The notes under the pieces: generated by a model
What the model was told of the DNA's origin: nothing
What the model saw: the letters and a program-made list of their open reading frames with translations, nothing else
Database searches by the model: none
From: Cristatella mucedo
Lineage: Eukaryota > Bryozoa > Phylactolaemata > Cristatellidae
DNA: 64,000 bases
Assembly (NCBI GenBank): GCA_009760855.2
Contig: WPIO01000022.1
Span: forward strand, 5,716,501 to 5,780,500
Reading direction: 5' to 3'
Program-made: the position numbers and the translations under genes
Shown here: positions 1-64,000 of the stretch, in pieces
Position numbering within the stretch: position 1 is the first letter of the stretch
Layout: the number at the start of each line of letters is the position of its first letter

Positions 1-204
1 GCTGTCCGAGGGAGAATATCTTCTTTGCTCCTGCTGCTCGATCCCCCCTTCCGACCTGTCGTCACTGGTAGAATGGTACAACACGACACTAGCTGAAATG
101 CTCGACGAGTTTGCACCTCTGACTAGGCGAACTGTGGGCCATCACCCAGAAGACCCGCGGTTTATCGAATATATTGAATTTATGAGGTCTACTAAGCATA
201 AGCT

Positions 205-360
205 AAAATACAAAAAATATAGTTCATTTGTATAGCGCCCTAAGAAAACTTAAATAATTATTCAGGCGCTTCACATAAGCCTCGGGGCTGGAGCCCACGA
301 CCACAGGCAGACCTTGGTCCCTGGGGCGAGAGCACCTCAACTGCTGGACCAAAAGCATGC
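205..360 (-). mobile_element. SINE-B (tRNA-like head, L2-like 3' end)
   Basis: Read on the minus strand, a tRNA-like region containing GTGGGCTCCAGCCC (degenerate B box) is followed by GTGAAGCGCC, AGTTTTCTTA and GGCGCTATACAAATG. This tail resembles the 3' end of the L2 family in this window. It is inserted in the host L2 between its linker segments. Confidence 0.6.
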
Positions 361-679
361 ACATAATCAGGACTGATTGTCTATCGACAGGCTAATGAGA
401 ACTACTGCAGATCATACCAATCCATCCCAGCTAAGACTAAGTCTAGCTTCTATAAAAATATTGCTGAAACAAAGATGCACAATCCAAAAATGCTGACGTC
501 TATGATTAACCATCTTAACCGCTCCCAGGTTAGCTTCTTACCTAGTGACCCCTGTGGCGATTTAGCTGATTGCTTCTCTAGCTTCTTTGTCAGCAAGATA
601 TACAACATCAGAGAGTCCATCCTTACGGCAGCAGCATCCCTTCTGGACTCCTGCTACTCAATAACAAAATAAAAGAAAA

Positions 680-850
680 TACTTGCTGATTTAACAGCCT
701 CTTTTTGTATAGCGTCAGAAGAGCCTTTACGGCTATCACCACCGCTTGCAGTGGCGATATAGGATCGCCCACCACAGGATTCGAACCCACGACCTCGGGG
801 CCGAGATCGTAAAAAGCAACCGCCTTACCTAGTGAGCCACTACGACTCAC
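680..850 (-). mobile_element. SINE-A (tRNA-derived)
   Basis: On the minus strand there is an A-box-like TGGCTCACTAGG, a B box GGGTTCGAATCC, then GGGCGATCC, GCAAGCGGTGGTGATAGCC, TAAAGGCTCTTCTGACGC and AGAGGCTGTTAAATCAGC. It interrupts the host L2 linker. Confidence 0.7.
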
Positions 851-2012
851 CACAGGAGTCGCTCCCTTAATTCCGTGCAGCACATCGATGTCTACATTCA
901 AGTAGGCCACGAGAGACCTCATCCTGAAATTTATCTCCCAATCAAAGAAGACTAATAATCCTCTAGACCATATACCCACAGTCTTACTTCTACGATGCAT
1001 AGATCTGCTGCTGCCACGCATAATTAACATTGCAAATATGTTCATAGCATCAGGACATGTCCTTGCCCCTTTCAAAAAGGCTGCAGCTAGACCAATAATT
1101 AAGAAAGCAACAGGGCTAAGAAAACTTTAGCAGCTTCTGCCTAGTCTCCCCTCAACCGTTTCTATAAAAGACACTGGAACGAGTTGTGGCAGACTAGCTG
1201 AACTGTTACACTGAAGCTTCAAACCTAGCAAGCAAGTTCCAGTATAATTTTAGAGCTAATCACTCAGAGTCAGCACTGCTTCGGGTTTATAACGACCTTC
1301 TCAGGAATGCAGACTTAGGTAAAGTCGCTCTGCATGTTTTGCTTGATCTTTCGACAGCGTTTAAATACTATTGATCACCAAGTCCTTCTCGAGCGCCTCT
1401 CATCTCTCCTGGGTATCACTGGCACTGCACTACAATGGTTTAAGTCCTGTCTCAGTGGGAGACTCAACAGTATTGATGTTAATGGAAAAAGGATCATCTG
1501 AGGAATGACTGAAGTAGGAGATACCTCGGGGCTCTGTGCTCGGTCCTGTTCTTTTCACGGTTTATACTCTCCCTCTTGCCGATGTGATTGTCAGGCACAA
1601 TCTAGGCTTTCACTTATGTGCTGATGACATTAAGTTGTACCCTTGCTTTGATCCCCACAGCCCTTGAGCACATCGAATTCTCTCAACTCCCTTGCTGCAT
1701 GTATTGATGACATAGGTACGTGGACGAAAGAAACTTTTTCAAATTAAATTACGATAAAACCCAACTTACTATTTATGGGCAAACCAAGTGCGACTCAGAA
1801 ACTGGAAAGCTTTATGCTCAAAATCGGCTCGCCAGCACATCTCCTCTTGAATCTGCACGAAATCTAAGTGTCCTTTTCCAAAGTGACCTAGCAATAGACG
1901 ACCACATCAGCTCCACAGTAAAGTCTCCCTACTTTCTTCAGTTACACATCATTGCTAAAATTCGTGCCTGCTTAGACAGGAATATCACATCCAAACTGGT
2001 CCATGCATTTGT

Positions 2013-3558
2013 AACATTAATAATAATAATAATAATAATATTGCACTTGATAAAGCGCCCTCAGAGAACTTAATCTCTTTCTAGGCGCTTTACATTTGCT
2101 GCAAAGTGATACGCAATAGAATAGTAAGTAAAATCATGCTTGAAAAACAAACAAAATGAATAACATGGTTAGGGGTTACATGCACTGGGTCAGCATGCAA
2201 ATGTGGTTAGTGGCAGCATGAACAGTGTCAGCACGCATAAGCACATCGAAGACGAATCACAAGGACCCACTAAATGCTGTCCTAAATAGGTATGTTTTTA
2301 AGTTTCTTTTAAATGTGGTCAGGTCAGGGGATGTTCTGATGCAGGTCGGGAGGGAGTTCCAGGCTGTGGGAGCATACGAGCTAAATGCACGGTCTCCAAA
2401 GGATTTAAGGTTTGTACGAGGTATTTCTAGACTGTTGGATTCCGAACAGCGAGTGGTACGATGCTTTGCCTGATGGGGTAGTATCTCTGAAAGATAGGCT
2501 GGAGCCATAGAATGAAGAGACCTAAAAGTGAGCGACAAAACCTTGAAGTCAATCCGTTGCTTGACTGGTAACCAGTGCAGGTCGGCGAGAAGTGGAGTAA
2601 TGTGGCAACTGCGACGCTCACGACAGACAAGCCTAACTGCAGAGTTTTGCACCAGCTGCAATCGCCTGATCGCACATGCTGGTAGGCCAGTAAGCAGTGA
2701 GTTTCAGAAGTCGAGACGAGATGTCACGAATGCATGGACCAACTTGGACGTGGTATCCTTATCTAAACAAGCCCTAATTTTAGCAATGTTATGAAGCTGA
2801 AAATAGGCTGATTTGACTGTGGAGCTGATGTGGTCGTCTAACGAGAGGTCGCTTTGGAATATGACACCTAGATTTCGAGCTGATGCAACTGGAGATATGC
2901 TGGCAGAGCCAATTTTGAAAGTCAGCCTTTCCAATTTCTGAATAACACTAGGTTTGCCCATAACTAGTAAGTTAGTTTTATCATCGTTTAGTTTTAGAAA
3001 ATTTGCTGCCATCCATGATCGGATGTCATCAATGCATGCAGCAAGTGAGTTGAGAGAATTTGAGGTGCTCGAAGGCTGGGAGGGATCAAAGCAAAGGTAC
3101 AACTGAGTGTCATCCGCATAGAAGTGAAAGCCTAGATTGTGCTTGGCAATCACATCAGCGAGAGGGAGAGTATAAACGGTGAAAAGGACCGGACCTAGCA
3201 CAGAGCCCTGAGGTACTCCATATTTTAGAGGTTCTTCAGATGATCTTTGTCCATTCACGTCAACACTCTGGAGTCTCCCACTGAGATAGGACCTGAACCA
3301 CTGCAGAGCAGTGTCAGTGATGCCCAGGCGAGATGAGAGGCGCTCTAGAAGTACTTTGTGATCGATGGTATCAAAAGCTGCCGAAAGATCGAGCAAAACA
3401 AGAAGAGACACTCTACCCATGTCTGCATTCCTAAGTAGGTCGTTGTATACCCGAAGCAATGCTGACTCTGTGGAGTGATTAGCTCTAAAGCCAGACTGGA
3501 ACTTACTAGCAAGGTGTGAGGTTTCGATATACGAGTTCAGCTGGTATGCCACGACCCG
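2013..3558 (-). mobile_element. 5'-truncated L2 LINE inserted in inverse orientation
   Basis: A younger L2 copy lies antiparallel inside the plus-strand L2. Its (AAT)n tail and L2 3' end are at 2013-2100. The 3' UTR follows, then the thumb region (minus ORF 2257-2661: [40 protein letters not shown]) and the RT core (minus ORF 2704-3606: [36 protein letters not shown]). The FYADD catalytic motif is intact. A stop after SRLDF separates the RT core from the thumb, so the element is dead or one mutation from an open frame. The left part of ORF2 and the endonuclease are missing. Confidence 0.85.
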
Positions 3559-3838
3559 TTCTCGACTTCTGTAACTCACTGCTTGCTGGTCTACCGGCCT
3601 GTGCAATCAGGTGCTTACAGCTGGTGCAAACTCTGCAACTAGGCTTGTCTGTCGTGAGCATAGCAGTTACCACTACTTGCCGACCTGCACTGGCTCCCAA
3701 TCAAGTAGCAATCAACTTCAAGGTTCTGTCAGTCACTTATAGGTCTCTTCATTCTCTGGTCTAGCCTATGTATAAGAACCACTACCCAACCATGCTAGCT
3801 AACGTACCACTAGCTATTCTGAATCAACTCGTTTACCT

Positions 3839-4030
3839 ATAAATAAATAAATAAATAAATCCTAGCTGATTAAACAGCCTCTTTTGTATAGCGACAGAAG
3901 AGCCTTTACGGCTATCACCACCGCTTGCAGTGGCGATAAAGGATCGCCCCACCGAAGGCACCGAACCCACGACCTCGGGACCGAGGCCGTGAAAGCAACC
4001 GCCTTACCTAGTGTGCCATCACGGCTCCTA
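3839..4030 (-). mobile_element. SINE-A with (AAAT)n tail, nested in L2
   Basis: A full-length SINE-A on the minus strand. The head has TGGCACACTAGG and GTGGGTTCGGTGCC, and the body ends in GCTGTTTAATCAGCTAGG. An (ATTT)n tail lies at 3839-3861. The L2 frame is interrupted at TTACCTAT and resumes at ACCTCGTACAAACCTC, so the insertion split an existing L2 copy. Confidence 0.75.
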
Positions 4031-4399
4031 CCTCGTACAAACCTCAAATCCTTTGGAGACCACGCCTTTAGTACCTATGCTCCCAAAGCCCAGACCTAGC
4101 TCATGACTGAGTAGTCACCACATCCTTGACTTGACATTTAAAAAGAAGCTAAAAACGCACCTGCTATTGCAGCATTTAGTGGGTCCTTGTGATTCGTCCT
4201 CTGTGTGCTTATTCGTGCTGACACTGCATGCTGCCACTAACCATATTTGCATGCTGACCCTGTACATGTCACCCTGCTCTGCTTGTTGACATTATGTATG
4301 CTACCACTAACCACATGATTATGCTTCCTTTACAGCATATGTAAAGTGCCTAGAAAGAGAATAAATTCTCTGAGGGTGCTATACAAATGTATTATTATG

Positions 4400-5228
4400 G
4401 TTATTAATTAGCATCCTAATATTCTGTAAAATTTATCATTTCTTGCTCCTACCCCAAGCGACCTTCTGGCTATGGCATTAACCAGAGCGGCAGGACGTGG
4501 CACTTGCAGTGTCAAGGCCAGTGTTAAAGTAAAAGTCGAGTTCACGTCGCTACAATTTTTTCTTAGCATATCATAAACAGCTAATTTAGAAAACCCGTGG
4601 CACCGGGAGACTTCACTGACCGACTCTCAAGGTTGCTGAACAAATGTAGCGTAGGCAATATGGCATTGTCACGTGCCTCCCCTTCGCTTCGGCGAAGCGC
4701 TTACTAGAGTTAAAAACCACGCCGACCTGATCGACTCTACTCACGGGAACATCCACATGGGCGGCCACTCTAGAAGTCGGCCAGTTTCTGGCACAAGGCT
4801 GCATAGACCACAGGCTTAATGACGGGGTGTGGCGACAAGGCTCTATCTATCTAGCTCCCTCCGTCGGGCCCGACCTAAAAGTGGCTCGAGTGGCCAAGCC
4901 ACCCTGCATGCCCCTTCAGCTTTACTATGATTGGCTGCCCCTGAACAGGTCAAGGTCTCGTCCCGCCTAAGCACCACCAATGGCAAAGGCCGATTTCATG
5001 CACTATGTGTCAGCTCATCAGTCGGAAGAAATACTGCTTAGGTAAAGTTGGTAATCACGAGCCCAAAAGCAGCCGTTGGTAAACTGTGGATGCTAACTCA
5101 AGCTAGCCTTGACCATGGCATGAACCCTTGCATCGCTAGACAGGCGGTTGAGCGCTTATTGAACTGCAAAGGCGTCCATAGTTCCATAGTTAAAGAATGT
5201 CAACTCTTGAGATTTCGATGCGGTCCCT

Positions 5229-5232
<4 letters not shown>
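4400..5232. other. No recognisable gene
   Basis: Unique sequence. Only short ORFs without recognisable domains occur. I see no repeat family member here. Confidence 0.4.

Positions 5233-5300
<68 letters not shown>
5233..5300. repeat. (CT)n microsatellite
   Basis: An almost pure CT dinucleotide tract. The Ser-Leu-rich reading frames across it are artefacts. Confidence 0.95.
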
Positions 5301-5303
<3 letters not shown>

Positions 5304-5470
5304 TAATGGCCAACAGCTTATGATAAGACTATAGGTATCTCATAGATAGATATCTTAAAAACTGCTGCAAGAATTCATTACTCTAGCCCTGTTCTAGTGC
5401 AGTTACCAGTGACCCCCAGGGGCTTTGCAGCTGTCGAACCAAAAGACAGACACCATCTCAAACGGCTGCT

Positions 5471-5839
5471 ATGCCGCCAATGCAAGAAGCTGCCACCGAT
5501 GCTTGTCGGCGCTTGTCGAAAGCTTGTTACTTGCTGCCGAACGGCTCCACTGATACCCTCATCTCTACTGCTGCTGCTGCTGCTGCTCATTCATTCCCTG
5601 CCACGCGTCCCCAGTCTCCTCTGGCCACGCCTCCACAGCACCACGCTCTCGTCCTCTCGCTCGCGAGCCTCTCTGAAGCCGACACGTGGGCAGAATGTCT
5701 GGAAGTCACTCGCGAGCTGCACCGGCAGCACGACCTCGAGCTCCGGCAGCGCAGCAGCTCTGTGCAGGCGTCGACCGACGAAGGCGGCAGTCCTGGCAGA
5801 GAGCAGAAGCTGCTCAGGGAATCTGTGCGTGCAGAGTGA
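5471..5839 (+). CDS. Possible coding exon, unrecognised
   Basis: An open frame of 122 residues in a locally GC- and CpG-rich stretch, starting at ATG 5471. The second half (SLSEADTWAECLEVTREL) reads like folded protein. It weakly recalls the last helix of PH domains, where a conserved Trp precedes a Leu-rich helix. The first half is low complexity with a CAG/CTG-derived Ala run. I found no clear flanking exon. An antisense frame (5591-6229) covers the same DNA and is less protein-like. I do not assign a function. Confidence 0.22.
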   Translation: MPPMQEAATDACRRLSKACYLLPNGSTDTLISTAAAAAAHSFPATRPQSPLATPPQHHALVLSLASLSEADTWAECLEVTRELHRQHDLELRQRSSSVQASTDEGGSPGREQKLLRESVRAE

Positions 5840-6064
5840 GCGCCAGGGGACTTCCGCCTTCAGCATCCAGCATCGCGTGCCACCGAGCCCCTTCCCCTTC
5901 CGGGTAGGGAGAGGTAACCGGAAGCACGAATGCCCAAAGCACGAATCGGCTTCATTTAGAGAATCGCCAGAGCAGCAGCAGCGTGACGGTGATTCATAAG
6001 CACAGCAGCACGAAAGAAGCTCATGGTCGTGCGTTTCTTGCGCAGGGGCACTTTCCCTACAACT

Positions 6065-6165
6065 TTCGCGTTTCCTTTGAGCAAATGTAAAGTGCCTAGA
6101 AAGAGACTGAGTTCTCCGAGGGCGTTCTATCAAGTGTGTTATAACAATAATAATTATAACTTCCA
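6065..6165 (+). mobile_element. L2 3' end fragment
   Basis: Contains GCAAATGTAAAGTGCC, GAAAGAGACTGAGTTCTC and a short degenerate AAT tail, all matching the family 3' end. Confidence 0.7.
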
Positions 6166-6929
6166 TACCGTGGCATTCCCAACGCCAATACTCATATTCT
6201 ATAGTTTCATAAAAAGACAAGAACGACACCGGTGAGGGAAGGGGCCTACGAGCTTGGACGGATGCCGGCTCATTCGTGGGGGGGGGGGGAGAAAGAGCAC
6301 AACGACAGCTGGTGGTGCATCGACCTACCTGAGACGCAAAGCAGCCGTTCCATTGACACTAGTGCCAGGTTTGTGTAAGCCACACTGATCCACCAGAGGA
6401 GACGGAGTCATAGTCGGACCTCGTGCTATAAACGGCATATTGAGTAGACTCAAAAAAAGGTCAAAACGACGGAAGCGGGACAGCTGCCACGACCGCACGA
6501 GCACAGTCGATCGAACAGCTGTGGCAGCAGCTGCGTGGATGCAACGCGGTCACCTCAGGCTGGTGCGCATGTCAACGGGGCCTCAATACAGCCCCGTGCA
6601 CACAACCAAACGTGCTTTCACCAGCGTTTCGAACTGAGGCCGTACATAATCGATTGTGGCTTTGCTGGGAGAGCTTGCCGAGGTAAGGAGAAAACCCCCA
6701 TAAAAAACCGTATTCGCAAAGGCATCGCAGAGAGCTAGCACACTTGGTCAAATCGACATTTTCATTCGTCATTTTTATTGTTGCAGAAGCCGAAGGACTC
6801 CTGTGGCACTGAGCAAAGCCACATTTCACAACAGGAATTGCAGCTCTAATCAATCCGGTAAAGTGCTTCTTTTGCAGGTCACACAGAAACCTTTTTGAAG
6901 CATTCCAACAGCTACGGTTTGCTTTAAAT

Positions 6930-7055
6930 ATAAATATAATTCATTTGTATAGCGCCACAAGAGAACTATGTTTATCAAGGCGCTTCACATGTACTGCAGG
7001 GCTCAAGCCCACGAACCTTGATGTCAAAGGCAAGCACGTTACCGTTGGGCGTTGA
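6930..7055 (-). mobile_element. SINE-B
   Basis: The minus strand shows a tRNA-like head (AACGGTAACGTGC, GGTTCGTGGGCTTGAGCCC). It then shows GTGAAGCGCC, AGTTCTCTTG and GGCGCTATACAAATGAATTA, the same layout as the copy at 205-360. Confidence 0.65.
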
Positions 7056-7658
7056 AAACAGCCACGCCCATCCATGATAAGAGTTGTTCGTGCCACCACG
7101 TGGTGCCTGGCAAGCCGGGGCACTCAGCCGAGTGACTGGTGACACGCTGAGCAGTGCTGAGATGCACAGCTAGACGATTGCCTTTTTTTTTAATTGCCTC
7201 TGGTCCAAGTAAATACAAAAGTGTGCATGGGGCTTGATCACAGCTACAGTATCTGCACGAGTTCCGTGAGAAGCACCACAGGATTTTCTTCGGGCGACAA
7301 GGACGATTGTGAAAATTCCCTAATGAAGCAGTTGAATCGCTCACTCTCCACCGAGCTACAAGCACCCTTCAAGCGGCACACTTAAATGCTTACCGAGAGA
7401 AAATGTCAGAATCAGTAAAACTTACATTATGCCAAATAACATGTTTCTGGATCCACTTTCCAGTACCGACTTTACTTTCATCAAGCTTGGGTCACAGCAA
7501 GTGCTGTAGCGCTGCTCTAGAGCTAGTATTATCTTCATGCTGTTTTTTCTATACCGACAAGGGATGCCACAGGACTGTGCAGATACAACATCTGTGTGTG
7601 TCCATGTATATGTGCAACGTATATGCGTGTACAAAAGAGAGAGGGAGATAGAGACAAA

Positions 7659-7660
<2 letters not shown>

Positions 7661-7751
<91 letters not shown>
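7661..7751. repeat. (GA)n microsatellite
   Basis: About 90 bp of AG repeats. Several ORFs across it (poly Ser-Leu or Arg-Glu) are artefacts. Confidence 0.95.
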
Positions 7752-7753
<2 letters not shown>

Positions 7754-7928
7754 CAAAGTATGTGAATGCACGTGTAGTAGTCACCACGGGAATAGGTGAT
7801 GGCACAACAAGCCAGCTCTTTTGGTAAAGGAAAAAACAAATCTCTAAACGAGTCCTACTCTGAATAGCTCACATGCATGCATGTCTGCGCGTGCAAGTAT
7901 ATGTACCTCGGTTCGTAATGCCACAAAC

Positions 7929-8339
7929 CTAAAGAACTGGGTGCTGGCTAGTTATTCCCCGCCCCAGCACGTTCAAAGCCCGAGTGGCTTCTGTGCACAA
8001 TCGCAAGACATCAAGAGAGAAGCGAGTAGAAGTGTCAAGTAAGACTGCCAACGAGCAACCAGAAAGGCAATTCAACAATGGGCAGCAAAAGACAAACCAT
8101 CGTTTGTCACGATTCGAGGCCGCACGGTGCAAAGTGCAGGGTATGCAGACCAAACTAGTATCCGTCCTCACGTTCTCCAAGCAAAAGATGAAGCCATTCG
8201 TGCTGAGAGAATCCGCTAGCAGTAATGGCATGATCACGACGGACCACAGCATGACCAGGTCATCTGAGCACAACGTGGCAGCGCTAGGAGCCTTGTAGGA
8301 AAGAGAGTGGCTTCCGGTATGCGTCATCTCTTTGGCCAA
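7929..8339 (-). CDS. ORF of unknown status
   Basis: A 136-codon open frame on the minus strand, downstream of the HTH exon on the same strand. It has no recognisable domain. A shorter frame is also open on the opposite strand (7984-8298). It could be a 3' exon or UTR of the HTH gene, or chance. Confidence 0.12.
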   Translation of the reverse strand: MAKEMTHTGSHSLSYKAPSAATLCSDDLVMLWSVVIMPLLLADSLSTNGFIFCLENVRTDTSLVCIPCTLHRAASNRDKRWFVFCCPLLNCLSGCSLAVLLDTSTRFSLDVLRLCTEATRALNVLGRGITSQHPVL

Positions 8340-8929
8340 GGGCTACTGAAGCACTCCCAGCAGCAGCAGCAGTGCGACGTACGGCCCAAGTTCACGGATT
8401 TACAGTGTAGCCCGATGTCCTTACATCGTAGGACTTAAATGCAGCCAGGGGAACTATCAAGTGGGAGCCTTTAAATGCACGCACGTGTCGTTTTTTTTTA
8501 CATTATTCGACACTTAAAAAAATTACTTATGGTAAAGATTTTCTTTAGACAACTGCAATGACTGCCCTATAATGGCACGGCCCACACAAACAACAAACTG
8601 CTTATGGGTGAGCGGCACGAGCGCTGCTCCTGGGTTTTGGTTGCTGCCAGTTCAACTTCCGAGGATGGCTCGGCACACTCTACTTTCTTCTGGGCACAAC
8701 GATATTCCTTTGGTGCAGTCAAAGATAGACACGTTCGGCCGATAGGCGAGTTATTCATTTAACTTTTTTTTATACCCTAGATCAATCACCTCCAGCATGC
8801 AATCAGCCAGTGCCTGCTGCCAGTTACCCGCATCACTGAGATGCTGCACAACGGAAGCTATTCGACAGCACCAACTGCACGACGTCTGCTGAGCATGCTT
8901 GCTTGCTGTGAAAGCTGCTGCTGCTCTAC

Positions 8930-9136
8930 CTCTGCCAAGTGGCAATGGAACGCACGCGCAGGGATGCACGCGGCGCTCGCACCGGTCGTACGCAGGCGTC
9001 GTTTCAGCGTGGTCGCAGGAACTCCGAAGAGCCGTGCCGACTCGTTGATGCTGAGCTGCTTGCTCGTAACGGCCAATATGGCCGACTCCAAACAGGCAGG
9101 GGTGTACTGCTTCATGATCTTTCCGTAATAATTTGT
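8930..9136 (-). CDS. Pipsqueak-type helix-turn-helix exon
   Basis: The exon is bounded on the minus strand by a strong acceptor (CTCTTGCTTTCTAG) and a donor (GCAGAG|GTAGAG). It is exactly 69 codons, phase 0 at both ends. An in-frame ATG lies at 9115. The peptide KQYTPACLESAILAVTSKQ followed by LSINESARLFGVPATTLKRR matches the psq/HTH fold: helix, turn SINESAR, recognition helix VPATTLKRRLR. The family includes BTB-psq transcription factors and the N-terminal DNA-binding part of pogo/Tigger transposases. The clean introns argue for a host gene. I see no DDE domain nearby. Any further exons are not identified. The frame also continues past the donor to 8858, a less likely reading. Confidence 0.6.
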
Positions 9137-9139
9137 CTA

Positions 9140-9894
9140 GAAAGCAAGAGCACTGCAGCCAAAACAAGCATCACATGATCCGACCGTGGGCACCTGCAGT
9201 GCCACACAGACGCTCCCACGTGCTGGCTGGTTTAGGAACTCCCAGATCGACGATCGTCGGCAACCCCAGGCAAGGTAGGACCCAAAAAAGTGCAGAGATC
9301 AGCTAGAAAGGTTCAGAGAAGAAAACTAAGGTTCCTATCGTTTTGAAAGAGGATGCCATTCATGCTCCGACGGAAATTAGAACAGAGATCGTGGAAGGAA
9401 AAGTAACTAACCAAGTGACGACAAAAGTAACAGGCTGGCATTAATGCGTTGTAAGCCGATTTCATGAAGCTATAACGCTTTGATGATTTAAGGATGCTGT
9501 GTTCGCCAAGCCCCCTTAATCTGCTCAAGAGATACCGACCGACGTCGAAGCGCAGTGTAGTTTGCGAACTACAAACGACGCTTCTTGTCCCACAGGTACT
9601 TACCAAGCCCTAAACTTAATTATTGGCATCATGGCATCAAACTAGAAACTCAGCGATCCTAATCACACATGGACCGTCGACAGGAGTCGTGACAGGGATG
9701 ACAGGTGGATAACGACAGCTACGTTCTTTGTTCGAGTGTTGGCAGGAGGGTTAACAAGGTCAACATGAGAACTTGATTGCTGTAACTATGGATATAAGAC
9801 AAGTACAGGAGCATCAAAAGGGTGGGAGTCCAGTGGACCGTGGCCCCACCCACCAGACTCCTCAATCTGTATTCAGGCAATCCTATCTCTTAAG
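9140..9894. other. No recognisable gene
   Basis: Unique sequence with short, featureless ORFs only. I see nothing to annotate. Confidence 0.35.
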
Positions 9895-10390
9895 TCGGGT
9901 TTACAAGGTGAGTCTTGCTTCCTACCTACTTGAGTCTTCGGTGTATACGTCACCAATATGGCTGGGTAGGGTAGTTCTACTTCTTGGCTAAGACTCGGGT
10001 AAGACATAGCAAACGACCAATCATAAGCGCTGTGACGGGCACACTGTCTTCATTGCTTTGAAAAGCATGGGAGACAACTCGACCAGCAAAATCATCGAAG
10101 CGTTTCACGAGAGTCCCTGTTCATGCGAATCTAAGAGCTAGTCGCACAGAAATCTGAGAGCAAGATGGCAGTGATAAGAGCAAACGTGGAAAAGATTAAA
10201 CTTGGGAGGTGCATTGAGGAGAAACATTTCCTACCTCCCAAACAAAAGCAATGTTCCCATGATCACTCAAGGGGCAAAGCAAGTACGAAGCAAGACTTAA
10301 AGGAAGACTGACCATGTAAACTTCCTACAAAAAGGAAGACCGAAGTAGGACAGACGTAGCTAGGAAGCAAGACTTACCATGTAAACCCAG
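9895..10390. mobile_element. MITE with about 50-bp terminal inverted repeats
   Basis: The left end (GGGTTTACAAGGTGAGTC, TTGCTTCCTACCTACT...CTTCGG) is matched in inverse by the right end, which read inward is GGGTTTACATGGTAAGTC, TTGCTTCCTAGCTACG...CTTCGG. The interior (about 400 bp) is non-coding. A second, partial copy of the right terminus sits just inside it at about 10284-10330. CTTAAG on the left and CTTTAG on the right may be an imperfect target-site duplication. The superfamily is undetermined. Confidence 0.65.
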
Positions 10391-10544
10391 CTTTAGGCAC
10401 CCTATCACTGGCCACTCTCAGCTCCAGGTCACGGTTGGCCTCCTCCTTAGGATGGACAGCTGAGTGCCCTGGGCAATGGGAGCCCCAATCCTGTGAAGAA
10501 AGATAACCATGATAGGCAAAAAGTATACTCAATACAGATAGTAA

Positions 10545-10735
10545 GATATTACTCTACACTTACATGCTGACCCTGTGCATGTCACCCCTAACCATGTTAT
10601 TCATGTTGTTTATCAAGCATGATACCACTCACCACTCGATCGCGGTTCCTTTGCAGCAACTGTAAAGCGCCTAGAAAGAGGTTGAGTTCTCTGAGGGCTT
10701 TATCAAGTGCATTATTATTATTATTAATATTGATA
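10545..10735 (+). mobile_element. L2 3' UTR and tail
   Basis: CATGCTGACCCTGTGCATG, then GTAAAGCGCCTAG, TTGAGTTCTCTGAGGG, ending in (ATT)n at 10712-10733. Confidence 0.8.
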
Positions 10736-11454
10736 TAACCGCACTCGTAAGTGCAAGGGTGTATGAGTGCAAAATCTGGTGGCTACTACAGACAGAATGG
10801 CCCACTCTAGGGAATAGACAGACGGAAAGCCCAGGAAGTAGCCTCGTTCAGCATTCAAACTGCTGACCCTTCTTTTGTTTAACAGCTGCTGGCCACAGCT
10901 GCATTCGCTCTCGGGGACCAAAGCTGCATAAACGACGTACGTCTACACTTGTGGCATAACCAACACCACTGAGTTATCACAATTTGAGGAGCAACAGAAT
11001 GTCGTTACACTAACAGATGCCTAATTAAGCCAAGCAATAGCCGACAATATGGAGGCTCCGCTAAGTAGAGCCCCATGCAGGAAAGGTAACTCTCACTAAA
11101 AAATCCCATGATAGAGACAACCTTCATGGGCAAACATGGGCACAAGATATGCATCGTGGCAAGCTAAGGTAGATTCAAGGTAAGGTTTATTTCAATTTGC
11201 ACAACTCTCATTATCCTTCCACACAGGCAACAATTGTGCAGCAAAATTAAGATAACACAATTGAAACTCAATCTGCTCGTGCTAGAGCAAGCTGAAGAAG
11301 CCACGTTTATCGAACAAGTCTGTGCTACTGAACAAGCAGCAGCCTAGGCCTGGCAACTGAAATAGTCATAGCTAGACAAAGCGCCAATGCTCAACAGTAA
11401 CGGTACGTTGGATTTGACAAGCGGTGCAAAGGCTTTTTTATGAGGTCTGCCATT
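10736..11454. other. No recognisable gene
   Basis: Unique sequence without convincing ORFs or repeats. Confidence 0.35.
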
Positions 11455-12065
11455 TAACCATACCAAGACTCCCTTGCAGCATGTATTGCTGATACTGGCA
11501 CTTGGAAATGTCAGTAAACTTTCAAATTAAACGACGATAAAACCAACTTACTAGTTGCGGGCAACACTAGTGATACTCAGAAATAAGACACCAAACTCTT
11601 TAAATGAACCGGACCAGTTTATCAATCCATACATTTGACGTCTCGATTTCCACAACTAACTCATAGTAAGCCTTCATGCTTGTACTATCAGACTTTTACA
11701 GTGCTGCAAAACATGCAACTAGGCTGGTCTGCCGTGAAAGTCACAATTTTCACATTACACGAATTCTCACCAAGCAGTACTAGCTCCTATCAAACAGTAT
11801 ATAAACTTCCGAGGCTCTATCCCTCACTTGTAGATCCTTTCATTCTCTTGCTAAGACCTACCCATATGAAATACCTCCTTATCAGGCTTTGCACCGTACT
11901 ATCAGCTCTTCTGACTAAAGTCGCTAAACACAGACTTTAACCAATCTCAAATGAATAACTGGAGACGTAGCCTTCCGTTCATATTCTCCCAAAGCCTGGA
12001 ATTCCCTCGGGGCTGATTTCACGACATCCTTTGCCTTGACATTTAAAGTGCATCAAGTCTTTTCT
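11455..12065 (+). mobile_element. L2 RT fragment, degenerate
   Basis: Contains remnants of the L2 RT C-terminal half (CCCTTGCAGCATGTATTG, AAACGACGATAAAACCAACT) and of the thumb region to GACATTTAAAGTG. Frame shifts and internal losses are numerous. Confidence 0.6.
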
Positions 12066-12500
12066 ACGATGGCAGACTTGCCTTCTTAGCATGAAGAAGA
12101 AGCAATATGTCAGCAAACCACCACCAACAGCCACATACCAACAGGGCCCCCCATACTGCACAAAAGCGACTGGTTCAGCAGCGACTAGACGTCCGCTAGA
12201 TGGAAGGCAATAGAAGTAGTGTGGTGACCTCGCACCTGCTACTACGGCTCCTACGGATAACGGAATGTAGAAATGCCAGGTGTGAGCTGAGACCCCACTC
12301 CTCGGGCTTGCCAATTTCAATCGCTGACTGGCGGTCTGCCAGAGCAGCGAGAGCTTGGGCGAATCAACATCATAGATGGAATACAAGCGAATTCGAAACG
12401 CTAAGCCGTTGTATTGGCGGCATCGTGTAGAAGACAGTGTTTTTATTTGCTCGCTCTATATATGTCTCTCTTGTCGGTTAGCATCGGGACATCAGTGAAC
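12066..12500. other. Spacer between two L2 fragments
   Basis: About 430 bp, somewhat GC-richer than its flanks. An open minus frame runs 11979-12386 but has no recognisable domain. It may be an insertion between two L2 pieces. Confidence 0.3.
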
Positions 12501-12504
12501 ACAT

Positions 12505-13675
12505 ACATTACATGCCCGACTCTTTTTACGGTGTACACTCTCCCTCTTGCCGATGTGATTGCCAGGCACAACCTAGGCTTTTAATGATAAGCAGAGGAGA
12601 CTCAGTTGTACCTTTGCTTTGATCCCTCCAAGCCCTCCAGTACGTCAAATTCTCTCAACTCCCTTGCTGCATGTATTGATGACATCCGCACACGGATGGC
12701 AGCAAACTTTCTTAAACCAAATGATGATACAACTAACTCACGAGTTATGGGCAAACCAAGATTGAAAAATTGGAAACCCCTAACACTCGAAAGCAGCTCT
12801 GCCAATTTCTCTTGCTGAATCTGCACGAAATCTACGTATCCTGTTCTAAGTGATCTTTCATTAGCCGACCACATCAGCTCCATAGCCAAGTCTGCCTACT
12901 TTCAGATACACAACATTGCTAACATTCGGGTTGTTTAGATAAGGATACCACGTCTAAGTTGGTCCATGCATTTGTGACATTCCATTACGACTTCTGTAAC
13001 TCAGTTTGCTGGTCTACCGGCCTGTGCAATTAGGCACTTACAGTTAGTGGAATACTCTGCAGCTAGGCTTGTCTGTCGTGAGCATCATAGTTGCCACAGC
13101 ACACCATTTCTTTCCGACTTGCACTCGCTCCCAGTCAAGCAGGGTATTGACTTCAAGGTTCAATCCCTCACTTTTAGGATCCTTCCTTCTCTTGCTCCAG
13201 CCTACCTATCAGATATACTCCCCCACCAGACTTAGCATCGTACCATTCACTTTTCGGAATCTAACCATTTATCTATACCTCTTATGAACCTCAAATCCTT
13301 TGGAGATCATGCCTTTAGTTCTTATGCTCCCAAAGCCTGGAACCCACTCGATTGGTCTGACGACATCCACTGACTTGATCACATTAAAAAAAAAGCTAAA
13401 ACGCATCTATTTATCGCAGCATTTAGCGGGTCCATGTGATTCGTCCTTTGCCGCTTATGCGTGCTGATACTGTGCATGCTGCCATAGAAACCATAGTTGC
13501 ATGCTGACCGTGTGCAAGTCACCTCTGATCATGTTATACTTGCTATTGAGCACGCTAATTTTCCACTAAGCATTCCATAACGCTTCCTATACAATGAATT
13601 TAAATTGCCTAGAAAGATATTTGAGCTCTCGGAGGGCGCTATAACAAATGTATTATTATTATTATTATTTGACCC
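12505..13675 (+). mobile_element. L2 3' half
   Basis: RT from TACGGTGTACACTCTCCC (before the YADD region, itself degraded to an AAGCAGAGGAGACTC-like remnant) through the thumb, 3' UTR and tail. (ATT)n is at 13651-13668. Confidence 0.8.
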
Positions 13676-13848
13676 TGTGCATGTCACCCCTAACCATGTT
13701 ATTCATCTTGTTTGTTTTTCAAGCATGATTTTACTTACGATTTAATTGCATTTCCCTTTGCAGCAAATGTAAAGCGCCTAGAAAGAGATTGAGTTCTCTA
13801 GGGGCGCTTTATCAAGTACATTATTATTATTATTATTATTATTTGTCA
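13676..13848 (+). mobile_element. Second L2 3' end in tandem
   Basis: A second 3' UTR, beginning GACCCTGTGCATGTCACCC, directly follows the first poly(ATT) tail and ends in its own (ATT)n. It is a very short truncated insertion at the tail of the previous copy. Confidence 0.75.
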
Positions 13849-14700
13849 GGGCCGCGACCGCGCGCTCGCTACTAAGTCTGGCAGGGTACAATAGAAGGCA
13901 AAGCGGAAGTGAACGGAAGCGCATTAAATGCGAAGTAAATATGCAATACAGATCGCAATTGCTTATTATCCTTTACAGGAGCTTCGCATGCCCGCAGACA
14001 CGCATGCATTTGGGGCAACTTGCTCGCAGCTTCGGCTCGGCCGCGTGCTAGCGAGCGTTCCGCTACACAGACGTGTGCATGCCAAAATCTTACGGAGGTT
14101 TTCGATATCGACGGCTTTGGACACATTTCTGCACTGGCTAGCAAAAGAGGGCGGTCAAAGACTTACCCACCGCCTCTACGATCCAAGAAACAGTCGCGAG
14201 GTACAAAGTGACCTTGACTCATAGTCCATAAACCCATGTAGAAGTTACCCCGGGCTAATCATCAGATACATACCGCTCGATTAAGCCATTGAGCCGATAA
14301 TTTTTTTATGATTTGAACTACTGACTTTCTCTACCGGTAAAGGCGACACTATCTATAGTGTTGTCATAGTAGAGGTCAGGGCTGCGGCCAGGGTCTCACA
14401 TCCGGTACAATTTCTGTTCGCACTAGTCTGGGCATCGTGTTGCGATGGTTGCTCGTAACAGCAGACTAGGACACAGGGTACAAATTTCAAGCAGATCAGA
14501 GACGGTGACCCATTCTTTTAAGTTAATATATTCGTCAACGGATATCATAGCCTTAATCTTCATATGGACTTAAGCACTGGAGGGGTGTTGCTGACCGAGG
14601 GACTGCGGCTGCGCTGATACCGAGGTGCTGACGGAGCGCTGGCTCTTCAGTGACGTCGGGACAACGTGACCCATATAGCCTAGTTAATCATTCAACTATT
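13849..14700. other. No recognised gene; weak ORFs at 13928-14224
   Basis: A GC-rich start, then ordinary sequence. Open frames of about 90-98 codons exist on both strands at 13872-14224. Neither has a recognisable domain. Confidence 0.25.
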
Positions 14701-14867
14701 AACATTCTAGAGGCTTTAGCAACACCACTGGCATCCTGGTAAGCAGCCTATAGACTTTTATAAAATGGGGGCACGTCGTGCTCGAAGCGTTTTCGAGCAG
14801 ATCCGCCCTATTTGATTTGTAATTTAATTTATCTCTGTCCGTCCACAAAGCCCCAAAGACTGTGGGT

Positions 14868-15460
14868 GTTACGCAATAAAGTTCTGTATAGTGCACTCAC
14901 AGCCGAAGAGGCTTTCAGTATGCATTCGGTAGCCAACAAACTTCATCTCACGCAGCAAAGAGAAAGTGAGAAGCATAGCAGAGTCAGGAGAGCAGTTGAG
15001 GTAGTAAGTAGTATGGAAGTAGCAGTTTATGATGGCTGGAAAGGATATGCCACAGTCGGCAGCAGGAGAGTAGTTGGCATTGCGTAAAAATCGTGGAAAT
15101 GAGTTCCACAGTCTAGGACCTGCAGAGCTAAAGCTTCTGTCGCCAAAGGTCTTTAAGCGGAGGAATGGAACAGCTAGTTTATTGTCCATACAGGACCATA
15201 GGGCACGAGGAGGCTGAAACTGATGCCGCAGTTCAGCTAGGTATGGAGAAGCCAAGCCGTGACGGGCCTAGTGAGTCAGCGTAAAAACTTTGCTATCCTA
15301 GCTGTTTTAGCAAAGGAGACACGTGGTCGAACCTCTGGGATTTGCAAAATATCTTTGCAGCCATATTCATAGCCATTGCAGTGGTCTAGTTGCTTTTTTT
15401 GGCAGCCCAGGCAAAAGGGAATTGCAATAATCAAGCCGAGACAGAACTAATGAGCTCAAG
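14868..15460 (-). mobile_element. Second LINE family, 3' end
   Basis: The minus strand encodes YLAELRHQFQPPRALWS and LKTFGDRSFSSAGPRLWNSF, then a 3' UTR (ACTACTCTCCTGCTGCCGAC...GAGTGCACTATACAGAAC). This differs from the main L2 family. The same 3' UTR recurs at 43425-43655. Confidence 0.65.
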
Positions 15461-15559
15461 TTTTTGAAAGCCACCGTGGAAGACGGCTCCTTATCTTAGG
15501 TAGGGTTTGTGACCTTATTCGTCTGCAAATCGCCCACAACTCGGCAGTCTGATCGGTCG

Positions 15560-15885
15560 TCGACGACATAGCTGCTACATCACTCCACTCTTGTCTGTGC
15601 TTCACCGGATCTCTACCATGCATCGAATCGGCATAAAGATCCTCTATCTGGCCTACAGGACGCTTCACTCGCTTGCGCCGGCCTGCCTATCCGACCTTGT
15701 TCGTGCAAGGTGCTCTAGCACCGCATACTCATCTGTTTCTATTTATCTCGCCGTTCCTCGCATTAAATTGAATATTTTAGGTGAGTGGTCCTGTAGTTCG
15801 TATGCAGCGAAAGTCTGTAACTCGCTCCTGGCTTCTGTCACATATGTTTTGACTTCGCATTACTTTGAAGTCTCATAATAAAGAT
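15560..15885 (+). mobile_element. LINE RT thumb fragment
   Basis: The plus frame reads HRIGIKILYLAYRTLHSLAP, ACLSDL, VPRIKLNILGEWSCSSYAAK. This is the conserved C-terminal stretch of L2/CR1-type RT, diverged from the main family. Confidence 0.6.
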
Positions 15886-16079
15886 GCATACATTTCGCTC
15901 AGCTTTTCCCACGATTCAGTGAACTTTTCTTTTTTCGTTGATGTTTGCTTTGAGTACCTACTTATGTATGGTTCAGTGATGCAGCTAGCTATGGCTCCTA
16001 ATACCCAGCGATTATGGGTGTCTCTTGATATTCCCGGAAGAATCGACGGTTTTTTCCGCGAGGCTTTTTCCCCACTCTA

Positions 16080-16270
16080 TTTATGAGAGCAAGTAGATGA
16101 TGAACATTTACTCTAATAATAGTGATAGTAATGACATTTATAGTAGTAATAACATTTGCATGGCACCCTCAAACAACTTAATCACTTTCTAAGCACCTTA
16201 TGTACGCTGTAAAGGAAGCATACACGAATGGTTAGTGGTAACATGCTCGCTGTGAATAAGTACACCTGGT
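16080..16270 (-). mobile_element. L2 3' end fragment
   Basis: Degenerate AAT tail, GGCACCCTCAAACAACTTAA, CTTTCTAAGCACCTTA and ATGGTTAGTGGTAACATGC match the inverse 3' end. Confidence 0.6.
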
Positions 16271-16521
16271 TAGTGTTCGTCGCGGCGGCGAGCAGCCGCC
16301 AGCGAAACTCGCAAGGAACTACACTCTATAGGGTAAAGCACGGCGCAGCCATGACGCCAGAGGTCAGCTGCCGAATTCCGCAATACTTGGCAACCTAGAC
16401 ACCTCATTGACCCACTCTGCGGTCTCGTTCTGTAAGATAAGAGGGTTGGCTTACCCTCGAGATTGCCCCCAATTTTGAATAGCCAGTGCTAAAGTCATTA
16501 TTATATGCGGTGCATGTGTAC

Positions 16522-17385
<864 letters not shown>

Positions 17386-17425
17386 CATATACATATATAT
17401 ATATATATACATATACATCATTATA

Positions 17426-17509
<84 letters not shown>
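17386..17509. repeat. (AT)n then (TG)n microsatellite
   Basis: A short AT tract at 17389-17440, then about 80 bp of TG repeats directly behind the L2 tail. Confidence 0.95.
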
Positions 17510-17512
<3 letters not shown>

Positions 17513-18270
17513 TTGACGATAACTGGTATTTTGTCATTCGTGCTGGCTGCGTTTTGAGGCGTTTGCTCACTTCTAGAAGCATTCCTCGACTATCAGTTCC
17601 GGTAGACCTTTTTCGAGCCCTTGCTAATCTTACGCTGGACAGGATATAGTATAATCTATTGCTGTCTTGCACAAGGGTCTAGTATTGTCTTGAACGTTAC
17701 TTTTTTCCGCAATCGTTTGTAAGACTGAAAAGGACTGTCACTCTTTCTCACAGACACATCGTAATAAAATCAGAAGCACTCAACCGTTAAGGTTGAGTAA
17801 ACTACGGCGGTCATCCGAGTCCAACTCGTAGGTTAGACATTTACTCATCTACTTTTTTGAGAAAGTCCTTAGAGTTAGTCATGATGGTCTTGGAGAGCTT
17901 AGACAAGGCTTTGCTGACGTTGCGGCTCAACTAGAAGGCCAGAGTTTGGGCCAACGAGTCAGCACCTTCAGAGCCAACGTAGCAAACGTGTCTAGCGCAT
18001 ATTGAAAAGCATGCCTGTAACATTTTGGAAAGTTTCAAGCTCTACTTGGAGGGGTAGTAGGCAGAAATATTTAGAGAACACGACATAACGCTTCCGTTTT
18101 TCCGCTTTCACTACTGTATAACCATAGGGCCTAAAATGATTAAAAAGGTAAGTCATTTGGACATCAACGGTCGCTCGTATCCGAAGTCTACGCCACGGCT
18201 CCCTTTCGCAGGCACGTCGCTTCGCAAAAATAATATTGGAACCATGCTAGATTTATTATCGTGACATACT
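17510..18270. other. No recognisable gene
   Basis: Unique sequence with only short ORFs. Confidence 0.3.
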
Positions 18271-18274
18271 AGAT

Positions 18275-18958
18275 TTATTCCCTACTCAGCCCGCAGACTG
18301 GCTCCGCTAGCAGCGATGCAATCAGGTTCTGTATTCCGCAGCAGTACGGCGCTCTGAGCAAGTAGTCCCGAATTCCTGCCTCGCTCTGATAATCGTAAAT
18401 GACTGTGGCAAGCTGCTGAATTAGTAGCTGCTTTCCTGCGACGTTCGCCGTTACGTTTCGACTGTCCTGGACGGAGCTGTGGCACTGAGTTATCTCCTTC
18501 TGGTTGGCCTTCCTGTTAGCCTGAGATACGTCACTCCTTTTTGGATCGCCTTTACCTGCAAGCGCAGAAAAAAGCCTTGACCCTCGCGAAGCCGGGAAAG
18601 TAGCGCGAGGTAAAGAAAAAACACTGTTGATGCTCGGACCATCACTTGCGCACATATCCTGGGAGTATGCAACAGCTTCGCGACCTTGAAAGCCGCTGAG
18701 TGTACGATGCAGCTGAGTCAATTTCACTAACCCAATCCCAGGGTCGGACGACGCCGGTGATGCTATTGCTCCAGTCCGACCTCCGAATCGCCGCTCCGCG
18801 GAGGCGAAGGCTAGAAGGGCCCCAGCCAAATGGAGTTCTCTCCTGCACCCGGTGCCGGAAACTCCATATCTGCCAAGCCGACGTGCGATCGCAGCGAACT
18901 CGCACGGTAATATTATGTCGCAGGTCATCGTGATGTTTTGATATTTTGATTTACACAA
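18275..18958 (-). CDS. Possible terminal coding exon, unrecognised
   Basis: A 227-codon open frame on the minus strand outside any repeat. The C-terminal part (GKQLLIQQLATVIYDYQSEA, GIRDYLLRAPYCCG) reads like a folded helical protein. The TAA stop lies inside an AATAAA hexamer. A second AATAAA follows about 20 bp later, so polyadenylation directly after the stop is plausible. A possible acceptor (GCATACTCCCAG) at about 18657 would start the exon inside the frame. I do not recognise the family. Confidence 0.3.
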   Translation of the reverse strand: MCKSKYQNITMTCDIILPCEFAAIARRLGRYGVSGTGCRRELHLAGALLAFASAERRFGGRTGAIASPASSDPGIGLVKLTQLHRTLSGFQGREAVAYSQDMCASDGPSINSVFSLPRATFPASRGSRLFSALAGKGDPKRSDVSQANRKANQKEITQCHSSVQDSRNVTANVAGKQLLIQQLATVIYDYQSEAGIRDYLLRAPYCCGIQNLIASLLAEPVCGLSRE

Positions 18959-18959
18959 A

Positions 18960-20084
18960 AATTCGCCTTGAATGGTGCTGGGAGTCGACGGACAGACGAG
19001 TAGGAATTAATGGAGCTAAGACCGCATACTTCTAGCATTAACCTTAACATCTTGAAGCCGACCTACACGTCTAAGCTCTCGACGCCATGACAGGCATGTG
19101 GCATAGTAACACGCCCTTACCGTACCGATATTTTCCCTCCCCATTATACATCTACATGTCAATACAGGCAAAATATCACGGAGCACTTGATAGAAGGCAG
19201 TCTGTCCGCTAAATTAGATGGTGAACTCGTCCTACTGAGTGGGTAATGTTGCAGATCTTTTTTTAATTTAAGAAAATCTTCATATAAGGAAACACTAAAA
19301 TGTTTCAAAATAGTTTTCAATAATTTGCTTCTATTTTGGGGCTTCTTTAGTCTCTTGCTGAGTTTATTTGTGCTGCACGTAGCGTATTCTTTGAGCACGA
19401 GACTCCTGCGATTCGTCCTCGGTCTCATGATGTTATTGAGTGCGGCGGAATGTAAGCATTCGTTGAGCTTAGGCAATACAACGCTGAGTGGCTGTCTCTG
19501 TTGTTGATTCTTCTCGTTGTTGTCTGCAATAGTCACGCATATTTCCTACTTGCTTTGCTCTCTTCTTTTCTCGATCCATTAGCATCTGAGTCGTTTACTT
19601 CAACAATATTGGAAATTTCTCGTTCCTAGTCTCGGTCCAATGATATTTGATGTTCAACAATGCGAGGGAATTTTTTCATCCGTATGAATATGTTCCTACA
19701 GGCTCTCTTCCCATTGGTCAGCGGTGTCGACTAGTGAATCAGCAGTCGATTCAGTTTCCTGCATCTACGGAAAGTAAGTTTTCAACTCAACTATGAGAAT
19801 ATCGTTTCATTCGTATCCTACGTATGCATATTGTGTGGGCTCTTTCCGCATATTTTCCAGCGCCGTCTAGACTATCAGTGGTGACGTCTACGGAATGACG
19901 ACGTACAGGCACGTTCGTAGCAGGGACGTACGAGCAAACGTTTGAAGATTGAAAACAACGAAAGTAATTATATCTTTCCCATTTAAAGGTATCGAGATTT
20001 CCGGTTGCTACTATAAAGCAAAGAAAAGGAAGTTCCTCAGCAGTTACGTTGCAGCCCAGCAGCGAGGGAAATCCTGTATCTAGG
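18960..20084. other. No recognisable gene
   Basis: Unique sequence. A minus ORF of 125 codons (19159-19536) is Lys- and Ser-rich and has no recognisable domain. Confidence 0.3.
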
Positions 20085-20700
20085 TGAGGTTCAATAGCCT
20101 AGGGTGATTGCATAGCGGTACGGCCAGCTATGGATCGCCGGCTAGGCCAAGCCTGACCTTTAACTCGAGGCCAGATGGGCGACGACGTCTCTCAATCTGG
20201 GCATTCGGGTACCGGGAGCTCGTCAGGCGAGACATGAATCTAGGAAGAAGAGTGTCCCGGCCGCGCAGTATCCACATCCTGAAGGTTAGAGAGCTGGCGC
20301 TCCTCGACCGTTAACCGCGGAAGGTCACGAGGACCCACGGTCCGAGCATGGCTGGAGATAAGCATGCTCGCTGTTATGGCTCGAATATTTCGCGTTCCCA
20401 CGTAGCGTGTTGTTTGTGGCCTCCCCCTTGTGAGCTGGAGCCCCCGACGAGCTGAGAGGATGTGCCGCGCTAGTGAGTCCCCGTTACTGCAGCCAGTGTC
20501 GTATCGATGTAGCCCTTGGTTGGTATTTTTGGGGATAGCTAGCCCACCTTCAAGACTGATAGCGTCTTCTCCCCTTTGGGAGGGCTGGTTTCGTTTTTTC
20601 CCCACGGCCTGTAGCCTAATGTATCTAGGGTCCCGTAGTAGTTTAGTTCCCAAGTCAAAGTTGTTGCATGCGATATTGTTATAAAAAGGTTTAATCAAAT
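20085..20700. repeat. Old dispersed repeat, copy 1
   Basis: Shares ordered blocks with 38411-39025: TAGCCTAGGGT near the start, GGGCGACGACG against GGGCGATGACG, AGCTGAGA...GTGAGTCCCCGTTAC, ACCTTCAAGA and a TTATAAA near the end. The copies are strongly diverged. A minus frame (20240-20698) is open over much of it, so it may be a decayed element. Its class is unknown. Confidence 0.4.
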
Positions 20701-21640
20701 TGCCGCTCGTCTTGCCCTAGCCCCGCAACAGCTACGTGGCAACGGTCTGCGTCTCTGAGACAGGACGGTGGTCGGGCGGAACTGGGCCAACACCTATGGT
20801 CTCGAATAAAGGGGGGTATACCGCGCGTACAACACCGCATAAGGAGACAAGTTATGCGTTCGTGTCGACGTGATCGTTCTGGAGTAGAATGTACTGGCAG
20901 CTGCACCAAAGAAACGGAGCGAGCACCATTTCTTCAAACTCGCAGAAGCAGGACTCTGTTGCACACCTAGCAGACAGCACCGGAGTATAATCGGACCCCC
21001 AGCACATGTACATACTGCACTAAAGCAGACGGTGGCTACCGCCTCAGTCCTGTAAATAGCTGGCGACTTGCCAAAGCCGACATCTCGCGAGTTGAGTGAG
21101 ACTCACACAGCGAGGTTGGATCGCCACCACGAGACGGGAGCTCGGGTGGCTCTTTTCTGGCCAGCGAAACGGCGAACACGAACGGTTTCAGTTCGTAATT
21201 CGTAGCTGGTGCCACATTATCGCCTGCCAAGCAAAGATTGCCATGGCTAGTGCGGCGGGCAAAGCTGACTTTGGCTGAACCGTTTATACCTTTGGCTCAG
21301 CCGTTAAATGGACGATCGGTGCAGTTCTAATGAAGAGACCGAAGGCGTTATACTGCTTACTCTGGCTATACCGTCCGTTGGTGGCGCTTCTCCGATTCCA
21401 AAGACTGCTCGGGTGGCAGTGACCTGCCCCATTGCAGCGACCAGCTGGTAGCGGCACCACTCTGACTTCTTTCTCACACCAATCAACACTTCTTTTCATC
21501 GCCGAGTCCAAAGCGAAAGCCGATAACTCTCAGGAGAGTTCAGGCTGTGCTTAGTGACTACGTTTTTGATGAAACTGAACTAATAATGTGCCAGCTGCAG
21601 ATGTGCCCCGAGCCACGTGCAGGGCAATACTGCATAAAAA
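20700..21640. other. No recognised gene
   Basis: Moderately GC-rich unique sequence with competing short ORFs on both strands around 21036-21511. None is recognisable. Confidence 0.25.
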
Positions 21641-21644
21641 AAGG

Positions 21645-21810
21645 TTAGCTGATTGTATAGCCTCATTTATCTAGCGGCACAAGAGCCTTGACGGCTATCG
21701 CCACCGCTTGCAGCCCTCAATAAAGGATGATCTTCCGTCCGAAGTAGGAGTCGAATCCACGACCTGAGTAGGGAAGAGCGAGCACCTTACTCCTGGGCTA
21801 AGACTCAGGG
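21645..21810 (-). mobile_element. SINE-A, diverged
   Basis: The minus strand shows GTGGATTCGACTCC (B box), CTTTATTGAGGGCTGCAAGC, GGTGGCGATAGCCG and CAAGGCTCTTGTGCCGC in family order. Confidence 0.6.
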
Positions 21811-22717
21811 GAGGAAGGATAACTACACGTCGCCAGCCAAGAGGGACTGATGGGAGACTTGGACTTAAAAAAAAGAAAGCGTGTTTGCGCCCATCATACA
21901 GCGTGTCGGGAGTTTTCGTGGCGCCTCGAAAAATGTGCTATACGTTTGCGTTTACCAAAAAAATCGCGGTGCACTGTATTCAATTTGAAAAATTAACCAT
22001 GCATATAAGCGTATTGCTATGTAAGAGCCCTGCCGAAATATCTACAGCGATCGTCGCTAAGACTGACTATTCATATCAGACTCTTCATTTTGATCTGTTC
22101 GGCTGAGAGATCATCTCCAGAATGTTTAATTATACAATTAAATAGCACACTTCTCAAAAGCCTTTTTATCACTAATTGATGAAACACACTATTCAATTTT
22201 AAATTTCAACTATTAGAGTGCATGCTGTAGTTACATATGCAAACTAGTAAATTATCTCCCCTGATATTTTTGACACGACACTCATCTTAGCTGTATCGCT
22301 GTAGTAATTAATACTAGAGATTTAACATAACGTAGACGTGATATCAGCTTATTGTCTTAATAGACCTGCGGGCGTAGCTACGTACAACATTAAATGGCCG
22401 ATGCTATTGCCTTCGTAGTATCTTAATATCGTCCTTGCTGTCCGGCTACAGTTAAGCTACATGGTGGCAGTCGTTAGCTAGAGCACAATCAAATAATCAA
22501 GTGTAAGTTTCACGAATAAATGTTAGAAATCGTTAGTCTAAGCAGCGTGGCTTGGAAGCCTTAGAAAAGACAGACGTGGACGAAAACGACGTATTTGACC
22601 CATTTCAGTACCCTAAAATGCTTGTCCTGATGAAAGCAAGAGCACGCTCGGTACATTTATTTTGAAATCTTTGCATACTCTTATATATAATGCAGTTTTT
22701 TGCAGTGTAACATTATA
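21811..22717. other. AT-rich unique sequence
   Basis: No gene or repeat recognised. Confidence 0.35.
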
Positions 22718-22885
22718 GCTTGGGCCTTAACAGCCCAGGAGGTAAGTCGCTCTTCACGACCGAAGTCGTGGGTTCGAATCCTCCAGTGGGTGATCCTTTA
22801 TTGCCAGCTGCAAGCGGTGGCGACGGTCATTACGTTTCTTCGGCCACTATGAAAATTAGGCTACTAAATCAGTTAATATTGTGTT
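22718..22885 (+). mobile_element. SINE-A, diverged
   Basis: AGCCCAGGAGGTAAGTCGC (A-box area), GTGGGTTCGAATCCTCC (B box), GGGTGATCCTTTATTGCCAG, GCAAGCGGTGGCGACGG, ACTAAATCAG. Confidence 0.65.
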
Positions 22886-23118
22886 ATAGCTCATAGGTTT
22901 TTGTCCTGGTGCTATCGCAATGGCGACGACAGAGCAGGATTTTGGAACTAGGATTGATTAAAAACAGATCTTCGGAGAAACATTTCGTAGAGTAGTCTGC
23001 CGGTCCTACAACAAACTGACAGGGTGGCGGCAACACTTACTGACTGCCATATTGCTTAAATAATGATTTTGAGGCCAGCCAAAATCCCTTAGAAAACTCA
23101 GAAGATGGGTCAGGGTGT

Positions 23119-23202
23119 TCAGCTGCAAGATAGGGTGGCAAGCTCAAGCAACGTCGCATCCATATTGCCTTTCGCGAAGACCTCACTCTCCTGACTATCG
23201 TC
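23119..23202 (-). CDS. Possible last exon of the RasGEF gene
   Basis: The minus strand has a good acceptor (CATTTTCTGTGCAG) followed by 27 codons and a TGA. The peptide begins DDSQESEVFAKGNMDATLLE. It is phase 0, but the preceding identified exon (23857-24059) ends in phase 1. An intermediate exon is therefore missing, or the link is wrong. Confidence 0.25.
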   Translation of the reverse strand, partial: DDSQESEVFAKGNMDATLLELATLSCS

Positions 23203-23344
23203 CTGCACAGAAAATGTGACTGAGCTTCATGCGCACATCATTATCAGTAGGCACACAATCATCAAAAGTTTCTTTCAATAGAGGATCTTTTTTTCAGGAT
23301 ATGAAGCTAGCTGATAATCGACATTTTAACGCCTTAACAAATTC

Positions 23345-23632
23345 GCCGAGTTTTGCAGGAATTACTATATTTATCACAGCATTTAGTGGGTCCCGTGATT
23401 CGTTCTTTATGTGCTTATGCGTGCTGAAACTGTGCATGCTGCCAATAACCGAAAGTGCATGCTGACCCTGTGCATGTCACCCCTAATCACGCTATTCTTG
23501 TTGTTTATTGATCAGGCAACCATTAACCATTCGATTCTAACTATTCGATCCCTTTGCAGCAATCGTAAAGCGCCCAGAAAGAGATCGAGTTCTCAGAGGG
23601 TGCTAAATCAAATGCATTTTTATTATTAATAC
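23345..23632 (+). mobile_element. L2 3' UTR and tail
   Basis: TTTAGTGGGTCCCGTGATTC through GTAAAGCGCCCAG and an ATT tail. It lies antisense in the 3' part of the RasGEF gene. Confidence 0.8.
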
Positions 23633-23856
23633 TATTCTCCGAAAGCATTATAGAGTGCATTTTCAAAAGGGCACGAAACAATCTTCCGGTTTACATACGA
23701 TTACTTATAGTTGTTGTTCACTTGTAGCAGCGAGACACGAAGCTTTTGCAGAACCAGAGCCTGTTTGCAACTATCGGTACTTTGAAGCTACTTTTACGCA
23801 CCTTGATGGAAGGCTGGCTGCTCGAAAGCGCCTGCGAGTACTCCAGATGTACTCAC

Positions 23857-26800
23857 CTGTAGACCTGTCGCTTATCGTCGTGTGCTCGACAAACGTCTGG
23901 ATGCTGTCTACTTTAAACTTCGCGACTGTATCTTGGATCGTGACGCACAGTATGGGCATGTAAGGCAAATCTTTGCTTTTCTGTGCTGCCCTCAAGAGCT
24001 TTCGGTAGTCGCGCCAGTCATTCTGTGGGTCTACGACGTCCTCGAGCTTATCGTAGAGCCTAGCCAGCACGGCGGCGACAAAAATAGCTCGCATGAGCGG
24101 GTGGCACGAACACGGTGGCACGACGTCTCAGAGGCTACTACGCAGGCGATTGGCGTCCACGCTTACGAGTGACTCGCCGATAGGTTAAACGCCCACCGTT
24201 GGTGCGAAAAAAACACGCCCACCTGTAGTCCTTGGGGTGAGTGGCTTTTAAGTCTGACCACGTGTCCCTCAGCCTGGAAACGGCGTGCGATTGGAGCGCA
24301 GTGACTACTGTGTGCACGGTGTTGTAGTCGCGAAGGCTCAAGCACAGCGCGCCCACCTAAAAAAATACGAAGAGCGTCGCCCTGAGAGCATTACATGTAT
24401 TGCAAGAGAGATTTAAAAAAAACCGTGGCGGTCGCGGAGCCCAGCACAATTCCTTATAATGTGCCCAATGCACATCCTGTGATTACAAGTTGAATTGGAA
24501 ATGCAGTTAAGCTGTTGAGTTTTCTTAGGCTTCTGTAACAACGGGAGACACGGTGCCAAACGCATTGACTACACTTGGCTTACGATTTCAATTAAACAGT
24601 ACTTGAATGCACAGTCGAAGAATTGGCGAGTAGGAGATATTAGCAGCCCTCAGTGCAAATATGCTGACTGTAATGAGCGACATGTGCTCGCCACAAGATG
24701 TGAATAAATGTAGCCTAACATCGGCCAGATTAATGTATCTCAAAACGATAATTTTTTAATCAAAGCTCCAGGCAGAAAGATGAATACGTTGTGAAATGCA
24801 TTCTCGCATCTCAAAGAGCCATGACGTACTCGCGTTAACAGCAGAATGTTACAGATGAATGAATCCTTGGGTGTTGGCCTGGGGGTAAGGTGCTCGCTCT
24901 TCAGGATCAAGATCGTTAGTTCGAGTCATGCAGTGGTCAATCCTTTATAAAACCACTGGGAGCGGTGGTGATAGCCATGAAGGCTTTTCTGCCGCTAAAT
25001 GAAATGTAGCTGGTAAATTAGCTAAAGTCCAGCAGACTGCATCAGCATCTTATTGCTTAATTGCGTATTATTGAACTCACATCTGCAGCTGTTCAAGATG
25101 GGATTGCATGTTTGCTTAGGCCACTTATAGACTCATAATTTCGCCGATTTCAGTGCTTACACGAGTCGATTCCTGCTCTTGAACATAAAGGTTTTGGTAC
25201 AACTGCTGTAAGTGACAGCTGAAGTTAACTCAGTACCGTTCGAAATACGATACTAGAAAAACAACTACGTAAATCCTTCATGGCACCGTCTAGTGAGACC
25301 GCATACCCTAAATAACTACCGAGCTACGAAGAGGCACTCTTCGTAGGGTAGCTAGAAATGGCTCTCAGCGAGCGTAGTCCCATCAAAACTGACCTTGCAG
25401 CTTTAATAAATTCATGCCATGCGCTGGGACCAAGATTGCATACTAAAATAAGGATAGCAGACGGACTCAACTAGAGGGGGGCTGCATTCATGCAGCATCG
25501 GTATTACGACTGACTAGTCATATGAAATTTTTCAGGGGCATTGCATTGCCATTTTTTCTCACGTAACTGGCGGCACTTTTGATTGGTCTGCTGAGTTATG
25601 CGCCAACCGACCCTGTCGATATAACTGCAAGCCTTTGCTACGATATTGGCGAGTCGTCAGACCAGTCATCTCCCCGTTTTGGCGACGGGGCTGATGGAAA
25701 TCGCCGAACTACATATCAGGAAGAAAGATCGAGAAGTCTGCAGCAGGCTATCAAAAAATTTCTCCCCTGAATAGCGATCTCGTGACTTCTAGAGACAAAG
25801 CCGCTAACTTGGCCACCGTGCGGTAGGCAGTGCTTTATTGGACAGCTAGCCGGTACCGTACCTGTATGAGAAATCCAATGCACTCAACGCGCTTAGCTCG
25901 GCTGCCCTGACGTAATACCTCCGTGGTCAGCAGTCCGCAGAGGCGCTCAGAAAGGCTTGCTAGAGCTGTCAAGTGACTCGACTTATAGAGCTGCAACGAA
26001 CCGCGTACAAAGTAGTACTCCCACGCTCTTCGTAAATCCCCGTTTAAACCTAGCATTCGAATGCCATCATCAGCAGTTTCGTACCTATACTACTGGTTAA
26101 ACAAGCCACCGCTACATCGTTTGCTTCCACCGCTATCCAATAGCAGCAGGCACTTTAAAAGCGTGGGGCTAAAAAGCACAGTTTCGCGCTATCTTTTCTC
26201 ATAAAGTCTGAAGCATTCCAACAGCATCATCATCGAATGATTGCCTATTTCGTCTTACACATTTTTCGAGCCATCGAGGTGACAGCAGCGGTGCAACAGT
26301 GACTTCCTAGTGACGGAAACAATAGTAAGCCAAAATAATAAGCTGGAGTTACCCGAGAAAGCCAGGGGTGATTTGTTAGATAAAATGACGGAATAGCAAC
26401 GGACAAGCATACGCTTGTATGCCCTGCAATACGGTAATGGCTCGTGCAACAGCGACTGGATGTAGTGAGTAGTATTAAATTCTTTCGAAGAATCTCAGCT
26501 CGACGAGATCCAGGAATAACGAAACAACCACATGCTTAAAGCACTGGCAGAGGATTTTTCTTCGTTACGGGTTATTTATCGTTCGATCACAGCGACGAGC
26601 AGCGAAAGGGTGGCGAGAAGGGTGTACACGGGCTCAGCGCTTGGCAATTGGAGCAAACTTGAATGGCGACTGCCGGCAATGCTACAGACCCCCATAAAAG
26701 AGTTGGTGTGGACGCTGCCGTGGCAGCAGCTATAATGGGATTGTGAGCCACTAGCTATTGCGAAACTCAGAAGCCCTGTGGGCCCTGCACAAGCAGAACG

Positions 26801-28447
26801 TACTCTGCACGACCTCTAACCTTGCTCGAGGTTCGGCAGCGGTGCTTACGTTGGTACCGTTGGTTGACGCGGAGGCCTGTATATCGTTTGGATAGATGCG
26901 CACGAAGAAACCTCTGTGCAATAGCGTCAACTCTCGAGCGACACCTTTAACTTCAAAGGAAGTCAACTGCTGGCTCGGCTGGCATATTCTAAAGCAGACG
27001 AGCCAGACTCGTTGGACCGAGCGAACGAGCAGACGTCAAGTGAAAAAGGAGAAGAAGAAGAAAAGGAGGAGGGAAAAGCGCCGCTCCAGCGAACACGTCA
27101 GACGAGCGCTCTCACTCCCAGCCGAAGCGACGCACGCGTGCAAACTCGACAAGGCGTGCCGCGGCGGCTCGAGCAGATCCGGATGTCGGCAGCAGGTTTC
27201 TCGGAGCTCTCTTGAGACGGCAGAGGCGAACGCGGCGGCAGGTTCGCACAGGGGACGCGCCCGTCGAGCCGAAGAGCTGCCCTCAGAGCCGGGCGGAAGC
27301 TCGGCCGCTGATTGGTCCGAGTCGCTGCGCCGCCGGTCGTCCGACGCTGTGCTCTCGTCGCTGCTGCCAATCTTTGAATCTTTCGAATGATTGTTTCTGT
27401 TTTTCCGAGACGCGGTTCTGGCGCCGGCGCCGCCGTCGCTGCCGTCGTCTTTTTGTGGTGCCCGCTGCTGGCGGTCTCTGGGCGACCGGTCTGCCGGCGA
27501 TTTCCTCCACGACTTAAACAGCTTCTTGCTTCTTCGCTTGGCCTCGTTGGGGAACGTAGGACAGCTTTCTGACGGAGGGTCCAGAATGCTCGACGACGTT
27601 TCGACGCGAGCCGACTCACTCTTAGTGTTTCGCACCGCTTTTAAGGAAGTCGCCGGGCACCTGCCAGGCGCCGGCGTAGGCTTCCTCAATTCTCCCACTG
27701 CGGCAGGAGGCGGCCGACACGCCCCCGCGGCAGCGCGAAGCGCTTGCATCTGAGTTGCCGCAGCGTTCCACTTGGACGCGCTCGCTTTGGCTTGGCCGTG
27801 TCGCGACTGCAGCAGATCCACTGCTCTCGCGGTCAGATTGGACACGACCGGTGTCGATGCTGAAAGAGAATTCGCCGAATAGAATGATGAGAGCAATGTC
27901 GATGCCGAATAAGCTGTCATGGCTACAGGAGTGCGCATATATATTGAGAGAGCAGCACAGCAAAAAGCTCGAGGCCAAATGCGTGCCACCACCTTTCCAG
28001 CAAGCTGTTCCCGCCCCAGGGCAAAGTGCTCGAAACTTCTCGGCTTCTTCTCGTCGATTTTCTGCCATTGTCATAACAGTTAGCGCTACCTATGCCCGTT
28101 CGATGTTAATTCACGGCCCCGCCTGTGCCCTTCACAGCGAGCCATTATTGTGGGAATGCACCGGCAAAATATGGAGCGCTGACCTTGGTGAGGGTTGACA
28201 CACCGAACATGGAGAGCCGAAGGCGAGCATATTTAAGACTTTTTTTATTCGAGCCAACATCATTAATATTTTTGCACATAAGCCAAATGCCCACCCTTGG
28301 AAATAATACCCAAACGAAGGTCCGGCTATGCGTCGCCCCACGCATGGGACTTCCGGGGGCGGGCCTGGTAGCACGTGGCCTGCACGCCGCCCTACCGAAG
28401 AGCTGGCGAAGCGACGTCGCTCTGTACTGTGCACTCGCCGCCAGCAT
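23857..28447 (-). CDS. RasGEF (CDC25-type) domain gene, six joined exons, 3' end incomplete
   Basis: Exons, minus strand: 28447-28396 (ATG at 28447), 27859-about 27136, 26988-26850, 25990-25862, 24356-24223, 24059-23857. The junctions have GT-AG sites and matching phases: 1/1, 2/2 (the 27136 donor is the least certain), 0/0, 0/0, 2/2. The first 260 residues are Ser/Arg/Ala-rich and disordered, with a basic patch KRRSKKLFKSWRK. The last four exons tile a RasGEF domain: VARELTLLHRGFFVRIYPND (as LAxQLTLIDxELFxxI), then ASLSERLCGLLTTEVLRQ (as FNxVSxWVATEIL), then LCLSLRDYNTVHTVVTALQS and VSRLRDTW (as CLxLNNFNxLxAIVSAL, VxRLKKTW), then LYDKLEDVVDPQNDWRDYRK and LPYMPIL (as DPSxNFxxYR, IPFLxxxL). 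Such proteins catalyse GDP/GTP exchange on Ras-like GTPases. The segment after LPYMPILCVTIQD departs from the family and the domain end is not found. Which RasGEF subfamily it belongs to is unclear. Confidence 0.7.
24870..25030 (+). mobile_element. SINE-A in a RasGEF intron
   Basis: GGCCTGGGGGTAAGGTGCTC (A-box area), GTTCGAGTCATGC (B box), CAATCCTTTATAAAACCACT, GAGCGGTGGTGATAGCCATG, AAGGCTTTTCTGCCGCTAAA. Diverged. Confidence 0.6.
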
Positions 28448-28530
28448 GCCCCTTTCTGCAATGGCCGCCGGCGGCCGGCGCATGTTCTGGATTGGTCGAG
28501 CTAGGCTCAGCGCTGACGCCTAAGCGCAGC
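28330..28530. promoter_or_regulatory. CpG-rich promoter region of the RasGEF gene
   Basis: A short GC- and CpG-rich stretch surrounds the inferred first exon. It stands out from AT-richer flanks. No TATA box is evident. Confidence 0.4.
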
Positions 28531-29089
28531 CGAATAATTTACCCTAAGCGAGTCATCTATGAAGGCATACCTTTCCTCGCTCGTTGTATTGCAAGCAGAA
28601 GTTTTCCGGGAGGTCGCGGGACACGCCCTTTCCTATCCATGAGCTCCTTAACCAGCTTGTCGACACCGGAATCTGAATTTTCACTGGACCTGATAAAGAA
28701 AGCTCATAATATAAGCGTCCGAACTTCTATGCCAAAACTTGAGTCGACGTTTCGCGATTCTCTAATTCCGAAGCTTTCGTAACCGAGGTCGAAGTCGGTA
28801 CGCAGACTATTGGAAATTTCCGAATCATACAACTTCAAGTTAATTGAATCGTTCAGGTTCGCGAATGGTGAATGACCAGACTACAAAACTTGACTACGGT
28901 CACCCGTCAAGGCCGCCGTCTTTGCTAGTTCAAACTACGTGCAGAGGCTATTTTTGTTTGGTTTGTCTTTACGAGTCTCTCGTTCTCCAAAGTCTGTGCT
29001 TTCTGTCTGGAAGCTTATGCTATCCTGTGGTCGTGTCATTTACTTCTCAACTTCTTTGCCATCGCTTCTATCAGAGCAAGCTGTTTGGC
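28531..29089. other. No firm gene
   Basis: A plus frame ending at 28782 (TPESEFSLDLIKKAHNISVR) reads somewhat protein-like. I could not place splice sites or a domain. Confidence 0.2.
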
Positions 29090-29165
29090 CCAGGGGTAAG
29101 GGGCACGCATTTACCCACGAGGGTCATAAATTCGAACCCTGCTGCATAGATAATGCGCCTGGACA
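29090..29165 (+). mobile_element. tRNA-like SINE head fragment
   Basis: GGCCCAGGGGTAAGGGGCAC and AAATTCGAACCCTGC resemble the A- and B-box regions of the SINEs here. No tail is recognised. Confidence 0.35.
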
Positions 29166-31127
29166 GAGATGATATTATCTTGGAGCGCTATGAAAATGAA
29201 GTATCTCGTTTTAGCATTCCCTGGCTGACGCATCTGAAAATACATACAGTAAGGGCTAACAGCTGAATGCCACAATCGAGAAGTTTTCATCTCTTTGCAC
29301 TGAGAATTAATTGCCATCTTGCTTTGCTGGCATTTAATAAAATTAAAACAGGGAAAAATATGGTGCTGTTCGTAGTTCGATTCACGGCCTGGAACTTGAC
29401 GAACGGCAGGTAACTTACTACTAAAAGAAGGACATTTGTATGAGTAGCAACTCATATCGAGCCATTGCAGGTATAGATTGCCGTTGTCGGATTATTTGGG
29501 CTTGGTTTTTCGTCATGTCCTGCGTGGGCTCTCTTAAGGTGGCCCTATTGCCTTCGCTCATTAAAAGTATCGAAAATCGTGCTATCTCATCACTATTGCA
29601 ATTCTATATGTGTTTGCAGCACGAAATCAAAACTCTAAATTTATCAGATCCGGACAAACGTGATGATTTCAAGGACTGTATTATCAATAATAATAATCGC
29701 CATAAGAGAACTAAATCTTTAGTCAGACGCTTTACAACTCGCTGTAAGAGAAAGGCTGGATCCCCGGGTCATCAAAAACGATGTGCCGGAGAGCTAAAAC
29801 CCTTATGAGTGATACGCTGCTACAAACACGCTGGATAGAATTTGAACGAATTACAGTCATTCCTCACCATTTCAAGCTTCGACTTTGGCGGCTTCGCTTT
29901 ATCACTATTTTTTAAAATATATTTATTAAAAATTTGATCAAGATGGTGAAAGTGATACAGCGCGTGTTTGGTTTTCTGATTCAATTATACGCCCCTGTAT
30001 TACAATTAAATTGAAATTATTGTACGCATGGACTGCAGGCATATGTACTCGAGAAATCCCGAAATCCTTCAACGCTAGGTGCAGCCTCTCGACAACTCCT
30101 TGATAAAGTCTATTACGTCTCATTTCTCTTATTTTGTCAAACACATCGGGTAATACGAATGTGGTTTGGTGACTAAAGGGGTGTTATTTCATGTCCAGAG
30201 GCTCTAATAATGTTAATAACTGTATTTAGAGGGCTGTGAAGAGGTTTTCTATACTCTAACTACAAAAAATATTTGATTTATTAATAAATAATCCTACTTC
30301 GCGGAAATTCAGTTATGGCGGTAGAGTCTGAAACCGCAATAAACGAGGGACAAATTTACTCGGCACAGCCCCGCCCTAAGTAGACAATGGCTAAATACAC
30401 AGCCGTGTGACCAATATCATCCAAGTTAGCCTTCACAATATGCATTGACCTTACTAGACGAAGTGCTCAAAGCGCGAACATAACTCTGCGTGCTCCAGTC
30501 AAAGCTCGATCGCTATCAGACTAATGATCTTGTTAACTCAATCTTATAGAGAGTATCTCAGATTGAATAACATGAATCGTTTTTCAAAATTCTAATAACA
30601 AGTTAACTTTGAATATAGTCTCTTGGCAGAAGCATTATCTAGGGCAGATTTTGGCTGTAACCCGTTTGTTGGTTGAAGAATAACTCGAGAGAAGTATGAA
30701 CTATACGACCGACGTTCGTATAGCTACGTACTGTTACGGATAAATAGTTAAAATTTATGTATAGTTATAAGTTATGGTTATGTATCGTTTCGTTACGTAT
30801 AGTTGCGGAGTTACGTATCGGCCTCACTATCGCTGATGGCATGATTCTGCAAGAAAGCAGTTCTACTAAAGACATATCTCTGCCCTTACCTTGGCTTGTG
30901 ATGTGTCTCGCACGAGAAGGTTATGAAATCCAAGTCGTCTTCAAGGCTGCGTAGAATCTGCAGCTGCAAGGAAAATGCGAAGTGGCTGACATGACGGCGG
31001 ACTTTCTTCGTGTAGGACATGAAGCATTAGTGCCAAAGAGACTCGAGAACCTAAGCAACAGCCCAGGCAGGAATAGTATAATGAATGCAGTAAAAAGTAC
31101 GTATGCAATCATGTTATCTACTGTGGC
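29166..31127. other. AT-rich, no recognisable gene
   Basis: About 2 kb of low-GC sequence with only short ORFs, apart from one L2 tail at 29676-29760. Confidence 0.35.
29676..29760 (-). mobile_element. L2 3' end fragment
   Basis: AATAATAATAATCGCC, AAGAGAACTAAATC and AGACGCTTTACAAC match the inverse 3' end. Confidence 0.55.
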
Positions 31128-31236
31128 CACAGCGCTTTACCTTTGCAGCAAATTTAAAGCGCCTAGAGAGAGACTGAGTTCTCTGAGGGCGCTTTATCAA
31201 GTGCATTATTATTATTATTATTATTATTATTATAGC
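31128..31236 (+). mobile_element. L2 3' end with (ATT)n
   Basis: TTTGCAGCAAATTTAAAGCG, GAGACTGAGTTCTCTGAGGG, CTTTATCAAGTGC, then nine ATT units. Confidence 0.75.
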
Positions 31237-32999
31237 CAAAGCTCTACATGGGGATTCGCGGGTCCGTAATTATGATTTGAATGATTCTTGCACATTATTC
31301 GGTCAGTCTTTTTTTATAATGGAAAGGCTTCGAGAGAACGACGAGATTGAAAGCAAGTACGAACTACTGATCTCATCAACAATGTGAAGGTCACACGACG
31401 AAATAGTGGTATGATTTCAACAAAGATACAACAACCATAGAGTGCTCCAGCAAAGGTATGTTCGCCGGACTCTCACGGTGCATCAAAATAGGACCCCTGG
31501 GCACCACCACCGCGCCTGGAAGACCCGGCTTCCACCTCTCACATCCAGCCCAAAAATAGGTTAATCAACAGCTTAAAGATTGAGCCCATTGAGGATGGGC
31601 CAATACGCACGCTAGCCCTACAGCATACGCCTCAGCCGGACCGTGGGCTTAGGCCTAAATGCCAGAAATGGCACGTGTCGACACAGACTCTCGGTTGATA
31701 TCAAGTGCCCTGGTGGACAACGAAGCTGGGGGCGGGGCATCATCTCAATCTGGCTGTGCTAATGTGGCTCAACACTTTAATGTGTAGGTGTCGTATCTCC
31801 AAGTTGCCACTGGCGTAGTGCTGTGCAGATTTCGTAACAGGGGCATCATCTTGAGTTGAAGATTTCGAAAAGTACAACAGAATCACACTTTGAGCAAACG
31901 ATCTCTTCAGTGGTCGCATCGGCGCTGCTAGCGATGATGATGACTGGTTCACGGCTGGCAGTGGACGAGGTGACGAATGGTGTCAGAACCTGTAGACTAC
32001 GGCGAGTATCCGCCCGATCGGAATGACGCTTACTGCTTGCCGCGAATGAGCAGAATACACGATACGCGAGTCGGCGATGCTGCTGTGCCACCAATCGGAT
32101 GAGTCTACGCTTAACTGTGTGAAACGGATGTTTACACCGGATATCCATCTGTGCCGAACTTATTGAACTACTGAGCGTTGGGGCACTGGTGGCTGCCGTT
32201 AGATATTAGGAAGGTGTGGGAGACCGAGCAGAGTAGAACAAGAGCTTGACGTTTGCATAGCTACGAATAAAACTGGTGATGGCTACTGCTGCTATATTTC
32301 CGTGACCGCTGCTGCGTGCTCTCAACGAAGTTTGAACCACCAGGAAACACTACGGACATTGGCAGTCTCTACGCGGGGGGGGGGGACGGCTTGCCTGCCC
32401 TATTGGCTACGCCACTGAATGATGAGGAATAAAAAGCAGACAGTGCATACTCACTTGAATCCCGAGTAAAGCATTTTGAATCCCATGAGATCACTGTGTT
32501 GAGTTAGATTTCAAAAGTAAATAAAAAAATGTCAGCGTCGAAAGGTCAACGACATTGATAATTAATGAGGTTTCACTTCCTGAAGCCTGACCGGCGCAGA
32601 GTAGGAGAGCGGGGAGCGTGGACGAAGAATTGGTCACCAACTGCTTGTAGGGAATTGAAAAATTGCTAGCTGGGCTATGCGAGAGCGACGGTGTGATTTC
32701 CCCAATGAACTACGTATAATGTCCGACAAGCTTGGAGACGGGACCCTGCAAAGGAAGAGTCTGATTTCGCTTAGCGTAGAGCATTCTCAAGAGTCCGCCC
32801 TTTTATAAGAGATCGTCTTGAGGCGGCCAGTGCAGATCCTCCAGCAGATAGTTTTTCTGAGCAGTCCGGCTCGTGAGCCGTTGCTTTAGCCAGATCCTTG
32901 AATGCGTTAACAGAGGCGAGCTACAATAAAAATCCCATTGACCCCGAGGTTTTAGTTTGAACCTAAAAGCTTCACACCGAATTTTAAGAAACGTCGGCT
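31237..32999. other. Mostly unique; one possible minus ORF
   Basis: No repeats recognised. A poly-G run sits at about 32375-32385. The only notable frame is listed separately. Confidence 0.3.
31846..32148 (-). CDS. ORF of unknown status
   Basis: A 100-codon frame starting with ATG on the minus strand. The C terminus (ADATTEEIVCSKCDSVVLFE) looks protein-like and has a CxxC. I found no family match and no clear splice sites. Confidence 0.18.
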   Translation of the reverse strand: MDIRCKHPFHTVKRRLIRLVAQQHRRLAYRVFCSFAASSKRHSDRADTRRSLQVLTPFVTSSTASREPVIIIASSADATTEEIVCSKCDSVVLFEIFNSR

Positions 33000-33165
33000 G
33001 ATTTAAACTCATTTGTATAACGGCAGAGAGCTTTTGCAGCAATAACCCCGCTTGTAGCGGACAGTCAAGTATTGCCTGCAGCAGCGCTCAAACTCACGAT
33101 CTTCATCGTGAGACGCGAGTGCTTTGCCCCTTGGGTAACCCGTGATATCCTCGATCCTTACATTA
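33000..33165 (-). mobile_element. SINE-A, old
   Basis: GGCTGATTTAAACTCATTTG, GGCAGAGAGCTTTTGCAGC and TGAGCGCTGCTGC (inverse) in family order, heavily diverged. Confidence 0.45.
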
Positions 33166-33610
33166 AAGTTTGCCTCCAGGGAGCCGCCACGGAGGCGCAT
33201 CTCGTTCATTAGAATAATGTTTTAACCAGTAGGATACATATACAGCACAGTCCTGCTGACAATGTAACGTCGGTGCTCAAACGCGGGATTTAGTACACTA
33301 AAAAGTTGGCCGATCAGCCGCGGAAGTTTGGGCTTAAGTACACTAAAAAGTTGGCCGATCAGCAGCGGAAGTGTTTGCGGAGCGCTGCCCGAGTCGTAAG
33401 GACTCTCTGAGAACTTTTCTTTTGAAAAAAGTACGGGAGAAGGGTTAAAGGAATGCGCATCATCGCAACGAACTCAATCGGCGGTTCGGCGGAATCTTCG
33501 AAGCCGCTACCCACTCGCCGGGCCAGAGGGTCGCGGAACAGCTTTCACGAGCCTGGCTGCGAGGTCGAACGAGCCCTTCGCTGCTGGATCGCGACGCAGT
33601 GGCTACGGAC

Positions 33611-35863
33611 CTAGCGGGGGGGGGGGGGGGGGGGGGGGGGGGGAACAGACGACGCCGAAGCTACCTGCTCGAGGAGGGCTCGCTGTTTCGCTGTCAGCCA
33701 CGAGGCGTCTCCGAGTCCCTGGGCGAGGTTGTAGCCATGCGCGAGGGAAGCGTCGAGCTCCGATGACGGCCGAACGACAGCGCTGGCATCGCGAGCAGCC
33801 CGCTGGAGCGACAGCGGCGACGTCTCCGACACGGCCCGCCGCAGCGGCGAACGGCTCTGGCCGAACGCCAGTGCCGCTGCGCCGCCGTCGTGAGGCCACG
33901 TAGGCAGCGCTCGCCGCCCGGCTGCACTTCGCGGAGCAGCCGGCGTCGGGTTTCGAGGAAAGCTGCGGTCGAGTCCCGCGACGTCGTTCTCCGCCTCCTC
34001 CGCCGCCGCCATCGGAGCCGCCGTCGGTACGAGTCGGCGCACCCAGTCCCGAAGCGCATCCGACAGTGGCAGCTGCTGCTGCTGCTGCACGGCGAAATCG
34101 GTCTGCGGCTCGTCCGATTCGGCTATGGGCGTCAGGTCGAGCGGTCGCGTCAGCGAGTCTCGCGTCTTCTCTTCTCGCCGCAGCAGGCGCTCGCTGTACA
34201 GGTCGAGAATCCCGAGCTGGTCGCAAGCCAGCTCGGGTGACGTGGCCTGGGCGTCGTGCGAGGCCGGCTGCGCGGGCTCCTGCGCCGAACCCAGGCGAAC
34301 CTGCAGCGGCAGCTGCGGCTGAGCTGCATCAGCCCCGCCGCCACCGCCGCCTCCAGACGGTGGGCCGCCGACCGCAGCAGCGACCGCCGTCTCGTCGGCG
34401 ATCCGTTCGCTGTCGCCGGGCTCGGCGCTGCGCCGGCCGCCCGCGAAGGCAGCCCGGGAGCGCCTTTTCGCCGAACGTGCTGCCGCGCCGCCACCGGCGT
34501 GCGCCTTTTTCTTCCGAGCGCGGCGGCGCCGCCGCTCGCCGGTCGCCTCCGTCGCCGTCGAGTCGGTTTCGACCGGTGGCGAAACCGGCGACCGGCTGGA
34601 GACGCCCGAATCTGGAGGCTCTTGGCCCGCCGCGGCGACGACGTCGGCTCCGGCCGCCGGCGCCATTCCTCCTACGACGGCCGCGTCGGAACTCGCCGCC
34701 GGGTTCGCCAGGCCGCGCCGCGCCGACGCTGCTGCGGGGCTCGTGGCCGCCTCGTGGCCACCGTCAAACTTGATCCCCGACGTCCGGTACAACCTCTTCA
34801 CCTGAGGCTTCATCCTGTTCAGCAGGCTGACCGGCAAGTCCGACTGCGGATAGAGGTCCCAGACGGAAGTAAGCGTGCTCCGCTCGCCGCCCGCTCGCGT
34901 CACGTTCAAGCTCGACACCCTCGACGCCGAAGCCGTCTTCGAGCGCCAGCGCAACGCGCCGGCGGCTGCCACTGCTGCCCCCTCCTCAAGCGTCTCGTCG
35001 AAAGCCGCCGACGCGGACGCTGTGCGCCATGCGTCGCCGCCGCACACCTCTGGCGGCGCTCGCGAGGCGGCGGCGGCGGCGGAGGCAGGGCTCGCCATGG
35101 CGGCCCGCGCTGCTGCGTGCTCTTCTGAGCGACCGGCTGCCGCCGCCGCCGCCACCGCCGCGAGTGGTCGCTGAGCTCGAATGGCAGCCGCGGCCGCGGC
35201 TGCGCCGCGACGTTGCGACGCGACTCCGGCGAACTTGCTGAGCCGGTCGCAGCTGCGCATCGACTCCTTCGAGCCGCTCGCCGACGTCGTGCTGGACGCC
35301 CGCGCGGCGAGACTTTGCTCGCCCGTACTCGTCGTCTTCTCGTCACCCTCCTTGCCACGCCAGCCACCGCCGCCGCCGCCGCCGCCGCCGTCTGCGGACT
35401 CGCCTGACGGTATAGCGCAGTCGGCGGTGGCGAGCCTCCTTATGACGTTAACCCAGAGGCTCCACGTCCGGCCGCGCTTTGCCAGCGAGCTGGGGTTGTT
35501 GCACATTTCGAAAAGCAGCGGCTTACGTCCGCCGCCGCTCTCCACGCGAATCGTGTACGGCCCGGCGACGGACACGCCGATGTCGCCGAGCGGCAGCGCT
35601 TTTACCATCTCGAAGCCGTCCGTCTCCGGATCGTGACCGTCGGGCGGTCGCACGGCTTCCGGGTTCTGCCTGTAGTCCGCCGGCGGCAGCTGCCGGGTCA
35701 CAAGCAGCATCGTCGGCGTGACGGCCAGATGGAGTTGCTCCAGGCCAACGCCGGCCTCGTCCACGCGAACGAAAGGCGACTCGAGGACGATGTCGACGTC
35801 CTGAAACTCGTCGTACTCTCCGGTGCTCGCGAGGAACTTCTGGACGCGCAGCGAGCTGCTCAT
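33611..35863 (-). CDS. 750-residue single-exon ORF; possible PH-like (GARIN/FAM71-like) N-terminal domain
   Basis: A long GC-rich frame from ATG 35863 to TAG 33611. Residues 1-160 look folded: FQDVDIVLESPFVRVDEAG, LHLAVTPTMLLVTRQLP, FEMVKALPLGDIGVSVAG, ending WSLWVNVIRRLA. The strand pattern with a final W-containing helix resembles PH-like domains. The order (ESxFVxV, then LAVTPTMLLVTR, then a LPL segment, basic strand and W helix) weakly recalls the GARIN/FAM71 Rab2-binding domain. That assignment is inference. The remainder is Ala/Gly/Arg/Ser-rich and disordered, with a basic block RRRRARKKK. The C terminus is nine prolines encoded by a 28-G homopolymer, so the true end is uncertain. The ORF starts 292 bp from a plus-strand first exon at 36155. 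Confidence 0.6.
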   Translation of the reverse strand: MSSSLRVQKFLASTGEYDEFQDVDIVLESPFVRVDEAGVGLEQLHLAVTPTMLLVTRQLPPADYRQNPEAVRPPDGHDPETDGFEMVKALPLGDIGVSVAGPYTIRVESGGGRKPLLFEMCNNPSSLAKRGRTWSLWVNVIRRLATADCAIPSGESADGGGGGGGGGWRGKEGDEKTTSTGEQSLAARASSTTSASGSKESMRSCDRLSKFAGVASQRRGAAAAAAAIRAQRPLAAVAAAAAAGRSEEHAAARAAMASPASAAAAASRAPPEVCGGDAWRTASASAAFDETLEEGAAVAAAGALRWRSKTASASRVSSLNVTRAGGERSTLTSVWDLYPQSDLPVSLLNRMKPQVKRLYRTSGIKFDGGHEAATSPAAASARRGLANPAASSDAAVVGGMAPAAGADVVAAAGQEPPDSGVSSRSPVSPPVETDSTATEATGERRRRRARKKKAHAGGGAAARSAKRRSRAAFAGGRRSAEPGDSERIADETAVAAAVGGPPSGGGGGGGADAAQPQLPLQVRLGSAQEPAQPASHDAQATSPELACDQLGILDLYSERLLRREEKTRDSLTRPLDLTPIAESDEPQTDFAVQQQQQLPLSDALRDWVRRLVPTAAPMAAAEEAENDVAGLDRSFPRNPTPAAPRSAAGRRALPTWPHDGGAAALAFGQSRSPLRRAVSETSPLSLQRAARDASAVVRPSSELDASLAHGYNLAQGLGDASWLTAKQRALLEQVASASSVPPPPPPPPPR
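33616..33643. repeat. Poly-G homopolymer, 28 bp
   Basis: An uninterrupted G run (C on the coding minus strand) lying inside the last codons of the 750-residue ORF. Confidence 0.95.
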
Positions 35864-36480
35864 GCCGTCTCCGCGTCGGCGCTCCGCTCAGCCGAGCGCC
35901 GCGCGTGAGCGCGCGCCAGCGGCAGGCGCGGCCGGCGCGAGGGCGCGGCGAGAGGAAGCAGCAGCAGCCGCAGCTGACGGGACGCCGCCACCGCCGTCGG
36001 GGCAGAGAGACCGAAAACGAGCAGCGAGCCTCAGCGACGGCGAGCGCCGGCGGCGGCGGCATCGCATTCCGCGCGCGACTTCCGACCTGCCGCCGCGTTT
36101 CGCGCGCGCTTCGATTTGCGCCAGTACGAGGCGTCTCTCGTCGAGCTGCGTCCGATGGCAACGTCTCTGAAAGTGGGAGAAAATAAGAAGTTCCTTCTGC
36201 GCGTCATCGACACAGACGGTAGGCGTACTCACTCACGTGGAAGCTCAAGCCTGGAAGCGTTCGGGCGTAAGAAGCGCTCGCCGACGGCGGAGCCGCTGTG
36301 CGATTCCGGCTGGCAGCGGGCGGCCGATGCTCGTGGGCGAAGGCTGGCGAAGGCAAAGGCGAACGCGAGAGCGCCGGTGACGTCACGGAGCTCTGGGCCG
36401 AACTGAATGAGGAGCGAACCGGAGCGGCTGCGGTTAAGCGCGATGCAACGTGAGCAGCGAGCAGTCTGCTCGGAAGCGCC
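35864..36480. promoter_or_regulatory. CpG-rich bidirectional promoter
   Basis: Very CpG-rich sequence lies between and around the minus-strand ATG at 35863 and the plus-strand ATG at 36155. No TATA box is seen. The layout suggests one divergent promoter. Confidence 0.45.
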
Positions 36481-36820
36481 AGCTCTGTCTGGCTGCCACT
36501 AACCATACTTGCATGCTGACACTGTGCATGTCACCCGTAACTATGTTATTCTTCTTGTTTATTGAGCAGGCTACCACTAGCCATTCGATCTACCACTCGA
36601 TCTACCATTCGATCTATCAACTAACCATTCGAGCCTTTGCAGCTAATGTAAAGTGCCAAGAAAGAGATTGAGTTCTCTGAGGGCGCTATATCAAATGTGT
36701 TCTTCTTATTATAATAGCAATCAAATCTGTCAAGTCAAGTGTGTTGTAGATCCGGTGCAGTGGCGACCTTACGTTGCATCCTTCTTGTGGACGACGCCAA
36801 GTTTAAATTGCCTGTCACTC
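36155..36820 (+). CDS. First two exons of a probable FERM-domain gene
   Basis: Exon 1 is 36155-36218 (MATSLKVGENKKFLLRVIDTD, phase 1, donor GACG|GTAGGC). Exon 2 is 36761-36820 (ATLRCILLVDDAKFKLPVT, phase 1, acceptor GGTGCAG, donor ACTC|GTAAGC). Phases match. The joined strand pair with LLVDDAKFKLPV resembles the first strands of FERM lobe F1 in band 4.1/FARP-type proteins (CxVLLLDDxxFxxxV), which link membrane proteins to cortical actin. The exon-2 acceptor has a weak pyrimidine tract. I could not find the following exon (expected GQxLxDxVCxxLxLxExDYFG) in the window. The L2 tail at 36482-36716 sits in intron 1. Confidence 0.42.
36482..36716 (+). mobile_element. L2 3' UTR and tail
   Basis: GCATGCTGACACTGTGCATG through GTAAAGTGCCAAG and GGGCGCTATATCAAATG. 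Inside, CATTCGATCTACCACTCGAT-type units are repeated in tandem. Confidence 0.75.
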
Positions 36821-37339
36821 GTAAGCTGATTTGTTTCCGGTGGCAATGGAGGCTATGTGATAGCAAACGGACTCATTTCGATAGCCACTCTACTCATCTG
36901 GGGGCTGTGGCTTGGCTGTGAGACCGTGGGAGTATCCACCATTTCGGGGTTTCTTTTAAGTGCTGAACCTCGAATTTGGGGGCATTTCACAAGGTTAAGA
37001 GCTTTTCTTCGAAGTCTCTTTAGAAAAACTATCTAGTCCCACTCAATACCTGTCATTTTCGATCGCATTGTTATTGAAATCTTTCACTTTAGCTACTAGT
37101 TTAACTCTTAAAATCTTTTGAAAGTATAGCTACAGGCCGAAGGTACGCCACCCGTAGGCCTTGCTTGACACACGCTGCTGCAGGTATATTGAAGCTCGCA
37201 CCTCTATTTATAGAGCCCGAGAAGCATCGGACCTTTTTAAATCTCTCTAAAAGTAATATCCAATTTCGTCACTCCAAAAATACAACCGTCTTTAAAAAAA
37301 ATCAGTTTCTCTACTAGTAATAATGAGACGTCTCTATTT

Positions 37340-37520
37340 CGCCCTCGAATAAATTAAAATCTTTCTGGGCACTTTGCATATGCTGCAAAGGAAGCACGTC
37401 GGTATGATTAGTGTGAGCATGCATTAGTGTCAGCACGCATTAGCACACAAAGAACAGTTCAGACGGACCCGGCAAATACTGCGAAGGACAGGTGGTGCGT
37501 TTTTTAGCTTTTGAGCTTAA
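37340..37520 (-). mobile_element. L2 3' end fragment
   Basis: AATCTTTCTGGGCACTTTGC, ATGCTGCAAAGGAAGCACG and GTCAGCACGCATTAGCACAC match the inverse 3' UTR. Confidence 0.6.
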
Positions 37521-38410
37521 CAGTGAGCTTCACTGCTCGCCTGAAGAGTAAATTTGATCAAGAGGCGCCATTGGAGGGTCACCAAAGTGAGTGCAACGGC
37601 ACAAGCTGGGGCCCAACATTTTAATTACATTTGGCGAATTTAGCCAAAGAAAACCCATTGAGCAAGATGGTCTTATGATTACTCAAAGAAGTTTCCAAGC
37701 AACTGACACCTTTTATTGTGTCCACATTTATTTGATATACAAACTGCGATTGGGACCCATCAGTATTCATTCGTGAACCTTGTCATTTTTAGCAACACGT
37801 TACAGTGCAGCTGCACAGTATTATAAAAGCCCGCATACCTTACATTCCGCAGTACGCCCCAAACTAACGAAAGGTAGCAAACAGTGCGTTCACAGCAGTT
37901 TTTGCTTACATTTGTTGTATTTAGGATCATACCCGATCATGGCGAGTATTCAAAATGCATGAGATGCAATTCCATGATGCGGATATTCAAGAACGGTGCT
38001 CGTAGCTTCCTGTATAAATAAGCCATTTACTTTCGCGCTATTTGACGAACTCTAGAGGCTCCTGCAGTTCCGGCACCAGATTCCCTTGCCACAAGCACGC
38101 CGCTCGACGCCCACAGCACAGACGATAGGCTCGCGTCGCAATGTACAACTGATACAACCAAGGTATTAACATAAAAATCGCTGGTGACGGCGATCATTTT
38201 CGTCACCTCGGTGGCTCTAGCGTAAATTACTGCCATGGACTTCCAGACGCCTTCTTCCCAGCGTAATTGCAGCAGTCGTGTCTTCATCTTCATCCCTGAC
38301 AAACATTGCACAGCGTAGCGCAGCCTCGCGATCCTGTTTATGGCCCAGTTGGCCGTATCACGTTACAGCAGTCCTGGCTGTTGAACCCGCTATGGTACAT
38401 AATATATACC
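37521..38410. other. Unique sequence with a possible minus ORF
   Basis: No repeats recognised. See the ORF at 38027-38311. Confidence 0.3.
38027..38311 (-). CDS. ORF, possible exon, unrecognised
   Basis: A 94-codon minus frame. KTRLLQLRWEEGVWKSMAVI and MIAVTSDFYVNTLVVSVVHC read like a folded protein. It lies next to the old repeat at 38411, so it could be part of that element. No domain recognised. Confidence 0.22.
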   Translation of the reverse strand: MQCLSGMKMKTRLLQLRWEEGVWKSMAVIYARATEVTKMIAVTSDFYVNTLVVSVVHCDASLSSVLWASSGVLVARESGAGTAGASRVRQIARK

Positions 38411-39025
38411 CAAGCAGGGTTCAGTAGCCTAGGGTCGCTGTAATGTGATGCAGGCCACCTGGGGTCACTCGGCTGGGCCATGCCTACCCGTTGACTTGGA
38501 GCATGATGGGCGATGACGCACATTCGTCTTGGCAATTGAAAGAACGAAGCTTGTGGGTCTAGTCGTGGAGTCCTGCTTGGAGTCCTTTCTGTCGATCAGT
38601 ATCAGCATTCCAAAGGATGGATGACTGGCATTCATGGACAGTGCGACCACCCACGGGAAGGGCATTACGACCCGAGTGTCAGCGCCTTGCATTAAAGCGC
38701 TCACCGTCAATGCTCGCGTACACCGCGTTTCCTGTAGTGGGTTGTTCGTAGGCTCTCTGTGATGGAGCCCTCGGAGAGCTGAGACGAGCCCTTGAGTGAG
38801 TCTCCGTTACGAAGTCACTCGTACCACCGGCGACGTGGTTGTTACTCGTGAGATGGCAGTGGTCGCCTTCAAGATTGCTTCGGTCCGACGGAGTCGCTTT
38901 TGTATGGCAATTTTTGTATCATTTTTATCACACGTTTTCCTATAGCCCCAATGTGCCTAGCATTTTCCGATAGTACTGTTTAGTTACGCAATATTTTTGG
39001 CGCATTCTACTTTATTATAAAGAGA
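38411..39025. repeat. Old dispersed repeat, copy 2
   Basis: Partner of 20085-20700, same orientation. Shared blocks in order: TAGCCTAGGGT, GGGCGATGACG, AGCTGAGA...GTGAGTCTCCGTTAC, CCTTCAAGATTGC and TTATAAAG near the end. Confidence 0.4.
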
Positions 39026-39427
39026 TTTGTCAAACGGTCGTTTGCCTAGGATAGCCGTGTGACAGCGGTGAGAAAAGAGATTGGCGTAAATTCGTAAGTT
39101 ATGCATGGGGCGGTAAATAACCTGCTCCCTAGTCTCGGTTACATTTCTATAATGTCCGATAATGCCAATTCAGCAACAACAGAATTTCCTTAACCATGCC
39201 TAGTTGGTTGCCGTGCTAGTGTCCGAAGATGACAGATTTATACTCGCAAAAATCCAATCTAAGTGGAATCGTCCCAGACAAGGCTACCAAAATTAGGGGA
39301 CACGCAAAATAATGAGTTTGCGAAAGTTGTATACAAATTGCACACGAGTCGTCAAAAATCGGAAAGCATAAAATTCACAGTCTTCTCCTTCGTTATAAAA
39401 GTATAGGCAAATGACATGTAAAAAAAA

Positions 39428-39596
39428 TCCTAGCCGATTAAACAGCATCTTTTTGTATAGCGACAGAAGAGCCTTTACGGCTATCACCACCGCTTGCAGT
39501 GACGATAAAGGATCGCCCACCGCAGGAATCGAACCCACGACCTCGGTCCCGAGGTCGTGAAAGCAACCGCCTTACCTAGTGTGTCATCACGGCTCA
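39428..39596 (-). mobile_element. SINE-A, well preserved
   Basis: On the minus strand: GCCGTGATGACACACTAGG (A box), GTGGGTTCGATTCCTGCGG (B box), GGGCGATCCTTTATCG, GCAAGCGGTGGTGATAGCCG, TTCTGTCGCTATACAAAAAG, ending TTAATCGGCTAGG. Confidence 0.85.
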
Positions 39597-39652
39597 CCAT
39601 GTAGTATTGTCGCCCAACTGAACGATGCAAAAGAATAGTTCCTCATCGGACA

Positions 39653-39716
39653 TATAGCTAGGGCTATAAACTATCTCAATAACACATAGCTAGGACTATA
39701 AACTATCTCAAAATTC
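39653..39716. repeat. 32-bp tandem duplication
   Basis: CATATAGCTAGGGCTATAAA-CTATCTCAATAA is repeated once with small changes. Confidence 0.75.
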
Positions 39717-39759
39717 ACCTCACAGCTCAGGCACACCCAGCGGCATGATCGAAAAGTAG

Positions 39760-39963
39760 TCAAGCACCTTGTACATCACCACAGCCGAAGTCCACGATCA
39801 GGTCAACTGTTTCTGCAGCAGCAGTCGCGAAGCAAGTGACAAGAGTCACATGCTCCACAGCAACAATGATGTGCACATGAAGAATGGCATCTTCGGTTGA
39901 GTCGAAGGTACCTGACCACTGCACGTTGCCAACTGTCAGTTTTACTCTCTTACGTCGAATCAT
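39760..39963 (-). CDS. ORF, possible exon, unrecognised
   Basis: A minus frame starting ATG and ending TAG, outside repeats. RKRVKLTVGNVQWSGTFDST and DAILHVHIIVAVEHVTLVTC look like alternating beta structure. I do not recognise it. It may belong with 38027-38311 and 40562-40765 to one minus-strand gene. Confidence 0.25.
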   Translation of the reverse strand: MIRRKRVKLTVGNVQWSGTFDSTEDAILHVHIIVAVEHVTLVTCFATAAAETVDLIVDFGCGDVQGA

Positions 39964-40124
39964 AAGTCCCGGTCTTCCAATCCTTACATCGGCACCGGAT
40001 TAAACCACGGACTGCACCTATGTTGGATTGTTCTCCTAGTTACCCTCGATGTCTTCTGCATAACCATTTGCAAGTTCGCACAATTAACCGCAATTAGCAT
40101 GCACAAGTCACAGATTCGTAGTAT

Positions 40125-40262
40125 TATTAGCATTATTTTTAGTAAAATGCTTGTTAACCGCAGCATTTGCTTAATATATCGTGTTTCCTTTGCAGCAAAT
40201 GTAAAGCGCCTAGAAAGTGATTGAATTCTCTGAGAGCGCTTTATCAAGTGTGTTATTATTGT
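40125..40262 (+). mobile_element. L2 3' end
   Basis: CCTTTGCAGCAAATGTAAAG, TTGAATTCTCTGAGAGCGC and TTATCAAGTGTGTTATTATT. Confidence 0.75.
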
Positions 40263-40429
40263 ATGTAAGTAAATTTGCTTGATACATAGAGATACTTAAT
40301 ACTTCATGGTAACCAGGATCAAATAAATAGTATATCAAGATGCTGCTCGGTTGCGAGTTCTATCTTGACTAACTGACTAACTAACTAATTGACTAACTGA
40401 CTAACTTTGACTAACTGGAGTGTAAAAAT

Positions 40430-40580
40430 ATAATGTATTTGTATATAGCAACATGAGAGAACTTAATTTATATTCGGGCGCTTCACTTAAGCCACGGGGC
40501 TCGAGCCCACGACCTCGGCTCATCAAATACGTTCACCTCGATCCTGGTCGGGGCGAGCACCTTAACTACTGGGCCAAACC
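40430..40580 (-). mobile_element. SINE-B
   Basis: The minus strand has a tRNA-like head (CAGTAGTTAAGGTGCTCGCC, GTCGTGGGCTCGAGCCC), then GTGAAGCGCC, AAGTTCTCTCATG, TGCTATATACAAATAC. Confidence 0.65.
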
Positions 40581-40765
40581 AGGGCAGCATTTTTATAGAT
40601 GCTATGCATAACTATAGTACGCCTGGCATCGTAGAAAACCCTCTTGCTAACCGAAGGTAACAAGTGAATGTCGTTAATGTAGATCTGTCCATTCGATGGC
40701 CCGGAGAGGCATATGTCCAGCACCAGTCTTGCGTGCAACTCACTTCGAAGCCCAAGATTGAACAT
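40562..40765 (-). CDS. ORF, possible exon fragment
   Basis: The minus frame includes LVLDICLSGPSNGQIYINDI. A donor-like TTCGAA|GTGAGT falls inside the frame, and the 3' end runs into SINE-B. Weak candidate only. Confidence 0.13.
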   Translation of the reverse strand: MFNLGLRSELHARLVLDICLSGPSNGQIYINDIHLLPSVSKRVFYDARRTIVMHSIYKNAALVWPSS

Positions 40766-40915
40766 ACTCGTTCGAAGCCCACAGCATCACTGACTAATTA
40801 ATTTGTATTACACGTTAGCGGATCCACTGATAAATCTTGCGTAGGCGATATTCATTCTGAAAACTCAAGCCGTGCTTACATAAGCCTGTCGCAGCACAAT
40901 CGCTCAGCCATAAAA

Positions 40916-41096
40916 AATCCTAGCTGATTAAACAGCCTCTTTTTGTATAGCGACAGAAGAGCCTTTAAGGCTATCACCACCGCTTGCAGTGGCGATAAAG
41001 GATCGCCCACCGCAGGAATCGAACCCACGACCTCGGGAGCGAGGTCGTGAAAGCAACCGCCTTACCTAGTGTGCCATCACGGCTCACCATGACTCA
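40916..41096 (-). mobile_element. SINE-A, well preserved
   Basis: Nearly identical to 39428-39596: GCCGTGATGGCACACTAGG, GTGGGTTCGATTCCTGCGG, GCAAGCGGTGGTGATAGCC, ATACAAAAAGAGGCTG. Confidence 0.85.
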
Positions 41097-41166
41097 CCAA
41101 CCTGCAGACCGTTCCTAAAACTGACTGTCATGGTCACGCTCTTCATTTTTATCCGTTTGACTAGTG

Positions 41167-41361
41167 CAGCGGTTCTCAACCTTTGGGTCGCGACCCCTTT
41201 GGGGGGGGGGGGGTCGAACGACCCTTACACAGAGGTTGCCTAAGACCATCGGAAGACACACATTTCCACATGTTGCGAACAATAATTTTACGGTTGGGGG
41301 TCACCACAATATGGGCAACTGTATTAAAGGGTCGTGGCATTAGGAAGGTTGAGAACCACTG
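41167..41361 (-). mobile_element. SPIN-like hAT MITE
   Basis: A 195-bp element with terminal inverted repeats CAGCGGTTCTCAACCTT and AAGGTTGAGAACCACTG. Read on the minus strand it gives AATGCCACGACCCTTTAATA, CAGTTGCCCATATTGTGGTG, ACCCCCAACCGTAAAATTAT, CGATGGTCTTAGGCAACC, AAGGGTCGTTCGACCCCC and GGGGTCGCGACCC. As I recall them, these are hallmark blocks of the SPIN (Space Invader) non-autonomous hAT family. Flanks GACTAGTG and ATCTAGTG form an 8-bp target-site duplication with 6/8 identity and a central TA, as expected for Buster-type hATs. A G run of about 13 has expanded inside. No transposase is encoded. Confidence 0.85.
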
Positions 41362-41369
41362 ATCTAGTG

Positions 41370-42299
41370 GGTAGCGTAAAGATACAGTTTTGAGCAGCCC
41401 AGTGACCTTGGCCTGTCATTACTTCCCGGGTTCGTCTAAGTGGATGAGGCATCATCTAACCACAAAAAATCGTCGAGAAAGGACTACCCTGACACATCCC
41501 TGCGAAATTTAAATCTCATAAATAAATAAAGGCCATGCACGTAAGCTCAGAGCCGCGAAAAGGCCCTGCCACACGTGACTCACCAGACCGGGCAGAGACC
41601 GTCGCTGAGACTGAATGTCCTCGTGAATGTGGCTCGTCGTATGCATCCGTTCCGCTGAGAAATAATCTAAACAGAGTTTAAGCACGAAAATAAATAACGC
41701 GCTGGTCGCAAGGTCATCGCTGTTTGATGTAAGACGCACGGCTTAGCTCGAAATAGGGCAATCCACCAGGGCCACGACGCCCGACTGGTTTGCGAACCTC
41801 TAGCATCCTTTCAAGTCCTCGGAGTCAACAAGGAATCTCTTACAAGTCAGAGTGTGCCCATAGAGAACGTGTATGAACGTCAATGCGAAGACTAGATTAT
41901 TTTAGTGCTGCAATCCCCCCGATGCTCCTCCCTTGGACAATGCAGGTTTCTCACGCTCACTGATGGATAAAACTAGGCAGCCAAGAGCCAAAACCATTTT
42001 TTTTAACGAGTGCAGATTCGTAATATAGTAACAGCCTACACCTGGCCTCGTAGGTCAATTTGCTGCTATAAAGGAAGCTATAGATGTTTCCAGAAACGCG
42101 AGACTCGAGGGATTCGTGTGGCCACTTTCTGCTACGGGTCGTCGTGCTGGGCATCTCTACATAAATAGTCTGGTGATGACTCAAACGTGTGACCGGCTGG
42201 CACGAACCAACGCAGCTGAGACTGGATACAGGACGATGCATCGACGGTGCTCTTAGCACTCACGCCACAACTACTGCATCCACTTGTGGCGCATTACCT
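41370..42299. other. No recognisable gene
   Basis: Unique sequence with short, featureless ORFs. Confidence 0.35.
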
Positions 42300-44090
42300 T
42301 AGAGCAGCATATCAAACCAACTTACTAGTTCTGGAAAACCTAGTGTGACTCGGAAATTGGGAAGCAACACTTAAGGTAGGTTCTCCCAGCATATTTCTAA
42401 TAATAATCATCATAAATTTGATAAAGTGCCCTCAGAGAACTCAATCTCTTTCTAGGCGCTTTACATTTGTGGCAAACGAAGCACGATCGAATGGTTAGTG
42501 GTAGCATGCTCAATAAACAACAAGAATAACGTGGAAATAATAATTATAGTAATACACTTGATAAATCTTTCTCAGAGAACTCAACCTCTTTCTAGGCGCT
42601 TCACATTTGTTGCAAAGGGAAGCGCGATTGAATGGTGAGTATTTGATAAACATGAATAACTTGAATAGAGGTGACAGTCACAGAGTCAGCATGCACGTAT
42701 GGTTAGTGGCAGCGCGCACAGTGTCAGCACACATAAGTACATAAAGAACGAATCTCAGGGACCCACTAAATGCTGTGATAAATAGGTGCGTCTTAGCTTC
42801 TTTTTAGATGTGATCAAGTCAAGAGATGTCGTGAGGCAGGTCGAGAGTGAGTTCCAGGCTTTGGGAGCATACGAACTAAAGGTGTTGGCACTGTGCACGA
42901 TACCACTAACTATAGTATTCATGTTGACATTCTGCACGTTACCACTAACCGTATGGCCCTGCTTTCTTTATACCATATGCAATGTGTCTAGAAAGGGATT
43001 TAGTTCTGAGGGCGCTATACAAATATACTGCAACATATTCACAGAATCTGGGTGAAATACTTTAAAGGGACGTTTCACTGGACGATCGCATCCTCAAGTC
43101 GACACTGCCTACTTTAAGCTACAAAACATTGGTAAAATTCGGGCCCGCTTAGACAGGGAGACTATATTCAAATTTGTTTATGCATTCGTGACATCCCGTC
43201 ACAAGTTCTGTAACTTACTGCTTGCTGGTCTACCGGCCTCTGCAATCAGGTGCTTAAAGTTGGTGCAAAACTCTCAGGTAGGCTGTCGCTAGTGGGTATT
43301 GCAGTTGCCACGTTACATCACTTCTCGCCGACTAGCACTGGCTTCCATAAAATCAACGTATCAACTTTGAGGTTCTGTGGCTCACTTTTGGGACCCCTTT
43401 ATTCTTTGGCTCCAACCTACCTACCAGAACTACGACGCAATGACAACTACTCTCCTGCTGCCGACTATGGCTCATCCTTTTCAGCGGTCCTGAGCTGCTA
43501 CTTCTATGCTACTCACTGCCTCGACTGCTCTCCTGACTCTGCTATGCTTACCACTTTCTCTTTGTTGCGTGAGATGAAGTCTGTTGGCCACCGAATGCGT
43601 ACCGAAACCCGCTTAAGCTGTGAGTGCGCTATACAAAACTCTGCTGCGTAATACCCACATGGTCTGTATGGCTTAGTGGACTCATAGACGGAGATACATT
43701 GCATTCCCCAAACAACGTCCCGCTGTTCTGACTCAAATCTCTAGCTATGCCTCGAACCAGCCTGAAATCCTTCCAAGATCGTGCCTTTAGTTCGTATGCT
43801 CCCAAAGATTGGAGCTCACGCTGACTGGAGTCGTGACATCTCCTGACTTGATGCAATTAAAAAAAAAACTAAAACGCACCTGTTTCTTACAGCATTCAGT
43901 GGGTCCTTTCGGTATATTCTTTGTTTGCTGGCACTGTGCAGGATACCACTAACCATAAAACTCATGTTAAAATTCTGCATGTTACCACTAACCGTACGTT
44001 CCTGCTTTCTTGACAGCATATGCAATGTGTCTACAAAAGGATTTGGTTCTGAGGATGCTATACAAATGTGTTATTATTATCATTCAACAG
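42300..44090. mobile_element. Mosaic of nested L2 pieces
   Basis: A plus-strand L2 is seen at 42312-42400 (RT), 43067-43425 (RT and thumb) and 43700-44090 (thumb, 3' UTR, tail). Between them lie two inverse L2 3' ends (42400-42535 and 42535-42885), a plus L2 tail (42887-43050), and at 43425-43655 the 3' UTR of the second LINE family (GACAACTACTCTCCTGCTGC...GTGCGCTATACAAAAC). The order fits successive truncated insertions into one L2 copy. Confidence 0.65.
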
Positions 44091-44484
44091 CGATTTACTC
44101 ACGGCACTGTAACACGAATTTTCCAAGGGAATTTTCATCAAGCGCTCCTATATATTTTTTTTTATCATTCGATAACTGTAGGCCGATTCGGTTGGACCCG
44201 CTTTACGCCCCCAGGGACACCGCTGCTGCATAGCAGCCAATGAGGGGAGATAATACGTATCTACGAGGGAGAGGGTAGACTTCGAAATAGATACTTCGAC
44301 ATTGTATCGGTAGACTTCGAAATAGATACTTCGACATTGTATCTATGTATGTCTACCGGGCCTATCTACCCTTATAATAAGCTAGGTATGTTAGTCCGTA
44401 AGTCCTTCACTGAAGCTCAGTTACAGCGAGTCCTTTGTGATATATTTATAATAAGCGCTTTGCGGTACAGCATTTTTATACCTG
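44091..44484. repeat. Unique spacer with a 35-bp tandem duplication
   Basis: GGTAGACTTCGAAATAGATA-CTTCGACATTGTATC occurs twice head to tail at 44274-44343. The rest is unremarkable. Confidence 0.75.
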
Positions 44485-44575
44485 CACTAATAATGGTAAT
44501 ATATTTGTATAGCGCCCTCAGAGAACCGAATCTATTTCTAGGCACTTTTTTAGATGTTGTATATTAAGCATTACC
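44485..44575 (-). mobile_element. L2 3' end fragment
   Basis: TTGTATAGCGCCCTCAGAGA, ACCGAATCTATTTCTAGGCA match the inverse tail. Confidence 0.6.
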
Positions 44576-44652
44576 AAATGATTGGAGGTAACATCCGTAA
44601 GCTGCAGGCGCAGCGTTTGCAGGTACATGCACACCGGAGACGAATCCTGTCA

Positions 44653-44958
44653 TTAAAGGTGAGAAAAGGGAAAGTCATTTGCAATTTTGCATATGTAACT
44701 GTAACATGCATTCTCATAGTTAAAAATTATCTTTGAAATGTCAGAAATCCACAGGACTATGAACTTAAAACGGTTATTAAAAGGGGGCCATGGCATTCCA
44801 GCACCGTGCTCATTCTCCCTCGTCGCTCTAACGGTCGCTTCCACTTGGACCAGCTCGGTTGGCTTATTGGAGCTACTAGAGTGAGCGTGACAGCGCTTGC
44901 TCGCCAGTTGGGATGAGAGGAAAAACTCAGTCGCGCCTTCCAAAGCAAAGTTTTCCAT
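44653..44958 (-). CDS. ORF, possible divergent first exon
   Basis: The minus frame begins at ATG 44958 (MENFALEGATEFFLSSQLAS), 272 bp from the plus-strand ATG of the CtIP-like gene. An acceptor-like TAGCTTGCAG lies just upstream of it. No domain recognised. Confidence 0.18.
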   Translation of the reverse strand: MENFALEGATEFFLSSQLASKRCHAHSSSSNKPTELVQVEATVRATRENEHGAGMPWPPFNNRFKFIVLWISDISKIIFNYENACYSYICKIANDFPFSHL

Positions 44959-45109
44959 GAATTTTCACATCTGCAAGCTAGTTAATTATATCTATGGTAC
45001 AATTAAGTAAATACCGCAAGCAGGATATTTCTGTCACTTTCAGTAACAGAAGAGTATCCTATTAAATATTTTTAATTTTAATTTTATTGAAATTATAGCC
45101 CAATGACTG

Positions 45110-45229
45110 ACGCAATACCAATGCGCCGATTTCGCGACCCCGGGTATGGCGGCGGGCTTTCCGATTTAGGCGCCGCCCCTCGGGCTGGTCTACGTTGTGG
45201 ACGCCGTGCGTTGTCGGGGCCTTCGTAAA
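45110..45229 (+). promoter_or_regulatory. CpG-rich 5' region of the CtIP-like gene
   Basis: A short CpG-rich stretch directly precedes the inferred start ATG. No TATA box is evident. The ATG has A at -3 and G at +4, a strong Kozak context. Confidence 0.4.
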
Positions 45230-48200
45230 ATGGCCTCGGCAGCCGACATAGCGAGAATTTTCGAGAAATCTGTAAAGAAGCTAAAAGCGAGGGATATCTT
45301 GCTGCGAAAAGCCCTGATATGCGCCTACCGATACGCCAAAGGTATTTGGCCTCTTGCTGCTTCGCCATTCGGGCTTGTTCTACTGTGACTGCAGCAACTA
45401 CCGCGGTCGCCGACTCTCCCTACTCTCGTCTCGCGGAAGAAGAGCGTCGACCTTTTGCGTAAAGCCTCAATTTCATCCTGGCACTAAGCATTGTATCGGG
45501 TCTTTCTCTCTTTCTGTGGAGCGTATCGCGCGGGTTCGGCCTTGGACCGCTAGTTCGCACTTGTGCCTTGTGGGGAGGGGGAGGTCTGCTTTACTCCGCC
45601 CGATGACGATCGTGTTTAGGTGCCTAGCTGCTGCCGGCTGTGCCATGAGTAAAAAATTTTCGAAAAATGCATCGCTTCAACATGAAAAGGAGACGTTTTA
45701 CCATCCCATTGACGTTCTTTGATCGAAACCAGCACCACAGACGTCGGTCGATGCACTGTGTGTTTGATTGACGGTGATTGGACCGAAACTTTTGACCGTC
45801 TCTCAACGCGCTTTATCTCTGATGAGAGGTCGACCTGGTTATCGAGACACCTGCGTACAACCGTTCAATCTGTACTCTGTAAAATTCTGCTTGCAGTCCT
45901 CTGCAAGTTTGTTGGCTAGTTGACAACTGCGTTTTTTTGGCAGTCGCGTTGTGCTCGAACGTTTTGATTTATGCCAAAACCCCTTTCGGGGGTGCTGAAT
46001 CAGCATACTTCACACGACATTTCCAAATCTTTTGCAATCCTTTGACGGCATCTCTCGGACTCGGTGCCTTCTGTTACTATGCTCGCAGAGACTAGAAATC
46101 ATTACCTTCTCACATCACCTCATCACCTGATTTGAAGACATTAAAAAAAACTAAAGACCTACATGTTCCTCACACGCTTGGCTCGGTCTGAGTGAATTGG
46201 CCTTTGTGTGCTGATGTGTTACGAAACTGTGCACATAGTGACCGAGGGCTAGCCCGATATGCTTTTGTAGAGCTCCTTCGTAAGCATGTCTTTTTTCCCT
46301 TGAGTGCTTGCCTGTTGCAGTCAGTGCCAGTCAGAGTCAGTGCCTGTTACTAAGCAGGGGTCCTACTAATCAGAGGCATTTAATGTCTTCTTGCATGCAT
46401 TTGCATGCTTGTGTAGCTTAAGCCGCATGAAAACTTGCTTGACTCTTGGTTATTACTTCACTTTCTCTTAGGGTGCTATGCAAAAGAGGAATTGTTATCA
46501 TCCGTTACCTTTGATCGGTTTATATTGATGTCTTCATGTAGACCAGTATTTTAGAGGCAGGTTTGTACGACCATACTTGCATGCTGACCCTGTGCATGTC
46601 ACCCCTAACCAAGTTATTTTTGTTGTTTATCAAGCAGGATACCACTCACCATTCAATCGCGTTTCCCTTTGCAGCAAATGTAAAGCGCCTAGAAAGAGAT
46701 GGAGTTCTCTGGGGGCACTTTATCAAGTGTATTATTATTGTTATTATTTCTACAAGATCCTCGTGCTGAAAGACGACTGGGCAGAGAGTTTAGCCCACGG
46801 TATCTGATCTTTATGTGCTGCCTTTAACGGCCAAGGTTAAGGTCTTACGTGCCCGTGCCTGGGGGGCTCGAGCCACACCCCCATATGCACAGCGCCTGTA
46901 TAGATTCGGTTTTCATAGGGTGCTATATAAATGAATTATATTTATCTGTGCTGCTTTGTGGTTCTATGTTAAGTTATAGGTCGACCTACTTTCAGCTTAC
47001 GTACATAGCCAAACGTCAAGGCCTGCTGAGGCATGAGTAGGATAGGTAAACTAGTGCATGCGTTTGTGACAATGCGGTATCTACACCACCGCTATTCTCT
47101 TTATTCAGGACTCCCTTGCCTTTGCCCTCGGTCGGCTGCAACTGGTGCTGCACTCAGCAGCTCTGCTTTTCTGTCGTCAATGGCATAGCTGTCGAATCAT
47201 ACTAGCTTAGCTTTGCTGGCTCCCTATCAAGCATGAAATCCCCTTTAGGGTCCTCCCTCCATCAAGCCTAGAGGCTTCACTTCACTCACTCACTTGCACC
47301 AGCCTACCTATTCGATCTCCTTGCTCTTCCAGTGTGGTCTTCTTATACTACCTACTCGTTTGCTTCTAGTCGTCTCCTGTTCCTCGACCTGAATCGAAAT
47401 CTTTAGGGTCTTCACTTAATATGCATCGAAAGTCTGGAACTCGCTTCCGGCTTCTATCAGCATCTACAATGGCGCGATATCATTCAAGTCATAGCTGAAG
47501 ACGCGACTGCTCCACTCAGCTTGCACCGCTTCACCCCAGTGAAGCTGTCTTTTGTGTTATTGAGTGCTTTGCCCACTTACCGGGGTTCAACTAACCAATG
47601 GCCAAGTGAGTCCTGTGTGTTTTTGCATGCTTTTCTTAGCATTATAACTAGTTTTGCATGCTATGCCTAAGCAGGACATCATGCTTTTCATTAACTATTA
47701 GTTATTGCTTCTCTTGAGGAGTTTTCGAGTATCTGGGTAGAGATGTGGTGCTTTTCAGGTGCTTTATAATCGACCTGCTATTATTGTTATTATTATTATG
47801 TCTCGAGCTCGCACTTTCATCTAGTTTGGTGTTGTAGTGAGAAAATTTGAGTGCTTAGTGAAACAACCACTCCAAATCAGCCATGCCATGCTGTTGAGCT
47901 TGCTGCATTTGTAGCAGTCTTTGGCTTGCGCTGTGGGCATGCTTTCATTTTTCTACGTGCATAGCAATTCAGCTCATCGTGTCTTGCCATTATTTGTCGT
48001 TATGCTATGTGGACAGGATGGCGCCCATGTTTTCATTCGCTCTGACTTTCCCTCATTACAGAGAACAACAATGATTTAGAAAATCTTACCAAACAGTTCG
48101 AACTGCTCTACTCGTAAGTTATAATTGCACATGCTGGTCATGCATGGGATGTTCCTACTTCTCTTAGTTGTTGGGTGCACGTGTATTATGTATCTGCTTG

Positions 48201-51200
48201 TGTGCATCAGTAGTTATATTGTTTGCTGCAGCACTTGAATTTTTTGAATTCCAGACGGTTCAGCTCCCTACCAACGCGGGAAAAGGAGTATCATTGGCAG
48301 CAGCTGCTACACGGCGTGAGTATTTTCGGTGATCTTTCAATGTTCGGATTTGTCTGTTCTGCTGTGCAGCCGACTTTGTGTGTGCGCGAACACGTGTGTG
48401 TTGCACTGTGAGTATTGCCGTCATGGAACTAGCGGTTCGTGCTAGCATGCCGGTAATAAGCCCAGCATTCTTATGCTACGTGTACTCGGAATAGCATGCC
48501 GCTTACCTCTATTTTGCTAGGCGACGCCGCACGGCGTTTCGTCGAACAAAGATGGCCGGCATGCCCACTTGGTGGCGGACTCACATCCACCGTTAGCCGA
48601 CTTGGACTGCGATGGCAATGTGAGCGATGCCGAAGTCGACGTGGCCTACGTAGCTGACTCGGCCTCGTCGTCGCCTGCTGCCAGCTCGTCGCCTCTCGCT
48701 GCCACCGAGCAGTCGACACCTGGCACGTCACGTGCTGCATTGGGTGCCGATCTCGCTTCAAGACTCGGAGCTGAGGTGGACGTGACGTCGTCGCCCGCGC
48801 TCGCTCCGCTGAAGCTGATCGTCGACAGCGAAGGCGGCCTCGACTCGTCCTTCGACGATCGCGACCTTGATGTCGACTCGAGCTCATCGAGGCTCGCTTC
48901 GCCGACTACTTCCGAACCTCTGCGACTTGCTGGCCGCAGCCGCGCCGCCGATTTCGCTCTGCCTGCTTCAGACGCCTCTGCCGAGCTGAGGCAGGAGCGG
49001 CAGCCAAGCCTGCCAGCCGTCGAGTCGCCTTCCCTTCAGCACCCGGCGGCGGCTACGGACTGCAGGCTGAGCGATTCTGCCGCGCCGAGCTGCGAAAGCA
49101 ACGAAGCAGCAGCTGAGTGCGGCGTGCGAAGCTGCGGCGGAGGCCGGGATGCTGCTCAGCTGGACGCCTCGCCGTCTCACTCTGCAGCTAGCAGCGACGC
49201 TGCGGCCGACGACCCCAGCGTCAGCGCTCGAGGAGTGCGTCGTCGTCGTCGGCTGCGGCGCCGCCGAGGCTCTCGGTCGGCGCTCGTTCCGACTAGCGGA
49301 GCAGCTCAGCTGGCGCTCGACAGTGTCGAGATGGCGGTGGCGGGCTCGCCTCCACCTGCAACCTCCTCAGTGGAGTTTCAGGTCGACGAGACAGCTCTGT
49401 GCGAAGGCTCGACCGAGGCGCCGGTGGCAGCTGCAGTGTCGGCCGACCAAGCTGCTGCTGCTGCTGCGTGGGCAGGTGCGACTTGGTGCGATGCTCCTGC
49501 AGCGATGCTCGATGCTCCTGTAGCAGCGGCTCCTCCGCCGCTGCTCCCATTTCAAGGGCCAGCGCAGCCAACGCCGCCGAGGGACAGCGAGCTACTGCCG
49601 TGGGAGGAGACGACCTTTCACCTTTCGCCGCCCGAGGCCGCGTGCGCTAGCGAGGCCGGCTCGTCGGAAGTTATTTCTCCTGCGGTGAAAAAACTTGCGC
49701 CCGTCGGAAATGTCGAGCGCAAAGGTGCGACGGGCGATGCTGATTGCGGAGGAGGATGGACCTCTCGTGGCAAGAAGAGGTTACACAGCAAGCAGTCCAG
49801 GCTCGACAGCTTCTTCTTCGACCACGAAGAGCAGGCGAGCTCTCGAGGCGGCGGCAGCAGCCGCATGGACGCACCTGCTCGCTCTGCTGGTCGGGGCAGC
49901 TGGCGTGCAGCAAAGATGCGCCGAGCTGCTGCCGCTACTGCTGCTTCGCCGGCACCGTCGGATGCGGAGGACTTTAAAGAGAACGTTCCGCCTCAGTGGC
50001 CCGCCGTTCTCCTTGACAGCAAAGCTGGCAGGACGAAGGCCAGCAAGAGCAGGGGCGGCAGCAGCGAGTGCCCGGCTGCGACCTGCGAGGCCGCCGCGAC
50101 CGAGGAGAGCGCCTTCGATCCCGACGAAACTGTGCTGCACTCGTCGCAGACAGGTGTAGCCCCAGGTATTCGAGCGCCGTCTGTCGAGTCGTTTCAGTGC
50201 TGATCTCGATGAGCATATCGTGCTCGCTCAAAACGAAAAACGCAACTAATCTCACTAATGCCCGTGCTCGGATGTTCTTGCTCGAACGCCGCCGACACTG
50301 CACACTTTGTTATTTTATATTTATTTTTTACTTACTGTAGTTGAATGCATAGCATCTGTCGTGTCGTATTGCATTCTTGCACTCTTTGAATGGCATCGAA
50401 ATCGATCTAGTGTGCTTTGACCTTGAGGAACTCGTAGTCGAAAGAAGAGAGAGAAAGGGCCAAAGGTCTTGCCAAGGTTTCCCTGCATTTGCCCCTGTGT
50501 TTAGTGCACGCTTTGTTTAGGGTGCTGAGAAGATGGAGGGTTTGTTTTAGTGCGTCATCATAGGAGATAGTGGGAGTTTGATGTGCAGACGAAACTTACG
50601 AGTCGTTTAGCTGGGCTGGTACACGTGTTGACACGCTGGCGATATCGGCTAGCTGAGGCTTGGCCCCTGACACTGCACTGCCAGTCTCATGCAAGCTTTC
50701 TCGGCTGAGGCTGAACTGTGGTGTTCAGTCCGGAGAGGGCAGGACTTGCCTCTTTACTCGCTCATTGGGTTTGGCACTCATCGAGTACAGTACTGTGGCT
50801 AGTTCGAATACAATCGTACGAAGGGCCATCTGGATTGTGATTGCAACCTTGAGTAGATGTTTGTATGCCGACCACCTGTCGATCGTTTTTTCCGAGTTAC
50901 TAACCACGAGCTTCCAGTTGAGACTACCAACCGAGAAGCAAGACTCAAGTACAGCAGGGAGCCAGTTTGCAGGAAATTGTAGTGTGTATCTCCATTTCAG
51001 CATCCTTACTAATGCTGTTTAAAATGTATATGCAGTCTCGTGCTGTGGGTCCATGCAGATCGGTTTGGCCTCGCGGCAAATCAATGTCAGCAAGGGTAGT
51101 GTCTGCTGCCATGGAAGGACCCTGGGTGTCGAGGTGACAAAGTAGGCTTGCTCCTGCTCTTTTGGGCTGGGATAAAGAAGATAAATGTAGAGATGTAAAT

Positions 51201-52462
51201 GTAAATATAAAGGGATATAGAAGCACCGTAGCCGTTTAGCTTGATAAGATAGTTCCAGTGGTAGATGATTTCTATGACCACGCTAGAATTGGTAGACAAT
51301 TGCCGTGTTTATTGGCCGGAAGGACTATGGTTATTAACGTGAGGTTTTTTTGGCATTTACCAGTTGATATGTTTCACTTCCGGCTCGTTTGAATTGCCTG
51401 ATGCATTATTAATACTATAATAATTATATGCTTGAAATAATGGAGGCAAGACTGCAACATCAAAGATGATTGCGATTGATTAGATGATTGGTGATCGTGA
51501 TTAGTCTTTTGACCTGTAGTTGGGTAATGAACTGGGAAGGTTACCTTGAATGAAATACCCCAGGTGAACTACATTGAAATTTGTAAAATGGCTAGCAATC
51601 TTCAGCGACCGTTACTGAAATGGGCTCCGATGACTGATTATGTGTTCAAACATTATGCCACCCTGTAACAAAAGTGGCCTTCACGACCCAGGTCATGGAT
51701 TCGAGTGAAGCAGGCAATCCTTTATTGTCCATGGCCAAAAGTTCACTAGATGACCGTTGGCAGTTGACATCTGCACTCTGAAATCTCGCACTGAGATATG
51801 ACCTAAACCACTGCATTGCAGTGCCAGTGACGCCTAGGTGAAACGATAGATGCTCAAGGAGGACTTGGTGATAAACGGTATCTAATGCTGCCGAGAGAAG
51901 CAGCAAGAAGACCTACCTAAGTCAGCATTCCTGTGAAGGTTGTTAAACACTGGCAATAGTGCTGGCTCTGTGAAGTTATTAACTCTTAAAACCCAACAGG
52001 AAATTACGTCCTAGACCGGAGGTTTTGACCTTGGCGTTTAGCTGGTGTACCACTAGTCGTTGGATTATCTTTGATGTGAATAGAAATGGGATTACTGGTT
52101 GGAAGGCTTACAAGTTGCAAGTCAAATGGATTCACCGAGTAGCAATAATAATGATGATAAAAATGTGTATGGTTTCTTAATAAAAATGAATCTATTTCTA
52201 GGCACTTAGCATATGCTTTAAAACAAGCATGTCAACTGGTGATTGATGACGTGTACAATTTCTGCAAGCCCAAATCTGCAACCTTAAAGGATTTATGTTC
52301 GGGTTGGTGTCAACACCGACCTACTCAATAGGCTTGATAATTAAACCTGTCTAGGAAACCGGTCAGTTTTGTTGCTCTTTGTCAACCTTTACATATGCTT
52401 CCCATGTCCATGCTATGCCACTACGGCTGCGTAGCTGTGCTTTTTGGTTTGCTCTGTGTGTG

Positions 52463-52501
<39 letters not shown>

Positions 52502-55500
52502 ATGCATGTGTGCACGAGTACGAGGCGCTTGCCACATTAGTGCTGCATCACCACAATTGTTCATTTCCTACTATAGAGTACAAGTATGCCCAGTCCATCA
52601 CGGCTGGACTGTTAAGCTCTGCGAAGCAGTGCAGCATCAGCACCAGCCCCCGTGCTGCTGTTACTGTGCAGAAGTCCTGTCGAGCAGAAAAGCATCAACG
52701 CACGCCGCCATCTGGCAAGATCTCGCTCAGAACTTCGAGGCATAATGGCCTGCTGGGCAGCCGGTATGTGTAAGCACTCACCGTGCTGCTCGCCCAAGTT
52801 TAAAGAGCCTATTGCCTAGTCATGCCACGCTTTCTGTTCCACTATTTACTGCCGTATAGTGCTGGTATGCTTGCATTGGCTACTGTCACTTTGTGACTGC
52901 AGTTTACTGTCATGGCTAGTCTTTGGCTACTTGTTGCTGGACAGCCATTTTTTGCCTGAATCGGATTACATTGCCTGATGGCCTATCCGGATGTCTGCAG
53001 ATTTCCATTGGCTTCTTTCTAGGGAGATTGCCGAGTTGGTCCGCTGCTGTGGGTGGGGGTGTGCGCTGCCCATGGTGGTACATACATGGCATCACCACGT
53101 GAGGGCCAACTTATCGGTCTTTTATGCACCTATTTGATTTTTATGACAAGTGATTTTGACAGGTCAACGAGCAGTAATCTTCTGTCGAAGCTGCCTACAG
53201 CTAGGCTGAACTGATCCACCTCGATAAATGGTCTTCGAAAGCGAAGAACCGGGTAGCCTTCCGGCTATAGGCTTTCCGGAGTTCTTCCACCAGATAAAAT
53301 TCTCGCGCAGCTGCTCTCCCGGCTGGCTATTGTCACCAGTGAAAATGCTGCTAGTTTAGGGTTTAAAGGAACCAAGGAGAACAGCAAAACTACCACGTTC
53401 ATAATCGATGCCACTTTTATTTGTTTCCTTGTCAGCCCAATGGAACCTCCAAAATATTATTGATCGTTTTACACCTGCAACCACGAAGTATCTCTACAAC
53501 CACATATAAAGTTTCGGTAATTTAAAACCTGTTACGTGAATAGATAGGGATCCATGGCTGAGGAACAAGTCTAAAAGCGAGAGTGAAAATATTGGCAAAA
53601 CGGCTTGGCTGACTAGTTTGCAGCATGTCCTAGTGGTGCCTGACTAGTGATTTTACCCAAGTGGAATTATTTTTGAGCTTTATTTGCACTGCAAGGCCTC
53701 ACGAGGCAGAGCATCTAATTATGATCGGCAAAGCAGGAATGCTCTCAATAAAGTCTTTACAAATCCCCAGTTAATGTATTTGACAACAACAAAATACGTG
53801 TCTCAGGCATGCATTGTCATATTTATAGTGACCGGTACCTGATTCGTTCGGTTGTCAATAGGTCCTATGATGTCCGGTCTATACAGGTGATCTTGCTAGT
53901 AAAAAAGAGACTTTTATAATTTGCCTCCTGACCTTAATCCATTGGAAAATTGTGTATAACTAAGTTTTACTTTTAGGTATAGGCAGTTTTGGAGGAGGAA
54001 GCGCGGTGTGTCTGAGGCATAATAGAACCTAGAGAAAGTCATTGACTACTTGGGGAGCACTATCGAGCAGCAGGTCATTTGGCTTCATCGGCATTTGTTG
54101 CTTGTCGGCAGTGATGGGCATCGTTTACGAGCACTGTGCCTTCGGCTCTAGCTCTGTTCGGATGTGGAAGCTGCTACACCCTGTTTGTATTTCTGGTGTC
54201 GGAAGTGTTTGATTATTGCTGAAAACCCTTAGCGGTCGTCCGGTGTCGGATGCCTTGTGACTATATTAGCAAACAATCTAGCTGAAACGTAGAGTCTCGT
54301 TTTCGCTTAATTAAGGCATAGACTGATCTCAGTCTCAAGCGCTTGAAAACTGAAGTAGCTGCTCTGCCGAACTTTGGAATTCACAAAAATCCTCTGCTGA
54401 ACGTTGGCGAATTTCAGCTCCGTGCTTAACCAAAAATTGAGAAAATTAGCAAACAGTTGTATTCCGAGCCAATCCTCGATCCTAAGAGTTTGTGCTGTGC
54501 CTGTTCTGGCAGCCCAGCAGCATTTTGCAGCATTTGAACCTAAAGATCATGAGAGTACGGACTCTCTAAAGGCAGAGGTATATCGACTCTAAAGCAAATT
54601 TTAAAAATATCTCGTAAATGTCACTGCTAAATAATAATGCTGAGACTGCTACGAGGTCAGAACTTAAGTGTGTGCTACCGACCGAAGCAGGATTGCACTT
54701 ACTATTACTACTGCTAATCTAGAAGATCATCGTGTATAGCAGTATGTTCTACAGCTGAAGACGTCACACGATGAGGTGTGTGTGCAGCGAAACTCGTCGT
54801 CTCCGATCACCTTTTTTTGTTAGAACCTAGCTGATTTAGCATGCAAGCGTTTTCAGCATAACTCGACGTGTCTGGAAAGTGGCTTGAACATTCAAAACAG
54901 GTGAGATTTAGGTTTACCGCTTTTCGGAATCTTACTGTTTACCAATACCTCATACAAACCTCAAATCCTTTGGGGACTGTGAATTTAGTTCGTGTGCTCC
55001 CAAAGCCAGGAACTCGCTCCCGTCTTGTGTCACAACATCCCCTGACTTGACCACATTTAAAAAGAAATTTAAAACACCCATTTATGACAGCATTTAGTGG
55101 GTCCCTGTGATTCGTCCTTTATGTGCTTATGCATGCTGACACTGTGCATGCTGACACTAACCACACTTGCATTCTGACCCTGTACATGTCACCCCTAATC
55201 ATGTTATTGATGTTGTTTATCAAAGATAATACCACTCACCATTCGATCGCGTTTTCTTTGCAGCAAATGTAAAGCACCTAGAAAGAGATTGATTCTCTGA
55301 GAGCACTTTATCAAGTGCATTATTATTATTATTGTTATTATGAAGCATGCAAAAGCGCCCAGAAGGTTCACTTGGTTGCTGGTTCGTCTGTTCAATTGTA
55401 TTTCCTGCTTGTAGATTGGCTACCCGAGAGTCGCCTGCCGGCAAGCCGACATATGTGTATTCAGAAGTGGTCCGTGGCAAAAAACGGTTACAACTGAAAA

Positions 55501-58400
55501 GCTATAGCTGCCGCCAGTGTCTGGAGGTAGGTCAGTTGCAGCTTCTTCTGTGCCCTGCCTAGAATGCAAAGGCTGTGCTCGCACCTGTCGTTGGGCAGTA
55601 AGCGACTGCATGCGAAATTAATGTCTCCAGTCCGATGCCTGGAGCTTGGCCTCACCATAAATTTTCGGTCGAAGCTGCCAGTTGTTTCATTAGACCAAAA
55701 GCTCAAACAAAGAGGAGCAAGGGCTGAGCAAGCGCCCCCTAGCGGTGGCCCCTACTGCGCAGATACGGAGCTGTCTGCTACAGCACTACTGCTACTACTA
55801 GTGGCAAGCACTCTGGTACGAGGGGGACAGCAAGAGCAATCACTGCCCGATCTCGAGTAGTCGCAGCGCTCGAGTTCGTAGAGCACCAACGCTAGCCCCG
55901 AAGGTTCCCCCCAGACGCTCCACGCCTGTTGCTCCGCGGCTGCAAGTCGAGCAGGGCAGGGTAAGGGTCGGTAAGAGGGCGTGCACCCTCGCGAACCTTT
56001 CATCCGGCCACGACCAGCCGGCTCTCACTGCCGCGACAAGTGTGGTTTGAGCGCTGGCGGCCAGCGTCTACTTCTGTTTGCCATGGCCTGACGATCGGCC
56101 ACCCTCGCAAAAACGGTTAGCTGATTTAACAGCCACATTTACATAGCGGCGTAAGAGCCTTAACGGCTATCACCGCCGCTTGCAGTCGACAGCAGAGGAT
56201 CGCCCGCTGCAGTACTCGAGCCCACGACCTGGGTCGTGAAGATCGAGCACCTTACTTCCTGGGCTAAGACCCGAGTGCAGCCCAGACTCGCCCTTAGTTT
56301 CGCTGTGTGAGAAGTCGGGCTCCCTCGGTGGACTTGTTTCCCGCCGGCCTCTTGCATAGGGAGTCGGTGTGTTGCTATGGCGCAGTGCAGCCATGTCGAT
56401 ATCCCCGAGTTTGCTTCCTGCATCTGCCATTGCTGCCACGCGCCGCTTTTCGTTTTCTCGCTTCCAGTGCTGGTGCTTGCATTTCAGTTGCCCTTGCCAC
56501 TACTTCTTGGTCACTTCTTTCTCGACTGCATCTGCTCTGCTTCACGCTTTGTATGCGAGATGGCTGGAGTGCAGCACGTAAGATGCTCGTGCGTAAGCAC
56601 CCACTTGATCGTGGGGTCTCTGGGGGGGGGGTAACGGCATCACATAAAGTCGTCGTGACAAGCATCGAGCACATGTCCAAGTATTCGTCTACGTTACACT
56701 GTTCTGCAGCTATCTGTATCTCTTTGACGTCGTAGGAATATTGCTCCTCTCAGAGGTGACCTGCTAATGCCAAGGGGGTGCCAGAGCTCGACCTGTTATC
56801 CGTGTAACCAATGACAGGAGGGCTGAAAGGGCTGCACCATTCAGGCTACGCCCTGCGGTCCCTGCCTAGGGGCTAGGGCTGCGAATCCTACTCCACATGT
56901 GCCGCCCGCCTGTCCTTGACCTGTCCTGTCCGGCCACGAAGTGCTCCGTGTGCTGCTCACGTGACTCACGTGACCTTTGAAGCTGTGGATTTTCTAAGCT
57001 TTTATGAGACAACTCGTATTTACTCAATAATAAGAATAATAATGGAAGTAAGTATCAAGTCTTCTATTTGGCTTCCCATGAGAACCAAATTTGTTTGCGA
57101 GGCCTTGCAAGAGAATCGATAGACAAGAGTTAATGACCAGTAGTAAGGTAACATGCTTAGACAAGCATGCAAGAGCATGCGAGAACACACTGAGGGCCAT
57201 TGGTTAGTAAGACAGTGCTTGTTAGTAGCATGCACATAATCATGCACAGATAAGCACGCAGGAACAAAAAAGGACAAGTTTACTGAGGCGTAAAAAAAAC
57301 CTGAGCATAGCAGATGAATTTTTACCTTAGACTTAGATTATGCAAAGCCACTGCAGGTCCTAATAGTAGCCAGATGCAAGTCTAGACTTTCGACACGTAC
57401 GGAACTGAAGGTCCGACCACCAAAAGATTTTTGATTCAGTTCGTGAAACGGCAAGACGACTGGAAGCAGAGGAGCGGGTGATGCTTGCGCACGTGACCGA
57501 AGGAGCAAGGAGGTCGGATAGGTAGGCTGGTGAAAGCGAGTGAAGCTACCTGTGAAGCCAGGCAGATGATCTTTAAGCTGATTTGATGCTTGAATATGGA
57601 GCTAATGAAGCTCGGACAGCAGTGGTGGCATGTGGCAGCTTCGCCGTTGATGGCCGACCATGTTGCGATGTTGAGTTTTGCAACAATTAATTGTGGCCGA
57701 TTAAGGGCACTGGCCAGGAGACTCGAAAACTGTAAATTGCGGCAATCGAGTCGCGATGTCACAAGCGCATGAACTAGTTTGGCTATCGTACTGGTAGTGT
57801 CATACTACTGACGATGCCCTTAATCCGTAGGCTGATTTGCCTTCGGTGGCCATGTGCTCAAGGCAATGACTGGTCGTGCTAGAACAGCAGGTCCAGCTTA
57901 CGGGCTGATGTCAAACTCAAGCAGCCAAAGCATGAATGTCGACTGCAGTCCCGCCTGAAAGTACTTTTTAAGGAGATTCCTTTGTTCTCGCATGACTCAT
58001 ATGTTGTATGCTTGGATGCCTTACTTTGTAACTACCGTCTAGCCTACATTATCTTTGGTGCGGAAAGAGCAATTCCTGAACAAGTGCGGACGCCGGATGT
58101 TTCCACCTCTCCTCTATCCATCCATCTGTCCATCACGTCTACCGTTCTTTGTGATTGTCGGTGACTGTCGAGTATCGGCCTGATGTTGAATCGGGGGGGG
58201 GGGGCTTTTCCTTGAGCTGCTTGATGCTATTTAAGCTCTGGATTACAGCTTATCTTTGTGTGCAGTATTTCAGTGCTATGAACCTACCGGAAGAAGAGCA
58301 GAAAAAGCGTCTCGATCAAGTCTGCAGGCACCGAGGTCAGAAAAAGCCTCCTCAGACTCCCACTGGGTTCTGGGATATTCATCTGGATCACACGGAGTAG
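45230..58400 (+). CDS. CtIP/RBBP8/SAE2-like DNA end-resection factor, multi-exon
   Basis: Exons: 45230-45341 (ATG), 48062-48113, 48255-48315, 48521-about 50158, then after at least one unidentified exon 55415-55526 and 58266-58400 (TAG). All identified junctions are GT-AG. Phases across the first four match exactly (1/1, 2/2, 0/0) and the last two also match (0/0). Residues 1-75 are helical (IFEKSVKKLKARDILLRKAL, NNDLENLTKQFELLYS). The 1.7-kb exon is Ser/Ala-rich and disordered and contains the PIP box QSRLDSFF and a KEN box (DFKENVPP). The last exons read SEVVRGKKRL...SYSCRQCLE and YFSAMNLPEEEQKKRLDQVC, RHRGQKKPPQTPTGFWDIHL. This is the CtIP/SAE2 C-terminal signature: a CxxC, then RHRxxxxPPxTPxxFW, including the CDK-site TP. 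CtIP activates MRE11 for end resection. Joining the N- and C-terminal halves is inference, supported by strand, order and family features. The protein stops soon after GFWDIHL. Confidence 0.72.
46140..46500 (+). mobile_element. Old L2-like 3' fragment in intron 1
   Basis: ACATTAAAAAAAACTAAAGA, a long UTR-like stretch and TTCTCTTAGGGTGCTATGCA. Strongly diverged. Confidence 0.4.
46560..46745 (+). mobile_element. L2 3' UTR and tail in intron 1
   Basis: GCATGCTGACCCTGTGCATG, GCAAATGTAAAGCGCCTAG and TTATCAAGTGTATTATTATT. Confidence 0.8.
46845..46945 (+). mobile_element. SINE-B fragment in intron 1
   Basis: GGGGCTCGAGCCACACCC, GCACAGCGCC, TTCGGTTTTCATAGGGTGC and TATATAAATGAATTATATTT. Confidence 0.5.
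47040..47790 (+). mobile_element. Old LINE RT fragment in intron 1
   Basis: CTAGTGCATGCGTTTGTGAC, GGTCGGCTGCAACTGGTGC, GGCTCCCTATCAAGC, CTTGCACCAGCCTACC and GTCTGGAACTCGCTTCC follow the L2-type RT thumb order. It ends GTGCTTTATAATCG with ATT repeats. More diverged than the main family. Confidence 0.55.
50204..51734. other. Intronic sequence, no recognised exon
   Basis: Lies downstream of the long exon. No domain-bearing ORF or AATAAA soon after the in-frame stop at 50201 was seen. Confidence 0.3.
51645..51735 (+). mobile_element. SINE-A fragment
   Basis: TGGCCTTCACGACCCAGGTC, ATGGATTCGAGTGAAGCAGG, CAATCCTTTATTGTCCATGG. The head and central part only. Confidence 0.5.
51736..52060 (-). mobile_element. 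L2 RT fragment
   Basis: The minus frame includes VLLEHLSFHLGVTGTAMQWF and RSYLSARFQSADVN, matching the L2 RT core region. Confidence 0.75.
52140..52240 (-). mobile_element. L2 3' end fragment
   Basis: AATAATAATGATGATAAAAA, AATCTATTTCTAGGCACTTA match the inverse tail. Confidence 0.5.
52465..52499. repeat. (TG)n microsatellite
   Basis: About 35 bp of TG repeats. Confidence 0.9.
52500..54839. other. Intronic sequence, no recognised exon
   Basis: A hairpin-prone stretch lies at 53232-53288 (GAAGAAC...GTTCTTC with an inner GTAGCC/GGCTAT). One or more missing exons of the CtIP-like gene should lie between 50158 and 55415. I could not identify them. Confidence 0.3.
54840..55343 (+). mobile_element. 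L2 3' part
   Basis: CGCTTTTCGGAATCTTACTG, AACCTCAAATCCTTTGGGG, CCCAAAGCCAGGAACTCGC, the 3' UTR and a final ATT tail. It sits just upstream of the exon at 55415. Confidence 0.8.
55527..56112. other. Intronic, GC-moderate
   Basis: Open plus frame at 55564-55860 without a recognisable domain. Confidence 0.25.
56113..56275 (-). mobile_element. SINE-A in CtIP-like intron
   Basis: The minus strand shows GTGGGCTCGAGTACTGCAG (B box), GGCGATCCTCTGCTGTCG, GCAAGCGGCGGTGATAGCCG, TTAAGGCTCTTACGCCGC, GCTGTTAAATCAGC. Confidence 0.7.
56276..57014. other. Intronic, no recognised gene
   Basis: A plus frame at 56307-56735 is open but Leu/Cys-rich and featureless. A G9 run lies near 56622. Confidence 0.25.
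57015..57790 (-). mobile_element. Old L2-like 3' fragment
   Basis: AATAATAAGAATAATAATGG (tail), a UTR-like stretch, TTCGTACGGAACTGAAGG-like and AGCCAGGCAGATGATCTTTA blocks. Ends in sequence matching the inverse RT thumb (CTCGGACAGCAGTGGTGGCA). Diverged from the main family. Confidence 0.45.
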
Positions 58401-59333
58401 GCTCACGAGGTTGTGGCTACAATTATTTGTATCTAACATCTTGAATTTTCAAATTCAAGCACTGTAATTCCTTGCAGCACGACTTGAGTTTTGCTGCTCG
58501 CTGGTGACGGCGTTGTTCAGCTGTAATGGCTAGCTTAGCTTGTAAGCCTTGCTTGAGCATGTACCCTGCAATGCGAGTTTCTGTGCCTCTGTGCGGCAAT
58601 TCTTTCTTGTCATTCATCAAGTAAACGTCCTGTGAAAATAGATGCCGATCTTGCAGTTGCAGACTTTACCGCACGATGCGTTTTTCATATTGGATTTGTT
58701 CTACTTCCAGTTGATGCATCCATCGTGCAGCTTGAACGATGTGACTGGGCACGATCGCTGCCAGTCGCATAAGCAATGCACTTTGAAAACCCTGTTCGAA
58801 GTGGTTATGAAATTATCAAGAAGCACCACCACTCGGTCATGGCAACTGCTACTGACACTATTCTTGTAATTGGGAGCAGTAAAACTCGGGTAGTGCGGCG
58901 GCCGGCCTTGTGGAAAGTGTTCGGTCACTATGGAAATCCTTTGCTCGTGAAATCAACTGGGCGGTTTTTTGTCAGCTGCTGCCAAGGAGTCAGCACTCGT
59001 AGTTTCCATGGAAACTGAGCAGGCATACCCGGTGATGGGGAGCCCTAAAAGCATCTTGCTGAGTCATGCTGCAAAGAGATCAGAAAAGCAAAGGCGACTA
59101 GCAAACGCCTTGGCAGCACGAATACTTATGTCCCGGCCCTAGCGTTTTTCCAATGCTGTCCTATCCTAGACAGCTAGTTTTTAGGGTTGGCATCCTGTTG
59201 GAGGCAGACGTTTGTTCAGCTGTTAGTGCCACTGCAAGCATTCGATTTGTATGCATTCAAGTTTCTACGACGTCCTGATCAGCTAAGGATGTTTCCTGAT
59301 GTGCATACTGCTTGCTGCCGTGTATTCAGCCAC
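58401..59333. other. 3' flank of the CtIP-like gene
   Basis: Presumed 3' UTR and beyond. I did not find a convincing AATAAA close to the stop. A G9-10 run lies just upstream of the last exon, at about 58192-58203. Confidence 0.3.
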
Positions 59334-59488
59334 GACTGATTTAACCACAGCCTCATTTGTATAGCAGCAGGAGAGCCTTCACGGCTATCACAACCGCTTG
59401 CTGTGGTCAATAAAGGATCGACCACTGCAGGACTCGAACCCCGGGTTGTGAAGAGCCAACACCTTACCCTTTGGCCAACACTCGGGGA
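59334..59488 (-). mobile_element. SINE-A
   Basis: The minus strand shows GGGGTTCGAGTCCTGCAG (B box), GGTCGATCCTTTATTGACC, AGCAAGCGGTTGTGATAGCC, AAGGCTCTCCTGCTGC, ATACAAATGAGGCTGTG. Confidence 0.7.
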
Positions 59489-59524
59489 CTAACTGGGTAT
59501 GTATGCACAAGTTTATCAGGTTCA

Positions 59525-59625
59525 ATGTCTTTTACACCCTGCCATCGGAAGCTAAGTAGCCAGAAAATGCTTTAGAGCCGACTGGTAGGTGCGGTAGCCC
59601 ACGTAGCTCAGTTTTTAGAGCATTT
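59525..59625 (+). other. Possible 5S-rRNA/tRNA-like remnant
   Basis: CACCCTGCCATCGGAAGCTA and GGTGCGGTAGCCC loosely resemble 5S rRNA blocks. The following CACGTAGCTCAGTTTTTAGA resembles a tRNA 5' half with an A box. Neither molecule is complete. Confidence 0.2.
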
Positions 59626-60087
59626 TTTTAATTAACAGAAGTTTGATGGAAGCGGTACGTTTGTCTTCTCTCAATACCCTCCGCCCATCCTCCCCCAAGG
59701 TCCTGCACATCCAAATCTATACCTCGTCTATCTAGCATTTTGTACGTTTGAGGACTAATGGGATCCTGACTGCAGGGGCGAATGCTATCGTCAGAAGAAT
59801 GTCAGGCCCGTCGTGCATGTCTTATTTGTACCTAAGTACTTTAAAGCGCTGCCACCATTGACAGCAGGCTTCGGTGGCCCGTGTTTCCTCAGAGGTCGAT
59901 CGACTTGTCTCGTTCACTTCAGCAAGCACTTCAGACGTACCCGGACCGGTTTGCTGCTTGATGACTCAGGTTCAGTTTGAATAATTCCTTCCTACAACAG
60001 CTGAGAAGGTGAGACTGCCCGAGAAGGTCCCTCTGAGGGGGGCAGGCCAGATGGCATTTGTCCCTGTTGCTCTTGCACTAATCGACC

Positions 60088-60392
60088 GATAGCTATTAGA
60101 CGTCCTCACTTAAAAGACTTAAAGTTCGCTGACATTGCAAGTGGTGGACATTGGCCCACAGTGCTTCCTTCCTCCAGTGCTTGCCTCCGAAAGAAGCCAA
60201 AGCAGGCTGGCCACACTTGATGCAGGACAAGACAACGCCTGAAAGCTATCGGATGTGCTCACTTAAGACTTTTCACGTTCGCAGACATTGAGAGTGGACA
60301 TCAGCCCACAGATATACAGTGCTTGCTTCCTCGAGCTGCCTCCGAAAGAAGCCAAAGCACGCTGGCCATGCTTGATGCATTACAAGACAACG
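60088..60392. repeat. About 150-bp tandem duplication
   Basis: Copy 1 (60088-60237) and copy 2 (60240-60392) share GCTATTAGACGTCCTCACTT against GCTATCGGATGTGCTCACTT, GCCTCCGAAAGAAGCCAAAG, GCTGGCCA, and CTTGATGCA...ACAAGACAACG. Confidence 0.8.
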
Positions 60393-61234
60393 TTCTACAA
60401 AGACTAAGTAGGTCATACGCAGGCTTAGCTGTAAGTGATACTCTGTTGAAATAGGATGGTTTGCTAGCTTGCTTTGGGTGCCCGAGACTCGTGAGGCCTG
60501 CGAGACGTGCTCTTCCTTTGGTGAGGCTTGGTGCAGTGGAAAGGGGCTGTGAGAGTTTGGTTCAGGCCATGCAAGCCTGGATGTTAGCTGAAACTCGTGA
60601 TAACATTGTCATAGGCGTGGCTAATTATAGATCCTTGCTCTTATTTGTATGAGCACGGTTCGATCGAGCAGGGCACTGCATCTGGGTTGGAGGACATCCA
60701 TTTCTGCATGACAATGTCCAAAGCCGGTGGTATCATCGATGTACCATCCTGTCTTAGCTTGACAAATTGTGAGCACAAGTTCAGTTGCTGTCCCCTGTCC
60801 CATATTGGCATGGCAGATACAGACTGCAACTGCAAGAGACGTTTGATTGCATAGCGGCGCCTCGTAATGAAGTCCGAAAAATTCAAGTGAACATTGCAGC
60901 ATGATCCATATCAGCAGGAGTCGTGCACATAAGTTGTGTTGCCATGCAGTGGCAACACGAGTCTGGTTTAGCACCAGACAACTTTTCAGCACCACTCAGC
61001 TTTCCCGACCAACGCAAATGTAATAGCCAGCGTTTTGCACTCCTCAGAGAAGACCTATTTCACAACCCACTTACGGTTGTCTTACAGCTCTTATAAATTG
61101 AGACATTAGGTATATGCTAATACCAATAGGCAAATAAACTTGTTTTGTAATGTGCTTAGAGCAAGCAATAGATTGCACTAGAATGCCCAAAGCAAGCACG
61201 AGTAGTTAGGTGAGGCTTATTTGTTAACACGTTT
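60393..61234. other. No firm gene
   Basis: Open frames exist on both strands at 60621-60995. Neither shows a recognisable domain. Confidence 0.25.
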
Positions 61235-62125
<891 letters not shown>

Positions 62126-62344
62126 GCCTCGAAGTTTGATAGTGCTCTTGCATGATGGCAGTATAAGAAGACACAAGATTTTTCTCAGACCAGCTTAAAA
62201 GCGAAGGCAGGGATCGTTGTCAGGAAGAAACTTGAAACTGTCAGCTGAGGAAAAAATACCCAGCAGAGAGAAAGGAGAAAATGATACACAGGATGTCAAC
62301 GAAAGAGCACATGACGAAGAACTCAGTTTAGCTTCATTTCATCT

Positions 62345-62517
62345 GACTGGGAGCGGCTCATCAGCCAAAGGTGGGAAGATATATGCTTTTCACGACCTCG
62401 GCCCCGAGGGCGTGGGTGTGGATACTGGTGGGCGATCCTTTATAGCAGCTGCAAGCAGTGGTGATAGCCGTAAAAGCTCTTCTATCGCTCTACAAAAGAG
62501 GCTGTTGAATCAGCTAG
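62345..62517 (+). mobile_element. SINE-A with (AT)n tail
   Basis: TTCACGACCTCGGCCCCGAG, GGGCGATCCTTTATAGCAGC, GCAAGCAGTGGTGATAGCCG, TAAAAGCTCTTCTATCGC and GGCTGTTGAATCAGCTAG. An AT tract follows it. Confidence 0.7.

Positions 62518-62602
<85 letters not shown>
62518..62602. repeat. (AT)n microsatellite
   Basis: An AT tract between a SINE-A and a SINE-B. Confidence 0.95.
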
Positions 62603-62604
<2 letters not shown>

Positions 62605-62726
62605 CATAGCACCCTCATTAAAAAAAACTTAATCTCTATTCATGTGCCACCAGGCTCGAGCCCACCGATGACCTCGGCCAGACCTTGGTCGGGGCTAGTA
62701 CCTTAACCATTCAGCCAAACCAGATG
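62598..62726 (-). mobile_element. SINE-B
   Basis: The minus strand shows TGGTTAAGGTACTAGCCCCG (A-box area), CGGTGGGCTCGAGCC, then AAGTTTTTTTTAATGAGGG and TGCTATGCAATATAT. Confidence 0.6.
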
Positions 62727-62727
62727 T

Positions 62728-62910
62728 GAGCCGTGATGGCACACTGGGTAAGGCGGTTGCTTTCATGACCTCAGTCCCGAGGTCGTGGGTTCGATTCCTG
62801 TGGTGGGCGATCCTTTATCGCCACTGCAAGCGGCGTGATAGCCATAAAGGCTCTTCTGTCGCTATACAAAAAGAGGCTGTTTCAGCAGCTAGGATTTATT
62901 TATTATTTAT
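62728..62910 (+). mobile_element. SINE-A, well preserved
   Basis: GAGCCGTGATGGCACACTGG (A box), GTCGTGGGTTCGATTCCTG (B box), GGGCGATCCTTTATCGCCAC, AAGGCTCTTCTGTCGC, TATACAAAAAGAGGCTG, then an ATTT tail. Confidence 0.85.
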
Positions 62911-63958
62911 TTAGAGAATGACGAGAAGGTCTGGGAGAGACAACATTAATCAAACAGTTGTCAAGAGAAAGAACGTGTAGAACAACTGCTATCGTGCACT
63001 AGAATTGGCATCCACCATGATGAGAATTAAGATGTCAGACCGCGAGTGTTTCCTAATGTATAAACTGCCGAGTATGTTGAGGTAAAATGTCGACGACGAC
63101 GTACAGTTAATCGAGTTAATCGCCAAACTATACATTTTTAGCAACAGGTAAAGATGAAGCTGCTGTTTTTTCGGAACTTTTTTATTTACTAGACTTGGAG
63201 CTGGCCGCCAGTGGTCAGTGCTAAGTGCTTGCAAGCACTTAGGCTGGGGCTCTCCAACGCTGGAGGCTGGGGCTCTCCAACGCGAGTAAGGAGCTCCGGC
63301 AGTTCTGTTTATAGCTGTTTAAGGCTGGCGCTTGAGCTTCGACGGCTTGAGCTTCTCCCTCGGCGGCTCATTACGAGATTTGAGCCGTATTTGAAGTGTG
63401 CAGCGGTTAGTATCTCCAGATACTTCACTCCATAGAACTTGTGAAAGGAGCTGAGGTTAATGTTCATGGGTACTTACACATTGAACAGGCAACGGTGAGA
63501 CCTAAAGTCTTGGGAGAGGATATCAAGCATGTCGGTTGCTATTGGGTTCGCCAAGAAAAATCTTGAGCAGCTCAGACTAGGAATGATTACAGCGAGTTTT
63601 TGAAACTGGTGCAGACTTCTCATAGTGCAAATCCTGCAAGTGTAATGCATTTCCTAGCACATGAAATATACATCCCACCCACCAATCCACCCATCTTTTG
63701 AGATCTTGATAACCTTTTGAGCTTACTAGGACTGACTGAAAATTAAGAAAGAGGGCTGTGAAATGTTTTGTTGTACTTGCTTATTCGAAAGCCTGAATAT
63801 GTGCGCGTGCTGCTTCTGAAATCTCATCTTGATATGCAACAACTAAATAAGCTGCTGCATAGCTACAATATGAATGCTTTCCAATCTCTTACTGTATGTC
63901 ACCAGAATTTTTTAGATTGGCTCTCTTCAGCAGTCAGGCTAAGCCCTGCACATTATAT
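62911..63958. other. No recognised gene
   Basis: Contains a perfect 22-bp palindrome at 63221-63242 and a 24-bp tandem duplication (AGGCTGGGGCTCTCCAACGC) at 63241-63288. Short ORFs only. Confidence 0.4.
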
Positions 63959-63959
63959 A

Positions 63960-64000
63960 AATTTTTTTAATACATTTGTATAGTGCCCTAAGAGAACTTA
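63960..64000 (-). mobile_element. SINE-B or L2 tail, cut by window edge
   Basis: ACATTTGTATAGTGCCCTAA and GAGAACTTA match the inverse 3' end shared by L2 and SINE-B. Confidence 0.5.

Follow-up and report, generated by a model that had tools for sequence, protein, structure and literature searches.

The window, by which we mean the whole analysed stretch of 64,000 nucleotides, carries between positions 41167 and 41361 one complete copy of a short DNA transposon without genes, a SPIN-type hAT MITE. The parts of this copy, its target site and its internal blocks are located as follows.

41167-41361, plus strand: SPIN-type hAT MITE, complete copy, 195 bp (family consensus 187 bp)
41159-41166, plus strand: target-site duplication, left copy, GACTAGTG, 8 bp with TA central
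41167-41183, plus strand: left terminal inverted repeat, CAGCGGTTCTCAACCTT, exact end motif, pairing with the right end at 16/17 bases
41185-41196, no strand assigned: subterminal perfect palindrome, GGGTCGCGACCC, consensus positions 19-30, detected on the consensus
41201-41213, plus strand: expanded G-run, 13 G here and 5 in the consensus
41230-41253, plus strand: internal block around CCTAAGACCATCGGA, with a consensus form common to two published mouse primers
41281-41361, plus strand: right block, with a consensus form that aligns with a stretch of the mouse FDH (Adh5) locus at 67/80
41345-41361, minus strand: right terminal inverted repeat, CAGTGGTTCTCAACCTT on the minus strand, exact end motif
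41362-41369, plus strand: target-site duplication, right copy, ATCTAGTG, 8 bp with TA central

Read directly, the element starts with CAGCGGTTCTCAACC and ends with GGTTGAGAACCACTG, and its outer 17 bases form inverted repeats, paired at all positions but one. The terminal inverted repeats CAGYGGTTCTCAACC, the SPIN end motif, given as such also by the initial annotation, are exact at both ends, and these ends are the only two places in the whole window where the motif occurs exactly, bearing out the two SPIN-type ends that had been proposed. At up to three mismatches the motif occurs 4 times in the window, with 2.54 expected from shuffles, and 28 of 100 shuffles reach 4. The length of 195 bp exceeds that of the 187-bp family consensus by 8 additional G in the G-run, and the copy differs from the consensus by 8.0%. 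With this divergence and the expanded G-run, it is decayed and probably inactive. A blastn comparison of the element with the window found no second copy, only matches to its own ends and to G-runs.

The remainder of the window contains further repeats and open frames, among them the following.

40910-41091, 39422-39601, 3851-4027, 62726-62903 and 676-852: short repeat, about 180 bp in length; identity of the other copies to that at 40910-41091 is 90-96%
2704-3606, minus strand: reverse transcriptase (RVT_1, E 1.9e-27)
33611-35887, minus strand: open frame of 758 codons, very GC-rich, with alanine, glycine and serine runs

The distance from the MITE to the repeat copy at 40910-41091 is 75 bp. 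One end of this repeat resembles, by eye, the 3' half of a tRNA, and the repeat is probably a SINE; no tRNA was found in the window by ARAGORN. The reverse transcriptase looks like part of a non-LTR element, and pieces related to it recur many times in the window. The 758-codon frame, perhaps an exon, had no match above threshold in Pfam (best E 0.053), and a comparison with the PDB likewise gave none at E 0.001.

The assembly to which the window belongs comprises 572 Mb in 688 contigs. Contig C688, of 21,008 bp, is a mitochondrial genome with COX1 and, by Pfam, ND5, ND4L, CYTB, ND1, ATP6, COX3 and COX2; ND4 and ND2 were assigned from a common antiporter domain, supported for ND4 by its amino-terminal domain, while ND6, which has no Pfam match, and ND3 were named by eye. 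In its COX1, 11 TGA codons are in frame, AGA and AGG codons occur at sites where other animals have serine, and AAA stands twice at sites where they have lysine; this placement indicates the invertebrate mitochondrial code and not the vertebrate, echinoderm or ascidian one. The genes ND1-ND6-CYTB-ND4L-ND4-ND5 follow each other in this order on one strand, an arrangement found in molluscs and in some brachiopods and phoronids. The host is accordingly taken to be an invertebrate, probably a lophotrochozoan. A lamprey, suggested at first by GC-rich coding frames, was rejected as host because TGA and AGA/AGG stand in frame within the mitochondrial genes. As phylum markers, mollusc haemocyanin (PF14830) and arthropod cuticle protein (PF00379) each gave 0 matches, and likewise none in any control genome. 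The mitochondrial contig (L032, L033, L046) also contains repeated stretches: the same open frames recur about 2.1 kb apart, for example at 11632-12460 and 13747-14575, and a further time near 2537-3365 on the opposite strand. On contigs C166, C83, C549 and C299 lie five additional COX1-like pieces (including L030 and L031) that contain in-frame stops and are probably nuclear copies of mitochondrial DNA.

The MITE is abundant in this assembly. Searching for its 25-base right end at up to three mismatches gave 771 forward and 800 reverse matches, 1,571 altogether, and none with the backwards-pattern control; the genome-wide count that had been called for therefore excludes a lone copy. In a DNA search of the assembly with the element, the best 40 of 2,151 candidates, the element itself excluded, were 84-88% identical to it. 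The copies fetched came from many contigs, several of which are over 10 Mb in length. A 187-bp majority consensus was built from 40 copies, which score highest against the window copy and so do not sample the family at random. Both ends were recognised at up to three mismatches per end in 39 of these 40, and the remaining row (L028), in which the match stops at position 181 and no end pair was recognised, was left out of the later counts.

The 39 copies have a median distance of 5.9% from the consensus (4.5% outside CpG sites) and differ from each other by 10.8% on average, in a star-like pattern. The mean pairwise difference is about twice the distance to the consensus, as would be expected if a single master had given rise to a burst of copies. 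A second sample of 20 right ends was drawn from 100 listed right ends, each exact over 25 bases and therefore also selected; 13 of the 20 copies were full length by the limits of the script, with a median divergence of 7.0%. Three others (L107, L121 and L122) were nearly full, and the left half was wholly or partly missing in four (L108, L110, L113 and L115). A longer SPIN element behind L108 was considered and rejected, as the next 1.8 kb had no left end and held several repeat pieces that also occur in the window. Three SPIN patterns had no exact match in a collection of viral contigs, and two had none in a collection of prokaryote contigs, sets with no animal genomes in them.

SPIN belongs to the Buster group of the hAT superfamily, a group that duplicates 8 bp of target with a central TA, in the case of SPIN as nnnTAnnn. 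A duplication of this type had been claimed for the window copy. Its length of 8 bp and the central TA are confirmed, but GACTAGTG and ATCTAGTG are an imperfect pair, identical at 6/8 bases, and a match of this size is weak when taken alone, being reached by 109 of the 1,482 combinations that join flanks of two different copies. Across the family, against that background, the octamers on the two sides share at least 6/8 bases in 31 of 39 copies; they are identical at all eight bases in 12 and fall below 6/8 in 8. TA occupies positions 4-5 on both flanks in 25/39 copies, and the commonest bases of the left flank read CTCTAGAG. The classification as a SPIN-like hAT MITE is thus upheld by the ends, by these family-wide duplications and by the interior.

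For the interior, an approximate vertebrate SPIN consensus aligned with ours at 179/186 bases, leaving about 39 of its own bases unaligned in the middle, and this alignment is used as a lead only. Our consensus also matches published mouse stretches which we presume to be SPIN/URR1 repeats, a label that the cited passages of their sources do not carry. At the left end, a mouse primer for Ate1 screening (PMC2767504) matched at 18/19 bases, with a score of 17, while 500 shuffles reached at most 10. A second Ate1 primer from the same source matched the interior at 18/20 (score 16, 500 shuffles at most 11), as did a primer for Kcnq1ot1 (PMC6221546), with 18/18 aligned bases out of 20 (score 18, 500 shuffles at most 11). 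The right block aligned at 67/80 with a stretch from gene targeting of the mouse FDH locus, taken here as Adh5 (PMC8376875), with a score of 52 where 500 shuffles gave no more than 14. As the interior and the right block both match the published mouse sequence, the termini are not the sole match and the internal SPIN blocks that had been proposed are present. A separate observation concerns these primers themselves, used for Ate1 screening (PMC2767504) and Kcnq1ot1 expression (PMC6221546): as they match a repeat family, their target sites may be repetitive, and they could anneal to more than one site in the mouse genome.

Transposases that could move such an element were looked for in the assembly by domain and by Buster-type queries. 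At least 46 matches were obtained for DUF4371 (best 150 of 237 candidates scored) and at least 138 for the hAT dimerisation domain (best 150 of 766 candidates scored). Two further queries, both approximate sequences, were a Buster-like fragment, for which the best 144 of 810 candidates were scored, and TcBuster, for which all 69 scored matches (best 69 of 890) were only 28-34% identical. Together these searches reveal many hAT transposases in the genome. The 58 transposase loci that were inspected represent 56 distinct places, L090 and L091 being repeats of L069 and L070. The MITE ends at up to two mismatches were absent from 20 of the loci, and paired ends at up to three mismatches were absent from 34, in which L092 had one single match. 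Among the four loci searched at up to four mismatches, L101 and L102 matched at both ends, with CAGGGGTCGGCAACC-type ends of their own. None of the 58 loci contained an alignment of the MITE longer than 30 bases.

The initial annotation had suggested looking for a full hAT transposase: many hAT transposases are present, but in the loci inspected, which represent few of the scored candidates, no Buster-group transposase lies between SPIN ends. Many of these loci span only about 1.5 kb on each side of the matched domain, so an element end could lie outside, and the searches could have overlooked a rare SPIN transposase. As no transposase with SPIN ends is found in the inspected loci, the copies look non-autonomous and moved in trans, and the simplest reading is a non-autonomous family that was mobilised in trans in the past and is now decaying.

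Several other hAT families in the genome have intact or near-intact transposase frames. The first is a 2.7-kb family ending in CAGGGGTGTCCAAC (L067:629-3334, L068-L070, L081-L100), with copies about 93-95% identical to L067, some of them with long open transposase frames. A relative of the L067 transposase in the PDB was considered and rejected, the single match being at chance level (E 0.45). The second family (L101, L102 and L103) has the ends CAGGGGTCGGCAACC in L102 and about 93% identity to L101 over the main aligned part; 4 of 15 bases separate its ends from those of SPIN. The third (L071-L080) consists of near-identical copies, a sequence pattern that suggests very recent activity. In this third family, 55 of the 138 dimerisation-domain matches listed share exactly 76.8 bits, and 21 of the 55 have open frames of at least 490 codons.

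These families raise the possibility that the MITE derives from one of them and that its ends resemble those of SPIN by chance, a reading that the few differences at the CAGGGGTCGGCAACC ends would favour. The 58 loci, however, contain neither the MITE ends, apart from the loose likeness in L101 and L102, nor any long alignment with it, and chance likeness of the ends would not yield the matches of interior and right block to mouse sequence. We therefore consider an origin from another hAT family of this genome very unlikely. A second alternative is that the element is indeed SPIN-like but old, and was inherited vertically in the host lineage. Against it, the copies are only about 6-7% from a consensus that itself stays near the mouse sequence, while DNA free of selection would lose such likeness across animal phyla, and the distribution of SPIN is read as horizontal transfer in the published work, as far as the cited passages go (PMC11614815, PMC5857283, PMC5440852). 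Long vertical descent is accordingly very improbable in our view. Contamination by a vertebrate fragment or one stray copy, which could be imagined because SPIN was first described in tetrapods (Pace 2008, by its title) and because a lone copy in raw sequence could be foreign, is hardly credible given the 1,571 right ends, the spread of the fetched copies over many contigs, several of them over 10 Mb, and a window copy so close to a repeat that recurs in the window.

We therefore regard it as highly probable that the window element is a non-autonomous SPIN-type hAT MITE, presumably mobilised in trans and of a lineage that would have entered by horizontal transfer. Noncoding DNA would not have stayed so alike by descent since the split between this invertebrate and the mouse, so horizontal transfer explains the likeness best; on this comparison with mouse sequence, a horizontal arrival in this lineage is plausible. 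The window element would then be one fixed, gene-less copy, which still has the inverted repeats at its ends and the subterminal sequence by which a transposase of the SPIN/Buster type would recognise it. Cut-and-paste transposition in trans would have duplicated 8 bp of target with TA at the centre, and the transposase responsible would be one that is absent from the inspected loci. Horizontal transfer may have brought in the lineage itself at some point ahead of the burst.

A stronger claim would be that SPIN independently invaded an unlisted invertebrate lineage here, leaving more than 1,500 copies and no transposase in the genome. We put this forward tentatively, as a possibility that falls somewhat short of an even chance. 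If true, the independent invasion would mark a route of transfer linking vertebrates with this lineage, or linking each of the two with a parasite common to them.

SPIN is well known as a DNA transposon family that entered distant animals within a short geological time. A new host leaves the understanding of SPIN itself unchanged, but every addition to the host list helps to constrain its timing and its carriers, particularly when that host is an invertebrate carrying more than 1,500 copies. The non-autonomous SPIN (SPACE INVADERS) hAT elements are described from mammals, reptiles and the blood-feeding bug Rhodnius (Pace 2008, Gilbert 2010 and 2012, as cited in later papers; PMC11614815 for Rhodnius). 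Transfers into galago, murine rodents, opossum, tenrec and vespertilionid bats are placed at 15-46 million years ago (PMC5857283), and 385 SPIN elements are given for the painted turtle (PMC4054807). For the snail Biomphalaria glabrata, the cited passage reports a SPIN-like hAT with about 1,000 copies, and no intact transposases of DNA elements in the assembly (PMC5440852).

The family described here is like the SPIN of mammals, reptiles and Rhodnius in its interior and right block, as judged through the mouse sequence, in being short, non-coding and high in copy number, and in its end sequence and its 8-bp duplication with central TA. It differs from vertebrate SPIN in a 187-bp consensus whose middle (about 86-106) does not align with the approximate vertebrate form, and in its invertebrate host. 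The matched mouse repeats, presumably of the URR1 type, are alike at the left end, in the interior and at the right end, while the only longer stretch from mouse shows more decay (67/80). The element of Biomphalaria, which can be likened by its description only, shares with ours an invertebrate host and a similar copy number, and the lack of intact DNA-element transposases reported there has a counterpart in the inspected loci here, where none was seen between SPIN ends. With these SPIN-like copies already published (PMC5440852), an invertebrate host is less of a surprise. The window element adds one more member to a well-known kind of transposon, in a host beyond those named in the cited passages.
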